Below are positions 1-38,073 of a stretch of 38,073 nucleotides of DNA, one piece after another; within the stretch, counting starts at the first letter, position 1, and every line of letters starts with the position of its first letter. Source of the stretch: Candidatus Poribacteria bacterium (GTDB lineage: Bacteria; Poribacteria; WGA-4E; WGA-3G); assembly GCA_022822085.1 (NCBI GenBank), contig JAJECK010000158.1:1-38073 (forward strand). Reading direction: 5' to 3'. The notes below the pieces were generated by a model, which searched no databases, had not been told where the DNA came from, and saw only the letters and a list, made by a program, of their open reading frames with translations. The position numbers and the translations under genes are program-made.

Positions 1-3000
1 GCTCAGAATGCTGTTTCATACCAATTTAGGTTGGAGTTTGACATGCCGAGGTTAGCCTCCGTAAAAGCTAACACTGCAGCAGATACTTCTTTAGAGCTCA
101 CGCCTTATGAGATAGTAGAACTCTCTGAACCTGTAGGCGGTTTCACACTCGAATTTACAGATGGATCACGAGTCGATTTTGAAAATACAAGAGTGGTTTT
201 GGCTGGTCCCAACGAACAACAGGTCCCTATTACTTTAGAAAACGATGATGCGACACTGTTTGTGAAATTTGTCTCTTTAGAACAGACAGGTCTGTATACA
301 CTCTTTGTAACACCACAAGATATTCACGGGACTGTTGCTCAAAACGCTGTTTCATATCAATTTAGGTTGAAATTTGAAGTGCCAGGTTTAGAATCTGTGA
401 CGGCGAACACCGATGATACTTCTGTTGCTCTCATACAACATGACATTGTTGAAATTTCGGAATCCGTAGGTAGTCTAACATTGAAGTTCGCTGATACACA
501 ACGGGTTGACTTTGAAAACACCAGTGTGACATTGACTGGACCTAACAATCAGGAAATCCTTGTCACGCTTGAAGACAATGAAAACGCTCAACTAACGGTT
601 CGTTTCGTGCCATTGACACAAAGTGGTATCTACACAATTTCTGTCACGCCACAAGATATCGCAGGAAATGTAGCTCAAACGGCTATCCGATATCAATTCA
701 GACTTGACACTACACTACCGTCAGTCAATGCAGTCCTCATTGATGGAAAAGTTGGGGCAACGGTATATGTAAGAAGTGCTGTTCCAAGAATAATTGCAAA
801 CATCACTGATTCTATCGGTGTTGGGGTAGCGGATGGAGAAGGCGGTTCATCTATTGTCGTTACCAATTCACAAAACATAGAAGTATCTGGAACGACTACC
901 TTCAGCGGAACAAATCAACTGACATGGATTCCTACACCACTACCGGTAGATGGAAGTGCTGATGGACAATATACAGTCGTTATCACTCCTGTTGATAAAT
1001 CTGGACGCACAGGCACTGCTGTCCGAAGGCAGTTTATTTATGATACACAAGCACCACGCATTACATCTGCTACACCAATCATACTCCATGCACCGATTTC
1101 ATATATTGGTGGAGGATTAAATCAGTTTGTTCTCACCGTTGAAGATGTAGGTCCAGCAGACATAGTTTTTGCATCTCAAGTTGTCGCATTGATGGATGCT
1201 ACAGACAAACAAATCCCATCAAAGTTGACCTATGATGAAATAACAAACCAGCTGTATCTATCACTTGATACACCTTTTGCCAGTGATGGCACCGCAGATG
1301 GACCATATTCGCTAAATGTGCTTCTTGTTGACAAAGCAGGGAACCGGTTAAGCACACAATATGATCTGGTCTATGATTCAAAAATACCAGAAGTGTCAAC
1401 TGTTCAAGTCAATACTGCCGGAACGCCTATGGATCTTACACCGAACCAAGTGGTGGAACTGACTGAATCTATTGACACTATCACAATTAAGTTTTCTGAA
1501 ACAACACGGGTTGACTTTGAAAACACAAATGTTTCACTGCTTGATCCAAATGACCAAACGATCCCTCTCACTGTAGGGGATGACGGTGTTGCTCAAATGA
1601 CACTCAGTTTTGTTGCTTTAACACAAATCGGACAATATACATTATCTATTACACCGCAAGACATTGCAGGTAATGCCGCACAAAGTCCGATACAATATGC
1701 GTTCAATCTTGAGTTCATTCTACCTGATGTTGCGTCTGTCATTATCGGTGATACTGTAACATTGGGAAGTGGACACACCGTTTATGTCAATGCTGAAAAC
1801 CTTGTAATTGTGGTGAACCTACTTGATCCATCTGGCACAGGGCTATCTTTTGATACTACAACCGGTTCAGAAATAATCGTGGCAACGCTTGATAACTTTG
1901 TAGTTCCAGGATCAACGGCAACAAATGGAACAGACGTACTTGTCTGGAGACCAACAACACTCTCCAATGACGGTAGTTCAGATGGCAGATATGCTGTTTA
2001 TGTCTATCCAGTGGATAAGAAAGGCCGTGAGGGTGTCACCGTCTATCGTGAGTTTATCTATGATACACAAGAACCTGAAATTACAAGTGCTTCACCGATA
2101 GACCTAAGTCAACCTGTTACATATATCAGTGAAAGTTTAACACAGTTCCAATTCACAATACAGGATGTTGGACAAGCAGACTTAACGCTGGAAGACCAAG
2201 AAGTCTCACTACGTAATGAAAACGGTGTCCTTATTCCAACAAAACTTACGAATGATAAGGACAATCAACTCTTCCTCACTCTTGATGAACCACTTCCGCT
2301 TGATGGTAGCAGAGATGGAGAGTACACCGTAGAAATAGCCTTCTCCGACAGAGCAGGTAATGTCCTTTCTATCAATCATCCAATAGTCTATGACACGCAA
2401 GCACCGACCCTTGTCAGCACAGTGCCTGCTGATAGTGAACAATTAACTGAAGATATTACACAGATACAAGTAAATCTGGATGATAAGGGTGATAGTGGAA
2501 TTGATTGGTCACGAACAACGGTAACATTGATTGATCCTAACGGAAATGTGATTTCCGGCGATCTCTCCAGCGATGGAAAATCACAGTTGACCCTTAAGAC
2601 AAATCAACTCGTAGCAGATGGAAGATACGTCATTCAAGTTCAAGCAATTGACAGGGCAGGCAACGGCAGCCAATCTCTCCATGAAAGTGATTTCTTGCTC
2701 TCAAGACGTCTACCTGCTATTGTTTCTACAGTCCCAACCACTGCCCCAGAAGACGAAGCGTATACAAATGAAGTAGTTGAAGAGATTGAAGTCCTGCTGA
2801 AAACAGTAGATGTCCGACATCTTTCAACTGTTCGTTTGTTGACTTCTGAGGGGCAAGTCGTTGCGGGACAGCAGCATCGAGAAACGGGTAAGTTGATCTA
2901 TAGGTTAGTCCGTCCACTCGCAACAGATGGTTCTGAAGATGGTGATTATACTATTGAATTTACGCCTATAAGTTCGTCTGGCCGAAGTGGCGCAGCACAA

Positions 3001-4431
3001 AGTTTGACTTTCACTTACGATACGCAATCACCAGAACTTGATCCAAAAGATGTACACCTCATCGTAGCAGAACCACAAGTTGATAATTCACTCGTTAGAA
3101 TCCGCTTGGATATTACTGATAACCATGCAGGGGTGGATTGGGAAAACCTTGATATTGACTGGGTAACCTTTGAACGGATATCACCTGATCCCACTGAAAT
3201 TAAAGGAAGTGTGTTAGATGTTCTTGAAGAACCTGCACATCTTATTTTCACACTTAATGTCCCACTCGCTGACGACGGGTCTGCAGATGGTAAATACAAA
3301 ATTACCGTTACTCCCATTGACAAAGCAGGAAACGGAGAGGAAACTTACGAGAAAGAATTTACCTACGATACAAGTCCACCAGTAATTGATCCGAACGCAC
3401 TGCTTATAAATGATGCACCACTACTTACTGATATTGATGCTGACGATTACCCAAGTGCAGTATCTACAACCGGCGGCGTGGCCATCCAAGCAATAGTTTC
3501 TGATACAGGTTTAGGTGTCAATCTATCGCAATCTCGTATCATTGTTGCAAATCCGAACGGACAAGAAATCTCTGGAACAACCCGACAAAACGGTGTGGAT
3601 ACATTGATATTCAAATCCGATGGTCTGAATGTTGAAGGCATCTACAGAGTAACTATCATCGCTACAGGCAATGACACAGAACAACTCGGTATTACACCGC
3701 AAGGATCTGTCACCGCTGAATTCCTTTACGAAACAACAGCACCAACTGCAGTTGTAACTGATGATGGTGGGAAAACAGAACTTACTGACGAAGCACTACC
3801 ATTACAAGGAACAGCTGCAGACCCACAAGGGACACGCAGAGCCGGACCACAAGGGGAAAGTGAAGTTCCTGTTCCAGCATCAGGGGTATGGCTCGTGGAA
3901 ATCGTTGGCACAGGTCCAGATGGACAACCTATTGAACCTGTACCCGCTGAAGATGACAGTGACGCAGAACAGGAACCTTGGAGCAGATGGAAGGTTGACT
4001 TCCTACCCACACGATCCGGAGAATATGATTTGGATATACGGGTCACTGATAAGGCAGGAAACTACGCTGTATATGACTATGGAGAGGTAACAATGTCTGT
4101 TTCCTTCACATTTAGTGGGAACACATTCGTTTGGCCAAATCCATTACGACAATCCAATGACGATGTCGGATTCTTCTCCTACGAACTAAATACTTCCGAT
4201 GAGACAGTCAAAATGAACCTCTATATCTATGATTGGGGCGGTGACCTGGTTCACTCCAAAACTTATGATAGAATAAAGTCTGAACATCGCAACGGGAACG
4301 AAGTTAAATGGGGATTGAAAAACAGTGCTGGAAACCGAGTCGCGCGCGGCATTTACGTGTTCCGTTTAGAAGCAGTCGATGGAGCAGGAAATCGCGCTAA
4401 CGCTGTCGGCAAGATACTTGTCGTTGACTAA
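1..4431 (+). CDS. Giant secreted Ig-like repeat protein with C-terminal FlgD/T9SS-like domain (5' partial)
   Basis: The reading frame is already open at base 1 (AQNAVSYQFR precedes the first internal start-like TTG at 31), so the true start lies upstream. The visible 1476 residues are almost wholly tandem beta-sandwich repeats of about 100-115 residues. One repeat type carries RVDFENT...GPN...YTL.VTPQDIAGN (for example near residues 1-105, 113-220 and 455-560). Another carries DGSADG.Y.V...P.DK.G and ends in FIYDTQ.P. The last ~100 residues (FVWPNPLRQ, then iYDWGG, W.LKNSAGN.VARGIYVFRL, ending KILVVD) have the layout of the FlgD-Ig / type IX secretion C-terminal sorting domain. Seen: repeats and terminal domain. 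Known: such domains sit on surface or secreted adhesin-like proteins. Inferred: cell-surface protein exported through a PorV-type route, since a PorV-like gene follows 41 bases later. No enzymatic domain is visible. Confidence 0.85.
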   Translation, partial: AQNAVSYQFRLEFDMPRLASVKANTAADTSLELTPYEIVELSEPVGGFTLEFTDGSRVDFENTRVVLAGPNEQQVPITLENDDATLFVKFVSLEQTGLYTLFVTPQDIHGTVAQNAVSYQFRLKFEVPGLESVTANTDDTSVALIQHDIVEISESVGSLTLKFADTQRVDFENTSVTLTGPNNQEILVTLEDNENAQLTVRFVPLTQSGIYTISVTPQDIAGNVAQTAIRYQFRLDTTLPSVNAVLIDGKVGATVYVRSAVPRIIANITDSIGVGVADGEGGSSIVVTNSQNIEVSGTTTFSGTNQLTWIPTPLPVDGSADGQYTVVITPVDKSGRTGTAVRRQFIYDTQAPRITSATPIILHAPISYIGGGLNQFVLTVEDVGPADIVFASQVVALMDATDKQIPSKLTYDEITNQLYLSLDTPFASDGTADGPYSLNVLLVDKAGNRLSTQYDLVYDSKIPEVSTVQVNTAGTPMDLTPNQVVELTESIDTITIKFSETTRVDFENTNVSLLDPNDQTIPLTVGDDGVAQMTLSFVALTQIGQYTLSITPQDIAGNAAQSPIQYAFNLEFILPDVASVIIGDTVTLGSGHTVYVNAENLVIVVNLLDPSGTGLSFDTTTGSEIIVATLDNFVVPGSTATNGTDVLVWRPTTLSNDGSSDGRYAVYVYPVDKKGREGVTVYREFIYDTQEPEITSASPIDLSQPVTYISESLTQFQFTIQDVGQADLTLEDQEVSLRNENGVLIPTKLTNDKDNQLFLTLDEPLPLDGSRDGEYTVEIAFSDRAGNVLSINHPIVYDTQAPTLVSTVPADSEQLTEDITQIQVNLDDKGDSGIDWSRTTVTLIDPNGNVISGDLSSDGKSQLTLKTNQLVADGRYVIQVQAIDRAGNGSQSLHESDFLLSRRLPAIVSTVPTTAPEDEAYTNEVVEEIEVLLKTVDVRHLSTVRLLTSEGQVVAGQQHRETGKLIYRLVRPLATDGSEDGDYTIEFTPISSSGRSGAAQSLTFTYDTQSPELDPKDVHLIVAEPQVDNSLVRIRLDITDNHAGVDWENLDIDWVTFERISPDPTEIKGSVLDVLEEPAHLIFTLNVPLADDGSADGKYKITVTPIDKAGNGEETYEKEFTYDTSPPVIDPNALLINDAPLLTDIDADDYPSAVSTTGGVAIQAIVSDTGLGVNLSQSRIIVANPNGQEISGTTRQNGVDTLIFKSDGLNVEGIYRVTIIATGNDTEQLGITPQGSVTAEFLYETTAPTAVVTDDGGKTELTDEALPLQGTAADPQGTRRAGPQGESEVPVPASGVWLVEIVGTGPDGQPIEPVPAEDDSDAEQEPWSRWKVDFLPTRSGEYDLDIRVTDKAGNYAVYDYGEVTMSVSFTFSGNTFVWPNPLRQSNDDVGFFSYELNTSDETVKMNLYIYDWGGDLVHSKTYDRIKSEHRNGNEVKWGLKNSAGNRVARGIYVFRLEAVDGAGNRANAVGKILVVD

Positions 4432-4472
4432 GAAAGCTTCAATTAACGGAAATAAACAAAAGGAGACAGATA

Positions 4473-5468
4473 ATGCACAAAAGTGTAGTTGTAGCAGTTC
4501 TAACCATTGTCCTACTGATAACTGGAGCACAAAGTTTCGCTGATATTTCTGAAGGTGCTGGAACTGCGGGGGCAGCTTTTCTCAAACTTGACCCAGGAAC
4601 CAGACCCGTCGGTATGGGCGGGGCATTCACAGGACTCGCAAACGACATCAATACAATCTTTTGGAATCCCGCAGGTCTAACTACCATACAGACACGAGAA
4701 CTTACCGCTATGCAACACTTCTGGGTTGCGGATATTAGCAATCAATCCATTGGATATGCACAGCGGAACAATAATATCGTTTGGGGAGCAAGTTTAGTTG
4801 GAAGTTTTACCGAAATTGATCGTAGAACAGGTCCATCAGAAACACCGGATAGTTCTGTTACTGTCGGTGGGTTTGCTACTGGATTATCTCTCGCTTATCC
4901 ACTCGGCACCTCCAGTTCTATCGGAGGCTCTGCAAAGTTCATATCTCAACAATTGGATATTCAAAATGTATACGGAGCAGCAGTGGATTTCGGTTTAATC
5001 ACACACTTATTAGATAATCGCCTCGGCATCGGTTTCACCGTACAAAATGCTGGCGTATTCTTTGAATCGGCGGACCGTGATGACAATCTACCCAGTGAAT
5101 ATCCACCACTTGCACTACGGGCAGGATTCGCATACAGAATTTTGAGGGATGTTAAAATTGAAGGTGAAGAAGAAATGCAACAGCAAGAGTTATGGGCAAT
5201 CGTGGCAGATACACATCTTCCACTTATCGACGCAAACCCAAGTTTCCACTTCGGCATTGAAAGATGGTTTTACGACATTATTGCCGCACGCGTCGGCTAC
5301 CGTATCGGACTAAACGAAAATCCGTCCGACGGCTTATCCATCGGAATCGGTGTAAAAAGAAAGGGGTTAGACTCCTTAGCAAGCATCGGTTTCCAATTTG
5401 ATTACGCCCTAGTCCCAGATGCTGTCTTAGGTTACTCACACCGAATTGCTGTCATCACAAGATTCTAA
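4473..5468 (+). CDS. PorV/PorQ-family (UPF0164) outer-membrane beta-barrel protein
   Basis: 331 residues with an AAGGAG ribosome site 8 bases before ATG and a clear signal peptide (MHKSVVVAVLTIVLLITGAQSFA, cleavage near residue 23). The mature start GTAGAAFLKLDPGTRPVGMG, followed by GAFTGLANDINTIFWNPAGL, is the hallmark N-terminal region of PorV/PorQ and related FadL-like barrels. The remainder alternates short amphipathic strands and ends in a terminal aromatic (RF), as outer-membrane barrels do. PorV proteins shuttle or anchor type IX secretion substrates in Bacteroidota. The preceding gene ends in a matching sorting-type domain and is only 41 bases upstream, so an operon is likely. A strong terminator follows at 5501-5542. 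Whether a full type IX apparatus exists in this genome cannot be seen here. Confidence 0.85.
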   Translation: MHKSVVVAVLTIVLLITGAQSFADISEGAGTAGAAFLKLDPGTRPVGMGGAFTGLANDINTIFWNPAGLTTIQTRELTAMQHFWVADISNQSIGYAQRNNNIVWGASLVGSFTEIDRRTGPSETPDSSVTVGGFATGLSLAYPLGTSSSIGGSAKFISQQLDIQNVYGAAVDFGLITHLLDNRLGIGFTVQNAGVFFESADRDDNLPSEYPPLALRAGFAYRILRDVKIEGEEEMQQQELWAIVADTHLPLIDANPSFHFGIERWFYDIIAARVGYRIGLNENPSDGLSIGIGVKRKGLDSLASIGFQFDYALVPDAVLGYSHRIAVITRF

Positions 5469-5500
5469 AACATCATTTTCCGCTGACAATAATACAAACA

Positions 5501-5542
5501 AAAAGGGTGGGAGGTATGATTTGCCATGCCTCCCACCCTTTT
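5501..5542. terminator. Bidirectional intrinsic terminator between the porV-like gene and nadA
   Basis: AAAAGGGTGGGAGG (5501-5514) and CCTCCCACCCTTTT (5529-5542) form a perfect 14-bp stem around a 14-base loop. The A-run on one side and T-run on the other let it work for both converging transcripts. It sits 33 bases after the porV-like stop and 22 bases after the nadA stop. Confidence 0.9.
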
Positions 5543-5563
5543 GAAAATTAAGATCTTTTTCCT

Positions 5564-6682
5564 TTACACACTCGCTTCGAGCATTCGCTCAATCGGTAAA
5601 CGGGCTTTGTCAATGATCTCTGGATCAAGAGTAACCTCATATTCGGACAGGTTCTCATTTTTGTCAATTGCTTCTAAGATATTCGCAATCTTATCCAAAC
5701 GCACCTTCGCCATGTGTGAACACCGCACAGAACATGCAGTCCAAAATTCTACTTTGGGGAACTCCTGTGCCAAATTGGAGGTAAGTTCACATTCAGATGC
5801 GACAAAGGCACGCTCTAACATATCATCTGCCACACGCGCAGCTATATCCTTCATTATCTGACTGGTACTACCGTAGAAATCCGCTTCCTTAAGAACATTA
5901 GGACGACATTCCCAATGCGCATACAGTAAGCGTTTCGGATGTCCCTCTGGAATTTCAAATGAATCACGCACTGCAAGCAGATCAGAAAGCGTGAATCTTT
6001 CGTGGACTTCACAAACTGCTCCACGTGCGGTGTTATCTTTACCAGGATAAACTACATTTTTTTCACCTTTCAACTCTTCTTCCAAATTTTGTGCAAAGAA
6101 GATGTCAGGGACAAAAATCAACGTATCTCCAGGCATAGTTTTAGCGATATGTGCCGCATTCGCAGATGTACAACAGATATCAGATTCCGCTTTCGCATCC
6201 GCATAACTGTTCACATAAATCATTACAGGAGCACCGGGGTACAGTTCTTTTAACTTACGGACATCTTCAGCCCCGAAGTTGTCAGCAAGTGAACATCCAG
6301 CAGTCTTGTCCGCTACTAATACGGTTTTATCTGGACTCAGGATTTTCGCTGTTTCTGCCATAAACGGCACGCCATTAAAGATGAGGTAAGGAGCATCTGT
6401 TTTGGCAGCGAACATACTCAAGCCAAGCGAATCCCCCTGTTCCTCTTTTTCGGAGAGACCAAATACCAAAGGTTCCATATAGTTGTGACCTAACATCACA
6501 ACGTCATTCTTCTGTTTCAATGTTCGTATCTTATGTATCGTTTTTGCGTGGACTTCAATATCAAGAGACGTTAAACTCGGGTGGTGGCGACTATATAACT
6601 CATTCTTAACGTCTTCAAGCGTAAGTTCCAGACCATTATTCTGCGCACTTTCCACCTGGGGAGGGTTTCCCATAGGATCCAT
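5564..6682 (-). CDS. nadA: Quinolinate synthase NadA
   Basis: Condenses iminoaspartate with dihydroxyacetone phosphate to quinolinate, the de novo NAD precursor, using a [4Fe-4S] cluster in the cytosol. Family signatures: LGHNYMEP near the N-terminus, VADKTAGCSLAD with the first cluster cysteine, YVNSYADAKAESDICCTSANA, FVPDIFFAQNL, AHWECRPNV with the second cysteine, and ACSVRCSHM for the third. Length (372 residues) fits the longer NadA type. A GTG at 6691 adds three residues, but GGAG lies one base before it and ten bases before the ATG at 6682, so I chose the ATG. The gene stands alone. nadB and nadC are not in the window. The leader has an unusual set of repeats (see 6681-6763). Confidence 0.93.
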   Translation of the reverse strand: MDPMGNPPQVESAQNNGLELTLEDVKNELYSRHHPSLTSLDIEVHAKTIHKIRTLKQKNDVVMLGHNYMEPLVFGLSEKEEQGDSLGLSMFAAKTDAPYLIFNGVPFMAETAKILSPDKTVLVADKTAGCSLADNFGAEDVRKLKELYPGAPVMIYVNSYADAKAESDICCTSANAAHIAKTMPGDTLIFVPDIFFAQNLEEELKGEKNVVYPGKDNTARGAVCEVHERFTLSDLLAVRDSFEIPEGHPKRLLYAHWECRPNVLKEADFYGSTSQIMKDIAARVADDMLERAFVASECELTSNLAQEFPKVEFWTACSVRCSHMAKVRLDKIANILEAIDKNENLSEYEVTLDPEIIDKARLPIERMLEASV

Positions 6683-6763
6683 GCTAATCACGCTCCAAGT
6701 CTTATGCTAATCAAGTGGAAAACTAAGGTTTCATACAAAACTTGCAAATTCCATTTGATTAGC
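6681..6763 (-). promoter_or_regulatory. nadA leader with three copies of GCTAATCA, one arranged as a long stem-loop
   Basis: GCTAATCAAGTGGAA (6706-6720, plus strand) and its near-perfect inverse (6749-6763, minus-strand GCTAATCAAATGGAA) form a 15-bp stem with one mismatch around 28 bases. A third copy of ATGCTAATCA lies at 6681-6690, directly overlapping the nadA start codon. In the mRNA the upstream GCTAATCA can pair either with the stem partner or with the copy next to the start. This could be a repressor operator set or an RNA switch. Seen in sequence; the function is inference. Confidence 0.45.
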
Positions 6764-6840
6764 GAGGCTTCTTTGTTCCTATTAGGATACTCACTAATTC
6801 CAATTTTGTCAAGTATATCACACAAAAATGTAAGAATTTT

Positions 6841-6848
6841 GCTATAAT
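6841..6848 (+). promoter_or_regulatory. Extended -10 element placing a possible leaderless start
   Basis: TTTGCTATAAT carries TG-n-TATAAT (TATAAT at 6843-6848). The start codon of the next gene begins at 6855, about where transcription should start. No Shine-Dalgarno sequence precedes that ATG, so the mRNA may be leaderless. No good -35 is visible. Confidence 0.45.
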
Positions 6849-6854
6849 AATAGT

Positions 6855-7337
6855 ATGAATGTCAAAAAAGCACTTAAAATTATTGTAATTACTTGTTTAA
6901 TTTGGAATTTCTGTCTTTCTGCGGAGGGAATCTCGGTTAAGCTGAGAGGAAAACTGGCATTAGCTGGAATACTGTCAACAATATCCTACGTTACATACAC
7001 CCTTGTTAAACGTGATGTACAGAACGCAGAACGAAAAATGGCACAGATCGGTCAAACAGAACATATCATACAAATTGAACGTGGGTTTGATGAGTGGGAA
7101 ATACACCACTTCCCCGAACAAACCTATTATTTTTTGAACAACCGTTTCATTAGAAAAAAGGCATCTAACGCCTTTTTCCTAAATCAAACGTTTTTAGATT
7201 ATACGAAGTGGGGAACCGTATCATATAATCGATCAAGTTGGGATGAGACATTTTCAACTTTTCTTAGCGATACGTCTGCTTTAGTGAACCCCAGGCGGTG
7301 GTCAATTTGCCTTTCGCTTCAACGGATAGTCCACTAA
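6855..7337 (+). CDS. Small hypothetical protein with N-terminal signal or membrane segment
   Basis: 160 residues, not recognised. Residues 1-24 (MNVKKALKIIVITCLIWNFC) look like a Sec signal peptide or membrane anchor. A second hydrophobic stretch lies near residues 35-47 (LALAGILSTISYVTYTL). The rest is mixed and aromatic, with no motif I know. The last 74 bases overlap the convergent gene ending at 7264. Within the frame, at 7152-7180, lies an 11-bp hairpin with one mismatch (AGAAAAAAGGC / GCCTTTTTCCT) that looks like a terminator. The downstream part may therefore be non-genic read-through and the original protein shorter. The ATG at 6855 has no ribosome site. It could be a real orphan gene or a decaying one. 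Confidence 0.5.
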   Translation: MNVKKALKIIVITCLIWNFCLSAEGISVKLRGKLALAGILSTISYVTYTLVKRDVQNAERKMAQIGQTEHIIQIERGFDEWEIHHFPEQTYYFLNNRFIRKKASNAFFLNQTFLDYTKWGTVSYNRSSWDETFSTFLSDTSALVNPRRWSICLSLQRIVH

Positions 7338-7941
7338 TCTGTAATTTCCTATCTTTATCTGTTGGAAGACGAACGTTTGCCTGTCCTTCTGCAACGGCAC
7401 CCACGTTTGAGGTGACAAAAATGGCATCTAACTTCGTGGCATCTTCACGTCCACCAACGCGTAATACTGTTTCCCCAGGTTTATCAAACTCCCATTCCCT
7501 GTCAAAGGTGCCAGCATCTAACCAGTGGTTGATGCGATCCCAATGCCAATCATTACCATGAGCAGTACTCCATCTGAACTGTTTGTTTTGTGTTTGCTGT
7601 GCGTTTTCATTTGGATCAGCAGGCTGCCACGTCACCCAGAATGAATCACTATTACCATCCCACGCAATAACACGCCCCCATAAGGCATACTTTCCTGCTT
7701 CTGGAATGTTGATTACGAATTCTACCCAACCTTGATGATCTTTTTGATGAGCTGCAGGTTCTCCTTCCACCCAAACGTATTTGCCATCAGATGCCTGTTC
7801 ATCATCTGCAATTACCATCGGAGCTTGGAGCACATTCGCTAACTCCGCTTCAAGGGCAATTTCAACATCTGCACTAAGTACAATATTAGAAAATAAAAGT
7901 ATTGTAACTATAAGCACTGAAAAAACAATACAGAATTTCAT
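7264..7941 (-). CDS. Secreted carbohydrate-binding-like (galactose-binding-fold) protein, paralogue 1
   Basis: 225 residues from the ATG at 7941, chosen because AAAAGGAG lies 7 bases upstream and the protein then begins with a clean signal peptide (MKFCIVFSVLIVTILLFSN, cleaved near LSA). An upstream ATG at 7971 lacks a ribosome site. The mature part contains GKYVWVEGEP, GWVEFVINIPEAGKYALWGR, DSFWVTWQPAD and WHWDRINHWLD. This is the strand order of CBM6/35-like jelly-roll domains that bind sugars and are often attached to carbohydrate-active enzymes. Here the domain stands alone. It is a tandem duplicate of the gene at 8041. Inferred role: a periplasmic or secreted sugar-binding protein. The ligand is unknown. 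Confidence 0.75.
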   Translation of the reverse strand: MKFCIVFSVLIVTILLFSNIVLSADVEIALEAELANVLQAPMVIADDEQASDGKYVWVEGEPAAHQKDHQGWVEFVINIPEAGKYALWGRVIAWDGNSDSFWVTWQPADPNENAQQTQNKQFRWSTAHGNDWHWDRINHWLDAGTFDREWEFDKPGETVLRVGGREDATKLDAIFVTSNVGAVAEGQANVRLPTDKDRKLQISGLSVEAKGKLTTAWGSLKQTYR

Positions 7942-7972
7942 CAATAACTCCTTTTGTTCATGACACTTCATC

Positions 7973-8001
7973 GGTAGGCACGCTATCTAACTGTGCCTAC
8001 C
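7973..8001 (-). repeat. Intercistronic inverted repeat between the two paralogues
   Basis: GGTAGGCAC (7973-7981) and GTGCCTACC (7993-8001) form a perfect 9-bp stem with an 11-base loop, between the stop of one paralogue and the start of the next. No T-run follows in either direction, so an mRNA-stabilising or partially terminating hairpin is more likely than a full terminator. Confidence 0.5.
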
Positions 8002-8040
8002 ATGGTGTGCTAAAACTGCAAAATACAGTATTATTGCAAT

Positions 8041-8691
8041 CTACCATTGCAATTTGAGTTTTCCCCATGTTGTTGTGAGTTTCTCCTTCGGCTCAACAGG
8101 TGTTACATCTTCGGGACCAGGGTCCCTTGGATTAACTTCCGCTTCATCTGCTGAGAGATTGTCTGTGATAAAAATCACATCTAACTTGGCACCGTCTTCT
8201 CGTCCAGCGATACGTACCGTTGTTTCACCAGCAGATAAATCCCACTCTCGTTCGAAGGTTCCGCTATCTAACCAGTGGTTAATACGGTCCCAATGCCACT
8301 CATTACCATGAGCAGTACTCCACCTGAACTGTTTGTTTTGCGTTTCCTGTGCGTTTTCATCTGGATCAGCAGGCTGCCACGTCACCCAGAATGAATCACT
8401 ATTACCATCCCACGCAATGACTTTGCCCCACAGCGCGTATGTTCCTGCTTCCGGAATGTTGATTACGAATTCTGCCCATCCTTGATGATCTCTCTCGCTA
8501 CTTGCAGGTTCTCCTTCCACCCAGACATATTTGCCTCCCGATGCAGCGTCATCATCAGCGATAATCATCGGTTCTTCTATGGTGTCAGCATTTTCAGCCT
8601 CAATCGCCCTATCATAACTATAACTAATACCTTGTGCAATCATTAAACCGGTTATAAAAAGTATTCCTAAAATATACATATTTTTATTCAT
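8041..8691 (-). CDS. Secreted carbohydrate-binding-like protein, paralogue 2
   Basis: 217 residues from the ATG at 8691, preceded by AAGGAG with a 7-base gap. The upstream ATG at 8727 adds an unlikely extension. Signal peptide MNKNMYILGILFITGLMIAQ, cleaved about residue 22-25. The mature domain matches the neighbour at 7264: GGKYVWVEGEP, GWAEFVINIPEAGTYALWGK, DSFWVTWQPAD, WHWDRINHWLDSGTF. The C-terminal tail is Pro/Glu-rich and then ends LTTTWGKLKLQW, echoing LTTAWGSLKQTY in the paralogue. The central 134 bases (8288-8421) differ from paralogue 1 (7538-7671) at only six positions in my alignment, whereas the ends have diverged. It is cotranscribed with paralogue 1. The function is inferred to be sugar binding at the cell envelope. 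Confidence 0.75.
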   Translation of the reverse strand: MNKNMYILGILFITGLMIAQGISYSYDRAIEAENADTIEEPMIIADDDAASGGKYVWVEGEPASSERDHQGWAEFVINIPEAGTYALWGKVIAWDGNSDSFWVTWQPADPDENAQETQNKQFRWSTAHGNEWHWDRINHWLDSGTFEREWDLSAGETTVRIAGREDGAKLDVIFITDNLSADEAEVNPRDPGPEDVTPVEPKEKLTTTWGKLKLQW

Positions 8692-8723
8692 AATCAATCT
8701 CCTTAATATTATGAAGTGGCACA

Positions 8724-9086
8724 TCATGTGCTCAATTTTTTATTCATTTGGTTTCTAAAAATTACTAAGGATTTAAATTCATCCCACTGATGATTCAACA
8801 CGCCTAACATATATTTCGTGGTTATCATCTTGATTTGAAAAAAAGCAAGCTGCTTTCCATCCGGTAACCACAATGGATAATAATCCGCTGAAGGATTAAC
8901 CGTTAGGTTAACGGGCAACTTCCCAACAGAATCTGTCAGATAGATTTCCCAGTTTCCATCAACATTTGAACTAAATGGTATCGTTACTGGTGAGTGTGGA
9001 TCACGCAGAAAGCGGAATCATCTCCTCCAACGGAAAAAGAACAATACAAAGAAAATACCACAAAAATATATTAACAGAATCCGCAT
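8724..9086 (-). pseudogene. Broken PD40/TolB-like beta-propeller fragment with in-frame TGA
   Basis: From ATG at 9086 the frame reads a membrane segment (MRILLIYFCGIFFVLFFFRW), then TGA at 9018-9020. It continues in the same frame with a recognisable PD40 propeller repeat: PFSSNVDGNWEIYLTDS, LPVNLTVNPSADYYPLWLPD, GKQLAFF. After that the similarity is lost and the frame stops at 8724. PD40 (WD40-like TolB) repeats normally come in runs of six or more, so most of the protein is missing. The TGA probably replaces an Arg codon (CGA). The longest intact piece is only 64 codons and has no ribosome site. I read this as a decaying remnant, not a working gene. Confidence 0.65.
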
Positions 9087-9255
9087 TTCTTGTCTATACA
9101 GATTTTAAGTAAATCAGCAACCAGTCAAATGTTTAGGTTTGTTATTGATAGGGGTGTCTAATATACATTAGCACACATCATATATTTGTGCAAACAGATT
9201 ATAACGTTAGGAGTGTGTCCAGTTTTTGTCATAAATATAATACAACCTATCTCAT
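9087..9255. other. Non-coding stretch, nothing recognisable
   Basis: AT-rich sequence between the PD40 remnant and the palindromic element. Apart from a weak GCACA/TGTGC inverted repeat around 9171-9191, I see no gene, promoter pair or terminator. Confidence 0.5.
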
Positions 9256-9421
9256 AAATCCTATGTAGGGCGAGACCTTCGGGGAATCATGCCGAATACC
9301 CGCCAAATGCCAAACGCGCATTTGGCGTTGATTTGCGGGAATCTGCCGAATACCATACGCGTATTCGGCAATGGCATTGGTCCCGTTGATTTGGTGCCCC
9401 GCCTTGTCTAAAATAGGATTT
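9256..9421. mobile_element. Palindromic MITE-like element with two internal hairpins
   Basis: Outer inverted repeats AAATCCTAT (9256-9264) and ATAGGATTT (9413-9421) enclose two perfect stem-loops: CGCCAAATGC/GCATTTGGCG (9301-9327) and GCCGAATAC/GTATTCGGC (9345-9369). The inverse strand contains AAATCAACGGGACCAATGCC, similar to AAATCAACGGTATGAATGCC in the elements at 28137 and 33177, so these may share modules. It encodes no protein. A 63-codon frame across it is an accident of the repeats. Confidence 0.6.
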
Positions 9422-9452
9422 GGTAAATCCTTGTTCAAACAAATTGGGATGA

Positions 9453-10781
9453 TTATACCCGCACAATTTGTTCTATCACGTCCTTACCCGACTTAAACAG
9501 ATCATGCAAATGTAAATAGCGGAAAAGCGAACTTCTACCGGTGAGATACAGATTTTCAAACTGCTCAAAATAATCAAGCAATTGTTTCACATTATCTTCA
9601 TAGCCAACTTCGAGTACAGGATAAGCGAAAGGCAGTCTATAGGTCCGGTAGTGGATAATTTCATCTAAGGCTAATGGCTTGACGCGACACAACGCCTGCC
9701 ATGTCGCATCTTGAAGCGCATTATCCGACATGTTCCACACAGCATTTTCACGGAAGCACGGTATTTCAAGCACGATCACCGTTTGCCCCTCTGGTGCCAT
9801 AGAACGACTTCGATTTTTGGGTTCATACAGACGAGTAAAGGGGAATTCCGCATCAGGAAAGTACACAGATGCATTGGAAGAAAAAGAGTCACGATTCAAA
9901 CAGTAGACACATAAAATAAGATGACGATACTTAATCGTATTCGCAATAGACCTGAGTTCTGGAGGTGGAGCAGGTTCTAAAAATCGCAGCGAAAGTGTCA
10001 ATGGTAGAGTATTAATCACTATATTCACATCTACCGTTCTATCATCATTTAAGACAACACGATCTATCCTATCACCTTTGTGAATTATACGACTTACGCT
10101 ATGATTATACTGAATCCGATCATTGCCGATACTTTCACACAGTCTATCGGGAATCGTCCCAATACCGTATTTCGGATAATAAAATGAGCCATCTAAATGA
10201 GGCGGATTTTGTGGAGTGCCAAACACAGCGGAACGGAGAAAACTACGAAGGTTTAATCCTTTTAGGCGATTACCAGAGATCGCAGTTGAAAGTTGATCTG
10301 TAGGTTGTCCCCATAGTTTTTCAGAATAGTTTAATAGAAAACGTTCTGCCAATGTTTTACCGTATGTGTTGACTGCAAGTTCTTTGAAGTTATTTGTTTG
10401 TTTTCTGTTACTAATACGGAGTTTATCCAAAACAATTCTTAATAAAGTCTTCGTCTCCAGTTTATCAACCAGATCACTCAGTGAAAGTGGAAAACGATAA
10501 TACTTTTCTTCATAATAGATTTCACTCGGAGCGTCTACTCGGAGCAAATCATCACCAAGGAGGAGTTTAACTTCTGCCGTCACTTCTGGGTCTTTGTCAT
10601 GGAATCGGTGTGCCCCAGTATCAAATCGGAAACCGTCCAATTGAAGTGTGCGACAGTTTCCACCGACTTGGTCACTCGCTTCAAAAATGACGAAATCAAG
10701 GTGCTGTTTCTTAGCAAAATAACCCGTTGCTAACCCAGCAGGACCACCACCAAGAATATGAATATCAGCCGCTGTCATCAT
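9453..10781 (-). CDS. FAD-dependent amine-oxidase-like oxidoreductase (UDP-galactopyranose mutase/protoporphyrinogen oxidase superfamily)
   Basis: 442 residues. The N-terminal dinucleotide fold is clear: IHILGGGPAGLATGYFAKK, then the acidic strand end FVIFEASDQVGGNCRT (GxGxxG...E and the GG motif). Next comes FDTGAHRFH, typical of FAD-dependent isoprenoid, carotenoid or sugar-nucleotide oxidoreductases. The C-terminal LYLTGRSSLFRYLHLHDLF corresponds to the second FAD-contact segment (normally GD/GR...). Members of this branch often sit beside glycosyltransferases, and here the next upstream gene (30 bases away) is a GT-C enzyme, so a role in glycan or glycolipid modification is plausible. The exact substrate cannot be told. 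The ribosome site is weak (AAGG, about 9 bases before ATGATG), so the start may be either ATG. Confidence 0.75.
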   Translation of the reverse strand: MMTAADIHILGGGPAGLATGYFAKKQHLDFVIFEASDQVGGNCRTLQLDGFRFDTGAHRFHDKDPEVTAEVKLLLGDDLLRVDAPSEIYYEEKYYRFPLSLSDLVDKLETKTLLRIVLDKLRISNRKQTNNFKELAVNTYGKTLAERFLLNYSEKLWGQPTDQLSTAISGNRLKGLNLRSFLRSAVFGTPQNPPHLDGSFYYPKYGIGTIPDRLCESIGNDRIQYNHSVSRIIHKGDRIDRVVLNDDRTVDVNIVINTLPLTLSLRFLEPAPPPELRSIANTIKYRHLILCVYCLNRDSFSSNASVYFPDAEFPFTRLYEPKNRSRSMAPEGQTVIVLEIPCFRENAVWNMSDNALQDATWQALCRVKPLALDEIIHYRTYRLPFAYPVLEVGYEDNVKQLLDYFEQFENLYLTGRSSLFRYLHLHDLFKSGKDVIEQIVRV

Positions 10782-10811
10782 TATTTGTACCTTACGAAAG
10801 AATAGAACTGT

Positions 10812-12305
10812 TCAATATTCATACAACGAAATTTCTGACCACATCCGATTAACATAAGGATTATGATAAAACACCTTTTCAACCTTAGCAACCCGATCCG
10901 GAAGAGGACTACCGATGACGACAATATCACCATCTAATTCATCAAGTTGAGCAAAATCCGCATCACTTTTTATCGCAATAAAGTCTGCATCCAATGCCTG
11001 AGAGGATAGATAGTATTTGATGAGTGGAACCGATACAATATGCAGCTGTGTATCTTGTTCACGGTGTTTGTCAATAAGGTAATTGTGTATTTGAGCAATG
11101 GCAGTCGGTTTTGCGTGCTGAACAACGGTATGTATTGTAACATAACTATAACAGATAAAAAAGACTGTTACAACACCGAACACAAATGTATAACCAAGTC
11201 TACCACGTTTGTTATTGATTGATGATTTTGTCCATTGAATTCTACCACTTCGGTAACAAGTGAGAGCAATACCTAATGAAATAAAGGGAAGTAGTGGTAG
11301 AACATGCCTACTCTTATGAATAACATTCTGTGCAAAAAAGATCCAAATGAGATAAAAAATACATCCAAGAAAAACAGGATTTAATAACACTGTTTTGTTC
11401 CAATTACGTTCTTTTACAATCCATTGACGTATAATGTGCCAATTAGCAAATATAATAATCATAATTAATGTGATGCTTGTGCATGCAGTTAGAAAATGGC
11501 GACCGTTCCAATACAAACCGAAACCATCTGCCCACAAACTTTCAATAATTTTTGTGGCACGTAACCAAAAAGTGGGATGTGTGGAAATAGTGCCACCAAA
11601 TTCTAAAAAATGTCCGTGACTCTGTTTTTGTGCAGCGTCTAACAGTGCACCCCATCCCGTAATCAATAACAGTGGAATTAACCATATAAGAACACCAAGG
11701 AAACCTGCTACGATAAACTTGAATCTTTTAGTCCGCTTCAATTGTCCCAATAGTAGAGGCATTAACAGTGGAAAATATGATAACCGTATACCGAGTAAAG
11801 TTCCCGCAAGGAAGGACCCGATGGAAATACGACACAACAGCAATTTATCTCCATTTTGGTCCTGTGCCATCAAAAAGTAAAGGCTTGCAAGTAAACAGGC
11901 AACCCCCATCGCATCAGGCATATAGCGGTTGCTCATCAGCCACAATAACGGATTCATAAATATCATAAGTATCACATTTTTCCCCAATATTGTGTTACTT
12001 TCAATTTTCGCAATCTTAAGTGTAAAATAGATAATACAAGTGACTGACACACCACCGATTAAGGAAAATGCCAACGCATAACGACCAATAAGAATATAGA
12101 GGAGTTTAGCAAAAAAACAGAATATTGGATACGCCGGAAAATGCGGTTGAAGCTTGGCAACATCGTAGTCAACCATGCTCAGGGCAAAGCGCAGACTGTC
12201 TATGTCTTCAATATAGTAGATAGTACTAACCAATCGTGAACAAACACATCCGAGGAGAACAAGGCCCCAGAGGAAAACATTGGAGGATTGAAATTGCCGT
12301 AACAT
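10812..12305 (-). CDS. Multi-pass GT-C (family 39/ArnT-like) glycosyltransferase
   Basis: 497 residues with about ten hydrophobic helices. The first periplasmic loop after helix 1 reads YYIEDIDSLRFALSMVDYD then QPHFPAYPIF. An acidic pair soon after the first helix followed by an H.P.YP segment is typical of GT-C enzymes, which use polyprenyl-phosphate sugars on the outer face of the membrane. Helices continue to about residue 385 and are followed by a ~100-residue soluble tail with HIVSVPLIKYYLSSQALDA. No signal peptide apart from helix 1. It is followed at 30 bases by the flavoprotein gene, probably in one transcript. Donor sugar and acceptor are unknown. Confidence 0.75.
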   Translation of the reverse strand: MLRQFQSSNVFLWGLVLLGCVCSRLVSTIYYIEDIDSLRFALSMVDYDVAKLQPHFPAYPIFCFFAKLLYILIGRYALAFSLIGGVSVTCIIYFTLKIAKIESNTILGKNVILMIFMNPLLWLMSNRYMPDAMGVACLLASLYFLMAQDQNGDKLLLCRISIGSFLAGTLLGIRLSYFPLLMPLLLGQLKRTKRFKFIVAGFLGVLIWLIPLLLITGWGALLDAAQKQSHGHFLEFGGTISTHPTFWLRATKIIESLWADGFGLYWNGRHFLTACTSITLIMIIIFANWHIIRQWIVKERNWNKTVLLNPVFLGCIFYLIWIFFAQNVIHKSRHVLPLLPFISLGIALTCYRSGRIQWTKSSINNKRGRLGYTFVFGVVTVFFICYSYVTIHTVVQHAKPTAIAQIHNYLIDKHREQDTQLHIVSVPLIKYYLSSQALDADFIAIKSDADFAQLDELDGDIVVIGSPLPDRVAKVEKVFYHNPYVNRMWSEISLYEY

Positions 12306-12335
12306 CTCTTATTATTTCTTCAAACAGAAAGGAAG

Positions 12336-12375
12336 AAAGGGAAATAGAAAGATGAACTTCTAATCTCCCTTTTCT
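12336..12375 (-). terminator. Possible terminator of the iron operon
   Basis: On the minus strand AAAGGGA (12372-12366) pairs with TCCCTTT (12342-12336) across a 23-base loop and is followed by the pyrimidine-rich CTTCCTTTCTG. It lies 45 bases after the stop of the last operon gene. The loop is long and the tail interrupted, so this is only a candidate. Confidence 0.35.
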
Positions 12376-12420
12376 ACCACCTACTCAATTATTGAAATTG
12401 AAAACTTCTTACAGACCTAT

Positions 12421-13731
12421 CTACCAATTCTTCATGTTTTCACTTGAGAATCCGTATGCGGTCTGCAGAACAACCTTAGCTCGTTCATAGTTGGTTACCT
12501 GTGTCTCGTATGCACTGCTACCAGGGGCATCGGATGGAGGAGCTTCCCCCATAATACCATGCAATTCCCGTAACTGTCCATCGCTTATCAACTTGAATGG
12601 ATTATACTGCAAAGCAACAGTGTATCCCTTCATCTCCGCCCAGTGTTTATTTAAGTTAGCAATGTTTTCATCTACTGTACCTAAATTAGACATATCACTA
12701 AGCGTATCGTTGATATAGTGAACGACCGTTGCGGCAATTACTTTCTCCATGCCTTCAGCGGCTGTTTGTCGGTGTGTACTGATTTCTTCTACGCTACCTT
12801 GATTCGTTATAGCAGTACGACCTGCAAGGAATGCATCAAAGATGTCCTTCGTGAAATCCACACCTGAACCACCTTTGTCGCGTTTCGCTGCGTTTCTGGA
12901 AAGTCCAAAGTTGTATTCAGACTTAAAGTCAATGCTGCCATCTCCGTTTGAATCAAAAGTAAAGTCGTCAACACTACCTGCAAGTTGATCGTCTGAGTAG
13001 CGCGCATAATCACGAGCAGCACCGAAATATCCGAATGCTTCATCCCATGCATGCTCCATCGCAGTATAGGGATCTGTGCCATCTCGCGCTTCACCATTAT
13101 CGCGTTCAAGTAGAGAGTTAAGATAGACACCCGTTGCTTGATAGTACGGAACAGCACCGATCAGCACTTTGTTAATCATCTGTGACATGTCAACACCGTC
13201 ATCAGTTGTATAAGCCATCGCCGTACCGAGTTTATTGGAATCGTTGGAATTATCCGCAATTCCCTTGAACCAGTCTCGCACTAATTCATCCGCCGTCTGG
13301 TTGTAACCGATCACAGGATCACCTGATATCTTTCCAACCAGATTCTTGCCTGTGGAAAGTGATGAATATTTATCTTCAAGTGCCCCCAATGAACCAGTAG
13401 AGGTCAGGGTTGTAAGATCCAAGGCATCATCGTAAGCATACAATTGCAGCAGATCATCCACAGAAACAGATTTAGCTCCATCTTTCCCTACACTATCTGT
13501 TAATGATTTCAAGTCTTGCAACAATAGGTTTCGTACAACCTGACCGGAATACGAGACGCTACTTGCACCTTCTTCAAAGCGACTGTCAAATACATACGCC
13601 TGCGGCACTTCAATTTTACCTTCTTGATCTATTGGATCGGGTTCTTCATCACCACCACAAGCAGTTAGAAATAGACTAACAACGATCAGCAGCATTGCTA
13701 ACCATTGAACTTTTTTCGTCAAGAAATCCAT
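12421..13731 (-). CDS. DUF4856-family lipoprotein (imelysin-associated)
   Basis: 436 residues with a lipoprotein signal (LLIVVSLFLTAC, Cys at about residue 25), followed by an acidic linker and VPQAYVFDSRFEEGASSVSYSGQ. From memory that start, together with HAWDEAFGYFGA near the middle and AEMKGYTVALQYNPF towards the end, is characteristic of the DUF4856 family in Bacteroidota, whose genes lie next to imelysin genes. AAAGGAG sits 5 bases before the ATG. The gene is last in the iron operon but has its own Fur-like operator at 13752-13770, so it may be transcribed separately too. Likely role: surface or periplasmic lipoprotein for iron or iron-complex handling. Biochemistry unknown. Confidence 0.75.
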   Translation of the reverse strand: MDFLTKKVQWLAMLLIVVSLFLTACGGDEEPDPIDQEGKIEVPQAYVFDSRFEEGASSVSYSGQVVRNLLLQDLKSLTDSVGKDGAKSVSVDDLLQLYAYDDALDLTTLTSTGSLGALEDKYSSLSTGKNLVGKISGDPVIGYNQTADELVRDWFKGIADNSNDSNKLGTAMAYTTDDGVDMSQMINKVLIGAVPYYQATGVYLNSLLERDNGEARDGTDPYTAMEHAWDEAFGYFGAARDYARYSDDQLAGSVDDFTFDSNGDGSIDFKSEYNFGLSRNAAKRDKGGSGVDFTKDIFDAFLAGRTAITNQGSVEEISTHRQTAAEGMEKVIAATVVHYINDTLSDMSNLGTVDENIANLNKHWAEMKGYTVALQYNPFKLISDGQLRELHGIMGEAPPSDAPGSSAYETQVTNYERAKVVLQTAYGFSSENMKNW

Positions 13732-13751
13732 GATTTCTCCTTTTGTAAATT

Positions 13752-13770
13752 GATAACATGTCTCATTATC
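13752..13770 (-). promoter_or_regulatory. Second Fur-like operator, upstream of the DUF4856 gene
   Basis: GATAACATGTCTCATTATC matches the 19-bp Fur consensus at 13 positions and matches the operon-head operator (20583-20601) at 16 of 19, with GATAAC and TCTCATTATC identical. On the minus strand it overlaps possible -10 sequences (TAGATA or GATAAT) below CTGACA at 13796-13791. An inverted repeat TAACATGT/ACATGTTA overlaps it. Confidence 0.55.
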
Positions 13771-13847
13771 TACATGTTAAATTATTAGATTGTCAGCATT
13801 CTAATAAGAATGCCGTACTCATATTTGTATTACAATTAACTATTGAA

Positions 13848-16355
13848 CTATATACCTTGTTTGATACCGAATAATATTTGTCGTCTCGGACCGATTAGAA
13901 TACCTGAACTTAAATTTGCTTCGGGTTGTCCAGCATTGGAATGCAGACGCGATCCGATATAAACGTTATCAAATATGTTTTTGGCAGTGAAAAACAACTG
14001 CCACTGTTTACCTAATTGGTAATCTACACTTGCATTTACAATTGCATAACTTGGAATAGGGCCTGTATCACCGCGATTTTTTGTGTGCTGGATGTTTTCA
14101 AAATCTGTAAAGACTTCATCAATGAAACGCATATCTGCTCGCATACGAACGACATTCCCGATCTGTTTTGCCAACCCTACGGTGAAGGTATGTTGAGGTG
14201 CATAGGGTAATTCATTGCCATTTAAAACTACATCTACATTACCAGCAATCGTGGCAGATTTGACAATACCATCAACTATTTCTGTGTGAAGATACGTATA
14301 AGTAAAATTCAAATCAGGTAGACCAGACACGAACTCAGAAACACCTAAACGCATAGAAGTTTCTATTCCTGACAGATTCACCCGGCCCAAATTCTTGAAT
14401 GCCGTGCCCCGTCCGGCTGCGACTAAGCCTTCAACAGTGATGAAGAAACCTGCCGATTCTATAGTCATCCCGCGCATCCATGACCTGAATCCAAGCTCCA
14501 TGTTCCAACTTTTTTCTGGTTCTAAATCAAGTCCACCAACACCAACATTTTGTCCAAAGTTCGTTATTTTAAGCGCACCACTTGACGGGGCAGTATAACC
14601 TCTATGAATACCACCAAAAAAATTGAAGTGTCCTATCTGATAATTCAAACCTATTCCCGGCAATAGCACTGAAGAAACTTTGTCTGCAAGAACTGAACCC
14701 CGTAGTCTGTCTACACGGTCCTGTTTGAATACTTCAAACCGTGTACCGAAGGTCAGCGTAAGGTTTTGCAATTCAATATATTCTTTTGCAAAGAGTGCAA
14801 GTGCCAAGGTTTCATAATGATGACTTTGCCCCAGTATCTTCACAGGATCCTCTGTAGAACCCTGTGTACCAGAATAATAGATTCCATCACGAGCATCTGG
14901 TGCATCCCCGATTTTTTTGTCATCTATGAAACGTTCCCAGTGCACTCTACCACCGATTTCGGCACGGCTTGAATTTACACCTATATTGTGCTTGATAGTA
15001 TAGTTCTGCTCAATACCACCCACATAGAAGGTTCGTAGGATTCCGAAGTTGCTTTTTCCATTACCCGTCCTAATAAGATCTCCCGTTTGAAAATATGGCA
15101 TAGGTGTCAGGTTACCAGCTTCAAGTGCATCGGGACGAACGAAGATGTCGTCTTCACGCCACCATCGCCGATCAAACACACTTGTATACATTGTTGTATT
15201 ACTAACCACACTCTCTGTGATTTTGTTGGTATACATCACGTCGAGTGATGTACGCACAACTTTAAAGTTATCGTCTTCCTTGGGGTTAAAGTTTGGATCG
15301 TTTTGGAATGTATATTCTGTCAAACCTGTATATGTAGCGTTTGAGTTTTCATAATTACCGTTCAGCTTGAGGTAGAGTGTCCTGTCTCTGTTTAAATGCA
15401 AGAGCGTTTTTACGGTGCCATTAACCTGATTAAAAGTGTTATTGTCTCTAAATCCATCCCCATGTTTGTACAGAAGTTGTATGTCTGATGAAACTGTATC
15501 AGGATTCCCGATTCCTCTTAATTCTGAGAACGCGCTATAATACCCGTTGTTTCCAACTGTTATCAAATTCGCTATGCCGCGTGTTCCATCAGGTCTACGT
15601 GTTGTATAGTTGATAACGCCACCCATGGTCTGCGGTCCATAGCGGACAGCCGCACTACCTTTGATTACTTCAACTGCATCTATACGATCTGCAGGTGGAT
15701 TGTAATAGGCATTTGGATAGATATAGACTGCTGGTTGAATCGGCACACCATCTTCTAAAATAAGGACACGCGCACTCCGACGCGGATTGAGTCCTCGTAT
15801 GCCGATACTCAATCGTGAGTTGCCAAACCCATCGTCAGCATAGCCGTTAATGCCCGGTATAGATTCAAGTAATTCTTGTGTACCAACGGGCTTAATCAGG
15901 TCAACCGTGTCAGGTTCTAACTTGCTCATGGTACCTGTCAACTTTTTATGTTCACGCATCGATTGACCGATAATTTCTATCGGTGCTAATTCAAAAGTCC
16001 TACCAGATAACGCTATTTCTATATTGTCTGAGGAATCTAAGGTTAGCACTTGACTAAAGGTTGCATAACCTGTCGAATTTACCTTGATTTGTTGATTGAC
16101 TTCAAGAGTATGCGTAAATTGAAAAGTTCCATCCTTTGCCGTTGTTGTCTCTTCCAAGACATTTCCATCGGCTTCAATCTGAACGACAGCATTGACAATT
16201 GGTTCTCCTGTTTCTTTGTCAATCACTCTACCGTTAATTTCGGATGTAGCGTAGCAAAATACAAGTGATCCAAAGAGACTGGTGAGTAGAACAAAGATTG
16301 GAAAAAATGGAAATCTCGTCATTGGCGAACGAATTGATGTTATTAAGTAGTACAT
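13848..16355 (-). CDS. TonB-dependent outer-membrane receptor, FecA-like, with CarboxypepD_reg-like N-domain
   Basis: 835 residues. After a signal peptide (best from the internal Met at 16322: MTRFPFFPIFVLLTSLFGSL) comes a carboxypeptidase-regulatory-like domain (INGRVIDKETGEPIVNAVV, about residues 40-115). A plug domain follows, with LLESIPGINGYADDGFG, IRGLNPRRSARVLILEDGVP and ADRIDAVEVIKGSAAVRYGP. A 22-strand barrel runs to the C-terminus (ILFGIKQGI). The plug resembles FecA-type ferric-chelate receptors more than SusC. The start at 16355 has a weak AGGA ribosome site and the one at 16322 has none, so the start is uncertain by 11 residues. Position between the di-haem and DUF4856 genes under Fur-type control supports import of an iron complex using TonB energy. 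The ligand is unknown. Confidence 0.88.
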   Translation of the reverse strand: MYYLITSIRSPMTRFPFFPIFVLLTSLFGSLVFCYATSEINGRVIDKETGEPIVNAVVQIEADGNVLEETTTAKDGTFQFTHTLEVNQQIKVNSTGYATFSQVLTLDSSDNIEIALSGRTFELAPIEIIGQSMREHKKLTGTMSKLEPDTVDLIKPVGTQELLESIPGINGYADDGFGNSRLSIGIRGLNPRRSARVLILEDGVPIQPAVYIYPNAYYNPPADRIDAVEVIKGSAAVRYGPQTMGGVINYTTRRPDGTRGIANLITVGNNGYYSAFSELRGIGNPDTVSSDIQLLYKHGDGFRDNNTFNQVNGTVKTLLHLNRDRTLYLKLNGNYENSNATYTGLTEYTFQNDPNFNPKEDDNFKVVRTSLDVMYTNKITESVVSNTTMYTSVFDRRWWREDDIFVRPDALEAGNLTPMPYFQTGDLIRTGNGKSNFGILRTFYVGGIEQNYTIKHNIGVNSSRAEIGGRVHWERFIDDKKIGDAPDARDGIYYSGTQGSTEDPVKILGQSHHYETLALALFAKEYIELQNLTLTFGTRFEVFKQDRVDRLRGSVLADKVSSVLLPGIGLNYQIGHFNFFGGIHRGYTAPSSGALKITNFGQNVGVGGLDLEPEKSWNMELGFRSWMRGMTIESAGFFITVEGLVAAGRGTAFKNLGRVNLSGIETSMRLGVSEFVSGLPDLNFTYTYLHTEIVDGIVKSATIAGNVDVVLNGNELPYAPQHTFTVGLAKQIGNVVRMRADMRFIDEVFTDFENIQHTKNRGDTGPIPSYAIVNASVDYQLGKQWQLFFTAKNIFDNVYIGSRLHSNAGQPEANLSSGILIGPRRQILFGIKQGI

Positions 16356-16373
16356 GAATTCTATTCCTATACC

Positions 16374-16619
16374 TCAAAAGAGTGTTGGATTGGTTTTGTT
16401 ACGCACATTATTGACAGGACTTTGATTAACTTTGCTTGTGTTTCCCGTATTTTGATTTTGATTGACAGGTAGGTTCGTGTTTCCATAACTACCACCTTCT
16501 TCTTCGGCTTCAACTTGGGGTGAGAGTATAGGATCACTCTCGCAGCCTGACACGGATAGACCGACTATTATAATCAGGACTATCAACAATTTACTGAGTA
16601 CGGTAAAGGTTAACTTCAT
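16374..16619 (-). CDS. Small Asn/Gln-rich lipoprotein in the iron operon
   Basis: 81 residues. Signal with lipobox LSVSGC (Cys at about residue 26), then a short acidic stretch and a low-complexity tail rich in Asn, Gln, Thr and Val. AAAGGATG precedes the ATG. It is 26 bases after the di-haem gene and 18 bases before the TonB receptor, so clearly part of the operon. No fold or family recognised. An envelope lipoprotein assisting the receptor is a guess from position. Confidence 0.65.
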   Translation of the reverse strand: MKLTFTVLSKLLIVLIIIVGLSVSGCESDPILSPQVEAEEEGGSYGNTNLPVNQNQNTGNTSKVNQSPVNNVRNKTNPTLF

Positions 16620-16645
16620 ATATACATCCTTTTTATATCAGTCTA

Positions 16646-18046
16646 CTACAATGATTCTAAAAACGCGATCAGGGCATCACGTTCAGTTTTTGACATCTGC
16701 AATGTGATTTCTCGTGATTTTTCTGCTTCTCCACCGTGCCAAAGGATCGCTTCCATAAGGTTTCGCGCCCTACCATCATGGAGAAAATTTGTATGACCGT
16801 TCACAGTTTGAACTAAACCTATACCCCACAACGGGGGTGTACGCCATTCGCTACCACTGGCATGAAAATCAGGACGATTATCTGCTAAGTCAGGTCCCAT
16901 ATCGTGTAACAACATATCTGTATACGGATGAATTGTCTGATTACTGACTGATGGGACACCAGGCAAAATACCTGTCCTTAACGTTGGAATATGACAGTTC
17001 GCACATTGCGCTTGTGCAAATAGCTGTTCACCGTGCATTACCTGTGGATCGTCCACATTTCGTCGGGCGGGGACTGACAATGTTTGAACATAAAACGTTA
17101 CCACATCTAATATTTCATCGCTAATCTCAGGGGTTGTGCTGTTTTTGGTGTGTTGCGGTTGTCCAAATGAATTTTCAAGTAAAAAGAGTGATGTTGTCAA
17201 CCCCATATCATCGTGATATGCGGATGCAACCTGTTGAAGAAGGTTAGGTTGGTTCGCTTTCAAACCGAAACGTCCAAGAGTGTAACGCTTTTCAACCACA
17301 TCCCATACATAATTGGGTTTACCTGAAATACCGTCTCCGTCAACATCTGATTCATCGGCAAAGGTTAGGATGGTTTCCTCAGGTATTGCCTCAAGCAATC
17401 CAAGTCCAAAGACAACAGGAGCAACACGAGGTGACACCTCAACAACATCGGGTAACGGTTTGTAGGTGTCTGTTATCGTATAATTTGGATAACGGAGGTG
17501 AATGCGTGTGCCATCTTCGGCTGTTAGCGCTTGCTCAGTATATTCAATTTTGACTGTCCCCTCTGCGGGTGTTCCGTAGATTGCACGATTATTTAATTGG
17601 GTTCCGTAACCTGGGACAGGAATTGGGGATTTTCCAGCTGCTTCACTTTCAGGACTCGGAAGACTTAACCTGAAGAGCATCGACACAAATTTCTCATTAA
17701 CACCTGGTGGACGACCTCTTCCATCACGACTATGACAGTTGACACACGAAATATTGTTGTAGATAGGTCCTAGGCCGGGATTCACCTCCGCAGGAGCAGT
17801 GACGAACACTGCTTCAAATTCAACATCACCGTCAAGATGTTTTTCAAGTGCTACAGCGGAAAGATTAGGTGCAGGAATTGAAAACGCATGACTCGAAGCA
17901 TCAAAAATAGTTGTATCTCCACCAGAGAGTGCACCAGTGGGATCAAACGATTTGTCAATACCTATTATTGAAGGTGAATCTGATTTACATCCAATAATAA
18001 CAGATACCAAGGAAATTAAAATGAAACCTATAAGACAATTCTTCAT
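16646..18046 (-). CDS. Di-haem DUF1111 (DHOR, 'thiol oxidoreductase') lipoprotein
   Basis: 466 residues with a lipoprotein signal (SLVSVIIGC, Cys20). Two c-type haem sites are visible: CVNCH at 101-105 and CANCH at 348-352. LHDMGPDLADNRPDF and WRTPPLWGIGL are typical DUF1111 segments and could supply a Met ligand. The C-terminal FLHDGRARNLMEAILWHGGEA is also strongly conserved in this family. It resembles di-haem peroxidases (MauG/CcpA relatives). Family members are repeatedly found beside imelysin genes in iron-regulated clusters, as here. Inferred role: periplasmic redox chemistry on iron or an iron chelate. The name thiol oxidoreductase is historical and not supported by the sequence. Confidence 0.88.
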   Translation of the reverse strand: MKNCLIGFILISLVSVIIGCKSDSPSIIGIDKSFDPTGALSGGDTTIFDASSHAFSIPAPNLSAVALEKHLDGDVEFEAVFVTAPAEVNPGLGPIYNNISCVNCHSRDGRGRPPGVNEKFVSMLFRLSLPSPESEAAGKSPIPVPGYGTQLNNRAIYGTPAEGTVKIEYTEQALTAEDGTRIHLRYPNYTITDTYKPLPDVVEVSPRVAPVVFGLGLLEAIPEETILTFADESDVDGDGISGKPNYVWDVVEKRYTLGRFGLKANQPNLLQQVASAYHDDMGLTTSLFLLENSFGQPQHTKNSTTPEISDEILDVVTFYVQTLSVPARRNVDDPQVMHGEQLFAQAQCANCHIPTLRTGILPGVPSVSNQTIHPYTDMLLHDMGPDLADNRPDFHASGSEWRTPPLWGIGLVQTVNGHTNFLHDGRARNLMEAILWHGGEAEKSREITLQMSKTERDALIAFLESL

Positions 18047-18064
18047 ATCAATTTAGTTTATTTA

Positions 18065-18087
18065 GGGGACAGTCATAGACTATCCCC
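18065..18087 (-). repeat. Intercistronic hairpin between the imelysin and di-haem genes
   Basis: GGGGA-c-AGTC-ata-GACT-a-TCCCC forms a compact stem with one mismatch, 23 bases after the imelysin stop and 18 bases before the next start. No T-run follows on the coding strand, so a role in mRNA processing or stability is more likely than termination. Confidence 0.45.
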
Positions 18088-18110
18088 TCCAAACGAAATA
18101 GTTTTGTATT

Positions 18111-19214
18111 CTAATTAAACGCACTAACCTGAATGAGCGGGAGTATATCTTGTTCAAGCGTTAACTGAACCTTACTCACAGCATCGATTGCTGTCTGAAC
18201 AGCGGAACGGTTAGAAGTTATTGAATCTCGGAACGGGTCTGGGATCGCGCCAATAGTGTCAATTGCATTCTGCACTTCAGACTGGAAACGAGAATCTAAA
18301 TCCACATCTACGTCATTTACAAATTCGTTCAATCCTTGTCCATCATTGGTGAATTTTCCCATATAGACGTTCTGAATTCCTCTGATATTGTCTTGGAAAT
18401 CCGATATAGAATTAAAACTGAATTGAGATTCAACCAGCGTTGTATCTTTTTCGTTGTAAGGATCTGAGATTTTACCGTTCGCTACCTCATCGGCAATTGT
18501 AATCATGCCGTTGACCATTTCTTGGACTGCGGAACTTTGAGAGCGATAAACAGCATTTCCCTCCTTACCGGCTGATGCAACAGTATTGCTGAAATTTTCA
18601 CCTTCTGGTGCCCACGCCAATCTCAGCTGAGACGTACTCTCTTTGAGATACTCCGTGGAGGCAACCAGATATTCCAGTTCACGGTCAGTTATATCTGACA
18701 CCTTTCGTTGATCACCTTCACGGAAAAGCAGAAACTCAATAGTATGGAACCCTTTCTGTGTATCTTCTAATCCATCTTTGACGAAATCAGCAGTTAATTC
18801 TTTGCCACCATCTAAAACTTCCTGTAGACTGACACGATCAACAGGCCAACTATCTAATGCTGGATCAAGTCCCTGTGTATCAACGGGACCAAACAGGAAC
18901 GCTTCACTCTGTTCCCAAGGTGTTCGTGTAGCTACCCACGCTTCTTGTGCTTTTTCAAGATTTGCTTGCGTAGTATCCTCTGTTAATGCCTTCACAGCCA
19001 TCAATAACTCTCCAGCTTTATTGTCTAAATCGGTATAAGTTGCCAAGACAACAGTGTTAGCAAAATCATTGAGCATAGTAGCGGCATCATAAGCCTCACT
19101 CTCACCTTTGTCATCTACATCTTCATCATCCTCACTACAACCGATACATCCGATAATAAATGAAGTTGTTATAAATAAACAACAGAATACTGTCCAAACT
19201 TTATAGAAATTCAT
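18111..19214 (-). CDS. Imelysin-family (peptidase M75-like) iron-handling lipoprotein
   Basis: 367 residues. A lipoprotein signal ends at Cys23 or Cys26 (FIIGCIGC) and is followed by an Asp/Glu-rich linker. The imelysin GxHxxE motif is intact (GFHTIE, 155-160). RTPWEQSEAFLFGPVD and LDSWPVDR are also family-typical. Despite the peptidase M75 label, no proteolysis has been established for the family to my knowledge. Known members (IrpA, EfeO) are tied to iron acquisition, and the HxxE is thought to bind metal. CGGAG precedes the ATG by 7 bases. It sits second in the operon, 53 bases after the barrel gene. Confidence 0.88.
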   Translation of the reverse strand: MNFYKVWTVFCCLFITTSFIIGCIGCSEDDEDVDDKGESEAYDAATMLNDFANTVVLATYTDLDNKAGELLMAVKALTEDTTQANLEKAQEAWVATRTPWEQSEAFLFGPVDTQGLDPALDSWPVDRVSLQEVLDGGKELTADFVKDGLEDTQKGFHTIEFLLFREGDQRKVSDITDRELEYLVASTEYLKESTSQLRLAWAPEGENFSNTVASAGKEGNAVYRSQSSAVQEMVNGMITIADEVANGKISDPYNEKDTTLVESQFSFNSISDFQDNIRGIQNVYMGKFTNDGQGLNEFVNDVDVDLDSRFQSEVQNAIDTIGAIPDPFRDSITSNRSAVQTAIDAVSKVQLTLEQDILPLIQVSAFN

Positions 19215-19267
19215 AAAATTCTCCGTAATAGGTTGAAAATAGCGGTATCCATCCGCTGAAATATATG

Positions 19268-20485
19268 TTAATATTGAAAACCGAGACCTACCGCAAAAGT
19301 TCTTTCCCTATTTTTTTCTTGAGCGGCTAATCGTCTCAGTGAATAGTGACTTTTGAAAACAAGTTGTGAATGTATGTGAAAGTTGATCCCAAAAGTCAAT
19401 GTAGTTCTTTCCCACCGTGGATTATCAAAGATAATCCCTTCAACACTTGCCATCGTATCGTAATAATCAAAACGGGCGAAAACATCCAACTCAGGTGAAG
19501 ATGCGTCCGTTTTAGTAAGCGACAGAACATCGTAACCTATCTCAACATAACAACCGAGAGCAGTACTGCCAATCGGTGTCCGCTTTACATTGAGATTATT
19601 AGAAAGTGTCCGATTGACTTTTGACAATTTGTCAGCGTTTTGAAGTGCTCCGCCAAGGAGGACCCCACGCATTTTTACACCGTTCATCTCGTAAAACCCG
19701 TGCAAACTAACAATGCCAACATAAGCATCAAAATCCACATCCGGTTTAGGACGATTCGCTGCAGTATCTCCAAAATAACTTGAGATACCCACAGTAAAAT
19801 TCTTATCAAATTCAAAATCAAACCGACCTACGAACGCGGGTGCCTCAGCATTGACCGTTTCAAATCGAAGTTGATGTCCGGGAACAATCCAGTGTCGTGA
19901 ACTAAATCCTGTTGAATCCAGTCCGTTGATAATTTGTGATTGATATTTCAATGGTCCCAGTTCTCCAAAGAGTTCAACACCTGTTTCATGCCAGATAGTC
20001 GGAATGATATGTGTCTCCGCTTCGGGTCTGGTTGTTGTAAAGTAATGTTGTGGTCTATGCCGTTTCGCTACGAGACCGACTGGCACGATGATATGCCCCA
20101 CACGGAAGTTGAGTAAAGGATGTATTGAAAAGACAGCAGCAAGTTTCTCAACAATCACTTCACCACCCTTTTCTATTTCCATCTCAAATTCGCCAAATTC
20201 TTCAAATTTGTCAAATTCCATTGTGCTACCGGTCCCGCCGTGTTCAAATTCCAATTCCGCTTCAAGGCGGATAGAATCGCTAATTCGGTATTTCGGTGCA
20301 ACTACAAGACGTTCTAAGTCTATGGATGCACGTCTATTCGGGTCAAGTTCCCAATCATAATGTGCATAGTTTATAATGCCATACCCTGATATTGAAAACG
20401 GGTTCGTCTCAGCAACAGCACAGAAACTGAATATAAGAAACATACCCAAAGTAATAGGGAATATAAATAGATATGGTTTTTTCAT
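19268..20485 (-). CDS. Outer-membrane porin-like beta-barrel protein of the iron operon
   Basis: 405 residues from the ATG at 20485, chosen because it begins with a proper signal peptide (MKKPYLFIFPITLGMFLIFS, cleaved after VAE/AET). An upstream ATG at 20557 would make a perfect palindrome part of the coding region and gives no signal at the N-terminus. The mature protein has FSISGYGIINYAHYDWELDP, then RASIDLERLVVAPKYRIS, repeated 10-residue amphipathic strands and ends in FAVGLGFQY with a terminal aromatic. This resembles phosphate-selective (OprO/P-like) porins. The first gene of the Fur-controlled operon. There is no ribosome site before 20485; instead a strong hairpin ends 15 bases upstream. 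The cargo is unknown, and passage of iron-related ligands is inferred from context. Confidence 0.75.
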   Translation of the reverse strand: MKKPYLFIFPITLGMFLIFSFCAVAETNPFSISGYGIINYAHYDWELDPNRRASIDLERLVVAPKYRISDSIRLEAELEFEHGGTGSTMEFDKFEEFGEFEMEIEKGGEVIVEKLAAVFSIHPLLNFRVGHIIVPVGLVAKRHRPQHYFTTTRPEAETHIIPTIWHETGVELFGELGPLKYQSQIINGLDSTGFSSRHWIVPGHQLRFETVNAEAPAFVGRFDFEFDKNFTVGISSYFGDTAANRPKPDVDFDAYVGIVSLHGFYEMNGVKMRGVLLGGALQNADKLSKVNRTLSNNLNVKRTPIGSTALGCYVEIGYDVLSLTKTDASSPELDVFARFDYYDTMASVEGIIFDNPRWERTTLTFGINFHIHSQLVFKSHYSLRRLAAQEKNRERTFAVGLGFQY

Positions 20486-20500
20486 AAAGTCAATGTTATC

Positions 20501-20531
20501 TTCTATGATATTGAGACTCAATATCATAGAA
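20501..20531 (-). promoter_or_regulatory. Perfect 31-base palindrome in the iron-operon leader
   Basis: TTCTATGATATTGAG and CTCAATATCATAGAA are exact inverse copies, 15 bases each, separated by a single A. In the mRNA they form a stem of up to 14 bp ending 15 bases before the first start codon, where no Shine-Dalgarno sequence exists. It could be a dimeric repressor site or an RNA element controlling translation or mRNA stability. Confidence 0.65.
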
Positions 20532-20582
20532 GAAGGTTTGTTGAACCCAAACCTCATAAGGCTTTGGGAACATGTTAATAAC

Positions 20583-20624
20583 TGATAACGATTCTCATTA
20601 TCCTAAGTTATGTTTAAGAAAACA
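20583..20624 (-). promoter_or_regulatory. Promoter of the iron operon with overlapping Fur box
   Basis: GATAACGATTCTCATTATC (20583-20601) matches the Fur consensus GATAATGATAATCATTATC at 16 of 19 positions. On the minus strand its first six bases, GATAAT, are a -10 candidate. They are spaced 17 bases from a weak -35, TTGTTT (20624-20619). Fur bound with iron would cover the -10. Confidence 0.75.
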
Positions 20625-20767
20625 ACTAATGTCAAATATACGCGTAAGTTGTGCCTATTCTCACACGATTGTTGATAATTATACTCACTATTTTTACGAA
20701 TGTCAAGAAAAACTATAGAAAATGTCAAATTTCCTTAGTTTATTCTGGTGAAATGAAAAATTTGGAA

Positions 20768-20788
20768 GGACGGGGGACTTTCCCGTCC
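20768..20788 (-). terminator. Intrinsic terminator after the small basic gene
   Basis: GGACGGG (20768-20774) and CCCGTCC (20782-20788) pair perfectly. On the minus strand the stem is followed by TTCCAAATTTTTC. It lies 15 bases after the stop at 20804. It closes the two-gene transcript that starts near 22025. Confidence 0.65.
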
Positions 20789-20803
20789 CATCAGAAATAG
20801 CAA

Positions 20804-20917
20804 TTATTGCTTCTGCATCTCTTCTTTCAAAGCTGCTTTTTTCTTTTTCAAACGACGTTTTTGACGTTGGCGTATTTGTGTGCGACGTCTCGTTTGTCCG
20901 CTTTTACTCCGTGGCAT
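20804..20917 (-). CDS. Tiny, very basic protein (37 residues), overlapping the upstream stop codon
   Basis: Reads MPRSKSGQTRRRTQIRQRQK, then RRLKKKKAALKEEMQKQ: over 40 percent Lys/Arg with an amphipathic helical end. AAGGAGG (20926-20932) lies 8 bases before the ATG and is the most perfect ribosome site in the window. The first 14 bases overlap the end of the 373-residue gene, which suggests translational coupling. A terminator follows directly. The composition suits a ribosome- or RNA-binding small protein. I do not recognise the family. Too short for standard gene finders, but the signals around it make it credible. Confidence 0.65.
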   Translation of the reverse strand: MPRSKSGQTRRRTQIRQRQKRRLKKKKAALKEEMQKQ

Positions 20918-22025
20918 CTACATTACCTCCTTCTTCAATAGTTTTAGCAAGATACATTATGCCCGATTGACAATATTCTTCAAGTTGTTCCATCGCTACA
21001 TCTAATTCTGCTGCAGTTTGTGCATGAAGTTGTATTCTGTTTTCCGTTATTGTTATAAATAGTTCCTTATCTTCATTAAACAGATCAAGTTGTGTTTCGG
21101 ATTCATTTTCAAGCGAATCATTTTGCCACTCTTTCAATACATTCTTAATTGCCATGCCATCAAAGTTTTTGTAAAGTGCTTTTGCAGGTAATGTGTCGGG
21201 AGATGGTAGTGAATTTGACTCATTTGTCGGTAGGTCGTTTTCTGTGGTCAAAATAGTTCCATCTGGTTCAGGTTGTTTTGTAACCTCTGCAAATGGGGGT
21301 TCCTGCACAATGGCATCAGAAATAATGTGTGACAGTTCATCTTCTTGGTATTCTGCCGTTTCAGTTTCTAACATACCCGATACGATGTCTCGGACACGGG
21401 AATCGTTCTCTTTTATAGATAGAGGTTCATCAACTAAAAACTGCATCGTTTTCAAACCTATATCTATAATCAATGGATGTTCAACCAAAATATGTTGCGG
21501 TACTACTTCAAAAAGAGTGTGAGATACATGAGCTACCTCAGCCCGGTCTCGTTCTCCAGTTTGTTTAAAACGTTTTTCACATGCGGATAATGCGGATTGC
21601 AAGGTGCGCATAAATTTTGGATTGATTAAACGCCGTAAAACATCTGTACGGAACTTTTCGCAGAGCTCATCAAATCCAGGTATCTCATCATTAACGAGAT
21701 CTGAACTTATCGTTTCAACACCTATAATCTTAGGTTCAACATTTATATTGGATGCAAATGTGTCTGTATCGTTATTATCTCTGAGCAACGTAAACAACTC
21801 TTCATACATCAAGTCTATATCAAAGTGTACTTCTTCAAATTCTGGTTCATTTATCAAATCACGACTTTTTATTAGACAAGTACGTAAACGTTCCTCATTC
21901 ATCTTCCCGTATGATTGTTTTCTTTGTTTTTCAGCTGCTAACTGTTTATTTCTGGATTTTCGGTCACGGTTCCGTTTTTCACGTTTGCGAGCAACATTCG
22001 CTGACCTACTTTTTTTCTTCGCCAT
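20904..22025 (-). CDS. Hypothetical protein with basic N-terminal tail
   Basis: 373 residues, unrecognised. Residues 1-40 are Lys/Arg-rich (MAKKKSRSANVARKREKRNR and onward), like a nucleic-acid-binding tail. Residues about 45-215 are predicted helical with no transmembrane segments. An acidic, Pro/Ser-rich linker follows (about 230-285). A C-terminal ~85-residue domain carries LFITITENRIQLHAQTAAEL. The start codon has no obvious ribosome site. Cytoplasmic. Forms a transcript with the tiny basic gene that overlaps its stop. Could be an RNA- or ribosome-associated factor. This is a guess from composition only. Confidence 0.65.
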   Translation of the reverse strand: MAKKKSRSANVARKREKRNRDRKSRNKQLAAEKQRKQSYGKMNEERLRTCLIKSRDLINEPEFEEVHFDIDLMYEELFTLLRDNNDTDTFASNINVEPKIIGVETISSDLVNDEIPGFDELCEKFRTDVLRRLINPKFMRTLQSALSACEKRFKQTGERDRAEVAHVSHTLFEVVPQHILVEHPLIIDIGLKTMQFLVDEPLSIKENDSRVRDIVSGMLETETAEYQEDELSHIISDAIVQEPPFAEVTKQPEPDGTILTTENDLPTNESNSLPSPDTLPAKALYKNFDGMAIKNVLKEWQNDSLENESETQLDLFNEDKELFITITENRIQLHAQTAAELDVAMEQLEEYCQSGIMYLAKTIEEGGNVDATE

Positions 22026-22172
22026 GGTATATTCTTGTATTTAATAGGATGTGTTATTTCAAAACATCTCAGATGGGACATACCCAAAATGTAATTGTTT
22101 ATTAAGTATACACAACCATTTTGTATCTGTCAACTATAATAATTGTAGAGTCATTAAGTCATTACTTCTGAT

Positions 22173-22202
22173 TTGACAAACCAGTCCCCCCTGTGGTATT
22201 AT
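22173..22202 (+). promoter_or_regulatory. tyrS promoter
   Basis: TTGACA (22173-22178), 18-base spacer, TATTAT (22197-22202), 38 bases before the tyrS start. The upstream half of this 215-base gap (22026-22172) must also hold the promoter of the divergent gene, but none is clear. Confidence 0.7.
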
Positions 22203-22240
22203 TAACATCGGTATCATAACTCATTTAAGGAACCTTCTCC

Positions 22241-23476
22241 ATGTCAAATATCTTTGAATCCCTACAAGAACGTGGTTTCGTGCAACAGTGTACGAACGCA
22301 GAAGCCGTTTCGCAAGTGCTTTCTGGCAATTCCATCACATATTATGTTGGTTTTGATCCCACGGCAGACAGTTTACATGCGGGTAGTCTTGTGCCAATAA
22401 TGGCGATGGCACATCTGCAACGCGCAGGACATAAACCCATTGCTATTATCGGTGGTGGCACAACCATGATTGGCGACCCAACTGATAAAACAGAGATGCG
22501 GCCTATGATCTCTTTAGAACAGGTAGAGAAAAACGGTGCATGTATTCTCAAACAATTACAACGTTATTTGAATTTGGACAATAGTGCAGGATTATTCTTG
22601 AATAACGCAGAATGGTTGCTATCTCTTAACTATATTGAATTTTTACGTGATATAGGGAAACATTTTCGTGTCAATGAGATGATCCGCGCTGAGGGATACC
22701 GACAACGGCTTGAGCGTGAATTGGGACTCTCCTTCCTTGAATTTAATTACCAGTTACTGCAAGCGTACGACTATTTGTGTCTATTCCAAAAATACGATTG
22801 CGTTCTCCAACTTGGTGGTGATGACCAATGGGGTAACATCCTCGCCGGTGTCGAGTTGGTACGCAGGATTGAAGGGGAACGCGTGCATGGTTTGACCTTC
22901 CCACTGCTTACAACAGCCGGTGGTGCGAAAATGGGAAAAACTGCTGGTGGTGCTGTGTGGCTCGATGCAAATAAAACATCTCCTTACCAATTTTATCAGT
23001 ACTGGATTAATGTAGATGATCGTGATGTTGAGAGGTTCTTAGCATACTTTACCTTTTTACCGATGGATGAGGTGCGGCGACTCGGGGGTTTAGAACATGA
23101 TGCCATACGAGAAGCAAAGGCGGTGCTTGCATACCAAGCAACTAAACTGGCACATGGAAAGGCTGAGGCTGACAAGGCACAAGAGACATCGCAGGCTGCG
23201 TTTGGTGGAGGTGGACTTGACCTTGACGCGATGCCGACCACTGCTATCCCCACCGACCATCTAAACACAGGTATTCCAATAATGGATCTGTTCCATCAAG
23301 TTGGATTAGCTGCCTCAAAGAGTGAGGCGCGTCGTCTAATCCAGCAAGGTGGTGCATATATCAACGAGAAGCAATATAAGGCTATAGATGTTATCGTGGA
23401 TGCCAATATGTTAGAAGAAGATGCCCTGCTTCTCCGTGCGGGGAAAAAACGCTATCACCGCGTTGTGCCTGAGTAA
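22241..23476 (+). CDS. tyrS: Tyrosyl-tRNA synthetase
   Basis: Charges tRNA-Tyr with tyrosine using ATP in the cytosol. 411 residues, the usual bacterial length. YYVGFDPTADSLHAGSLVP gives the class I HIGH-type motif (HAGS). LGGDDQWGN is the tyrosine/ATP-binding region, and AKMGKTAGG is the KMSKS loop in the KMGKT form. The C-terminal ~70 residues (VGLAASKSEARRLIQQGGAY, then INEK) are the S4 RNA-binding domain. Start ATG with a GGAAC-type weak ribosome site and a good promoter 40 bases upstream. No T-box was found in the leader. The next functional gene, aroF, belongs to the aromatic pathway that makes tyrosine, but it has its own promoter. Confidence 0.96.
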   Translation: MSNIFESLQERGFVQQCTNAEAVSQVLSGNSITYYVGFDPTADSLHAGSLVPIMAMAHLQRAGHKPIAIIGGGTTMIGDPTDKTEMRPMISLEQVEKNGACILKQLQRYLNLDNSAGLFLNNAEWLLSLNYIEFLRDIGKHFRVNEMIRAEGYRQRLERELGLSFLEFNYQLLQAYDYLCLFQKYDCVLQLGGDDQWGNILAGVELVRRIEGERVHGLTFPLLTTAGGAKMGKTAGGAVWLDANKTSPYQFYQYWINVDDRDVERFLAYFTFLPMDEVRRLGGLEHDAIREAKAVLAYQATKLAHGKAEADKAQETSQAAFGGGGLDLDAMPTTAIPTDHLNTGIPIMDLFHQVGLAASKSEARRLIQQGGAYINEKQYKAIDVIVDANMLEEDALLLRAGKKRYHRVVPE

Positions 23477-23582
23477 AGCAAAGAAAGTTCGTAGTGATTG
23501 AATTGTGCTTGTGTATTTTGCACCAGTGTTGATTAAAAAATCACAAATTCGTTGCTACGCTTTACTTTGTAGTTGAAAACAT

Positions 23583-23620
23583 CTCAACAATCACTGCAGC
23601 ATCAACTTTGTTGAGCATTT
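23583..23620 (+). terminator. Possible tyrS terminator
   Basis: CTCAACAA (23583-23590) pairs with TTGTTGAG (23608-23615) over a 17-base loop and is followed by CATTTTTAT. It lies 107 bases after the tyrS stop. The long loop makes it a weak candidate. Confidence 0.35.
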
Positions 23621-23640
23621 TTATGGAGGAAATAGACATC

Positions 23641-23814
23641 ATGTTTCGACGTTTGAGAGAACATATCAGACGAGAAAAAACTAATAACTGAAGCAAAAGC
23701 GGAAATTTACAAGAAGTCGCAGCGTGGGATCGCAGGCGAAAAGAAGCTGAAGCATGAGGTGAGGAATTCGCTGAACCACTACCTACACAAGAAAACAAGG
23801 ATCAAAAATCTTGA
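23641..23814 (+). pseudogene. Degraded small coiled-coil-type gene with two in-frame TGA codons
   Basis: One continuous frame of 58 codons begins MFRRLREHIRREKTNN and is preceded by GGAGG 11 bases upstream. It is interrupted by TGA at 23689-23691 and again at 23755-23757, then ends in TGA at 23812. The pieces (AWDRRRKEAEA, GEEFAEPLPTQENKDQKS) match the tail I remember of short bacterial proteins ending in W..RR..AEARGE.F.EPPP. The second TGA would replace Arg CGA. Family function unknown. The promoter of the attenuator begins inside its stop codon. Reading it as a decayed gene is the simplest explanation. Confidence 0.5.
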
Positions 23815-23840
23815 CTTAACCCTATAAAATATGATATAAT
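23811..23840 (+). promoter_or_regulatory. Promoter of the aroF attenuator transcript
   Basis: TTGACT (23811-23816), 18-base spacer, TATAAT (23835-23840) preceded by TGA as an extended -10. One of the strongest promoters in the window. Transcription should begin near 23847, leaving a leader of about 385 bases before aroF. Confidence 0.8.
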
Positions 23841-23939
23841 ATTAAAAAATTTTAAACGTTTTGCTTGGAAACACGTATTATAAGATAAGAAATACCAGAA
23901 AAAGGCATACAAACAATAGAACAGTTAGGTATCTATATA

Positions 23940-24089
23940 ATGCAGAAGTTTGAGCGCACTACCATCGTTACAGTACTAACAAGTATCACCCAGTCTACCC
24001 TAACATTATTACGTGGCTTTTACTTTAGCCTTTGGGTGCTCTTTACGCTCGGGTTATACCCGTTTACGTACTGCGGCGGTAAGTGGTGA
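23940..24089 (+). CDS. Aromatic- and leucine-rich leader peptide (49 residues) of the aroF attenuator
   Basis: ATG at 23940, stop TGA at 24087-24089. AGG at 23927-23929 is a weak ribosome site. The first half is Thr/Ser-rich. The second half carries FYFSLWVLFTLGLYPF, then TYCGGKW and stop. In residues 27-49 there are four Phe, three Tyr and two Trp. Leucine is also abundant (eight of 49). The last codons, AAG TGG TGA, lie inside the segment that pairs to form an antiterminator. These are the expected features of a translation-coupled attenuation leader sensing charged tRNAs, upstream of the first enzyme of aromatic synthesis. No independent function is expected. Confidence 0.75.
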   Translation: MQKFERTTIVTVLTSITQSTLTLLRGFYFSLWVLFTLGLYPFTYCGGKW

Positions 24090-24179
24090 TTGTTTATATG
24101 CACTTATGAAAATGTTCTAAACCGATCTCATTCATCACCACCCAACGTCGATAGCAGTTCGATGTTGGGTTATTTTTTT
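24070..24179 (+). promoter_or_regulatory. Transcription attenuator (antiterminator/terminator switch) before aroF
   Basis: GTGGTGAT (24083-24090), which includes the leader's Trp and stop codons, is complementary to ATCACCAC (24134-24141). ACTGC (24070-24074) is complementary to GCAGT (24154-24158) in the terminator loop. Together they form an antiterminator that reaches into the terminator stem and loop. GTTTA (24092-24096)/TAAAC (24118-24122) can pair inside it. A ribosome stalled at aromatic codons 27-40 leaves 24083-24090 free, giving read-through. A ribosome at the stop covers it, allowing the terminator at 24140-24179. An upstream hairpin CGGG-ttata-CCCG (24050-24062) may be the pause element. 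Confidence 0.72.
24140..24179 (+). terminator. Attenuator terminator
   Basis: ACCCAACGTCGA (24140-24151) and TCGATGTTGGGT (24159-24170) form a 12-bp stem with one G-U pair and a 7-base loop, followed by TATTTTTTT. It lies 55 bases before the aroF start, where a simple end-of-gene terminator would have nothing to end except the leader peptide. Confidence 0.88.
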
Positions 24180-24233
24180 AGTAATCAACAACATTGATTT
24201 GAAACAGAGTTATTGTCGGAGGGAATTATTACC

Positions 24234-25250
24234 ATGGTGATCATTACCAAACAGGATGCAACACCTGATCAGATTGACGCGATAGTCAAAAGGATAGAAG
24301 GTGTAGGGTTGAAAGCACAGATTTCAACTGGGGAACAACGCACCGTAATCGGTGTAATAGGAGATAAAACATTGCTTGGCGATATTCCGATAGGGTCAAT
24401 GTCGGGCGTAGAAAGGACGATGCCGATCACTGCCCCCTATAAATTAGCAAGCCGCCAGTTTCGGGAAGAACCGACTGTTATCTCTTCAAACGGGACAAAG
24501 ATAGGGGGACGAAAGTTAGCAGTAATGGCGGGGCCTTGTGCAGTAGAGAGCACTGAACAGATTGTAACTATAGCAAAACTCGTGAAAAATGCGGGAGCTG
24601 GTTTTATTAGAGGTGGTGCATTTAAACCTCGCACGGGTCCGTATAGTTTTCAGGGTTATGGTGCTGATGCTCTGAAGATGCTTGTCACTGCGAAACAGGA
24701 AACAGGTTTGGGGATCGTCACAGAAGTTATGACTCCCAGTGAAGTTGACCTGGTCGGAGAATACACGGACATCTTTCAACTCGGTACGCGGAATATGACG
24801 AACTTCTATCTGTTGCGTGAAGTTGGACGTGCGAAAAAACCTGTTATTCTCAAACGTGGGATGTCCGCAACGATTGAGGAATGGTTGCTCGCTGCAGAAT
24901 ATATACTTTCTGAAGGCAACCCAGATGTTATTTTATGTGAACGTGGTATCCGGACGTATGAAACACACACACGTAACACACTTGATCTGAACGCAGTGCC
25001 TGTTATTCATGAATTAAGTCACCTGCCGATTGTTGTTGATCCGAGTCATGGTACTGGCATCCGAAGCCTTGTGAGTGATATGACAAAAGCATCAGTTGCC
25101 TCAGGAGCCGATGGACTATTATTGGAAGTTCACCATGATCCGGACCATTCAATGACAGGTGATGGTGCTCAATCTCTGTTTCCTGAGCAATTTGAGACAT
25201 TAATGAAAGAACTAAAACCGATTGCTATCGCTGTTGGTCGTGAAATATAA
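24234..25250 (+). CDS. aroF: 3-deoxy-7-phosphoheptulonate (DAHP) synthase, type I-beta with N-terminal regulatory domain
   Basis: Joins phosphoenolpyruvate and erythrose 4-phosphate, the first step to Phe, Tyr and Trp. The ATG at 24234 is preferred: GGAGGG lies 10 bases upstream, and the TTG at 24213 would put that site inside the gene. The resulting 338 residues equal the Thermotoga-type enzyme in length. Residues 1-70 form the ferredoxin/ACT-like domain used for feedback by Tyr or Phe. The catalytic barrel shows AGPCAVES, GGAFKPRTGPYSFQGYG, ILKRGMSATIEEW, CERGIRTYE, DPSHGTG and EVHHDPD, with the metal-binding Cys, His, Glu and Asp present. Expression appears to be controlled by the upstream attenuator. 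leuA follows after 87 bases with no terminator between. Confidence 0.95.
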   Translation: MVIITKQDATPDQIDAIVKRIEGVGLKAQISTGEQRTVIGVIGDKTLLGDIPIGSMSGVERTMPITAPYKLASRQFREEPTVISSNGTKIGGRKLAVMAGPCAVESTEQIVTIAKLVKNAGAGFIRGGAFKPRTGPYSFQGYGADALKMLVTAKQETGLGIVTEVMTPSEVDLVGEYTDIFQLGTRNMTNFYLLREVGRAKKPVILKRGMSATIEEWLLAAEYILSEGNPDVILCERGIRTYETHTRNTLDLNAVPVIHELSHLPIVVDPSHGTGIRSLVSDMTKASVASGADGLLLEVHHDPDHSMTGDGAQSLFPEQFETLMKELKPIAIAVGREI

Positions 25251-25275
25251 GTGAAGTGATAAAATAGATTATTAA

Positions 25276-25308
25276 CGTTGTAATGTGAGTTGATTTGCAC
25301 ATACAACG
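25276..25308 (+). repeat. Hairpin between aroF and leuA
   Basis: CGTTGT-aa-TGTG and CACA-t-ACAACG form an interrupted 10-bp stem. No T-run follows, so it should not terminate transcription. An mRNA-processing or translational element is possible. Confidence 0.4.
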
Positions 25309-25337
25309 AATAGGTAACTCTTATGGAGGGCACAACC

Positions 25338-26891
25338 GTGGACGATTTTGAATCTAACCAAGAAAAGGTCTATATATTTGATACAACACTCCGAGATGCG
25401 GAGCAAACTCCCGGAGCCGCTCTCGGCATAGAAGAAAAATTGGAGATTGCCAAGCACCTTGCAAAATTAAATGTTGATGTCATAGAGGCTGGTTTTCCAA
25501 TTTCGTCACCGGGAGATTTTGATGCTGTTCAACAAATCGCTAACGAGGTGGAAGGTCCCGAAATCTGTGCGCTTTCACGCGTAGTAGAGAAGGACATAAC
25601 GGCTGCGTGGAAAGCAATACAGGATGCACCACGTGCACGTATCCACACCTTTGTCGGTACATCCAATATACACATGGAACGTATCACCCGGACTACTCCA
25701 GAGAGGACATTAGAAATGGCAGTGGATGCGGTTGCCTATGCAAAGAGTCTATGTGCGGATCATCTGGATGCCACAGTTGAATTTTCTCCGATGGATGCCG
25801 GTCGAACAGACTTGAAATATCTATATGAGGTTGTAGAAGCGACTATCGCCGCAGGGGCAACTGTTGTTAATATACCCGAAACTGTTGGGTGGACGGTTCC
25901 TGCTGAATTTGGTGGACTCATTGCAGGTATAAAAGAGAATGTTCCGAATATTGACGATGCTGTAATTAGTGTGCATTGTCACAATGATTTGGGTTTGGCA
26001 GTAGCAAATAGTCTAATTGCGATTGAACATGGAGCGCGTCAAGTGGAGTGCACTATCAATGGACTCGGTGAACGCGCTGGCAATACATCTTTAGAAGAAG
26101 TCGTCATGGCAATCCGAACACGACGCGATTACTTTAAATCCTATTATACCGATATTAACGCGAAAGAGATTGTCCCTATCAGCAGACGGGTCAGTCGCAC
26201 AATGGGTATCCCTGTTCAACCGAATAAGGCAATCGTTGGTGAAAATGCATTTGCGCACAGTTCTGGCATTCATCAAGATGGTATTATCAAGTCGCGTGTC
26301 ACTTTTGAGATTATTGATCCGATAGAAATCGGATGGAAAGAGAGCAAACTCGTACTCAGTCCCCGTTCTGGGCGCAACGCCTTAAAACATAAATTGAGTG
26401 AACTCGGCTATGAGCTGGATCAAGAGCAGTTAGAAAAGGTCTACGAAAGATTCCTGCGTGTAGCAGATAAGAAAAAAGAAATTCATGATGCTGACCTTGA
26501 AGCGATTATGAGCGATGAAATTAGAACGATCCCTTCTACTTATGAATTAGATTACATTCAAGTTGTCAGTGGCACGAAAATATCTTCAACAACGACTGTT
26601 GGCATTCGCACTGAGGAGGGCATCGTCGAAAACGCTTCCACAGGTGATGGTCCTGTTGACGCTGCTTTTAAGGCTATTAATCAGATTGTCAAAATCAAAT
26701 TGAATCTTATTGATTATCAGATCCGTTCTGTAACGGAAGGTGAAGACGCTATCGGTGAGGTGACTTTAAAAGTGCAGGATAACGGACATATCATCACAGG
26801 CAATGGTGCCAGCACAGACATCATTGAAGCCAGCGCGAAAGCGTATATCCACGCTGTCAATAAACTGATTCATCTCCGATCAGAAGGATAA
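25338..26891 (+). CDS. leuA: 2-isopropylmalate synthase
   Basis: First committed step of leucine synthesis: acetyl-CoA plus 2-oxoisovalerate to 2-isopropylmalate. 517 residues, full length. Catalytic barrel motifs: FDTTLRDAEQTPGA, EAGFPISSPGDF, VHCHNDLGLAVANS with metal-binding histidines, and CTINGLGERAGNTSLEE. The C-terminal ~120 residues (VVSGTKISSTTTVGIRTEEG onward) are the LeuA allosteric domain for leucine feedback. Start: GGAGGG lies 7 bases before the GTG at 25338. An ATG at 25323 is in frame but would place GGAGG inside the coding region, so GTG is favoured, and the two differ by five residues. Probably cotranscribed with aroF and so possibly under the same attenuator. Confidence 0.95.
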   Translation: MDDFESNQEKVYIFDTTLRDAEQTPGAALGIEEKLEIAKHLAKLNVDVIEAGFPISSPGDFDAVQQIANEVEGPEICALSRVVEKDITAAWKAIQDAPRARIHTFVGTSNIHMERITRTTPERTLEMAVDAVAYAKSLCADHLDATVEFSPMDAGRTDLKYLYEVVEATIAAGATVVNIPETVGWTVPAEFGGLIAGIKENVPNIDDAVISVHCHNDLGLAVANSLIAIEHGARQVECTINGLGERAGNTSLEEVVMAIRTRRDYFKSYYTDINAKEIVPISRRVSRTMGIPVQPNKAIVGENAFAHSSGIHQDGIIKSRVTFEIIDPIEIGWKESKLVLSPRSGRNALKHKLSELGYELDQEQLEKVYERFLRVADKKKEIHDADLEAIMSDEIRTIPSTYELDYIQVVSGTKISSTTTVGIRTEEGIVENASTGDGPVDAAFKAINQIVKIKLNLIDYQIRSVTEGEDAIGEVTLKVQDNGHIITGNGASTDIIEASAKAYIHAVNKLIHLRSEG

Positions 26892-26944
26892 TGCGAATCA
26901 CGGAAATTGAATTAGTGCGTTGTAACACCCATCATATAAAATAG
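26891..26944 (+). pseudogene. 17-codon remnant resembling the start of an enolase-superfamily (mandelate racemase-like) gene
   Basis: ATG overlaps the leuA stop (TAATG) and reads MRITEIELVRCNTHHIK, then stop. MRITEIELVR is the typical first strand of mandelate racemase/muconate-lactonising enzymes. Nothing of the rest remains, and a terminator follows 20 bases later. It is either the relic of a deleted gene or a chance mini-frame coupled to leuA. Confidence 0.35.
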
Positions 26945-26964
26945 ATAAAAGTCTTTCCTAAATT

Positions 26965-26997
26965 ACACCGAATGTTGGAAAATGCATTCGGTGTTTT
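26965..26997 (+). terminator. Intrinsic terminator of the aroF-leuA transcript
   Basis: ACACCGAATG (26965-26974) and CATTCGGTGT (26985-26994) pair perfectly over a 10-base loop, followed by TTTTG. It lies 73 bases after the leuA stop. Confidence 0.8.
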
Positions 26998-27077
26998 GAT
27001 TCTCAATTTTCTTTACAGATAACTATTTTTGTGGTAAATTTGGATAATATTAATCATTGAAATACAAAGGAAATACT

Positions 27078-28031
27078 ATGGAACCTCTTCGAATTGGATT
27101 TCTTGGTGCTGGTGGGTTCGCGCGACACACGATTTATCCTGCGTTGCATTTAGCACCTGTGGCATTGCAAGCAGTCTGCGATGCGGACGAAAACAGAGCG
27201 AAATCTGCGGCTGGCAAATTCGGCACAGGCAGATATTACTTAGATCGACACGAGATGTTTGAAAAGGAGGACTTGGAAGCGGTCATTATCAGTATGGGAC
27301 CGGATCCGAGGCAACCTTTGGTATTGGAAGCACTTGAAGCAGGATATCACGTTTTTACACCGAAACCGCCTGCCCCTTCCCTTGAAGATACACTTGCCTT
27401 GGCAGAAGCATCTGAAAAACACGGCAAAACCTTGATGATAAACTTCCAACGTCGGTTTAGCCTTGGGGTGCGAGAGGCGCGGAGAATTATGCAGACAGAA
27501 TCCTTCGGTCAACTAACGCAACTTTTCTGTTCATTTTGTAGTGGACCTTATGGATCAGTTAAGCATTATTTACTTGATTTTGCCATTCATCACTTCGATT
27601 TGGCTCGACACATTGCTGGTGCTGATGTCAAGGAATTATCCTATTTTCACAATGTAGTTGATAATCAAGGTTCATTTGCTGTTGCTGTTGAATATACAAA
27701 CGGAGCAGTAGGCACTTTGCAGCTCAGTAGTCAACGTCTGTGGAGACGCAATTATGACCACATTGAGATAACTGGACAAGGTGAATACATTCAATTAGAT
27801 GGACTGTGGGGTGTTAAGCATTACACAGGTGGTGGTAATACTTTCACGTCCAACTTTTCTGATGAACGCAACGGTGAATTGACAGGAGATGGCATTAGTC
27901 TTACGGAGTTTGCAAATTCGATCCGTGAAGACCGTGAACCGATTTCCAGTATTCAAGACTGTGTCGGAACGATGCGGTTCTATGATGCTGTTCTGCAACA
28001 GAAAAAGGGTGTTATCTCACTTGCTGAATAA
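27078..28031 (+). CDS. Gfo/Idh/MocA-family NAD(P)-dependent oxidoreductase
   Basis: 317 residues from the ATG at 27078 (AAAGGAA 5 bases upstream; the TTG at 27057 is not needed). The N-terminal Rossmann fold is clear: RIGFLGAGGFARHTIYPAL (GxGxxA/G). It is followed by FTPKPPAPS in the place of the usual EKP catalytic-lysine loop, with Pro for Glu. The C-terminal substrate domain includes LDFAIHHFDLARHIAG, matching the G/DxxxDxxxH segment. These enzymes oxidise or reduce sugars, inositols and related hydroxy compounds. The substrate cannot be told. Monocistronic: a terminator precedes it, and repeats follow. Confidence 0.88.
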   Translation: MEPLRIGFLGAGGFARHTIYPALHLAPVALQAVCDADENRAKSAAGKFGTGRYYLDRHEMFEKEDLEAVIISMGPDPRQPLVLEALEAGYHVFTPKPPAPSLEDTLALAEASEKHGKTLMINFQRRFSLGVREARRIMQTESFGQLTQLFCSFCSGPYGSVKHYLLDFAIHHFDLARHIAGADVKELSYFHNVVDNQGSFAVAVEYTNGAVGTLQLSSQRLWRRNYDHIEITGQGEYIQLDGLWGVKHYTGGGNTFTSNFSDERNGELTGDGISLTEFANSIREDREPISSIQDCVGTMRFYDAVLQQKKGVISLAE

Positions 28032-28080
28032 TTACCTTGTTTGATTAGATGTTCTGATTAAGCAAGCATTGCAAGGCACC

Positions 28081-28114
28081 AATTCAACGGTATGAATGCC
28101 ATCTGGCGTTCCCG
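28081..28114 (+). repeat. Partial copy of the internal module of the 28137/33177 repeat family
   Basis: AATTCAACGGTATGAATGCC resembles AAATCAACGGTATGAATGCC in the next element. It folds as GAATGCC-atct-GGCGTTC, in which one pair is G-U. No terminal repeats remain, so it is a fragment. Confidence 0.5.
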
Positions 28115-28136
28115 AAACCTATCACTACAAATTGTG

Positions 28137-28286
28137 TTATAGTAAAAACCACAATTACCTGGACATTGGCGAGGTTAGGAAGAAATCAACGGTATGAATG
28201 CCATTTAGGCATTCCCCGCCTCGCCAGCGCGAGTGTGGGGATTGTTGTTCATTGAAATGTGAACATATTTTCGGATTTTACTATAA
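28137..28286 (+). mobile_element. MITE-like element, family 1, copy A
   Basis: 150 bases bounded by TTATAGTAAAAACC (28137-28150) and GGATTTTACTATAA (28273-28286), inverted repeats matching at 13 of 14 positions. The interior has a hairpin GAATGCC-attta-GGCATTC (28196-28214) and a GGCGAGG...CCTCGCC inverse pair around it. It encodes no protein. The second copy at 33177 is in the opposite orientation. Confidence 0.8.
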
Positions 28287-28291
28287 TTGTT

Positions 28292-28408
28292 ATACCATTT
28301 CTATTAAATAAACTGTCATAAAGGAAACCTCCTTAAAGTCCCACTGATAAGGGGGATTTAGGGGGTTCTTCCAATTAGCGATGAGACATTATTATTTAGA
28401 AATGGTAT
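28292..28408. mobile_element. MITE-like element, family 2, copy 1
   Basis: 117 bases with perfect 12-base inverted ends ATACCATTTCTA (28292-28303) and TAGAAATGGTAT (28397-28408). The interior contains GATAAGGGGGATTTAGGGGG, a motif I remember from short repeats in many bacteria. It lies six bases from the family 1 element. Related copies at 33081 and 34458. Confidence 0.75.
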
Positions 28409-28412
28409 TATT

Positions 28413-28434
28413 AGACGCGCCTTTGAGCGCGTCT
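28413..28434. terminator. Hairpin directly after the sugar-acid dehydrogenase stop
   Basis: AGACGCGC (28413-28420) and GCGCGTCT (28427-28434) form a perfect 8-bp stem with a 6-base loop, three bases from the stop at 28437. The T-run (TCTTTTC) is on the plus side, so it may end plus-strand transcription better than minus. Confidence 0.6.
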
Positions 28435-28436
28435 TT

Positions 28437-29900
28437 TCAGTAACCTATCTCTGAATTGATACTTTCTAATACCTCCAGACAGGATTTGCCATTTACTAAT
28501 TGATGATAGTCCTGCACAACGCGCTTGGTAAAGTCTTGGTTTTGACTCAATGCTGTATCTGGGGTTGCATTCTGTGGTGACCATAGGGTAACATTTGAGA
28601 GAATCTCATCAAGACGGTTTGCTACGTCTGATATATCCGTGCCGAATGCATCTTTTAGAATATTCTGTATTGTGCGGTCAGGATCTCGGATTTCGTATTC
28701 TGTGCCAGTATCTGTGATGCCTCGGTAATCGTCATCACCTGCAATGGTGTGTGGTGTTAGAAATCGGAGGACAGTAGCGAATGAATAGGCGAAGTCGGAT
28801 TTGAATAGTTCGGTACTCTTTTGGTAGTTCGGTGAACGGACGATATCCGCTGCACGTTCACGGAGTTTTACTGTTTCAATGATGTTAATTCGTGCGTTGT
28901 CGTCTTTGACGCGACGGATTCGGTCAACGAATTCCAGTGTGTATGCTTCGGCACTTTTGCCTGCAATTGGAATGTCGGTTTGTACGATTTCAGCATAACC
29001 TTTCATCAATCTTGCCAGATGGGGTGCAAACAGTGGGTGCGCTGCAGCTTCGTTCACATATTCAAACCCAGCAAGAAAACCTTTGTGCGTAATTCCCGGC
29101 ACATGCACGGAATTCACAAGTAGCAACTTCCAATCGTGATAAGGTTCAATGCTCTCCTGTTTGACAACAACCCCATAGTCGTCAAGTTTGCCGAAGGGGA
29201 CGCGTAACCTATTATCCAAGTCTTCAAGAATAAGCGGTGTTGCAGGCATCTGCTCCGCATAAGTAATTAGATCGTCTGTACCTTCTATCTGTGCCTCGGC
29301 TGCTTCCTTTATCTCATCGGGGACTGCATAAACTTGCGGCACAAGTCGATCACCCATCTCATTGAGAAAGCCAACTTTGGTATCCAACCATTTTGTATAA
29401 GCATCGGTGCGATTCTGATACTCATTGCATAGAATATCTCGGATAACATCTCCATTATTTCGTAGGTTGTCGGTATTGACAACACACAACGAGGCATCGG
29501 CACCGTGCTTGCAATAATAGCGATATAAGGTTTCATCTAATACATCTATTGCCAGTTCGCCTTTTGCGATACCTGCTTCGGTTACACCGATGAGGATTAG
29601 GTCTAACGGATTTTCGGTTTGTGCGTAGAATTGTTCGCGTCCGTTTTCAGTTGCAAGGGTTGTAGCACCGACTACACTTGAAATCTGCTGGATATCGTGG
29701 ATACTGCTAAGGTCAAATGTGACAACATGGTAGATACCATTTTGTCTGTTAAATGCGTCTGCTTTTTCTGTGCCTCGGGGTTGTCCGACATAGATACCTC
29801 CGTTATACAGATTCCTTTGGTTGAGGATATGAACGAATTCATGTGTTAAGGCGCGTTGTAGACCACCTGCACCGATAGTGAGTATTTTGGTTGGAAGCAT
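28437..29900 (-). CDS. Mannitol-dehydrogenase-family sugar/sugar-acid dehydrogenase
   Basis: 487 residues, the size of polyol-specific long-chain dehydrogenases (mannitol, tagaturonate and fructuronate reductases). The N-terminal nucleotide-binding start is ILTIGAGGLQRALTHEFVHI. NTDNLRNNGD lies in the middle, and WKLLLVNSVHVPG supplies the K-x4-N-x2-H catalytic pattern of the family. These enzymes interconvert a ketose or keto-acid and its alcohol using NAD. The sequence is distant from the E. coli members I recall, so the substrate is open. A GGGAG 12 bases upstream is a rather distant ribosome site. The neighbour 20 bases upstream on the same strand encodes an unrelated membrane-anchored protein. 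Confidence 0.78.
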   Translation of the reverse strand: MLPTKILTIGAGGLQRALTHEFVHILNQRNLYNGGIYVGQPRGTEKADAFNRQNGIYHVVTFDLSSIHDIQQISSVVGATTLATENGREQFYAQTENPLDLILIGVTEAGIAKGELAIDVLDETLYRYYCKHGADASLCVVNTDNLRNNGDVIRDILCNEYQNRTDAYTKWLDTKVGFLNEMGDRLVPQVYAVPDEIKEAAEAQIEGTDDLITYAEQMPATPLILEDLDNRLRVPFGKLDDYGVVVKQESIEPYHDWKLLLVNSVHVPGITHKGFLAGFEYVNEAAAHPLFAPHLARLMKGYAEIVQTDIPIAGKSAEAYTLEFVDRIRRVKDDNARINIIETVKLRERAADIVRSPNYQKSTELFKSDFAYSFATVLRFLTPHTIAGDDDYRGITDTGTEYEIRDPDRTIQNILKDAFGTDISDVANRLDEILSNVTLWSPQNATPDTALSQNQDFTKRVVQDYHQLVNGKSCLEVLESINSEIGY

Positions 29901-29920
29901 TGAGTATTTGTTTCTCCCTT

Positions 29921-30664
29921 TTAGGGTAAATCCAGGTATTGATATGGATCAATACCTGAAGAATCTAAATCTAAAATGCGAAGATGGGGCGGTGGATCTA
30001 GAAGATCTGCCTCGGTGTAGACAACGTCAGGTCCTGATTTACCACGCGCGGCGTATCGGACCACTTTTCCATCTGGTTCCCTATATTCGGCAAAACGAAC
30101 ATAGACGGTGTTATGGTAGTGAGGATATGTTTTTCCATTGTGTGTGCTACCACCACGAAAGTTTTTTTCCCCCTCTGTCCATAATTTGACAAGAACTCGA
30201 GACAAGAGTTCTGCTTCGGGGCGTAATTCTTCCGGATAACCAGACATATCTCTGTTCCACGCGACAGTACTTGGATAATCCGCGGGCACTTCTGGATACG
30301 GCCCGAAGCCGTAAGGGGATACCTTTACCTCTTCGGTACTATCCGTTTTAGGTGCTGCCGTGGTAATAGTTTCCGATGTTTTATCGGTACTTATGTTTGT
30401 TTCTGCCACGGTTGTACCTATTTCTTTTGGTTTCTCTGCGGTTGGGGTGCTTTCCGCAGGTGTTCTTTGTGACACAATTTCTGCTGCGTTATTTGTTTGT
30501 CTCTTTTCAGTTTCCAATTGATGCAGCAGTTCTTCGTCAGATGCAGCCTGCTCCTTATAAGGTGCTGTCGTGTAATGGTACCAGAGGTAACACAGACCAG
30601 CAAAGAGAATAAGAAAGCAGATACCTCCCAGTATCCACCTGTTCGTCCAAAATTCACGGGTCAT
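29921..30664 (-). CDS. Membrane-anchored protein with Thr/Pro-rich stalk and unknown C-terminal domain
   Basis: 247 residues. AGGAGG precedes the ATG by 7 bases. One transmembrane helix (WILGGICFLILFAGLCYLWY) after a short N-terminal tail indicates an anchor with the rest outside. Residues about 40-115 are a low-complexity Thr/Glu/Ala/Lys stalk. The C-terminal ~130 residues contain GFGPYPEVPADYPSTVAWNR, LLSRVLVKLWTEGEKNF and YPHYHNTVYVRFAEY, with several aromatics and His. I do not recognise this domain. It ends 21 bases before the dehydrogenase start, so the two are likely cotranscribed. Envelope-associated; function unknown. Confidence 0.7.
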   Translation of the reverse strand: MTREFWTNRWILGGICFLILFAGLCYLWYHYTTAPYKEQAASDEELLHQLETEKRQTNNAAEIVSQRTPAESTPTAEKPKEIGTTVAETNISTDKTSETITTAAPKTDSTEEVKVSPYGFGPYPEVPADYPSTVAWNRDMSGYPEELRPEAELLSRVLVKLWTEGEKNFRGGSTHNGKTYPHYHNTVYVRFAEYREPDGKVVRYAARGKSGPDVVYTEADLLDPPPHLRILDLDSSGIDPYQYLDLP

Positions 30665-30962
30665 TTCACACCTCCTAAACAGATTTAAAAACGTTTATGT
30701 ATACTATACAATTTGTATACCAATTATATATAACGTGAGTTTGATAATTAAATCCAATAACCACTGTCCGTTGGGTTTCGTCACTCAAGCCAACGGACAG
30801 AGACATTCTTGTTGTATAATATTATATATGTCTTAAACGGAAAAAGTTAATAGCAAATTGCAGAATTTTCTAAAATTTTCTGTAATAATGGTGTAGGCTT
30901 CAGCAAATTGTTAGTTTCCAGCGCACCTCCTATTTGTTTGTAAGTTTTGTGTTATATCAATA
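30665..30962. other. Non-coding gap with one strong inverted repeat
   Basis: 298 bases without a gene. CTGTCCGTTGG (30764-30774) and CCAACGGACAG (30790-30800) form a perfect 11-bp stem with a 15-base loop but no T-run. It could end or stabilise the rimK-glycosyltransferase transcript. AT-rich runs on either side (TATATAATATT-like) may hold the promoter of the gene starting at 30664, but no clear pair stands out. Confidence 0.55.
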
Positions 30963-32147
30963 CTATTGTGTGAATCCTGTCAATATGTCTTCATAAAGAG
31001 TGAGATATTCCTCAGCGATGTTTTTCCAATTGTAACGTTCGTTCTGCTTTAACATTTCTATACTTGCGTTGCCCATTTCAAGGCGTGTTTGTCCTGCGTT
31101 GATAAGTTTGATGATACACGCTGCGAGTCCATCAACATCGCTTGGGTCAAATAGTGCACCGTTGACATCATCTGCAACAAGTTCGTCAATTCCTTGAACA
31201 CGACTGGCGATAATCGGCAGTCCTGTTCCCATTGCCTCTAGGACGACAAGTGGCATCCCTTCTGCGAGTGAAGGTAAAATGAAAATGTCTGCATCTCGAT
31301 ATTTTTGTGGTAGATCATGATACTCCACCGAGCCCGTAAAATGGATATAAGAATTCACGTTAAGGTGTTTTGCTATCCTTGTGAGTTCTTCCTCGTAGGG
31401 ACCGTCACCGACAATTTCAATCTCAAATTTATACTTCGCTTTGTCAAGTACCTGTGGGAGTGCCTGAATAAGAAATTGAAACCCTTTACGTGGAATGAGT
31501 CTGCCGATGGACAGACATCTAATTACCTTTGGATGCGCCTCACGCTGTGTCGGTTCAAAACTGTCGGGGTCTAAACCATCCGGTATGATGTCTATGTTGA
31601 CATCTGTATCGGTTGCATGTGCGAGGTCTCGTAGTCCTTCACTACATGAAACGACTGCTGCCGCATCCTTCCATATTGCACGGATAATTGGTTTTAGTAT
31701 CAGGTATAACCAGCGGTAGTAAGGTGGATCTGGGTCTGGACGTGGCACGTCTCTACCTCCTAAAAAGACGACATAAGGGACATTTCTGAATTTCTGTAGC
31801 AGGTAAGCACCACCCCCTGCGGGTATTCCGAAAAAGACTTGAACGATATCTGGTTTGAACTGCTTTGCGAATTTCAATCCGTAGATGCTGGAACTTATTG
31901 TGTATGTGAACATCTCGTGAACCGCACATACATTTGGATTTTTGCGTAGGGCAGGTACGCGATGTATATGGATTCCATCCACTTCATCTCTGCTTGGACA
32001 GTCACGGAATTGTGATGTGATGAGATGTACATTGTGTCCTGCATTTGCGAAATTTTTTCCTAAATAATAACTGACCCAACCGCCACCACCGCCTATGGGT
32101 GGGAATTCGTGATTGAACATCAAGATTTTTCGTTGATGAGAAGCCAA
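30963..32147 (-). CDS. GT-B glycosyltransferase, family 4
   Basis: 394 residues. The glycine-rich acceptor-side loop near the N-terminus (NHEFPPIGGGGGWVSYYLGK) and the C-terminal donor domain are both visible: LSIGRLIPRKGFQFLIQAL, IVGDGPYEEEL, then PSLAEGMPLVVLEAMGTGLP with the EX7E motif. It uses a nucleotide-sugar and is probably cytoplasmic or membrane-peripheral. Start is TTG at 32147, directly after the rimK stop (TAA TTG), with AGGT six bases upstream. The alternative ATG at 32120 cuts nine residues. Translational coupling to rimK is likely. The product (glycolipid, exopolysaccharide or small glycoside) cannot be told. Confidence 0.88.
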   Translation of the reverse strand: MASHQRKILMFNHEFPPIGGGGGWVSYYLGKNFANAGHNVHLITSQFRDCPSRDEVDGIHIHRVPALRKNPNVCAVHEMFTYTISSSIYGLKFAKQFKPDIVQVFFGIPAGGGAYLLQKFRNVPYVVFLGGRDVPRPDPDPPYYRWLYLILKPIIRAIWKDAAAVVSCSEGLRDLAHATDTDVNIDIIPDGLDPDSFEPTQREAHPKVIRCLSIGRLIPRKGFQFLIQALPQVLDKAKYKFEIEIVGDGPYEEELTRIAKHLNVNSYIHFTGSVEYHDLPQKYRDADIFILPSLAEGMPLVVLEAMGTGLPIIASRVQGIDELVADDVNGALFDPSDVDGLAACIIKLINAGQTRLEMGNASIEMLKQNERYNWKNIAEEYLTLYEDILTGFTQ

Positions 32148-33050
32148 TTAATTACCTGATCCTTTTTGGATGTGATTTTCTGCTAATTGGACAGCAAATT
32201 CAATCATGGCTTTTGCGATATCTATCCCAGAAACTGATTCCAATTCCTCAAATCCGGGAGATGGGTTGACTTCAAGGATGACGGGCCCGTTTTTTGTTTT
32301 CATTATATCTACGCCAGCGATGTCCAATTGTAATGCGGCTGCGGCTTCAATTGCGATCCGTGTATATTCATCTGTGAGTGTGATCTGCGTTCCATAAGCC
32401 CCTTTGTGTATGTTTGAGCGGAATTCTCCGGGGACTGCGAATCTTTCCATGGCTGCGATAACATTTCCACCTACTACGAGAACGCGTATGTCTACGCCAC
32501 CCGCTTCTGCAATAAAGGATTGAATGATGTAATCACGATGTAGGTCACACATCGCTTCCACTGTTGAGGTGAGAGAGGTCGGCGTATCTAATAACATCAC
32601 TCCAATGCCGTGCGTACCGTAGAAGGGTTTTATGACATACGGATAATCTCCTATTTCCTGCGCGGTTTGTTCTAAATAGGTTGCTGAACCGACGGTAAGA
32701 CTGGGGGGAACAGGTAAGTTGTGTTGTGCGAGTATGCGTAATGATCTGAACTTGTGCCGTGCTTCAGCGATCGCGTTTGCTGTATTGACAACGGGAATTC
32801 CGAGCCATTCATAATGTGAAACGACCTCTCCTCCGTATCGTGCTGTTGCACTTGAGAGTCTGGGAATAACGACATCATAATCTTCAGCTGGTTCACCTTC
32901 ATAAGTGATTCGGTGTCCGGTTCCACTGATTTGTAGGTAGAATCCGAAGGGGTCGCAGACGGTTGCGGTGTGTCCTGCTTTTTGGGCAGCTTCAACGAGA
33001 GTACTGGTTGAGTGATTTTGGGGTCCACGGGAGAGGATAGCTATTTTCAT
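32148..33050 (-). CDS. rimK: RimK-like ATP-grasp ligase
   Basis: 300 residues from the ATG at 33050, the same length as E. coli RimK. The longer frame from 33140 would translate a mobile repeat and is rejected. MKIAILSRGPQNHST is the family start. ATP-grasp features: YPYVIKPFYGTHGIGV (phosphate loop), IIQSFIAEAGGVDIRVLVVG, REGEFRSN-like VPGEFRSNIHKG, then VDIMKTKNGPVILEVNPSPG with metal-binding Glu and Asn. RimK adds glutamate to ribosomal protein S6 or makes poly-glutamate. Other members ligate amino acids to cofactors or peptides, so the target is not certain. No ribosome site is visible. A glycosyltransferase is coupled directly downstream. Confidence 0.85.
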   Translation of the reverse strand: MKIAILSRGPQNHSTSTLVEAAQKAGHTATVCDPFGFYLQISGTGHRITYEGEPAEDYDVVIPRLSSATARYGGEVVSHYEWLGIPVVNTANAIAEARHKFRSLRILAQHNLPVPPSLTVGSATYLEQTAQEIGDYPYVIKPFYGTHGIGVMLLDTPTSLTSTVEAMCDLHRDYIIQSFIAEAGGVDIRVLVVGGNVIAAMERFAVPGEFRSNIHKGAYGTQITLTDEYTRIAIEAAAALQLDIAGVDIMKTKNGPVILEVNPSPGFEELESVSGIDIAKAMIEFAVQLAENHIQKGSGN

Positions 33051-33080
33051 AGTCAAGATGGCTTTCGGGAGTAAAATAGG

Positions 33081-33122
33081 ACCATTTCTATAAATGAATC
33101 TCTCTGAGCAGATAGAAATGGT
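33081..33122. repeat. Short (solo-end) copy of MITE family 2 in the rimK leader
   Basis: ACCATTTCTAT (33081-33091) and ATAGAAATGGT (33112-33122) are perfect inverse copies, 42 bases in all. Same termini as the elements at 28292 and 34458, but with most of the interior deleted. It lies 31 bases before the rimK start. Confidence 0.65.
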
Positions 33123-33176
33123 AATAATTGTTTTATCCAATCGGGGTTGGAAACCCCTTCAACAATACGGTTAATC

Positions 33177-33364
33177 TTATAGTAAAATCCGAAAATATGT
33201 TCACATTTCAATGAACAACAATCCCCCCACACTCGTGCTGGCGAGGCGGGGAATGCCTAAATGGCATTCATACCCGGGGAATGACTAAATGTCATTCATA
33301 CCGTTGATTTCTTGATTTCTTCCTAACCTCGCCAATGTCCAGGTAATTGTGGTTTTTACTATAA
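33177..33364 (-). mobile_element. MITE-like element, family 1, copy B
   Basis: 188 bases bounded by TTATAGTAAAATCC (33177-33190) and GGTTTTTACTATAA (33351-33364). It is an inverse copy of 28137-28286 with one extra hairpin module: GAATGCC-taaat-GGCATTC (33251-33269) and GAATGAC-taaat-GTCATTC (33279-33297). The two stems differ by a compensated base pair. It also carries a small duplication (GAAATCAAGAAATCAAC on the inverse strand). Confidence 0.8.
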
Positions 33365-33390
33365 TTGACGTTTATAGTGGTTGTCCAATG

Positions 33391-34422
33391 TTATCCAGTT
33401 TGATATGTTTCCTTCAGAAAGTCGTCTAACTCTTCATAAGTGTCAAAAATTTTATCACATAAGTTTTCAAAAAAGATGCTGCGGGTTTCATTGTAGACAG
33501 CATATACGGGTTTGTTATGTCGTGTTGCGTAGTTCATTTCGCTGAGAACACCAGGAGATAATTTGTCTGTCGGATAGATGACCACGACGAAATCACTCTG
33601 ATGGACAAATTGATAATCTCGAGAAATGGTTCGGGTTTTTATCTGCTCTATTACCTGATCGTCTAATTCGCTCATTGTTTCAGGGACATCCAACTCCTGG
33701 TCGTCATTCTCTGCTTTTGAGAAGGTGACGAGTGCCATATCCTTGATTGCAAGCGGATCGAAGCAGATGTATGTGCGTGAAAGTTTTTTACCTAACTCAC
33801 GAATTTTGTTTATCTCTTCTGGCGTGTCTCTTAACAGTGTAATCGGATAACTGAGATAGAATTTGGGTTTGTCTGTAAAGAGCAGTTCATAGAAATTGGC
33901 GAGGTCGTGTTGCCGTGCAACGGTGTAGTACGGTTTTTCTGTGAGATGCGCGAGGTGTCTGGTGAGGAATTCTTCTTCGTCTAACCAGACATTGAGGGCT
34001 GTCTTTTGTAGTCCTGCCCATTGTGCGTTTTTTTCCATCCGTCCGTAGATGTCGGCGATGTTGTCTACTACGTTGATGAACATATCGGGTGGGAGGATTT
34101 CTATGTCCTTGAATGTAAATCCTTCTAATAGACTGCCACGCCATCGGAAACAGGCGTGCAACCCGATGATTGCGTGGTGATATGCTTGTGCGTCGCGTGC
34201 GATTTCGTAGAATGCATTACGGCGCGCTAAGGATAGCACTGCTGGGTCTGAGTCGAGGACTTTCTCTGTGAAGTGGACGCGCGCTTCTGCGGCGACTCGG
34301 TGCATGTAGTCGCCAATGTTGAAGAATCCGATGTTGAGTTCTCTTTGCACGCAGAGTGCCTCAAAGTCTTTGATGAGTTCTTTGCGTCCTGAGCAACTGA
34401 TGCCTGTGCAGAAGATGTTCAT
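33391..34422 (-). CDS. Fusion of adenylate-kinase-like P-loop domain and nucleoside 2-deoxyribosyltransferase-like domain
   Basis: 343 residues, cytoplasmic. The N-terminal half (1-184) starts MNIFCTGISCSGRKELIKDF, like archaeal adenylate kinases, but the Walker A is altered: SGRKE in place of GxGK(S/T). FNIGDYMHRVA and FRWRGSLLEGF follow, as in archaeal and candidate-phylum relatives that I remember. The second half (185-343) begins KFYLSYPIT and carries SDFVVVIYPTDKLSPGVLSE, then MNYATRHNKPVYAV. This is the strand and Glu pattern of nucleoside 2-deoxyribosyltransferases (Glu295 in the catalytic position). A role in nucleotide salvage, editing or signalling is inferred. The direct partner is unknown. 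Ribosome site weak (AAGG). A MITE lies 36 bases upstream. Confidence 0.7.
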   Translation of the reverse strand: MNIFCTGISCSGRKELIKDFEALCVQRELNIGFFNIGDYMHRVAAEARVHFTEKVLDSDPAVLSLARRNAFYEIARDAQAYHHAIIGLHACFRWRGSLLEGFTFKDIEILPPDMFINVVDNIADIYGRMEKNAQWAGLQKTALNVWLDEEEFLTRHLAHLTEKPYYTVARQHDLANFYELLFTDKPKFYLSYPITLLRDTPEEINKIRELGKKLSRTYICFDPLAIKDMALVTFSKAENDDQELDVPETMSELDDQVIEQIKTRTISRDYQFVHQSDFVVVIYPTDKLSPGVLSEMNYATRHNKPVYAVYNETRSIFFENLCDKIFDTYEELDDFLKETYQTG

Positions 34423-34457
34423 GGGTTCGTAACCTTTGCTTATTTGAAACTCCGCTT

Positions 34458-34572
34458 ATACCATTTCTAATTGAAAATGTCTCTATATTGTAGCACATTC
34501 TTCCAGATTGTGCCGTTCCACGCTTCATTTCTAAACAGCCGGTAATGAGAGAAAAACTAATAGAAATGGTAT
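34458..34572. mobile_element. MITE-like element, family 2, copy 2
   Basis: 115 bases with perfect 12-base inverted ends ATACCATTTCTA (34458-34469) and TAGAAATGGTAT (34561-34572). It lies 36 bases before the kinase-like fusion gene. On that gene's strand it contains TGCTACAAT (34495-34487), an extended -10 candidate, so it may supply the promoter. Confidence 0.75.
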
Positions 34573-34686
34573 TATATATTATGGAGTATACCACGATTGC
34601 TGTGTGAATTCAAGAAATTTGTATATCAAAACGATTTGCGATTTGGACTTGATGTACGCGATAATTATCTATAGGAGAAACAGACG

Positions 34687-34908
34687 ATGACACAAAACAA
34701 ATTTCCGCCAGGGTGGGATGAAGCGCGTGTACAAAGTGTTATTGCACATTACGAACAGCAAACAGAGGATGAAGCTGTCGCTGAAGATGAGGCTGCTTTT
34801 CAAGATGAGGGTAGCACATTGATGGCGATTCCTACGGAATTGGTACCCGCCGTGCTTGAACTAATTGACAAACACATTGCTGTAAGACAACATCAAAGAG
34901 AAAGTTAA
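34687..34908 (+). CDS. Small acidic antitoxin-like or adaptor-like protein
   Basis: 73 residues with AGGAGA 9 bases before ATG. MTQNKFPPGWDEARVQSVIA, then HYEQQTEDEAVAEDEAAFQD and a MAIPTELVPAVLELIDKHIA end. I remember many short proteins of this form (FPPGWDEERV...HYE.QTE.EAV.EDEAA) in cyanobacteria and Chloroflexi. The helical C-terminus contacting a partner would suit an antitoxin. No toxin gene lies beside it here: the next genes are on the other strand. Function unproven. Confidence 0.7.
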   Translation: MTQNKFPPGWDEARVQSVIAHYEQQTEDEAVAEDEAAFQDEGSTLMAIPTELVPAVLELIDKHIAVRQHQRES

Positions 34909-35044
34909 AATTAAAGGCAGTGTCTGCTGGTTTGTGTTTGAGACAAACTGTTCATCAAAACGTCTGAATAAACTAGCATTCATTGCTTTCTCTTTCCGTT
35001 AAACTCGCCTACAATTATGAGCGAAATCTAGTATGTCAGACACT

Positions 35045-35848
35045 TCAAGATTGATCGAGTGTCCAATTGTAGTTGAATGCCATAACAATAGGTGCTATAT
35101 CTTCAGATGGTATTTCATTAAGTCTCATGCGATCATAAAGGCTGGGTCGTATCAATTTCGCTCCCTGTGATATGCTATTAGGACGAACAGCCAAGGATCT
35201 TGCCCCAGGAACGAGATTACCACCCGCTTTATTTGCCAACTCTATGTAGATGTATCCTTGATCATAAAGATCTACACACTCATCACATATGTGCGATAAA
35301 TCTATATGGTAAGGTTGTTTTCGTCCTTCCAAAGTTGATTTATCACATAACTGGAACTTTTCTTTCTCAGATGCGATCTTCATTAAACAAAGTTGTCTAT
35401 AAGAAAGGTTTTCAATGTCTTGTAGTAATCTATGTGCTGAATCGGCACTAATCTCAGGTGGAAAAGCAAAGCTGGAAGTCAGGTAACCTATATGTTTTAG
35501 TTTCTTTTCATTCATTTCATCTGCAGCTTTTAGCAAAATAGAATCAACAATATCATCAAAATCGGAGCGGTCTGTTGGTGCTTTATTACCTAAAAATCCA
35601 TCTGTTCTAAATGATTTACCTTCGCCTAGTTTATGCTTAATATCTTCTATAATATGTTCACGGACTTGATCCATATTATCCCGCTGTTTTGTTAGTTTAC
35701 GCGCGAGCAACTCTCCAGAAGCATAACCCATCGTGGCTGATAACTCTGGATCATTAGTAACCGCTGCCGTAAGTAACATACTTCCAATGCTAGTCGCTCC
35801 AACAACGACGTTATTCAATAATTCGCTACCCTTTTTGATTACATTCAT
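35045..35848 (-). CDS. Hypothetical protein beside a restriction-modification gene
   Basis: 267 residues, AAGGAGATG about 10 bases before ATG. Residues about 10-50 (NNVVVGATSIGSMLLTAAVT and onward) form a Gly/Ala-rich hydrophobic stretch that could insert in or associate with a membrane. The rest is mixed alpha/beta, with DIENLSYRQLCLMKIASEKE in the middle and LAVRPNSISQGAKLIRPSLY near the end. I do not recognise a named family. It follows the truncated type ISP gene by 75 bases on the same strand, so it may belong to a defence cluster, but that is context only. Confidence 0.65.
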   Translation of the reverse strand: MNVIKKGSELLNNVVVGATSIGSMLLTAAVTNDPELSATMGYASGELLARKLTKQRDNMDQVREHIIEDIKHKLGEGKSFRTDGFLGNKAPTDRSDFDDIVDSILLKAADEMNEKKLKHIGYLTSSFAFPPEISADSAHRLLQDIENLSYRQLCLMKIASEKEKFQLCDKSTLEGRKQPYHIDLSHICDECVDLYDQGYIYIELANKAGGNLVPGARSLAVRPNSISQGAKLIRPSLYDRMRLNEIPSEDIAPIVMAFNYNWTLDQS

Positions 35849-35923
35849 AACTCAAGCATCTCCTTGTTGGACCAAAAGTAATTCACCAGTATTAGATAGG
35901 AGTCATAGGAGCTGCCAGGCCCG

Positions 35924-38002
35924 TTAATACTTTTCCGGTAAACTGTCAACAATCTTCACCGTCTCAAGACTGACGGTAATAACACGCGCGATTAAGTCCA
36001 CAATATATTTCGGTTCACCCTCACGATTCGGATCTCTCACACTATAACTCCCTTTACGATTTCCTCTATCCTTATCCACCTTGATTTCATACTGATTAAC
36101 GATCCACTCCAATGCAGAGCGAGTGCCTAACTTATAGTCGTGCACTTCTGCAGGAATACCTTCAATAGTCAGAAAGTCGTTGTATTCAATCTGCGTTTTG
36201 TCTTGAGACCATTTCATTTTTTTTACATGCCAATTTAGTTGTCTGTTTGGTTTATCTTTAAGTTCCAGTCCTTCATATCCTGGAACAGACTCATAGTTGA
36301 CATGGAGATCCGCTAACGATTTTCCTGCATTCGCGAATACCCAGAAATCCTGTGTAAATGGGATTCTCGGTAGACTATGCTTTAGATTCTCCCTATATTT
36401 ATCACGATAACCTTTGTGATGCAGTAGTCCGTAGATATAGTTGAAAATATTCCACTTTGTGATACAATCATCTTTGTACCAGTCTTGGAATTCTGTTAGT
36501 GCCCAGTCGGTAGTGTTTTCAGTTCGGTTCGTTCCATCTTCATTGTAGGTATAAAAAGGAAAGGATTGTTGAGGGTCACCATAGAGATTAATGTTTGGGA
36601 TCAGCGTACTCATCAGAACTGCAAATTCTTTCCGTCCATAGGCCTCAACACACATAACCCTATTTTCAGATTCTGCTTTGGAATTAGGAAATATAGAAGG
36701 AAAATGTCCGGGACTGTCAATCAGAATTCTGTCTAGAAATAGAACTTTTTTCGTAAAGGGCCGGTAAAGGGATTCCCTAACTTTGTGATTTTCATATTCA
36801 GTATTTGCTCCTCGCTTTAACTTGTTTTTTAAGTCACGACTCCATTTAATTTTGGTAGCATCGGATAAAACAAAGTCATCAACTTCAGGTTTTGGGGGTG
36901 CTTGACGCATATAACGATCCACTTCTGCATTGTAAGTTTCTATCATACGATTCACATTATTACGTAGCGTATCTTGATTAAAACTATAAACCCAGTAATC
37001 TCGATTGGTTGATACACCAAGACTGAAGTCTTTAAAAATCACGGATTCTGCAATGCCTTCTTTGTCCTTTGCTTCTTTAGTGCCCATCGGGACGAAGTCG
37101 TCAAAATCTTCCTGGAGTCCTTTAGTGATCCACCTATTTTTGTCATCTGGTTGAATCTGTTCCCATGAAACATTACCTACATTTTGATGCCTGTTAAGGA
37201 AATCGAAAGTCTGTACCTTGCTCTGTAATTCTGTTTCGTTGTTGTAAAAAATACATGGCGAGTCAACAGGTTCCCCTGTTTTCACGAGCATCGCGACACT
37301 CACACCGATTGTGATTTCAAACACATTTGAATCGTCTTGACCTTCACGCATACCTCCCCCTAAATTGAGAAGATATAGTGCATTAAATCCTTCTGCCAGA
37401 TGTTTGCGCATTCCATCAAATGTCCGTTTAAAAATAAAGCTATTGTTTGTTACAAACGCAACGAGGCCAGTATCTCCAATTCGTTCCGATGCCCAGAAAA
37501 ACGCTCTCACATAATGGTCATACAAATATTTACTATATTGTGCTTTAGAATCTTTTGAGTATGTATCCTTAATCTGTTTGTCCAAGGGCGGATATTCACG
37601 ATTTTTGTTATTCTCGTTTTCATCGTCTTGCCCCGCATTGTAAGGCGGATTGCCGATAACGACAAACATGTCCTTCTCTTTTTGCTGTTCAACCCGTTTT
37701 GTGTTTTCCTCAGTAAAAAGATCCATCTGAGCTTTATCATACAATTCGAAGGTATCTGCGAAAGCTAGCCCTTCAAAAAGTAGGTTTGTCCCCGTGTGAT
37801 GCCAAAACTCTTGTTGAATATTTAAGTTGGCAATGTAGTAAGGCAGTAACAAAACTTCGTTGCAATGTAGTTCGTGCTTATATTTTTCCTCTAATGCTAT
37901 TTTCCGTATGTCCTGCATGATTCGGACAATAAAATTACTATAGTTTGGACAGTTTAAACCCGTCAAGACTTTCAACAGGGAAGAAAATAGTTGTGTAAAC
38001 AC
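35924..38002 (-). CDS. Type ISP (LlaBIII-like) restriction-modification enzyme, 5'-truncated: methyltransferase half plus specificity region
   Basis: 692 residues from a GTG without ribosome site. Full type ISP proteins have nuclease, helicase, coupler, N6-adenine methyltransferase and target-recognition domains in about 1500 residues. Only the end of the methyltransferase and the specificity region are here. ELHCNEVLLLPYYIANLNI, the amino-methyltransferase motif IV NPPYN (118-122) and FVTNNSFIFKRTFDGMRKHL are clear. The C-terminal part (WALTEFQDWYKDDCI..., IPFTQDFWVFANAGKSLADL, NWHVKKMKWSQDKTQIEY) is typical of the LlaBIII-type target domain. The expected SAM-binding motif I (DPAxGTGNF) just before NFIVRIMQDIRK is replaced by TGLNCPNYS, so methylation is doubtful. 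Any 5' part lies beyond the window. Probably a decaying or split gene. Confidence 0.75.
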   Translation of the reverse strand: MFTQLFSSLLKVLTGLNCPNYSNFIVRIMQDIRKIALEEKYKHELHCNEVLLLPYYIANLNIQQEFWHHTGTNLLFEGLAFADTFELYDKAQMDLFTEENTKRVEQQKEKDMFVVIGNPPYNAGQDDENENNKNREYPPLDKQIKDTYSKDSKAQYSKYLYDHYVRAFFWASERIGDTGLVAFVTNNSFIFKRTFDGMRKHLAEGFNALYLLNLGGGMREGQDDSNVFEITIGVSVAMLVKTGEPVDSPCIFYNNETELQSKVQTFDFLNRHQNVGNVSWEQIQPDDKNRWITKGLQEDFDDFVPMGTKEAKDKEGIAESVIFKDFSLGVSTNRDYWVYSFNQDTLRNNVNRMIETYNAEVDRYMRQAPPKPEVDDFVLSDATKIKWSRDLKNKLKRGANTEYENHKVRESLYRPFTKKVLFLDRILIDSPGHFPSIFPNSKAESENRVMCVEAYGRKEFAVLMSTLIPNINLYGDPQQSFPFYTYNEDGTNRTENTTDWALTEFQDWYKDDCITKWNIFNYIYGLLHHKGYRDKYRENLKHSLPRIPFTQDFWVFANAGKSLADLHVNYESVPGYEGLELKDKPNRQLNWHVKKMKWSQDKTQIEYNDFLTIEGIPAEVHDYKLGTRSALEWIVNQYEIKVDKDRGNRKGSYSVRDPNREGEPKYIVDLIARVITVSLETVKIVDSLPEKY

Positions 38003-38073
38003 TTTTGCTTCTCATTTTCTGTTTGAAATCACAGCAATTTAGACTATATTTTTGAATAAAATCGTGAAAGAAC

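Follow-up and report, generated by a model that had tools for sequence, protein, structure and literature searches.

A fused AdkA-like and DNPH1/NDT-like gene in Poribacteria

The window, meaning the whole 38,073-nt stretch of DNA analyzed here, is contig C80 of a 5.63-Mb Candidatus Poribacteria genome. On its minus strand lies a single intact ORF with an ATG start, whose 343-aa product (hereafter P0001) joins a domain resembling archaeal adenylate kinase (AdkA) to a domain resembling nucleoside 2-deoxyribosyltransferases (NDT) and the 2'-deoxynucleoside 5'-phosphate N-hydrolase DNPH1. The genes considered first are as follows.

33391..34422, minus strand: fusion gene, AdkA-like plus DNPH1/NDT-like domain, 343 aa (ORF, Pfam, 69 of 84 phylum genomes, dN/dS)
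32148..33140, minus strand: neighboring gene for a RimK-family ATP-grasp ligase, likely ATG start at 33050 (TIGR00768, 236.9 bits, over the cut-off)

Pfam placed AAA_17 at residues 7-132 of the fusion protein (31.2 bits, cut-off 27) and Nuc_deoxyrib_tr (PF05014) at 257-316, the latter at 27.7 bits, just under its cut-off of 28.8, and at 29.5 bits, above it, in the whole-genome search. Against relatives from the same genus, dN/dS was 0.015/0.52, 0.048/1.00 and 0.067/1.08. These low values, together with presence in 69 of the 84 genomes of the phylum, establish the ORF as a real gene; it is widespread and slowly evolving, like a core gene. A first-pass annotation made from the letters of the window had reported this ORF and its motifs, all of which we recovered at exactly the positions it gave: TGISCSGRKEL at residues 6-16, YLSYPIT at 189-195 and SPGVLSEMNYA at 289-299, with Glu at residue 295. 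Between the fusion and RimK genes, two short, near-identical, REP-like palindromes sit side by side (33240-33300).

Folds and active-site residues of the two domains

An AlphaFold2 model of P0001 built from 24 sequences reached a pLDDT of 82.8 and a pTM of 0.82, with residues 231-253 unreliable. Foldseek matched this model to AdkA 6pk5 (E 1.5e-9), to the deoxyribosyltransferase 7o62 (E 3.5e-5) and to DNPH1 8rqd (E 3.9e-4). By VIA-align, residues 1-182 superposed on AdkA 6pjw_A (Z 19.5, rmsd 2.4, 179 aligned) and residues 183-340 on 7o62_B (Z 16.7, rmsd 1.9, 130 aligned), with DNPH1 8rpt_B at 13.9 and the CMP N-glycosidase MilB (4jel) at 13.1. A second model, of a protein from locus L155 that is 32% identical to P0001 and hardly detected by Pfam (AAA_17 at 17.9 bits only), scored a pLDDT of 88.7 and a pTM of 0.87 and gave Z 21.4 to 6pjw_A, 15.9 to 7o62_B and 14.9 to DNPH1. 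Both folds that the first-pass annotation had read from the sequence and had proposed to check by structure prediction are thus present, the adenylate-kinase-like one over residues 1-182 and the deoxyribosyltransferase-like one with its YLSYPIT start and SPGVLSEMNYA segment. At the sequence level, a profile of the fusion matched 6pjw at E 6.3e-8; a single-sequence search of P0001 against the PDB gave no match, and a search of the PDB with one C-terminal domain alone gave nothing useful.

The N-terminal features are listed below.

33877..34422, minus strand: archaeal AdkA fold, predicted catalytically dead, residues 1-182 (VIA-align to 6pjw_A; profile match to 6pjw)
34378..34404, minus strand: degenerate P-loop GISCSGRKE, residues 7-15, with Arg13/Lys14 replacing Lys and Ser/Thr (conservation)
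34123..34152, minus strand: extra beta-hairpin, residues 91-100, trimer-making in archaeal AdkA (DSSP strands 91-94 and 97-100 in the model; PMC10883716)

Archaeal AdkAs (6pjw, 6ln3, OdinAK; NF003122) share the fold of this domain, trimer hairpin included, at the distance of remote sequence homology: the NF003122 model for archaeal AdkA scores 18.7 on the fusion protein against a cut-off of 155. The extra AdkA-type strands appear in both models (91-94/97-100 in P0001; 95-98/101-104 in the L155 protein), and in archaeal AdkA the corresponding strands, beta4/beta5, are described as joining subunits into trimers (PMC10883716). The fusion protein differs from archaeal AdkA in having lost the P-loop Lys/Thr and the counterparts of the LID residues Arg138/Arg140, in its bacterial host, and in the N-glycosidase-like domain added at its C-terminus.

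To follow conservation we used 83 distinct full-length proteins, 66 of Poribacteria type and 17 others, after removing one nested duplicate. No protein in this set carries GxxxxGK[ST] at the P-loop, the lone match to the pattern elsewhere being at residue 32 of P0002, a relative described below, so the altered Walker A noticed in the window's protein holds throughout the set. Nor does GISCSGRKE fit the AdkA-type P-loop, which in solved chains reads GK, GG or GS followed by TT. Among the 66 Poribacteria-type proteins, in which 107 of 343 columns are invariant, P-loop residues 6, 7, 9, 10, 12, 13 and 15 never vary, indicating that the loop is constrained, though not as a Walker A motif; over the full set of 83, conservation in the loop is limited to Gly7 and Ile8.

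We considered, and rejected, the argument that absence of the P-loop Lys proves the kinase dead, because solved methanococcal AdkAs, examined as a control, also lack this Lys (GVPGVGGTT or GVPGVGSTT) while retaining Thr-Thr. Loss of the Lys alone proves nothing, and the argument instead rests on loss of the Thr and of the LID arginines. In M. igneus AdkA, LID residues Arg138 and Arg140 are reported to be critical for phosphate transfer (PMC10883716), and a HMMER alignment pairs them with Gln134 and Ala136 of P0001. Computation therefore shows an archaeal AdkA fold from which the P-loop Lys/Thr and, in P0001, two phosphate-moving LID arginines have been lost. Within residues 131-141, 48 of the 66 Poribacteria-type proteins have no Arg; judged from the sequences, loss of N-terminal kinase activity is not proven family-wide, as 15 of the 17 non-Poribacteria members have at least one Arg near the LID.

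The C-terminal half carries the following features.

33394..33873, minus strand: NDT/DNPH1-type N-glycosidase domain (predicted), residues 184-343, about 183-340 aligned (VIA-align Z 16.7 to 7o62_B, 13.9 to DNPH1, 13.1 to MilB)
33856..33858, minus strand: Tyr189, counterpart of DNPH1 Tyr24 (83 of 83 proteins; role from PMC10603095)
33616..33618, minus strand: Asp269, counterpart of DNPH1 Asp80 and CtNDT Asp62, the general acid (83 of 83 proteins; the 26-residue spacing to the Glu matches CtNDT)
33556..33558, minus strand: Ser289, six residues before Glu295, counterpart of the phosphate residues DNPH1 Ser98 and MilB Ser97 (83 of 83 proteins)
33538..33540, minus strand: Glu295, predicted catalytic nucleophile (82 of 83 proteins; Lys in the decayed paralogue at L049)
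33478..33480, minus strand: Ser315, followed by a short helix (316-320) and probably equivalent to DNPH1 Ser128' (82 or more of 83 proteins; helix in the model)

The top structural score of this domain is to a nucleoside 2-deoxyribosyltransferase (PF05014; 7o62), and its Asp-Glu spacing is that of CtNDT (D62/E88, 26 residues; PMC10913048), an enzyme type whose active sites are described as completed by a second subunit (PMC10913048). DNPH1/RCL and MilB have the same fold (Z about 13-15) and share with the fusion protein the Tyr/Asp/Glu set, a phosphate Ser six residues before the Glu, and probably the Ser with a short helix after the core. In DNPH1 the triad is Tyr24/Asp80/Glu104 and the phosphate is contacted by Ser98 and by Ser128' from the helical extension of the partner subunit (PMC10603095); in MilB, Ser97 and Gly99 bind the phosphate, and the E103A mutant is catalytically dead (PMC4081090). 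In the solved chains of DNPH1 and MilB this domain stands alone, whereas the fusion protein carries a 180-residue AdkA domain in front of it.

The domain thus has the NDT/DNPH1 fold, the Tyr-Asp-Glu set and the phosphate Ser/Gly of the NMP-hydrolyzing branch, as shown by computation. Gly291, four residues before Glu295, is kept in all 83 proteins, and the catalytic role predicted early on for Glu295 is backed both by the structure comparison and by its conservation. Judged from the models, fold similarity cannot separate 2-deoxyribosyltransferases from DNPH1, with 7o62 ranking first. Compared with the transferases, the fusion protein has the kinase-like domain attached and has Ser289 in place of what we take to be Asp92 in the Lactobacillus enzyme (LlNDT). 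With Ser289 and Gly291 at the DNPH1/MilB phosphate positions, this comparison would favor a monophosphate substrate.

Distribution and gene neighborhoods

P0001 matches 69 of the 84 phylum genomes, its own counted, with full-length matches at 62% identity or more. A contig scan found 62 loci, 61 of them titled Poribacteria and one (L113) from another bacterium; it used two short peptide patterns and says little about distant relatives. In a profile search of 386 genomes around that of the window, 73 were positive, comprising the 69 in the phylum and four of 302 others. A second 386-genome sample, overlapping the first, returned 15 matches, 12 full-length and three to the C-terminal domain only; the new full-length member came from genome G513, and standalone proteins consisting of the C-terminal domain are present in G200, G341 and G426. 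By lineage, the fusion occurs in six of the seven genomes of a small phylum (f108), in two of four in f107 and in four of 54 in f23. In the phylum of G084, the genome of L113, nine of 44 genomes match P0002 at E 1e-3, full length only in G084 and G115, and two of 44 are positive by profile.

Plasmids (72,556 records) and phages (50,697 records) gave zero fusion matches when queried with P0001, P0002, P0003, the L140 protein and profiles A2 and A3, and the sole positive across the plasmid, phage and viral searches was one viral contig. In our genome searches, which covered bacteria, full-length relatives are found in five further groups, and one more is on a viral contig. The first-pass annotation had named archaea and candidate phyla as hosts of relatives; those in candidate phyla do exist, in several little-known bacterial phyla. 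The fusion family is conserved and uncharacterized, and it spans poorly known phyla that include sponge-associated bacteria. It was not described in any paper found by our searches of open-licence literature; the parts are already known, and what is new, as far as seen, is their combination and its spread.

G084 encodes two adjacent fusion proteins, P0002, which shares 42% identity with P0001, and the distant P0003; at L113:9001-11755 and at L122, two distant paralogues flank a small cysteine-rich CpXC-like protein behind an rlmN-like gene, and G115 retains just the distant paralogue and the cysteine-rich protein. On the 476-kb IMG/VR contig (L140:3428-6047), an RtcB ligase gene is followed directly by a P0003-like fusion protein. 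A second copy in G055 (L049:5589-6629) is decaying: Lys replaces the catalytic Glu, and the RTISRD segment is damaged or lost.

In f108, tblastn found genes for a pyrimidine phosphorylase, HPRT, DeoC and the fusion in the same order and strand at six of six loci, the phosphorylase of L166 being cut by the contig end. NCBIfam scores for these neighbors were 282.5 for deoC (cut-off 117.3), 200.9 for HGPRTase (150) and 538.4 for the PRK05820 thymidine phosphorylase (269). DeoC consumes deoxyribose 5-phosphate. At L155 and L156, the two f108 loci inspected for this, DeoC and the fusion are separated by a lipoprotein-like frame. In G513, a single genome at 79% completeness, the fusion gene is followed after 38 nt by a dNMP kinase gene (DNMK, PF21448, 50.5 bits, cut-off 27.1) and then by an overlapping dCMP deaminase gene (PF00383, 73 bits).

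Elsewhere the neighbors vary. The RimK-family ligase gene lies downstream on the same strand at 49 of the 61 Poribacteria loci and on the opposite strand at one; it was not seen at 11, several of which end soon past the fusion gene. In f23, the fusion comes after an ECF sigma gene and a gene for a small membrane-type protein, with overlapping starts and stops (L154, L174, L176), and at L175 the sigma gene would lie beyond the contig end. This translational coupling to a sigma factor and an anti-sigma-like gene suggests stress-controlled expression of the fusion at these three loci. A deoxyhypusine-synthase-like gene lies upstream at both f107 loci, and RlmN, named from its sequence, and the cysteine-rich small protein occur near the fusion in G084 and G115. 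Given this mixture (RimK-like, ECF sigma/anti-sigma-like, deoxyhypusine-synthase-like, RlmN, RtcB), context is not uniform between lineages. The first-pass annotation had suggested surveying neighborhoods for salvage or defense genes: salvage and dNMP genes do accompany the fusion in other phyla, whereas the neighbor in the window is the RimK-like ligase and a defense context is not conserved.

We also considered co-occurrence with DeoC across Poribacteria, where PF01791 matches in 70 of 84 genomes. Of six matches fetched, five were typed: one tagatose-bisphosphate aldolase, which is the only PF01791 match of the window's genome and is not DeoC, three of DhnA/thiolase type, and one true DeoC (G013). 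In G018-G023, six genomes that carry the fusion, PF01791 matched nothing. We therefore dropped this co-occurrence as support and count it against a DeoC link; as the window's genome seems to lack DeoC, a DeoC route cannot explain the fusion gene there or in G018-G023.

Upstream of the fusion gene, window positions 34687-38002 hold a 73-aa frame, a 267-aa gene and, at the contig end, a gene for a Type ISP/IIG restriction-methylase; in related loci this place is taken by genes that read, from their sequences, as SppA-like and dioxygenase-like. At L010 the same 73-aa frame follows a truncated 5' copy of the fusion gene. At four of 61 loci (L058, L066, L063, L055), the intact gene is preceded, at a distance of about 0.5-1.4 kb, by truncated copies of its 5' end, 76-127 bp long, with differing break points (codons about 21-40) and beside variable inserted genes. 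These loci seem to be an insertion hot spot at which the 5' end of the gene is re-supplied.

Predicted function and alternatives

We favor, with somewhat better than even confidence, the prediction that the fusion protein is a nucleoside-5'-monophosphate N-glycosidase, acting most likely on a deoxynucleotide or a modified one. The first-pass annotation had proposed that the pairing makes, cleaves or senses a modified nucleotide; the phosphate Ser of DNPH1/MilB type and the salvage and dNMP neighbors in other phyla narrow these options to cleavage of an NMP. Two unrelated neighborhoods, the f108 salvage set and the dNMP kinase-dCMP deaminase pair of G513, agree with this reading.

In the predicted reaction, Asp269 would protonate the leaving base while Glu295 attacks C1' to form a sugar-phosphate ester, from which water would free (deoxy)ribose 5-phosphate. 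The AdkA domain would have lost phosphorylation; with its trimer hairpin it probably keeps the enzyme within a higher-order assembly, in which three-fold AdkA contacts would be crossed with the two-fold contacts that complete the NDT/DNPH1 active sites. We infer this crossed trimer/dimer arrangement from the properties of the parts. The AdkA domain may also bind an NMP, so as to select or gate the substrate. A likely job would be salvage of unwanted dNMPs, or removal of damaged ones that genuine NMP kinases would otherwise send on towards DNA.

The substrate could instead be a ribonucleotide, making the protein a MilB/BlsM-like hydrolase of CMP or a modified NMP that releases ribose 5-phosphate in a biosynthetic or RNA-related role rather than in deoxynucleotide salvage. 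The same Ser/Gly contacts serve CMP-type substrates in MilB (PMC4081090), whose structure (4jel, Z 13.1) ties with those of DNPH1; DeoC seems absent from the window's genome, and the RlmN, RtcB and RimK neighbors hint at RNA or translation. We nevertheless consider a ribonucleotide substrate rather unlikely, since the pyrimidine phosphorylase-HPRT-DeoC and dNMP kinase-dCMP deaminase neighborhoods favor deoxynucleotides. A genuine nucleoside 2-deoxyribosyltransferase that transfers deoxyribose from one base to another, with the AdkA domain as a scaffold, would fit the Pfam name and the best structural neighbor of the C-terminal domain (7o62, Z 16.7, and Z 15.9 with the second model). It is improbable, as all 83 proteins have, six residues ahead of the Glu, the Ser that binds the phosphate in DNPH1/MilB; in the Lactobacillus transferase that position is presumably taken by Asp92.

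The two remaining alternatives give the N-terminal domain an active part. A bifunctional enzyme, phosphorylating an NMP through an unusual P-loop and cleaving an NMP with its C-terminal domain, draws on the methanococcal AdkAs that manage without the P-loop Lys and on the mostly strict conservation of TGISCSGRKE in Poribacteria, by which the loop must have some function. It appears a shade less probable than the transferase: the Thr-Thr kept by the methanococcal enzymes is lost, Gln134/Ala136 replace Arg138/Arg140 in P0001, and the family as a whole retains just Gly7 and Ile8 of the P-loop. To the most doubtful alternative, a defense or signaling effector whose NDT/TIR-like domain destroys NAD+ or nucleotides once the AdkA domain senses infection, one could relate the NDT-like effectors described in type II retrons (PMC12405507), the NDT-like proteins proposed to act in abortive infection (PMC3710099), a chance-level PADLOC match to ThsB TIR-like (E 0.044), and the restriction gene upstream in the window. 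That gene, however, sits in a variable stretch outside the conserved neighborhood, and presence in 69 of 84 phylum genomes with low dN/dS and a mostly fixed neighbor, as well as the zero matches among plasmid and phage records, speak against a defense role. We rejected a defense function on these grounds: the plasmid, phage and viral searches yielded one viral contig only, and within the phylum the fusion shows the behavior of a core gene.

Returning to NMP cleavage, we can sketch a more tentative extension, which we regard as speculative. The dead archaeal-type adenylate kinase might serve as the half that senses and assembles in a nucleotide-pool sanitizer, in which AdkA trimers crossed with DNPH1-type dimers would build a closed D3 (or larger) particle. 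An NMP at the old AMP site would then switch base removal on or off, placing the decision to phosphorylate or destroy a dNMP within one protein.

Human DNPH1 is a drug-relevant enzyme. If our reading is correct, nucleotide-pool sanitation of the DNPH1 type would extend to a bacterial form that is larger and may be regulated, and an archaeal-type NMP kinase would have been turned into a pseudokinase. The pairing of a kinase-shaped domain that has shed its ATP-handling parts with a seemingly fully equipped base-cutting domain suggests a form of control or cleaning of DNA building blocks that has not been described. The predicted chemistry is clear, and the two kinds of gene neighborhood make the question of the substrate directly testable. 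Another bacterial salvage enzyme joined to an adenylate kinase is the HGPRT/adenylate-kinase fusion of Zobellia galactanivorans, which differs in its salvage domain and is termed bifunctional in the abstract of its paper (PMC7326950).
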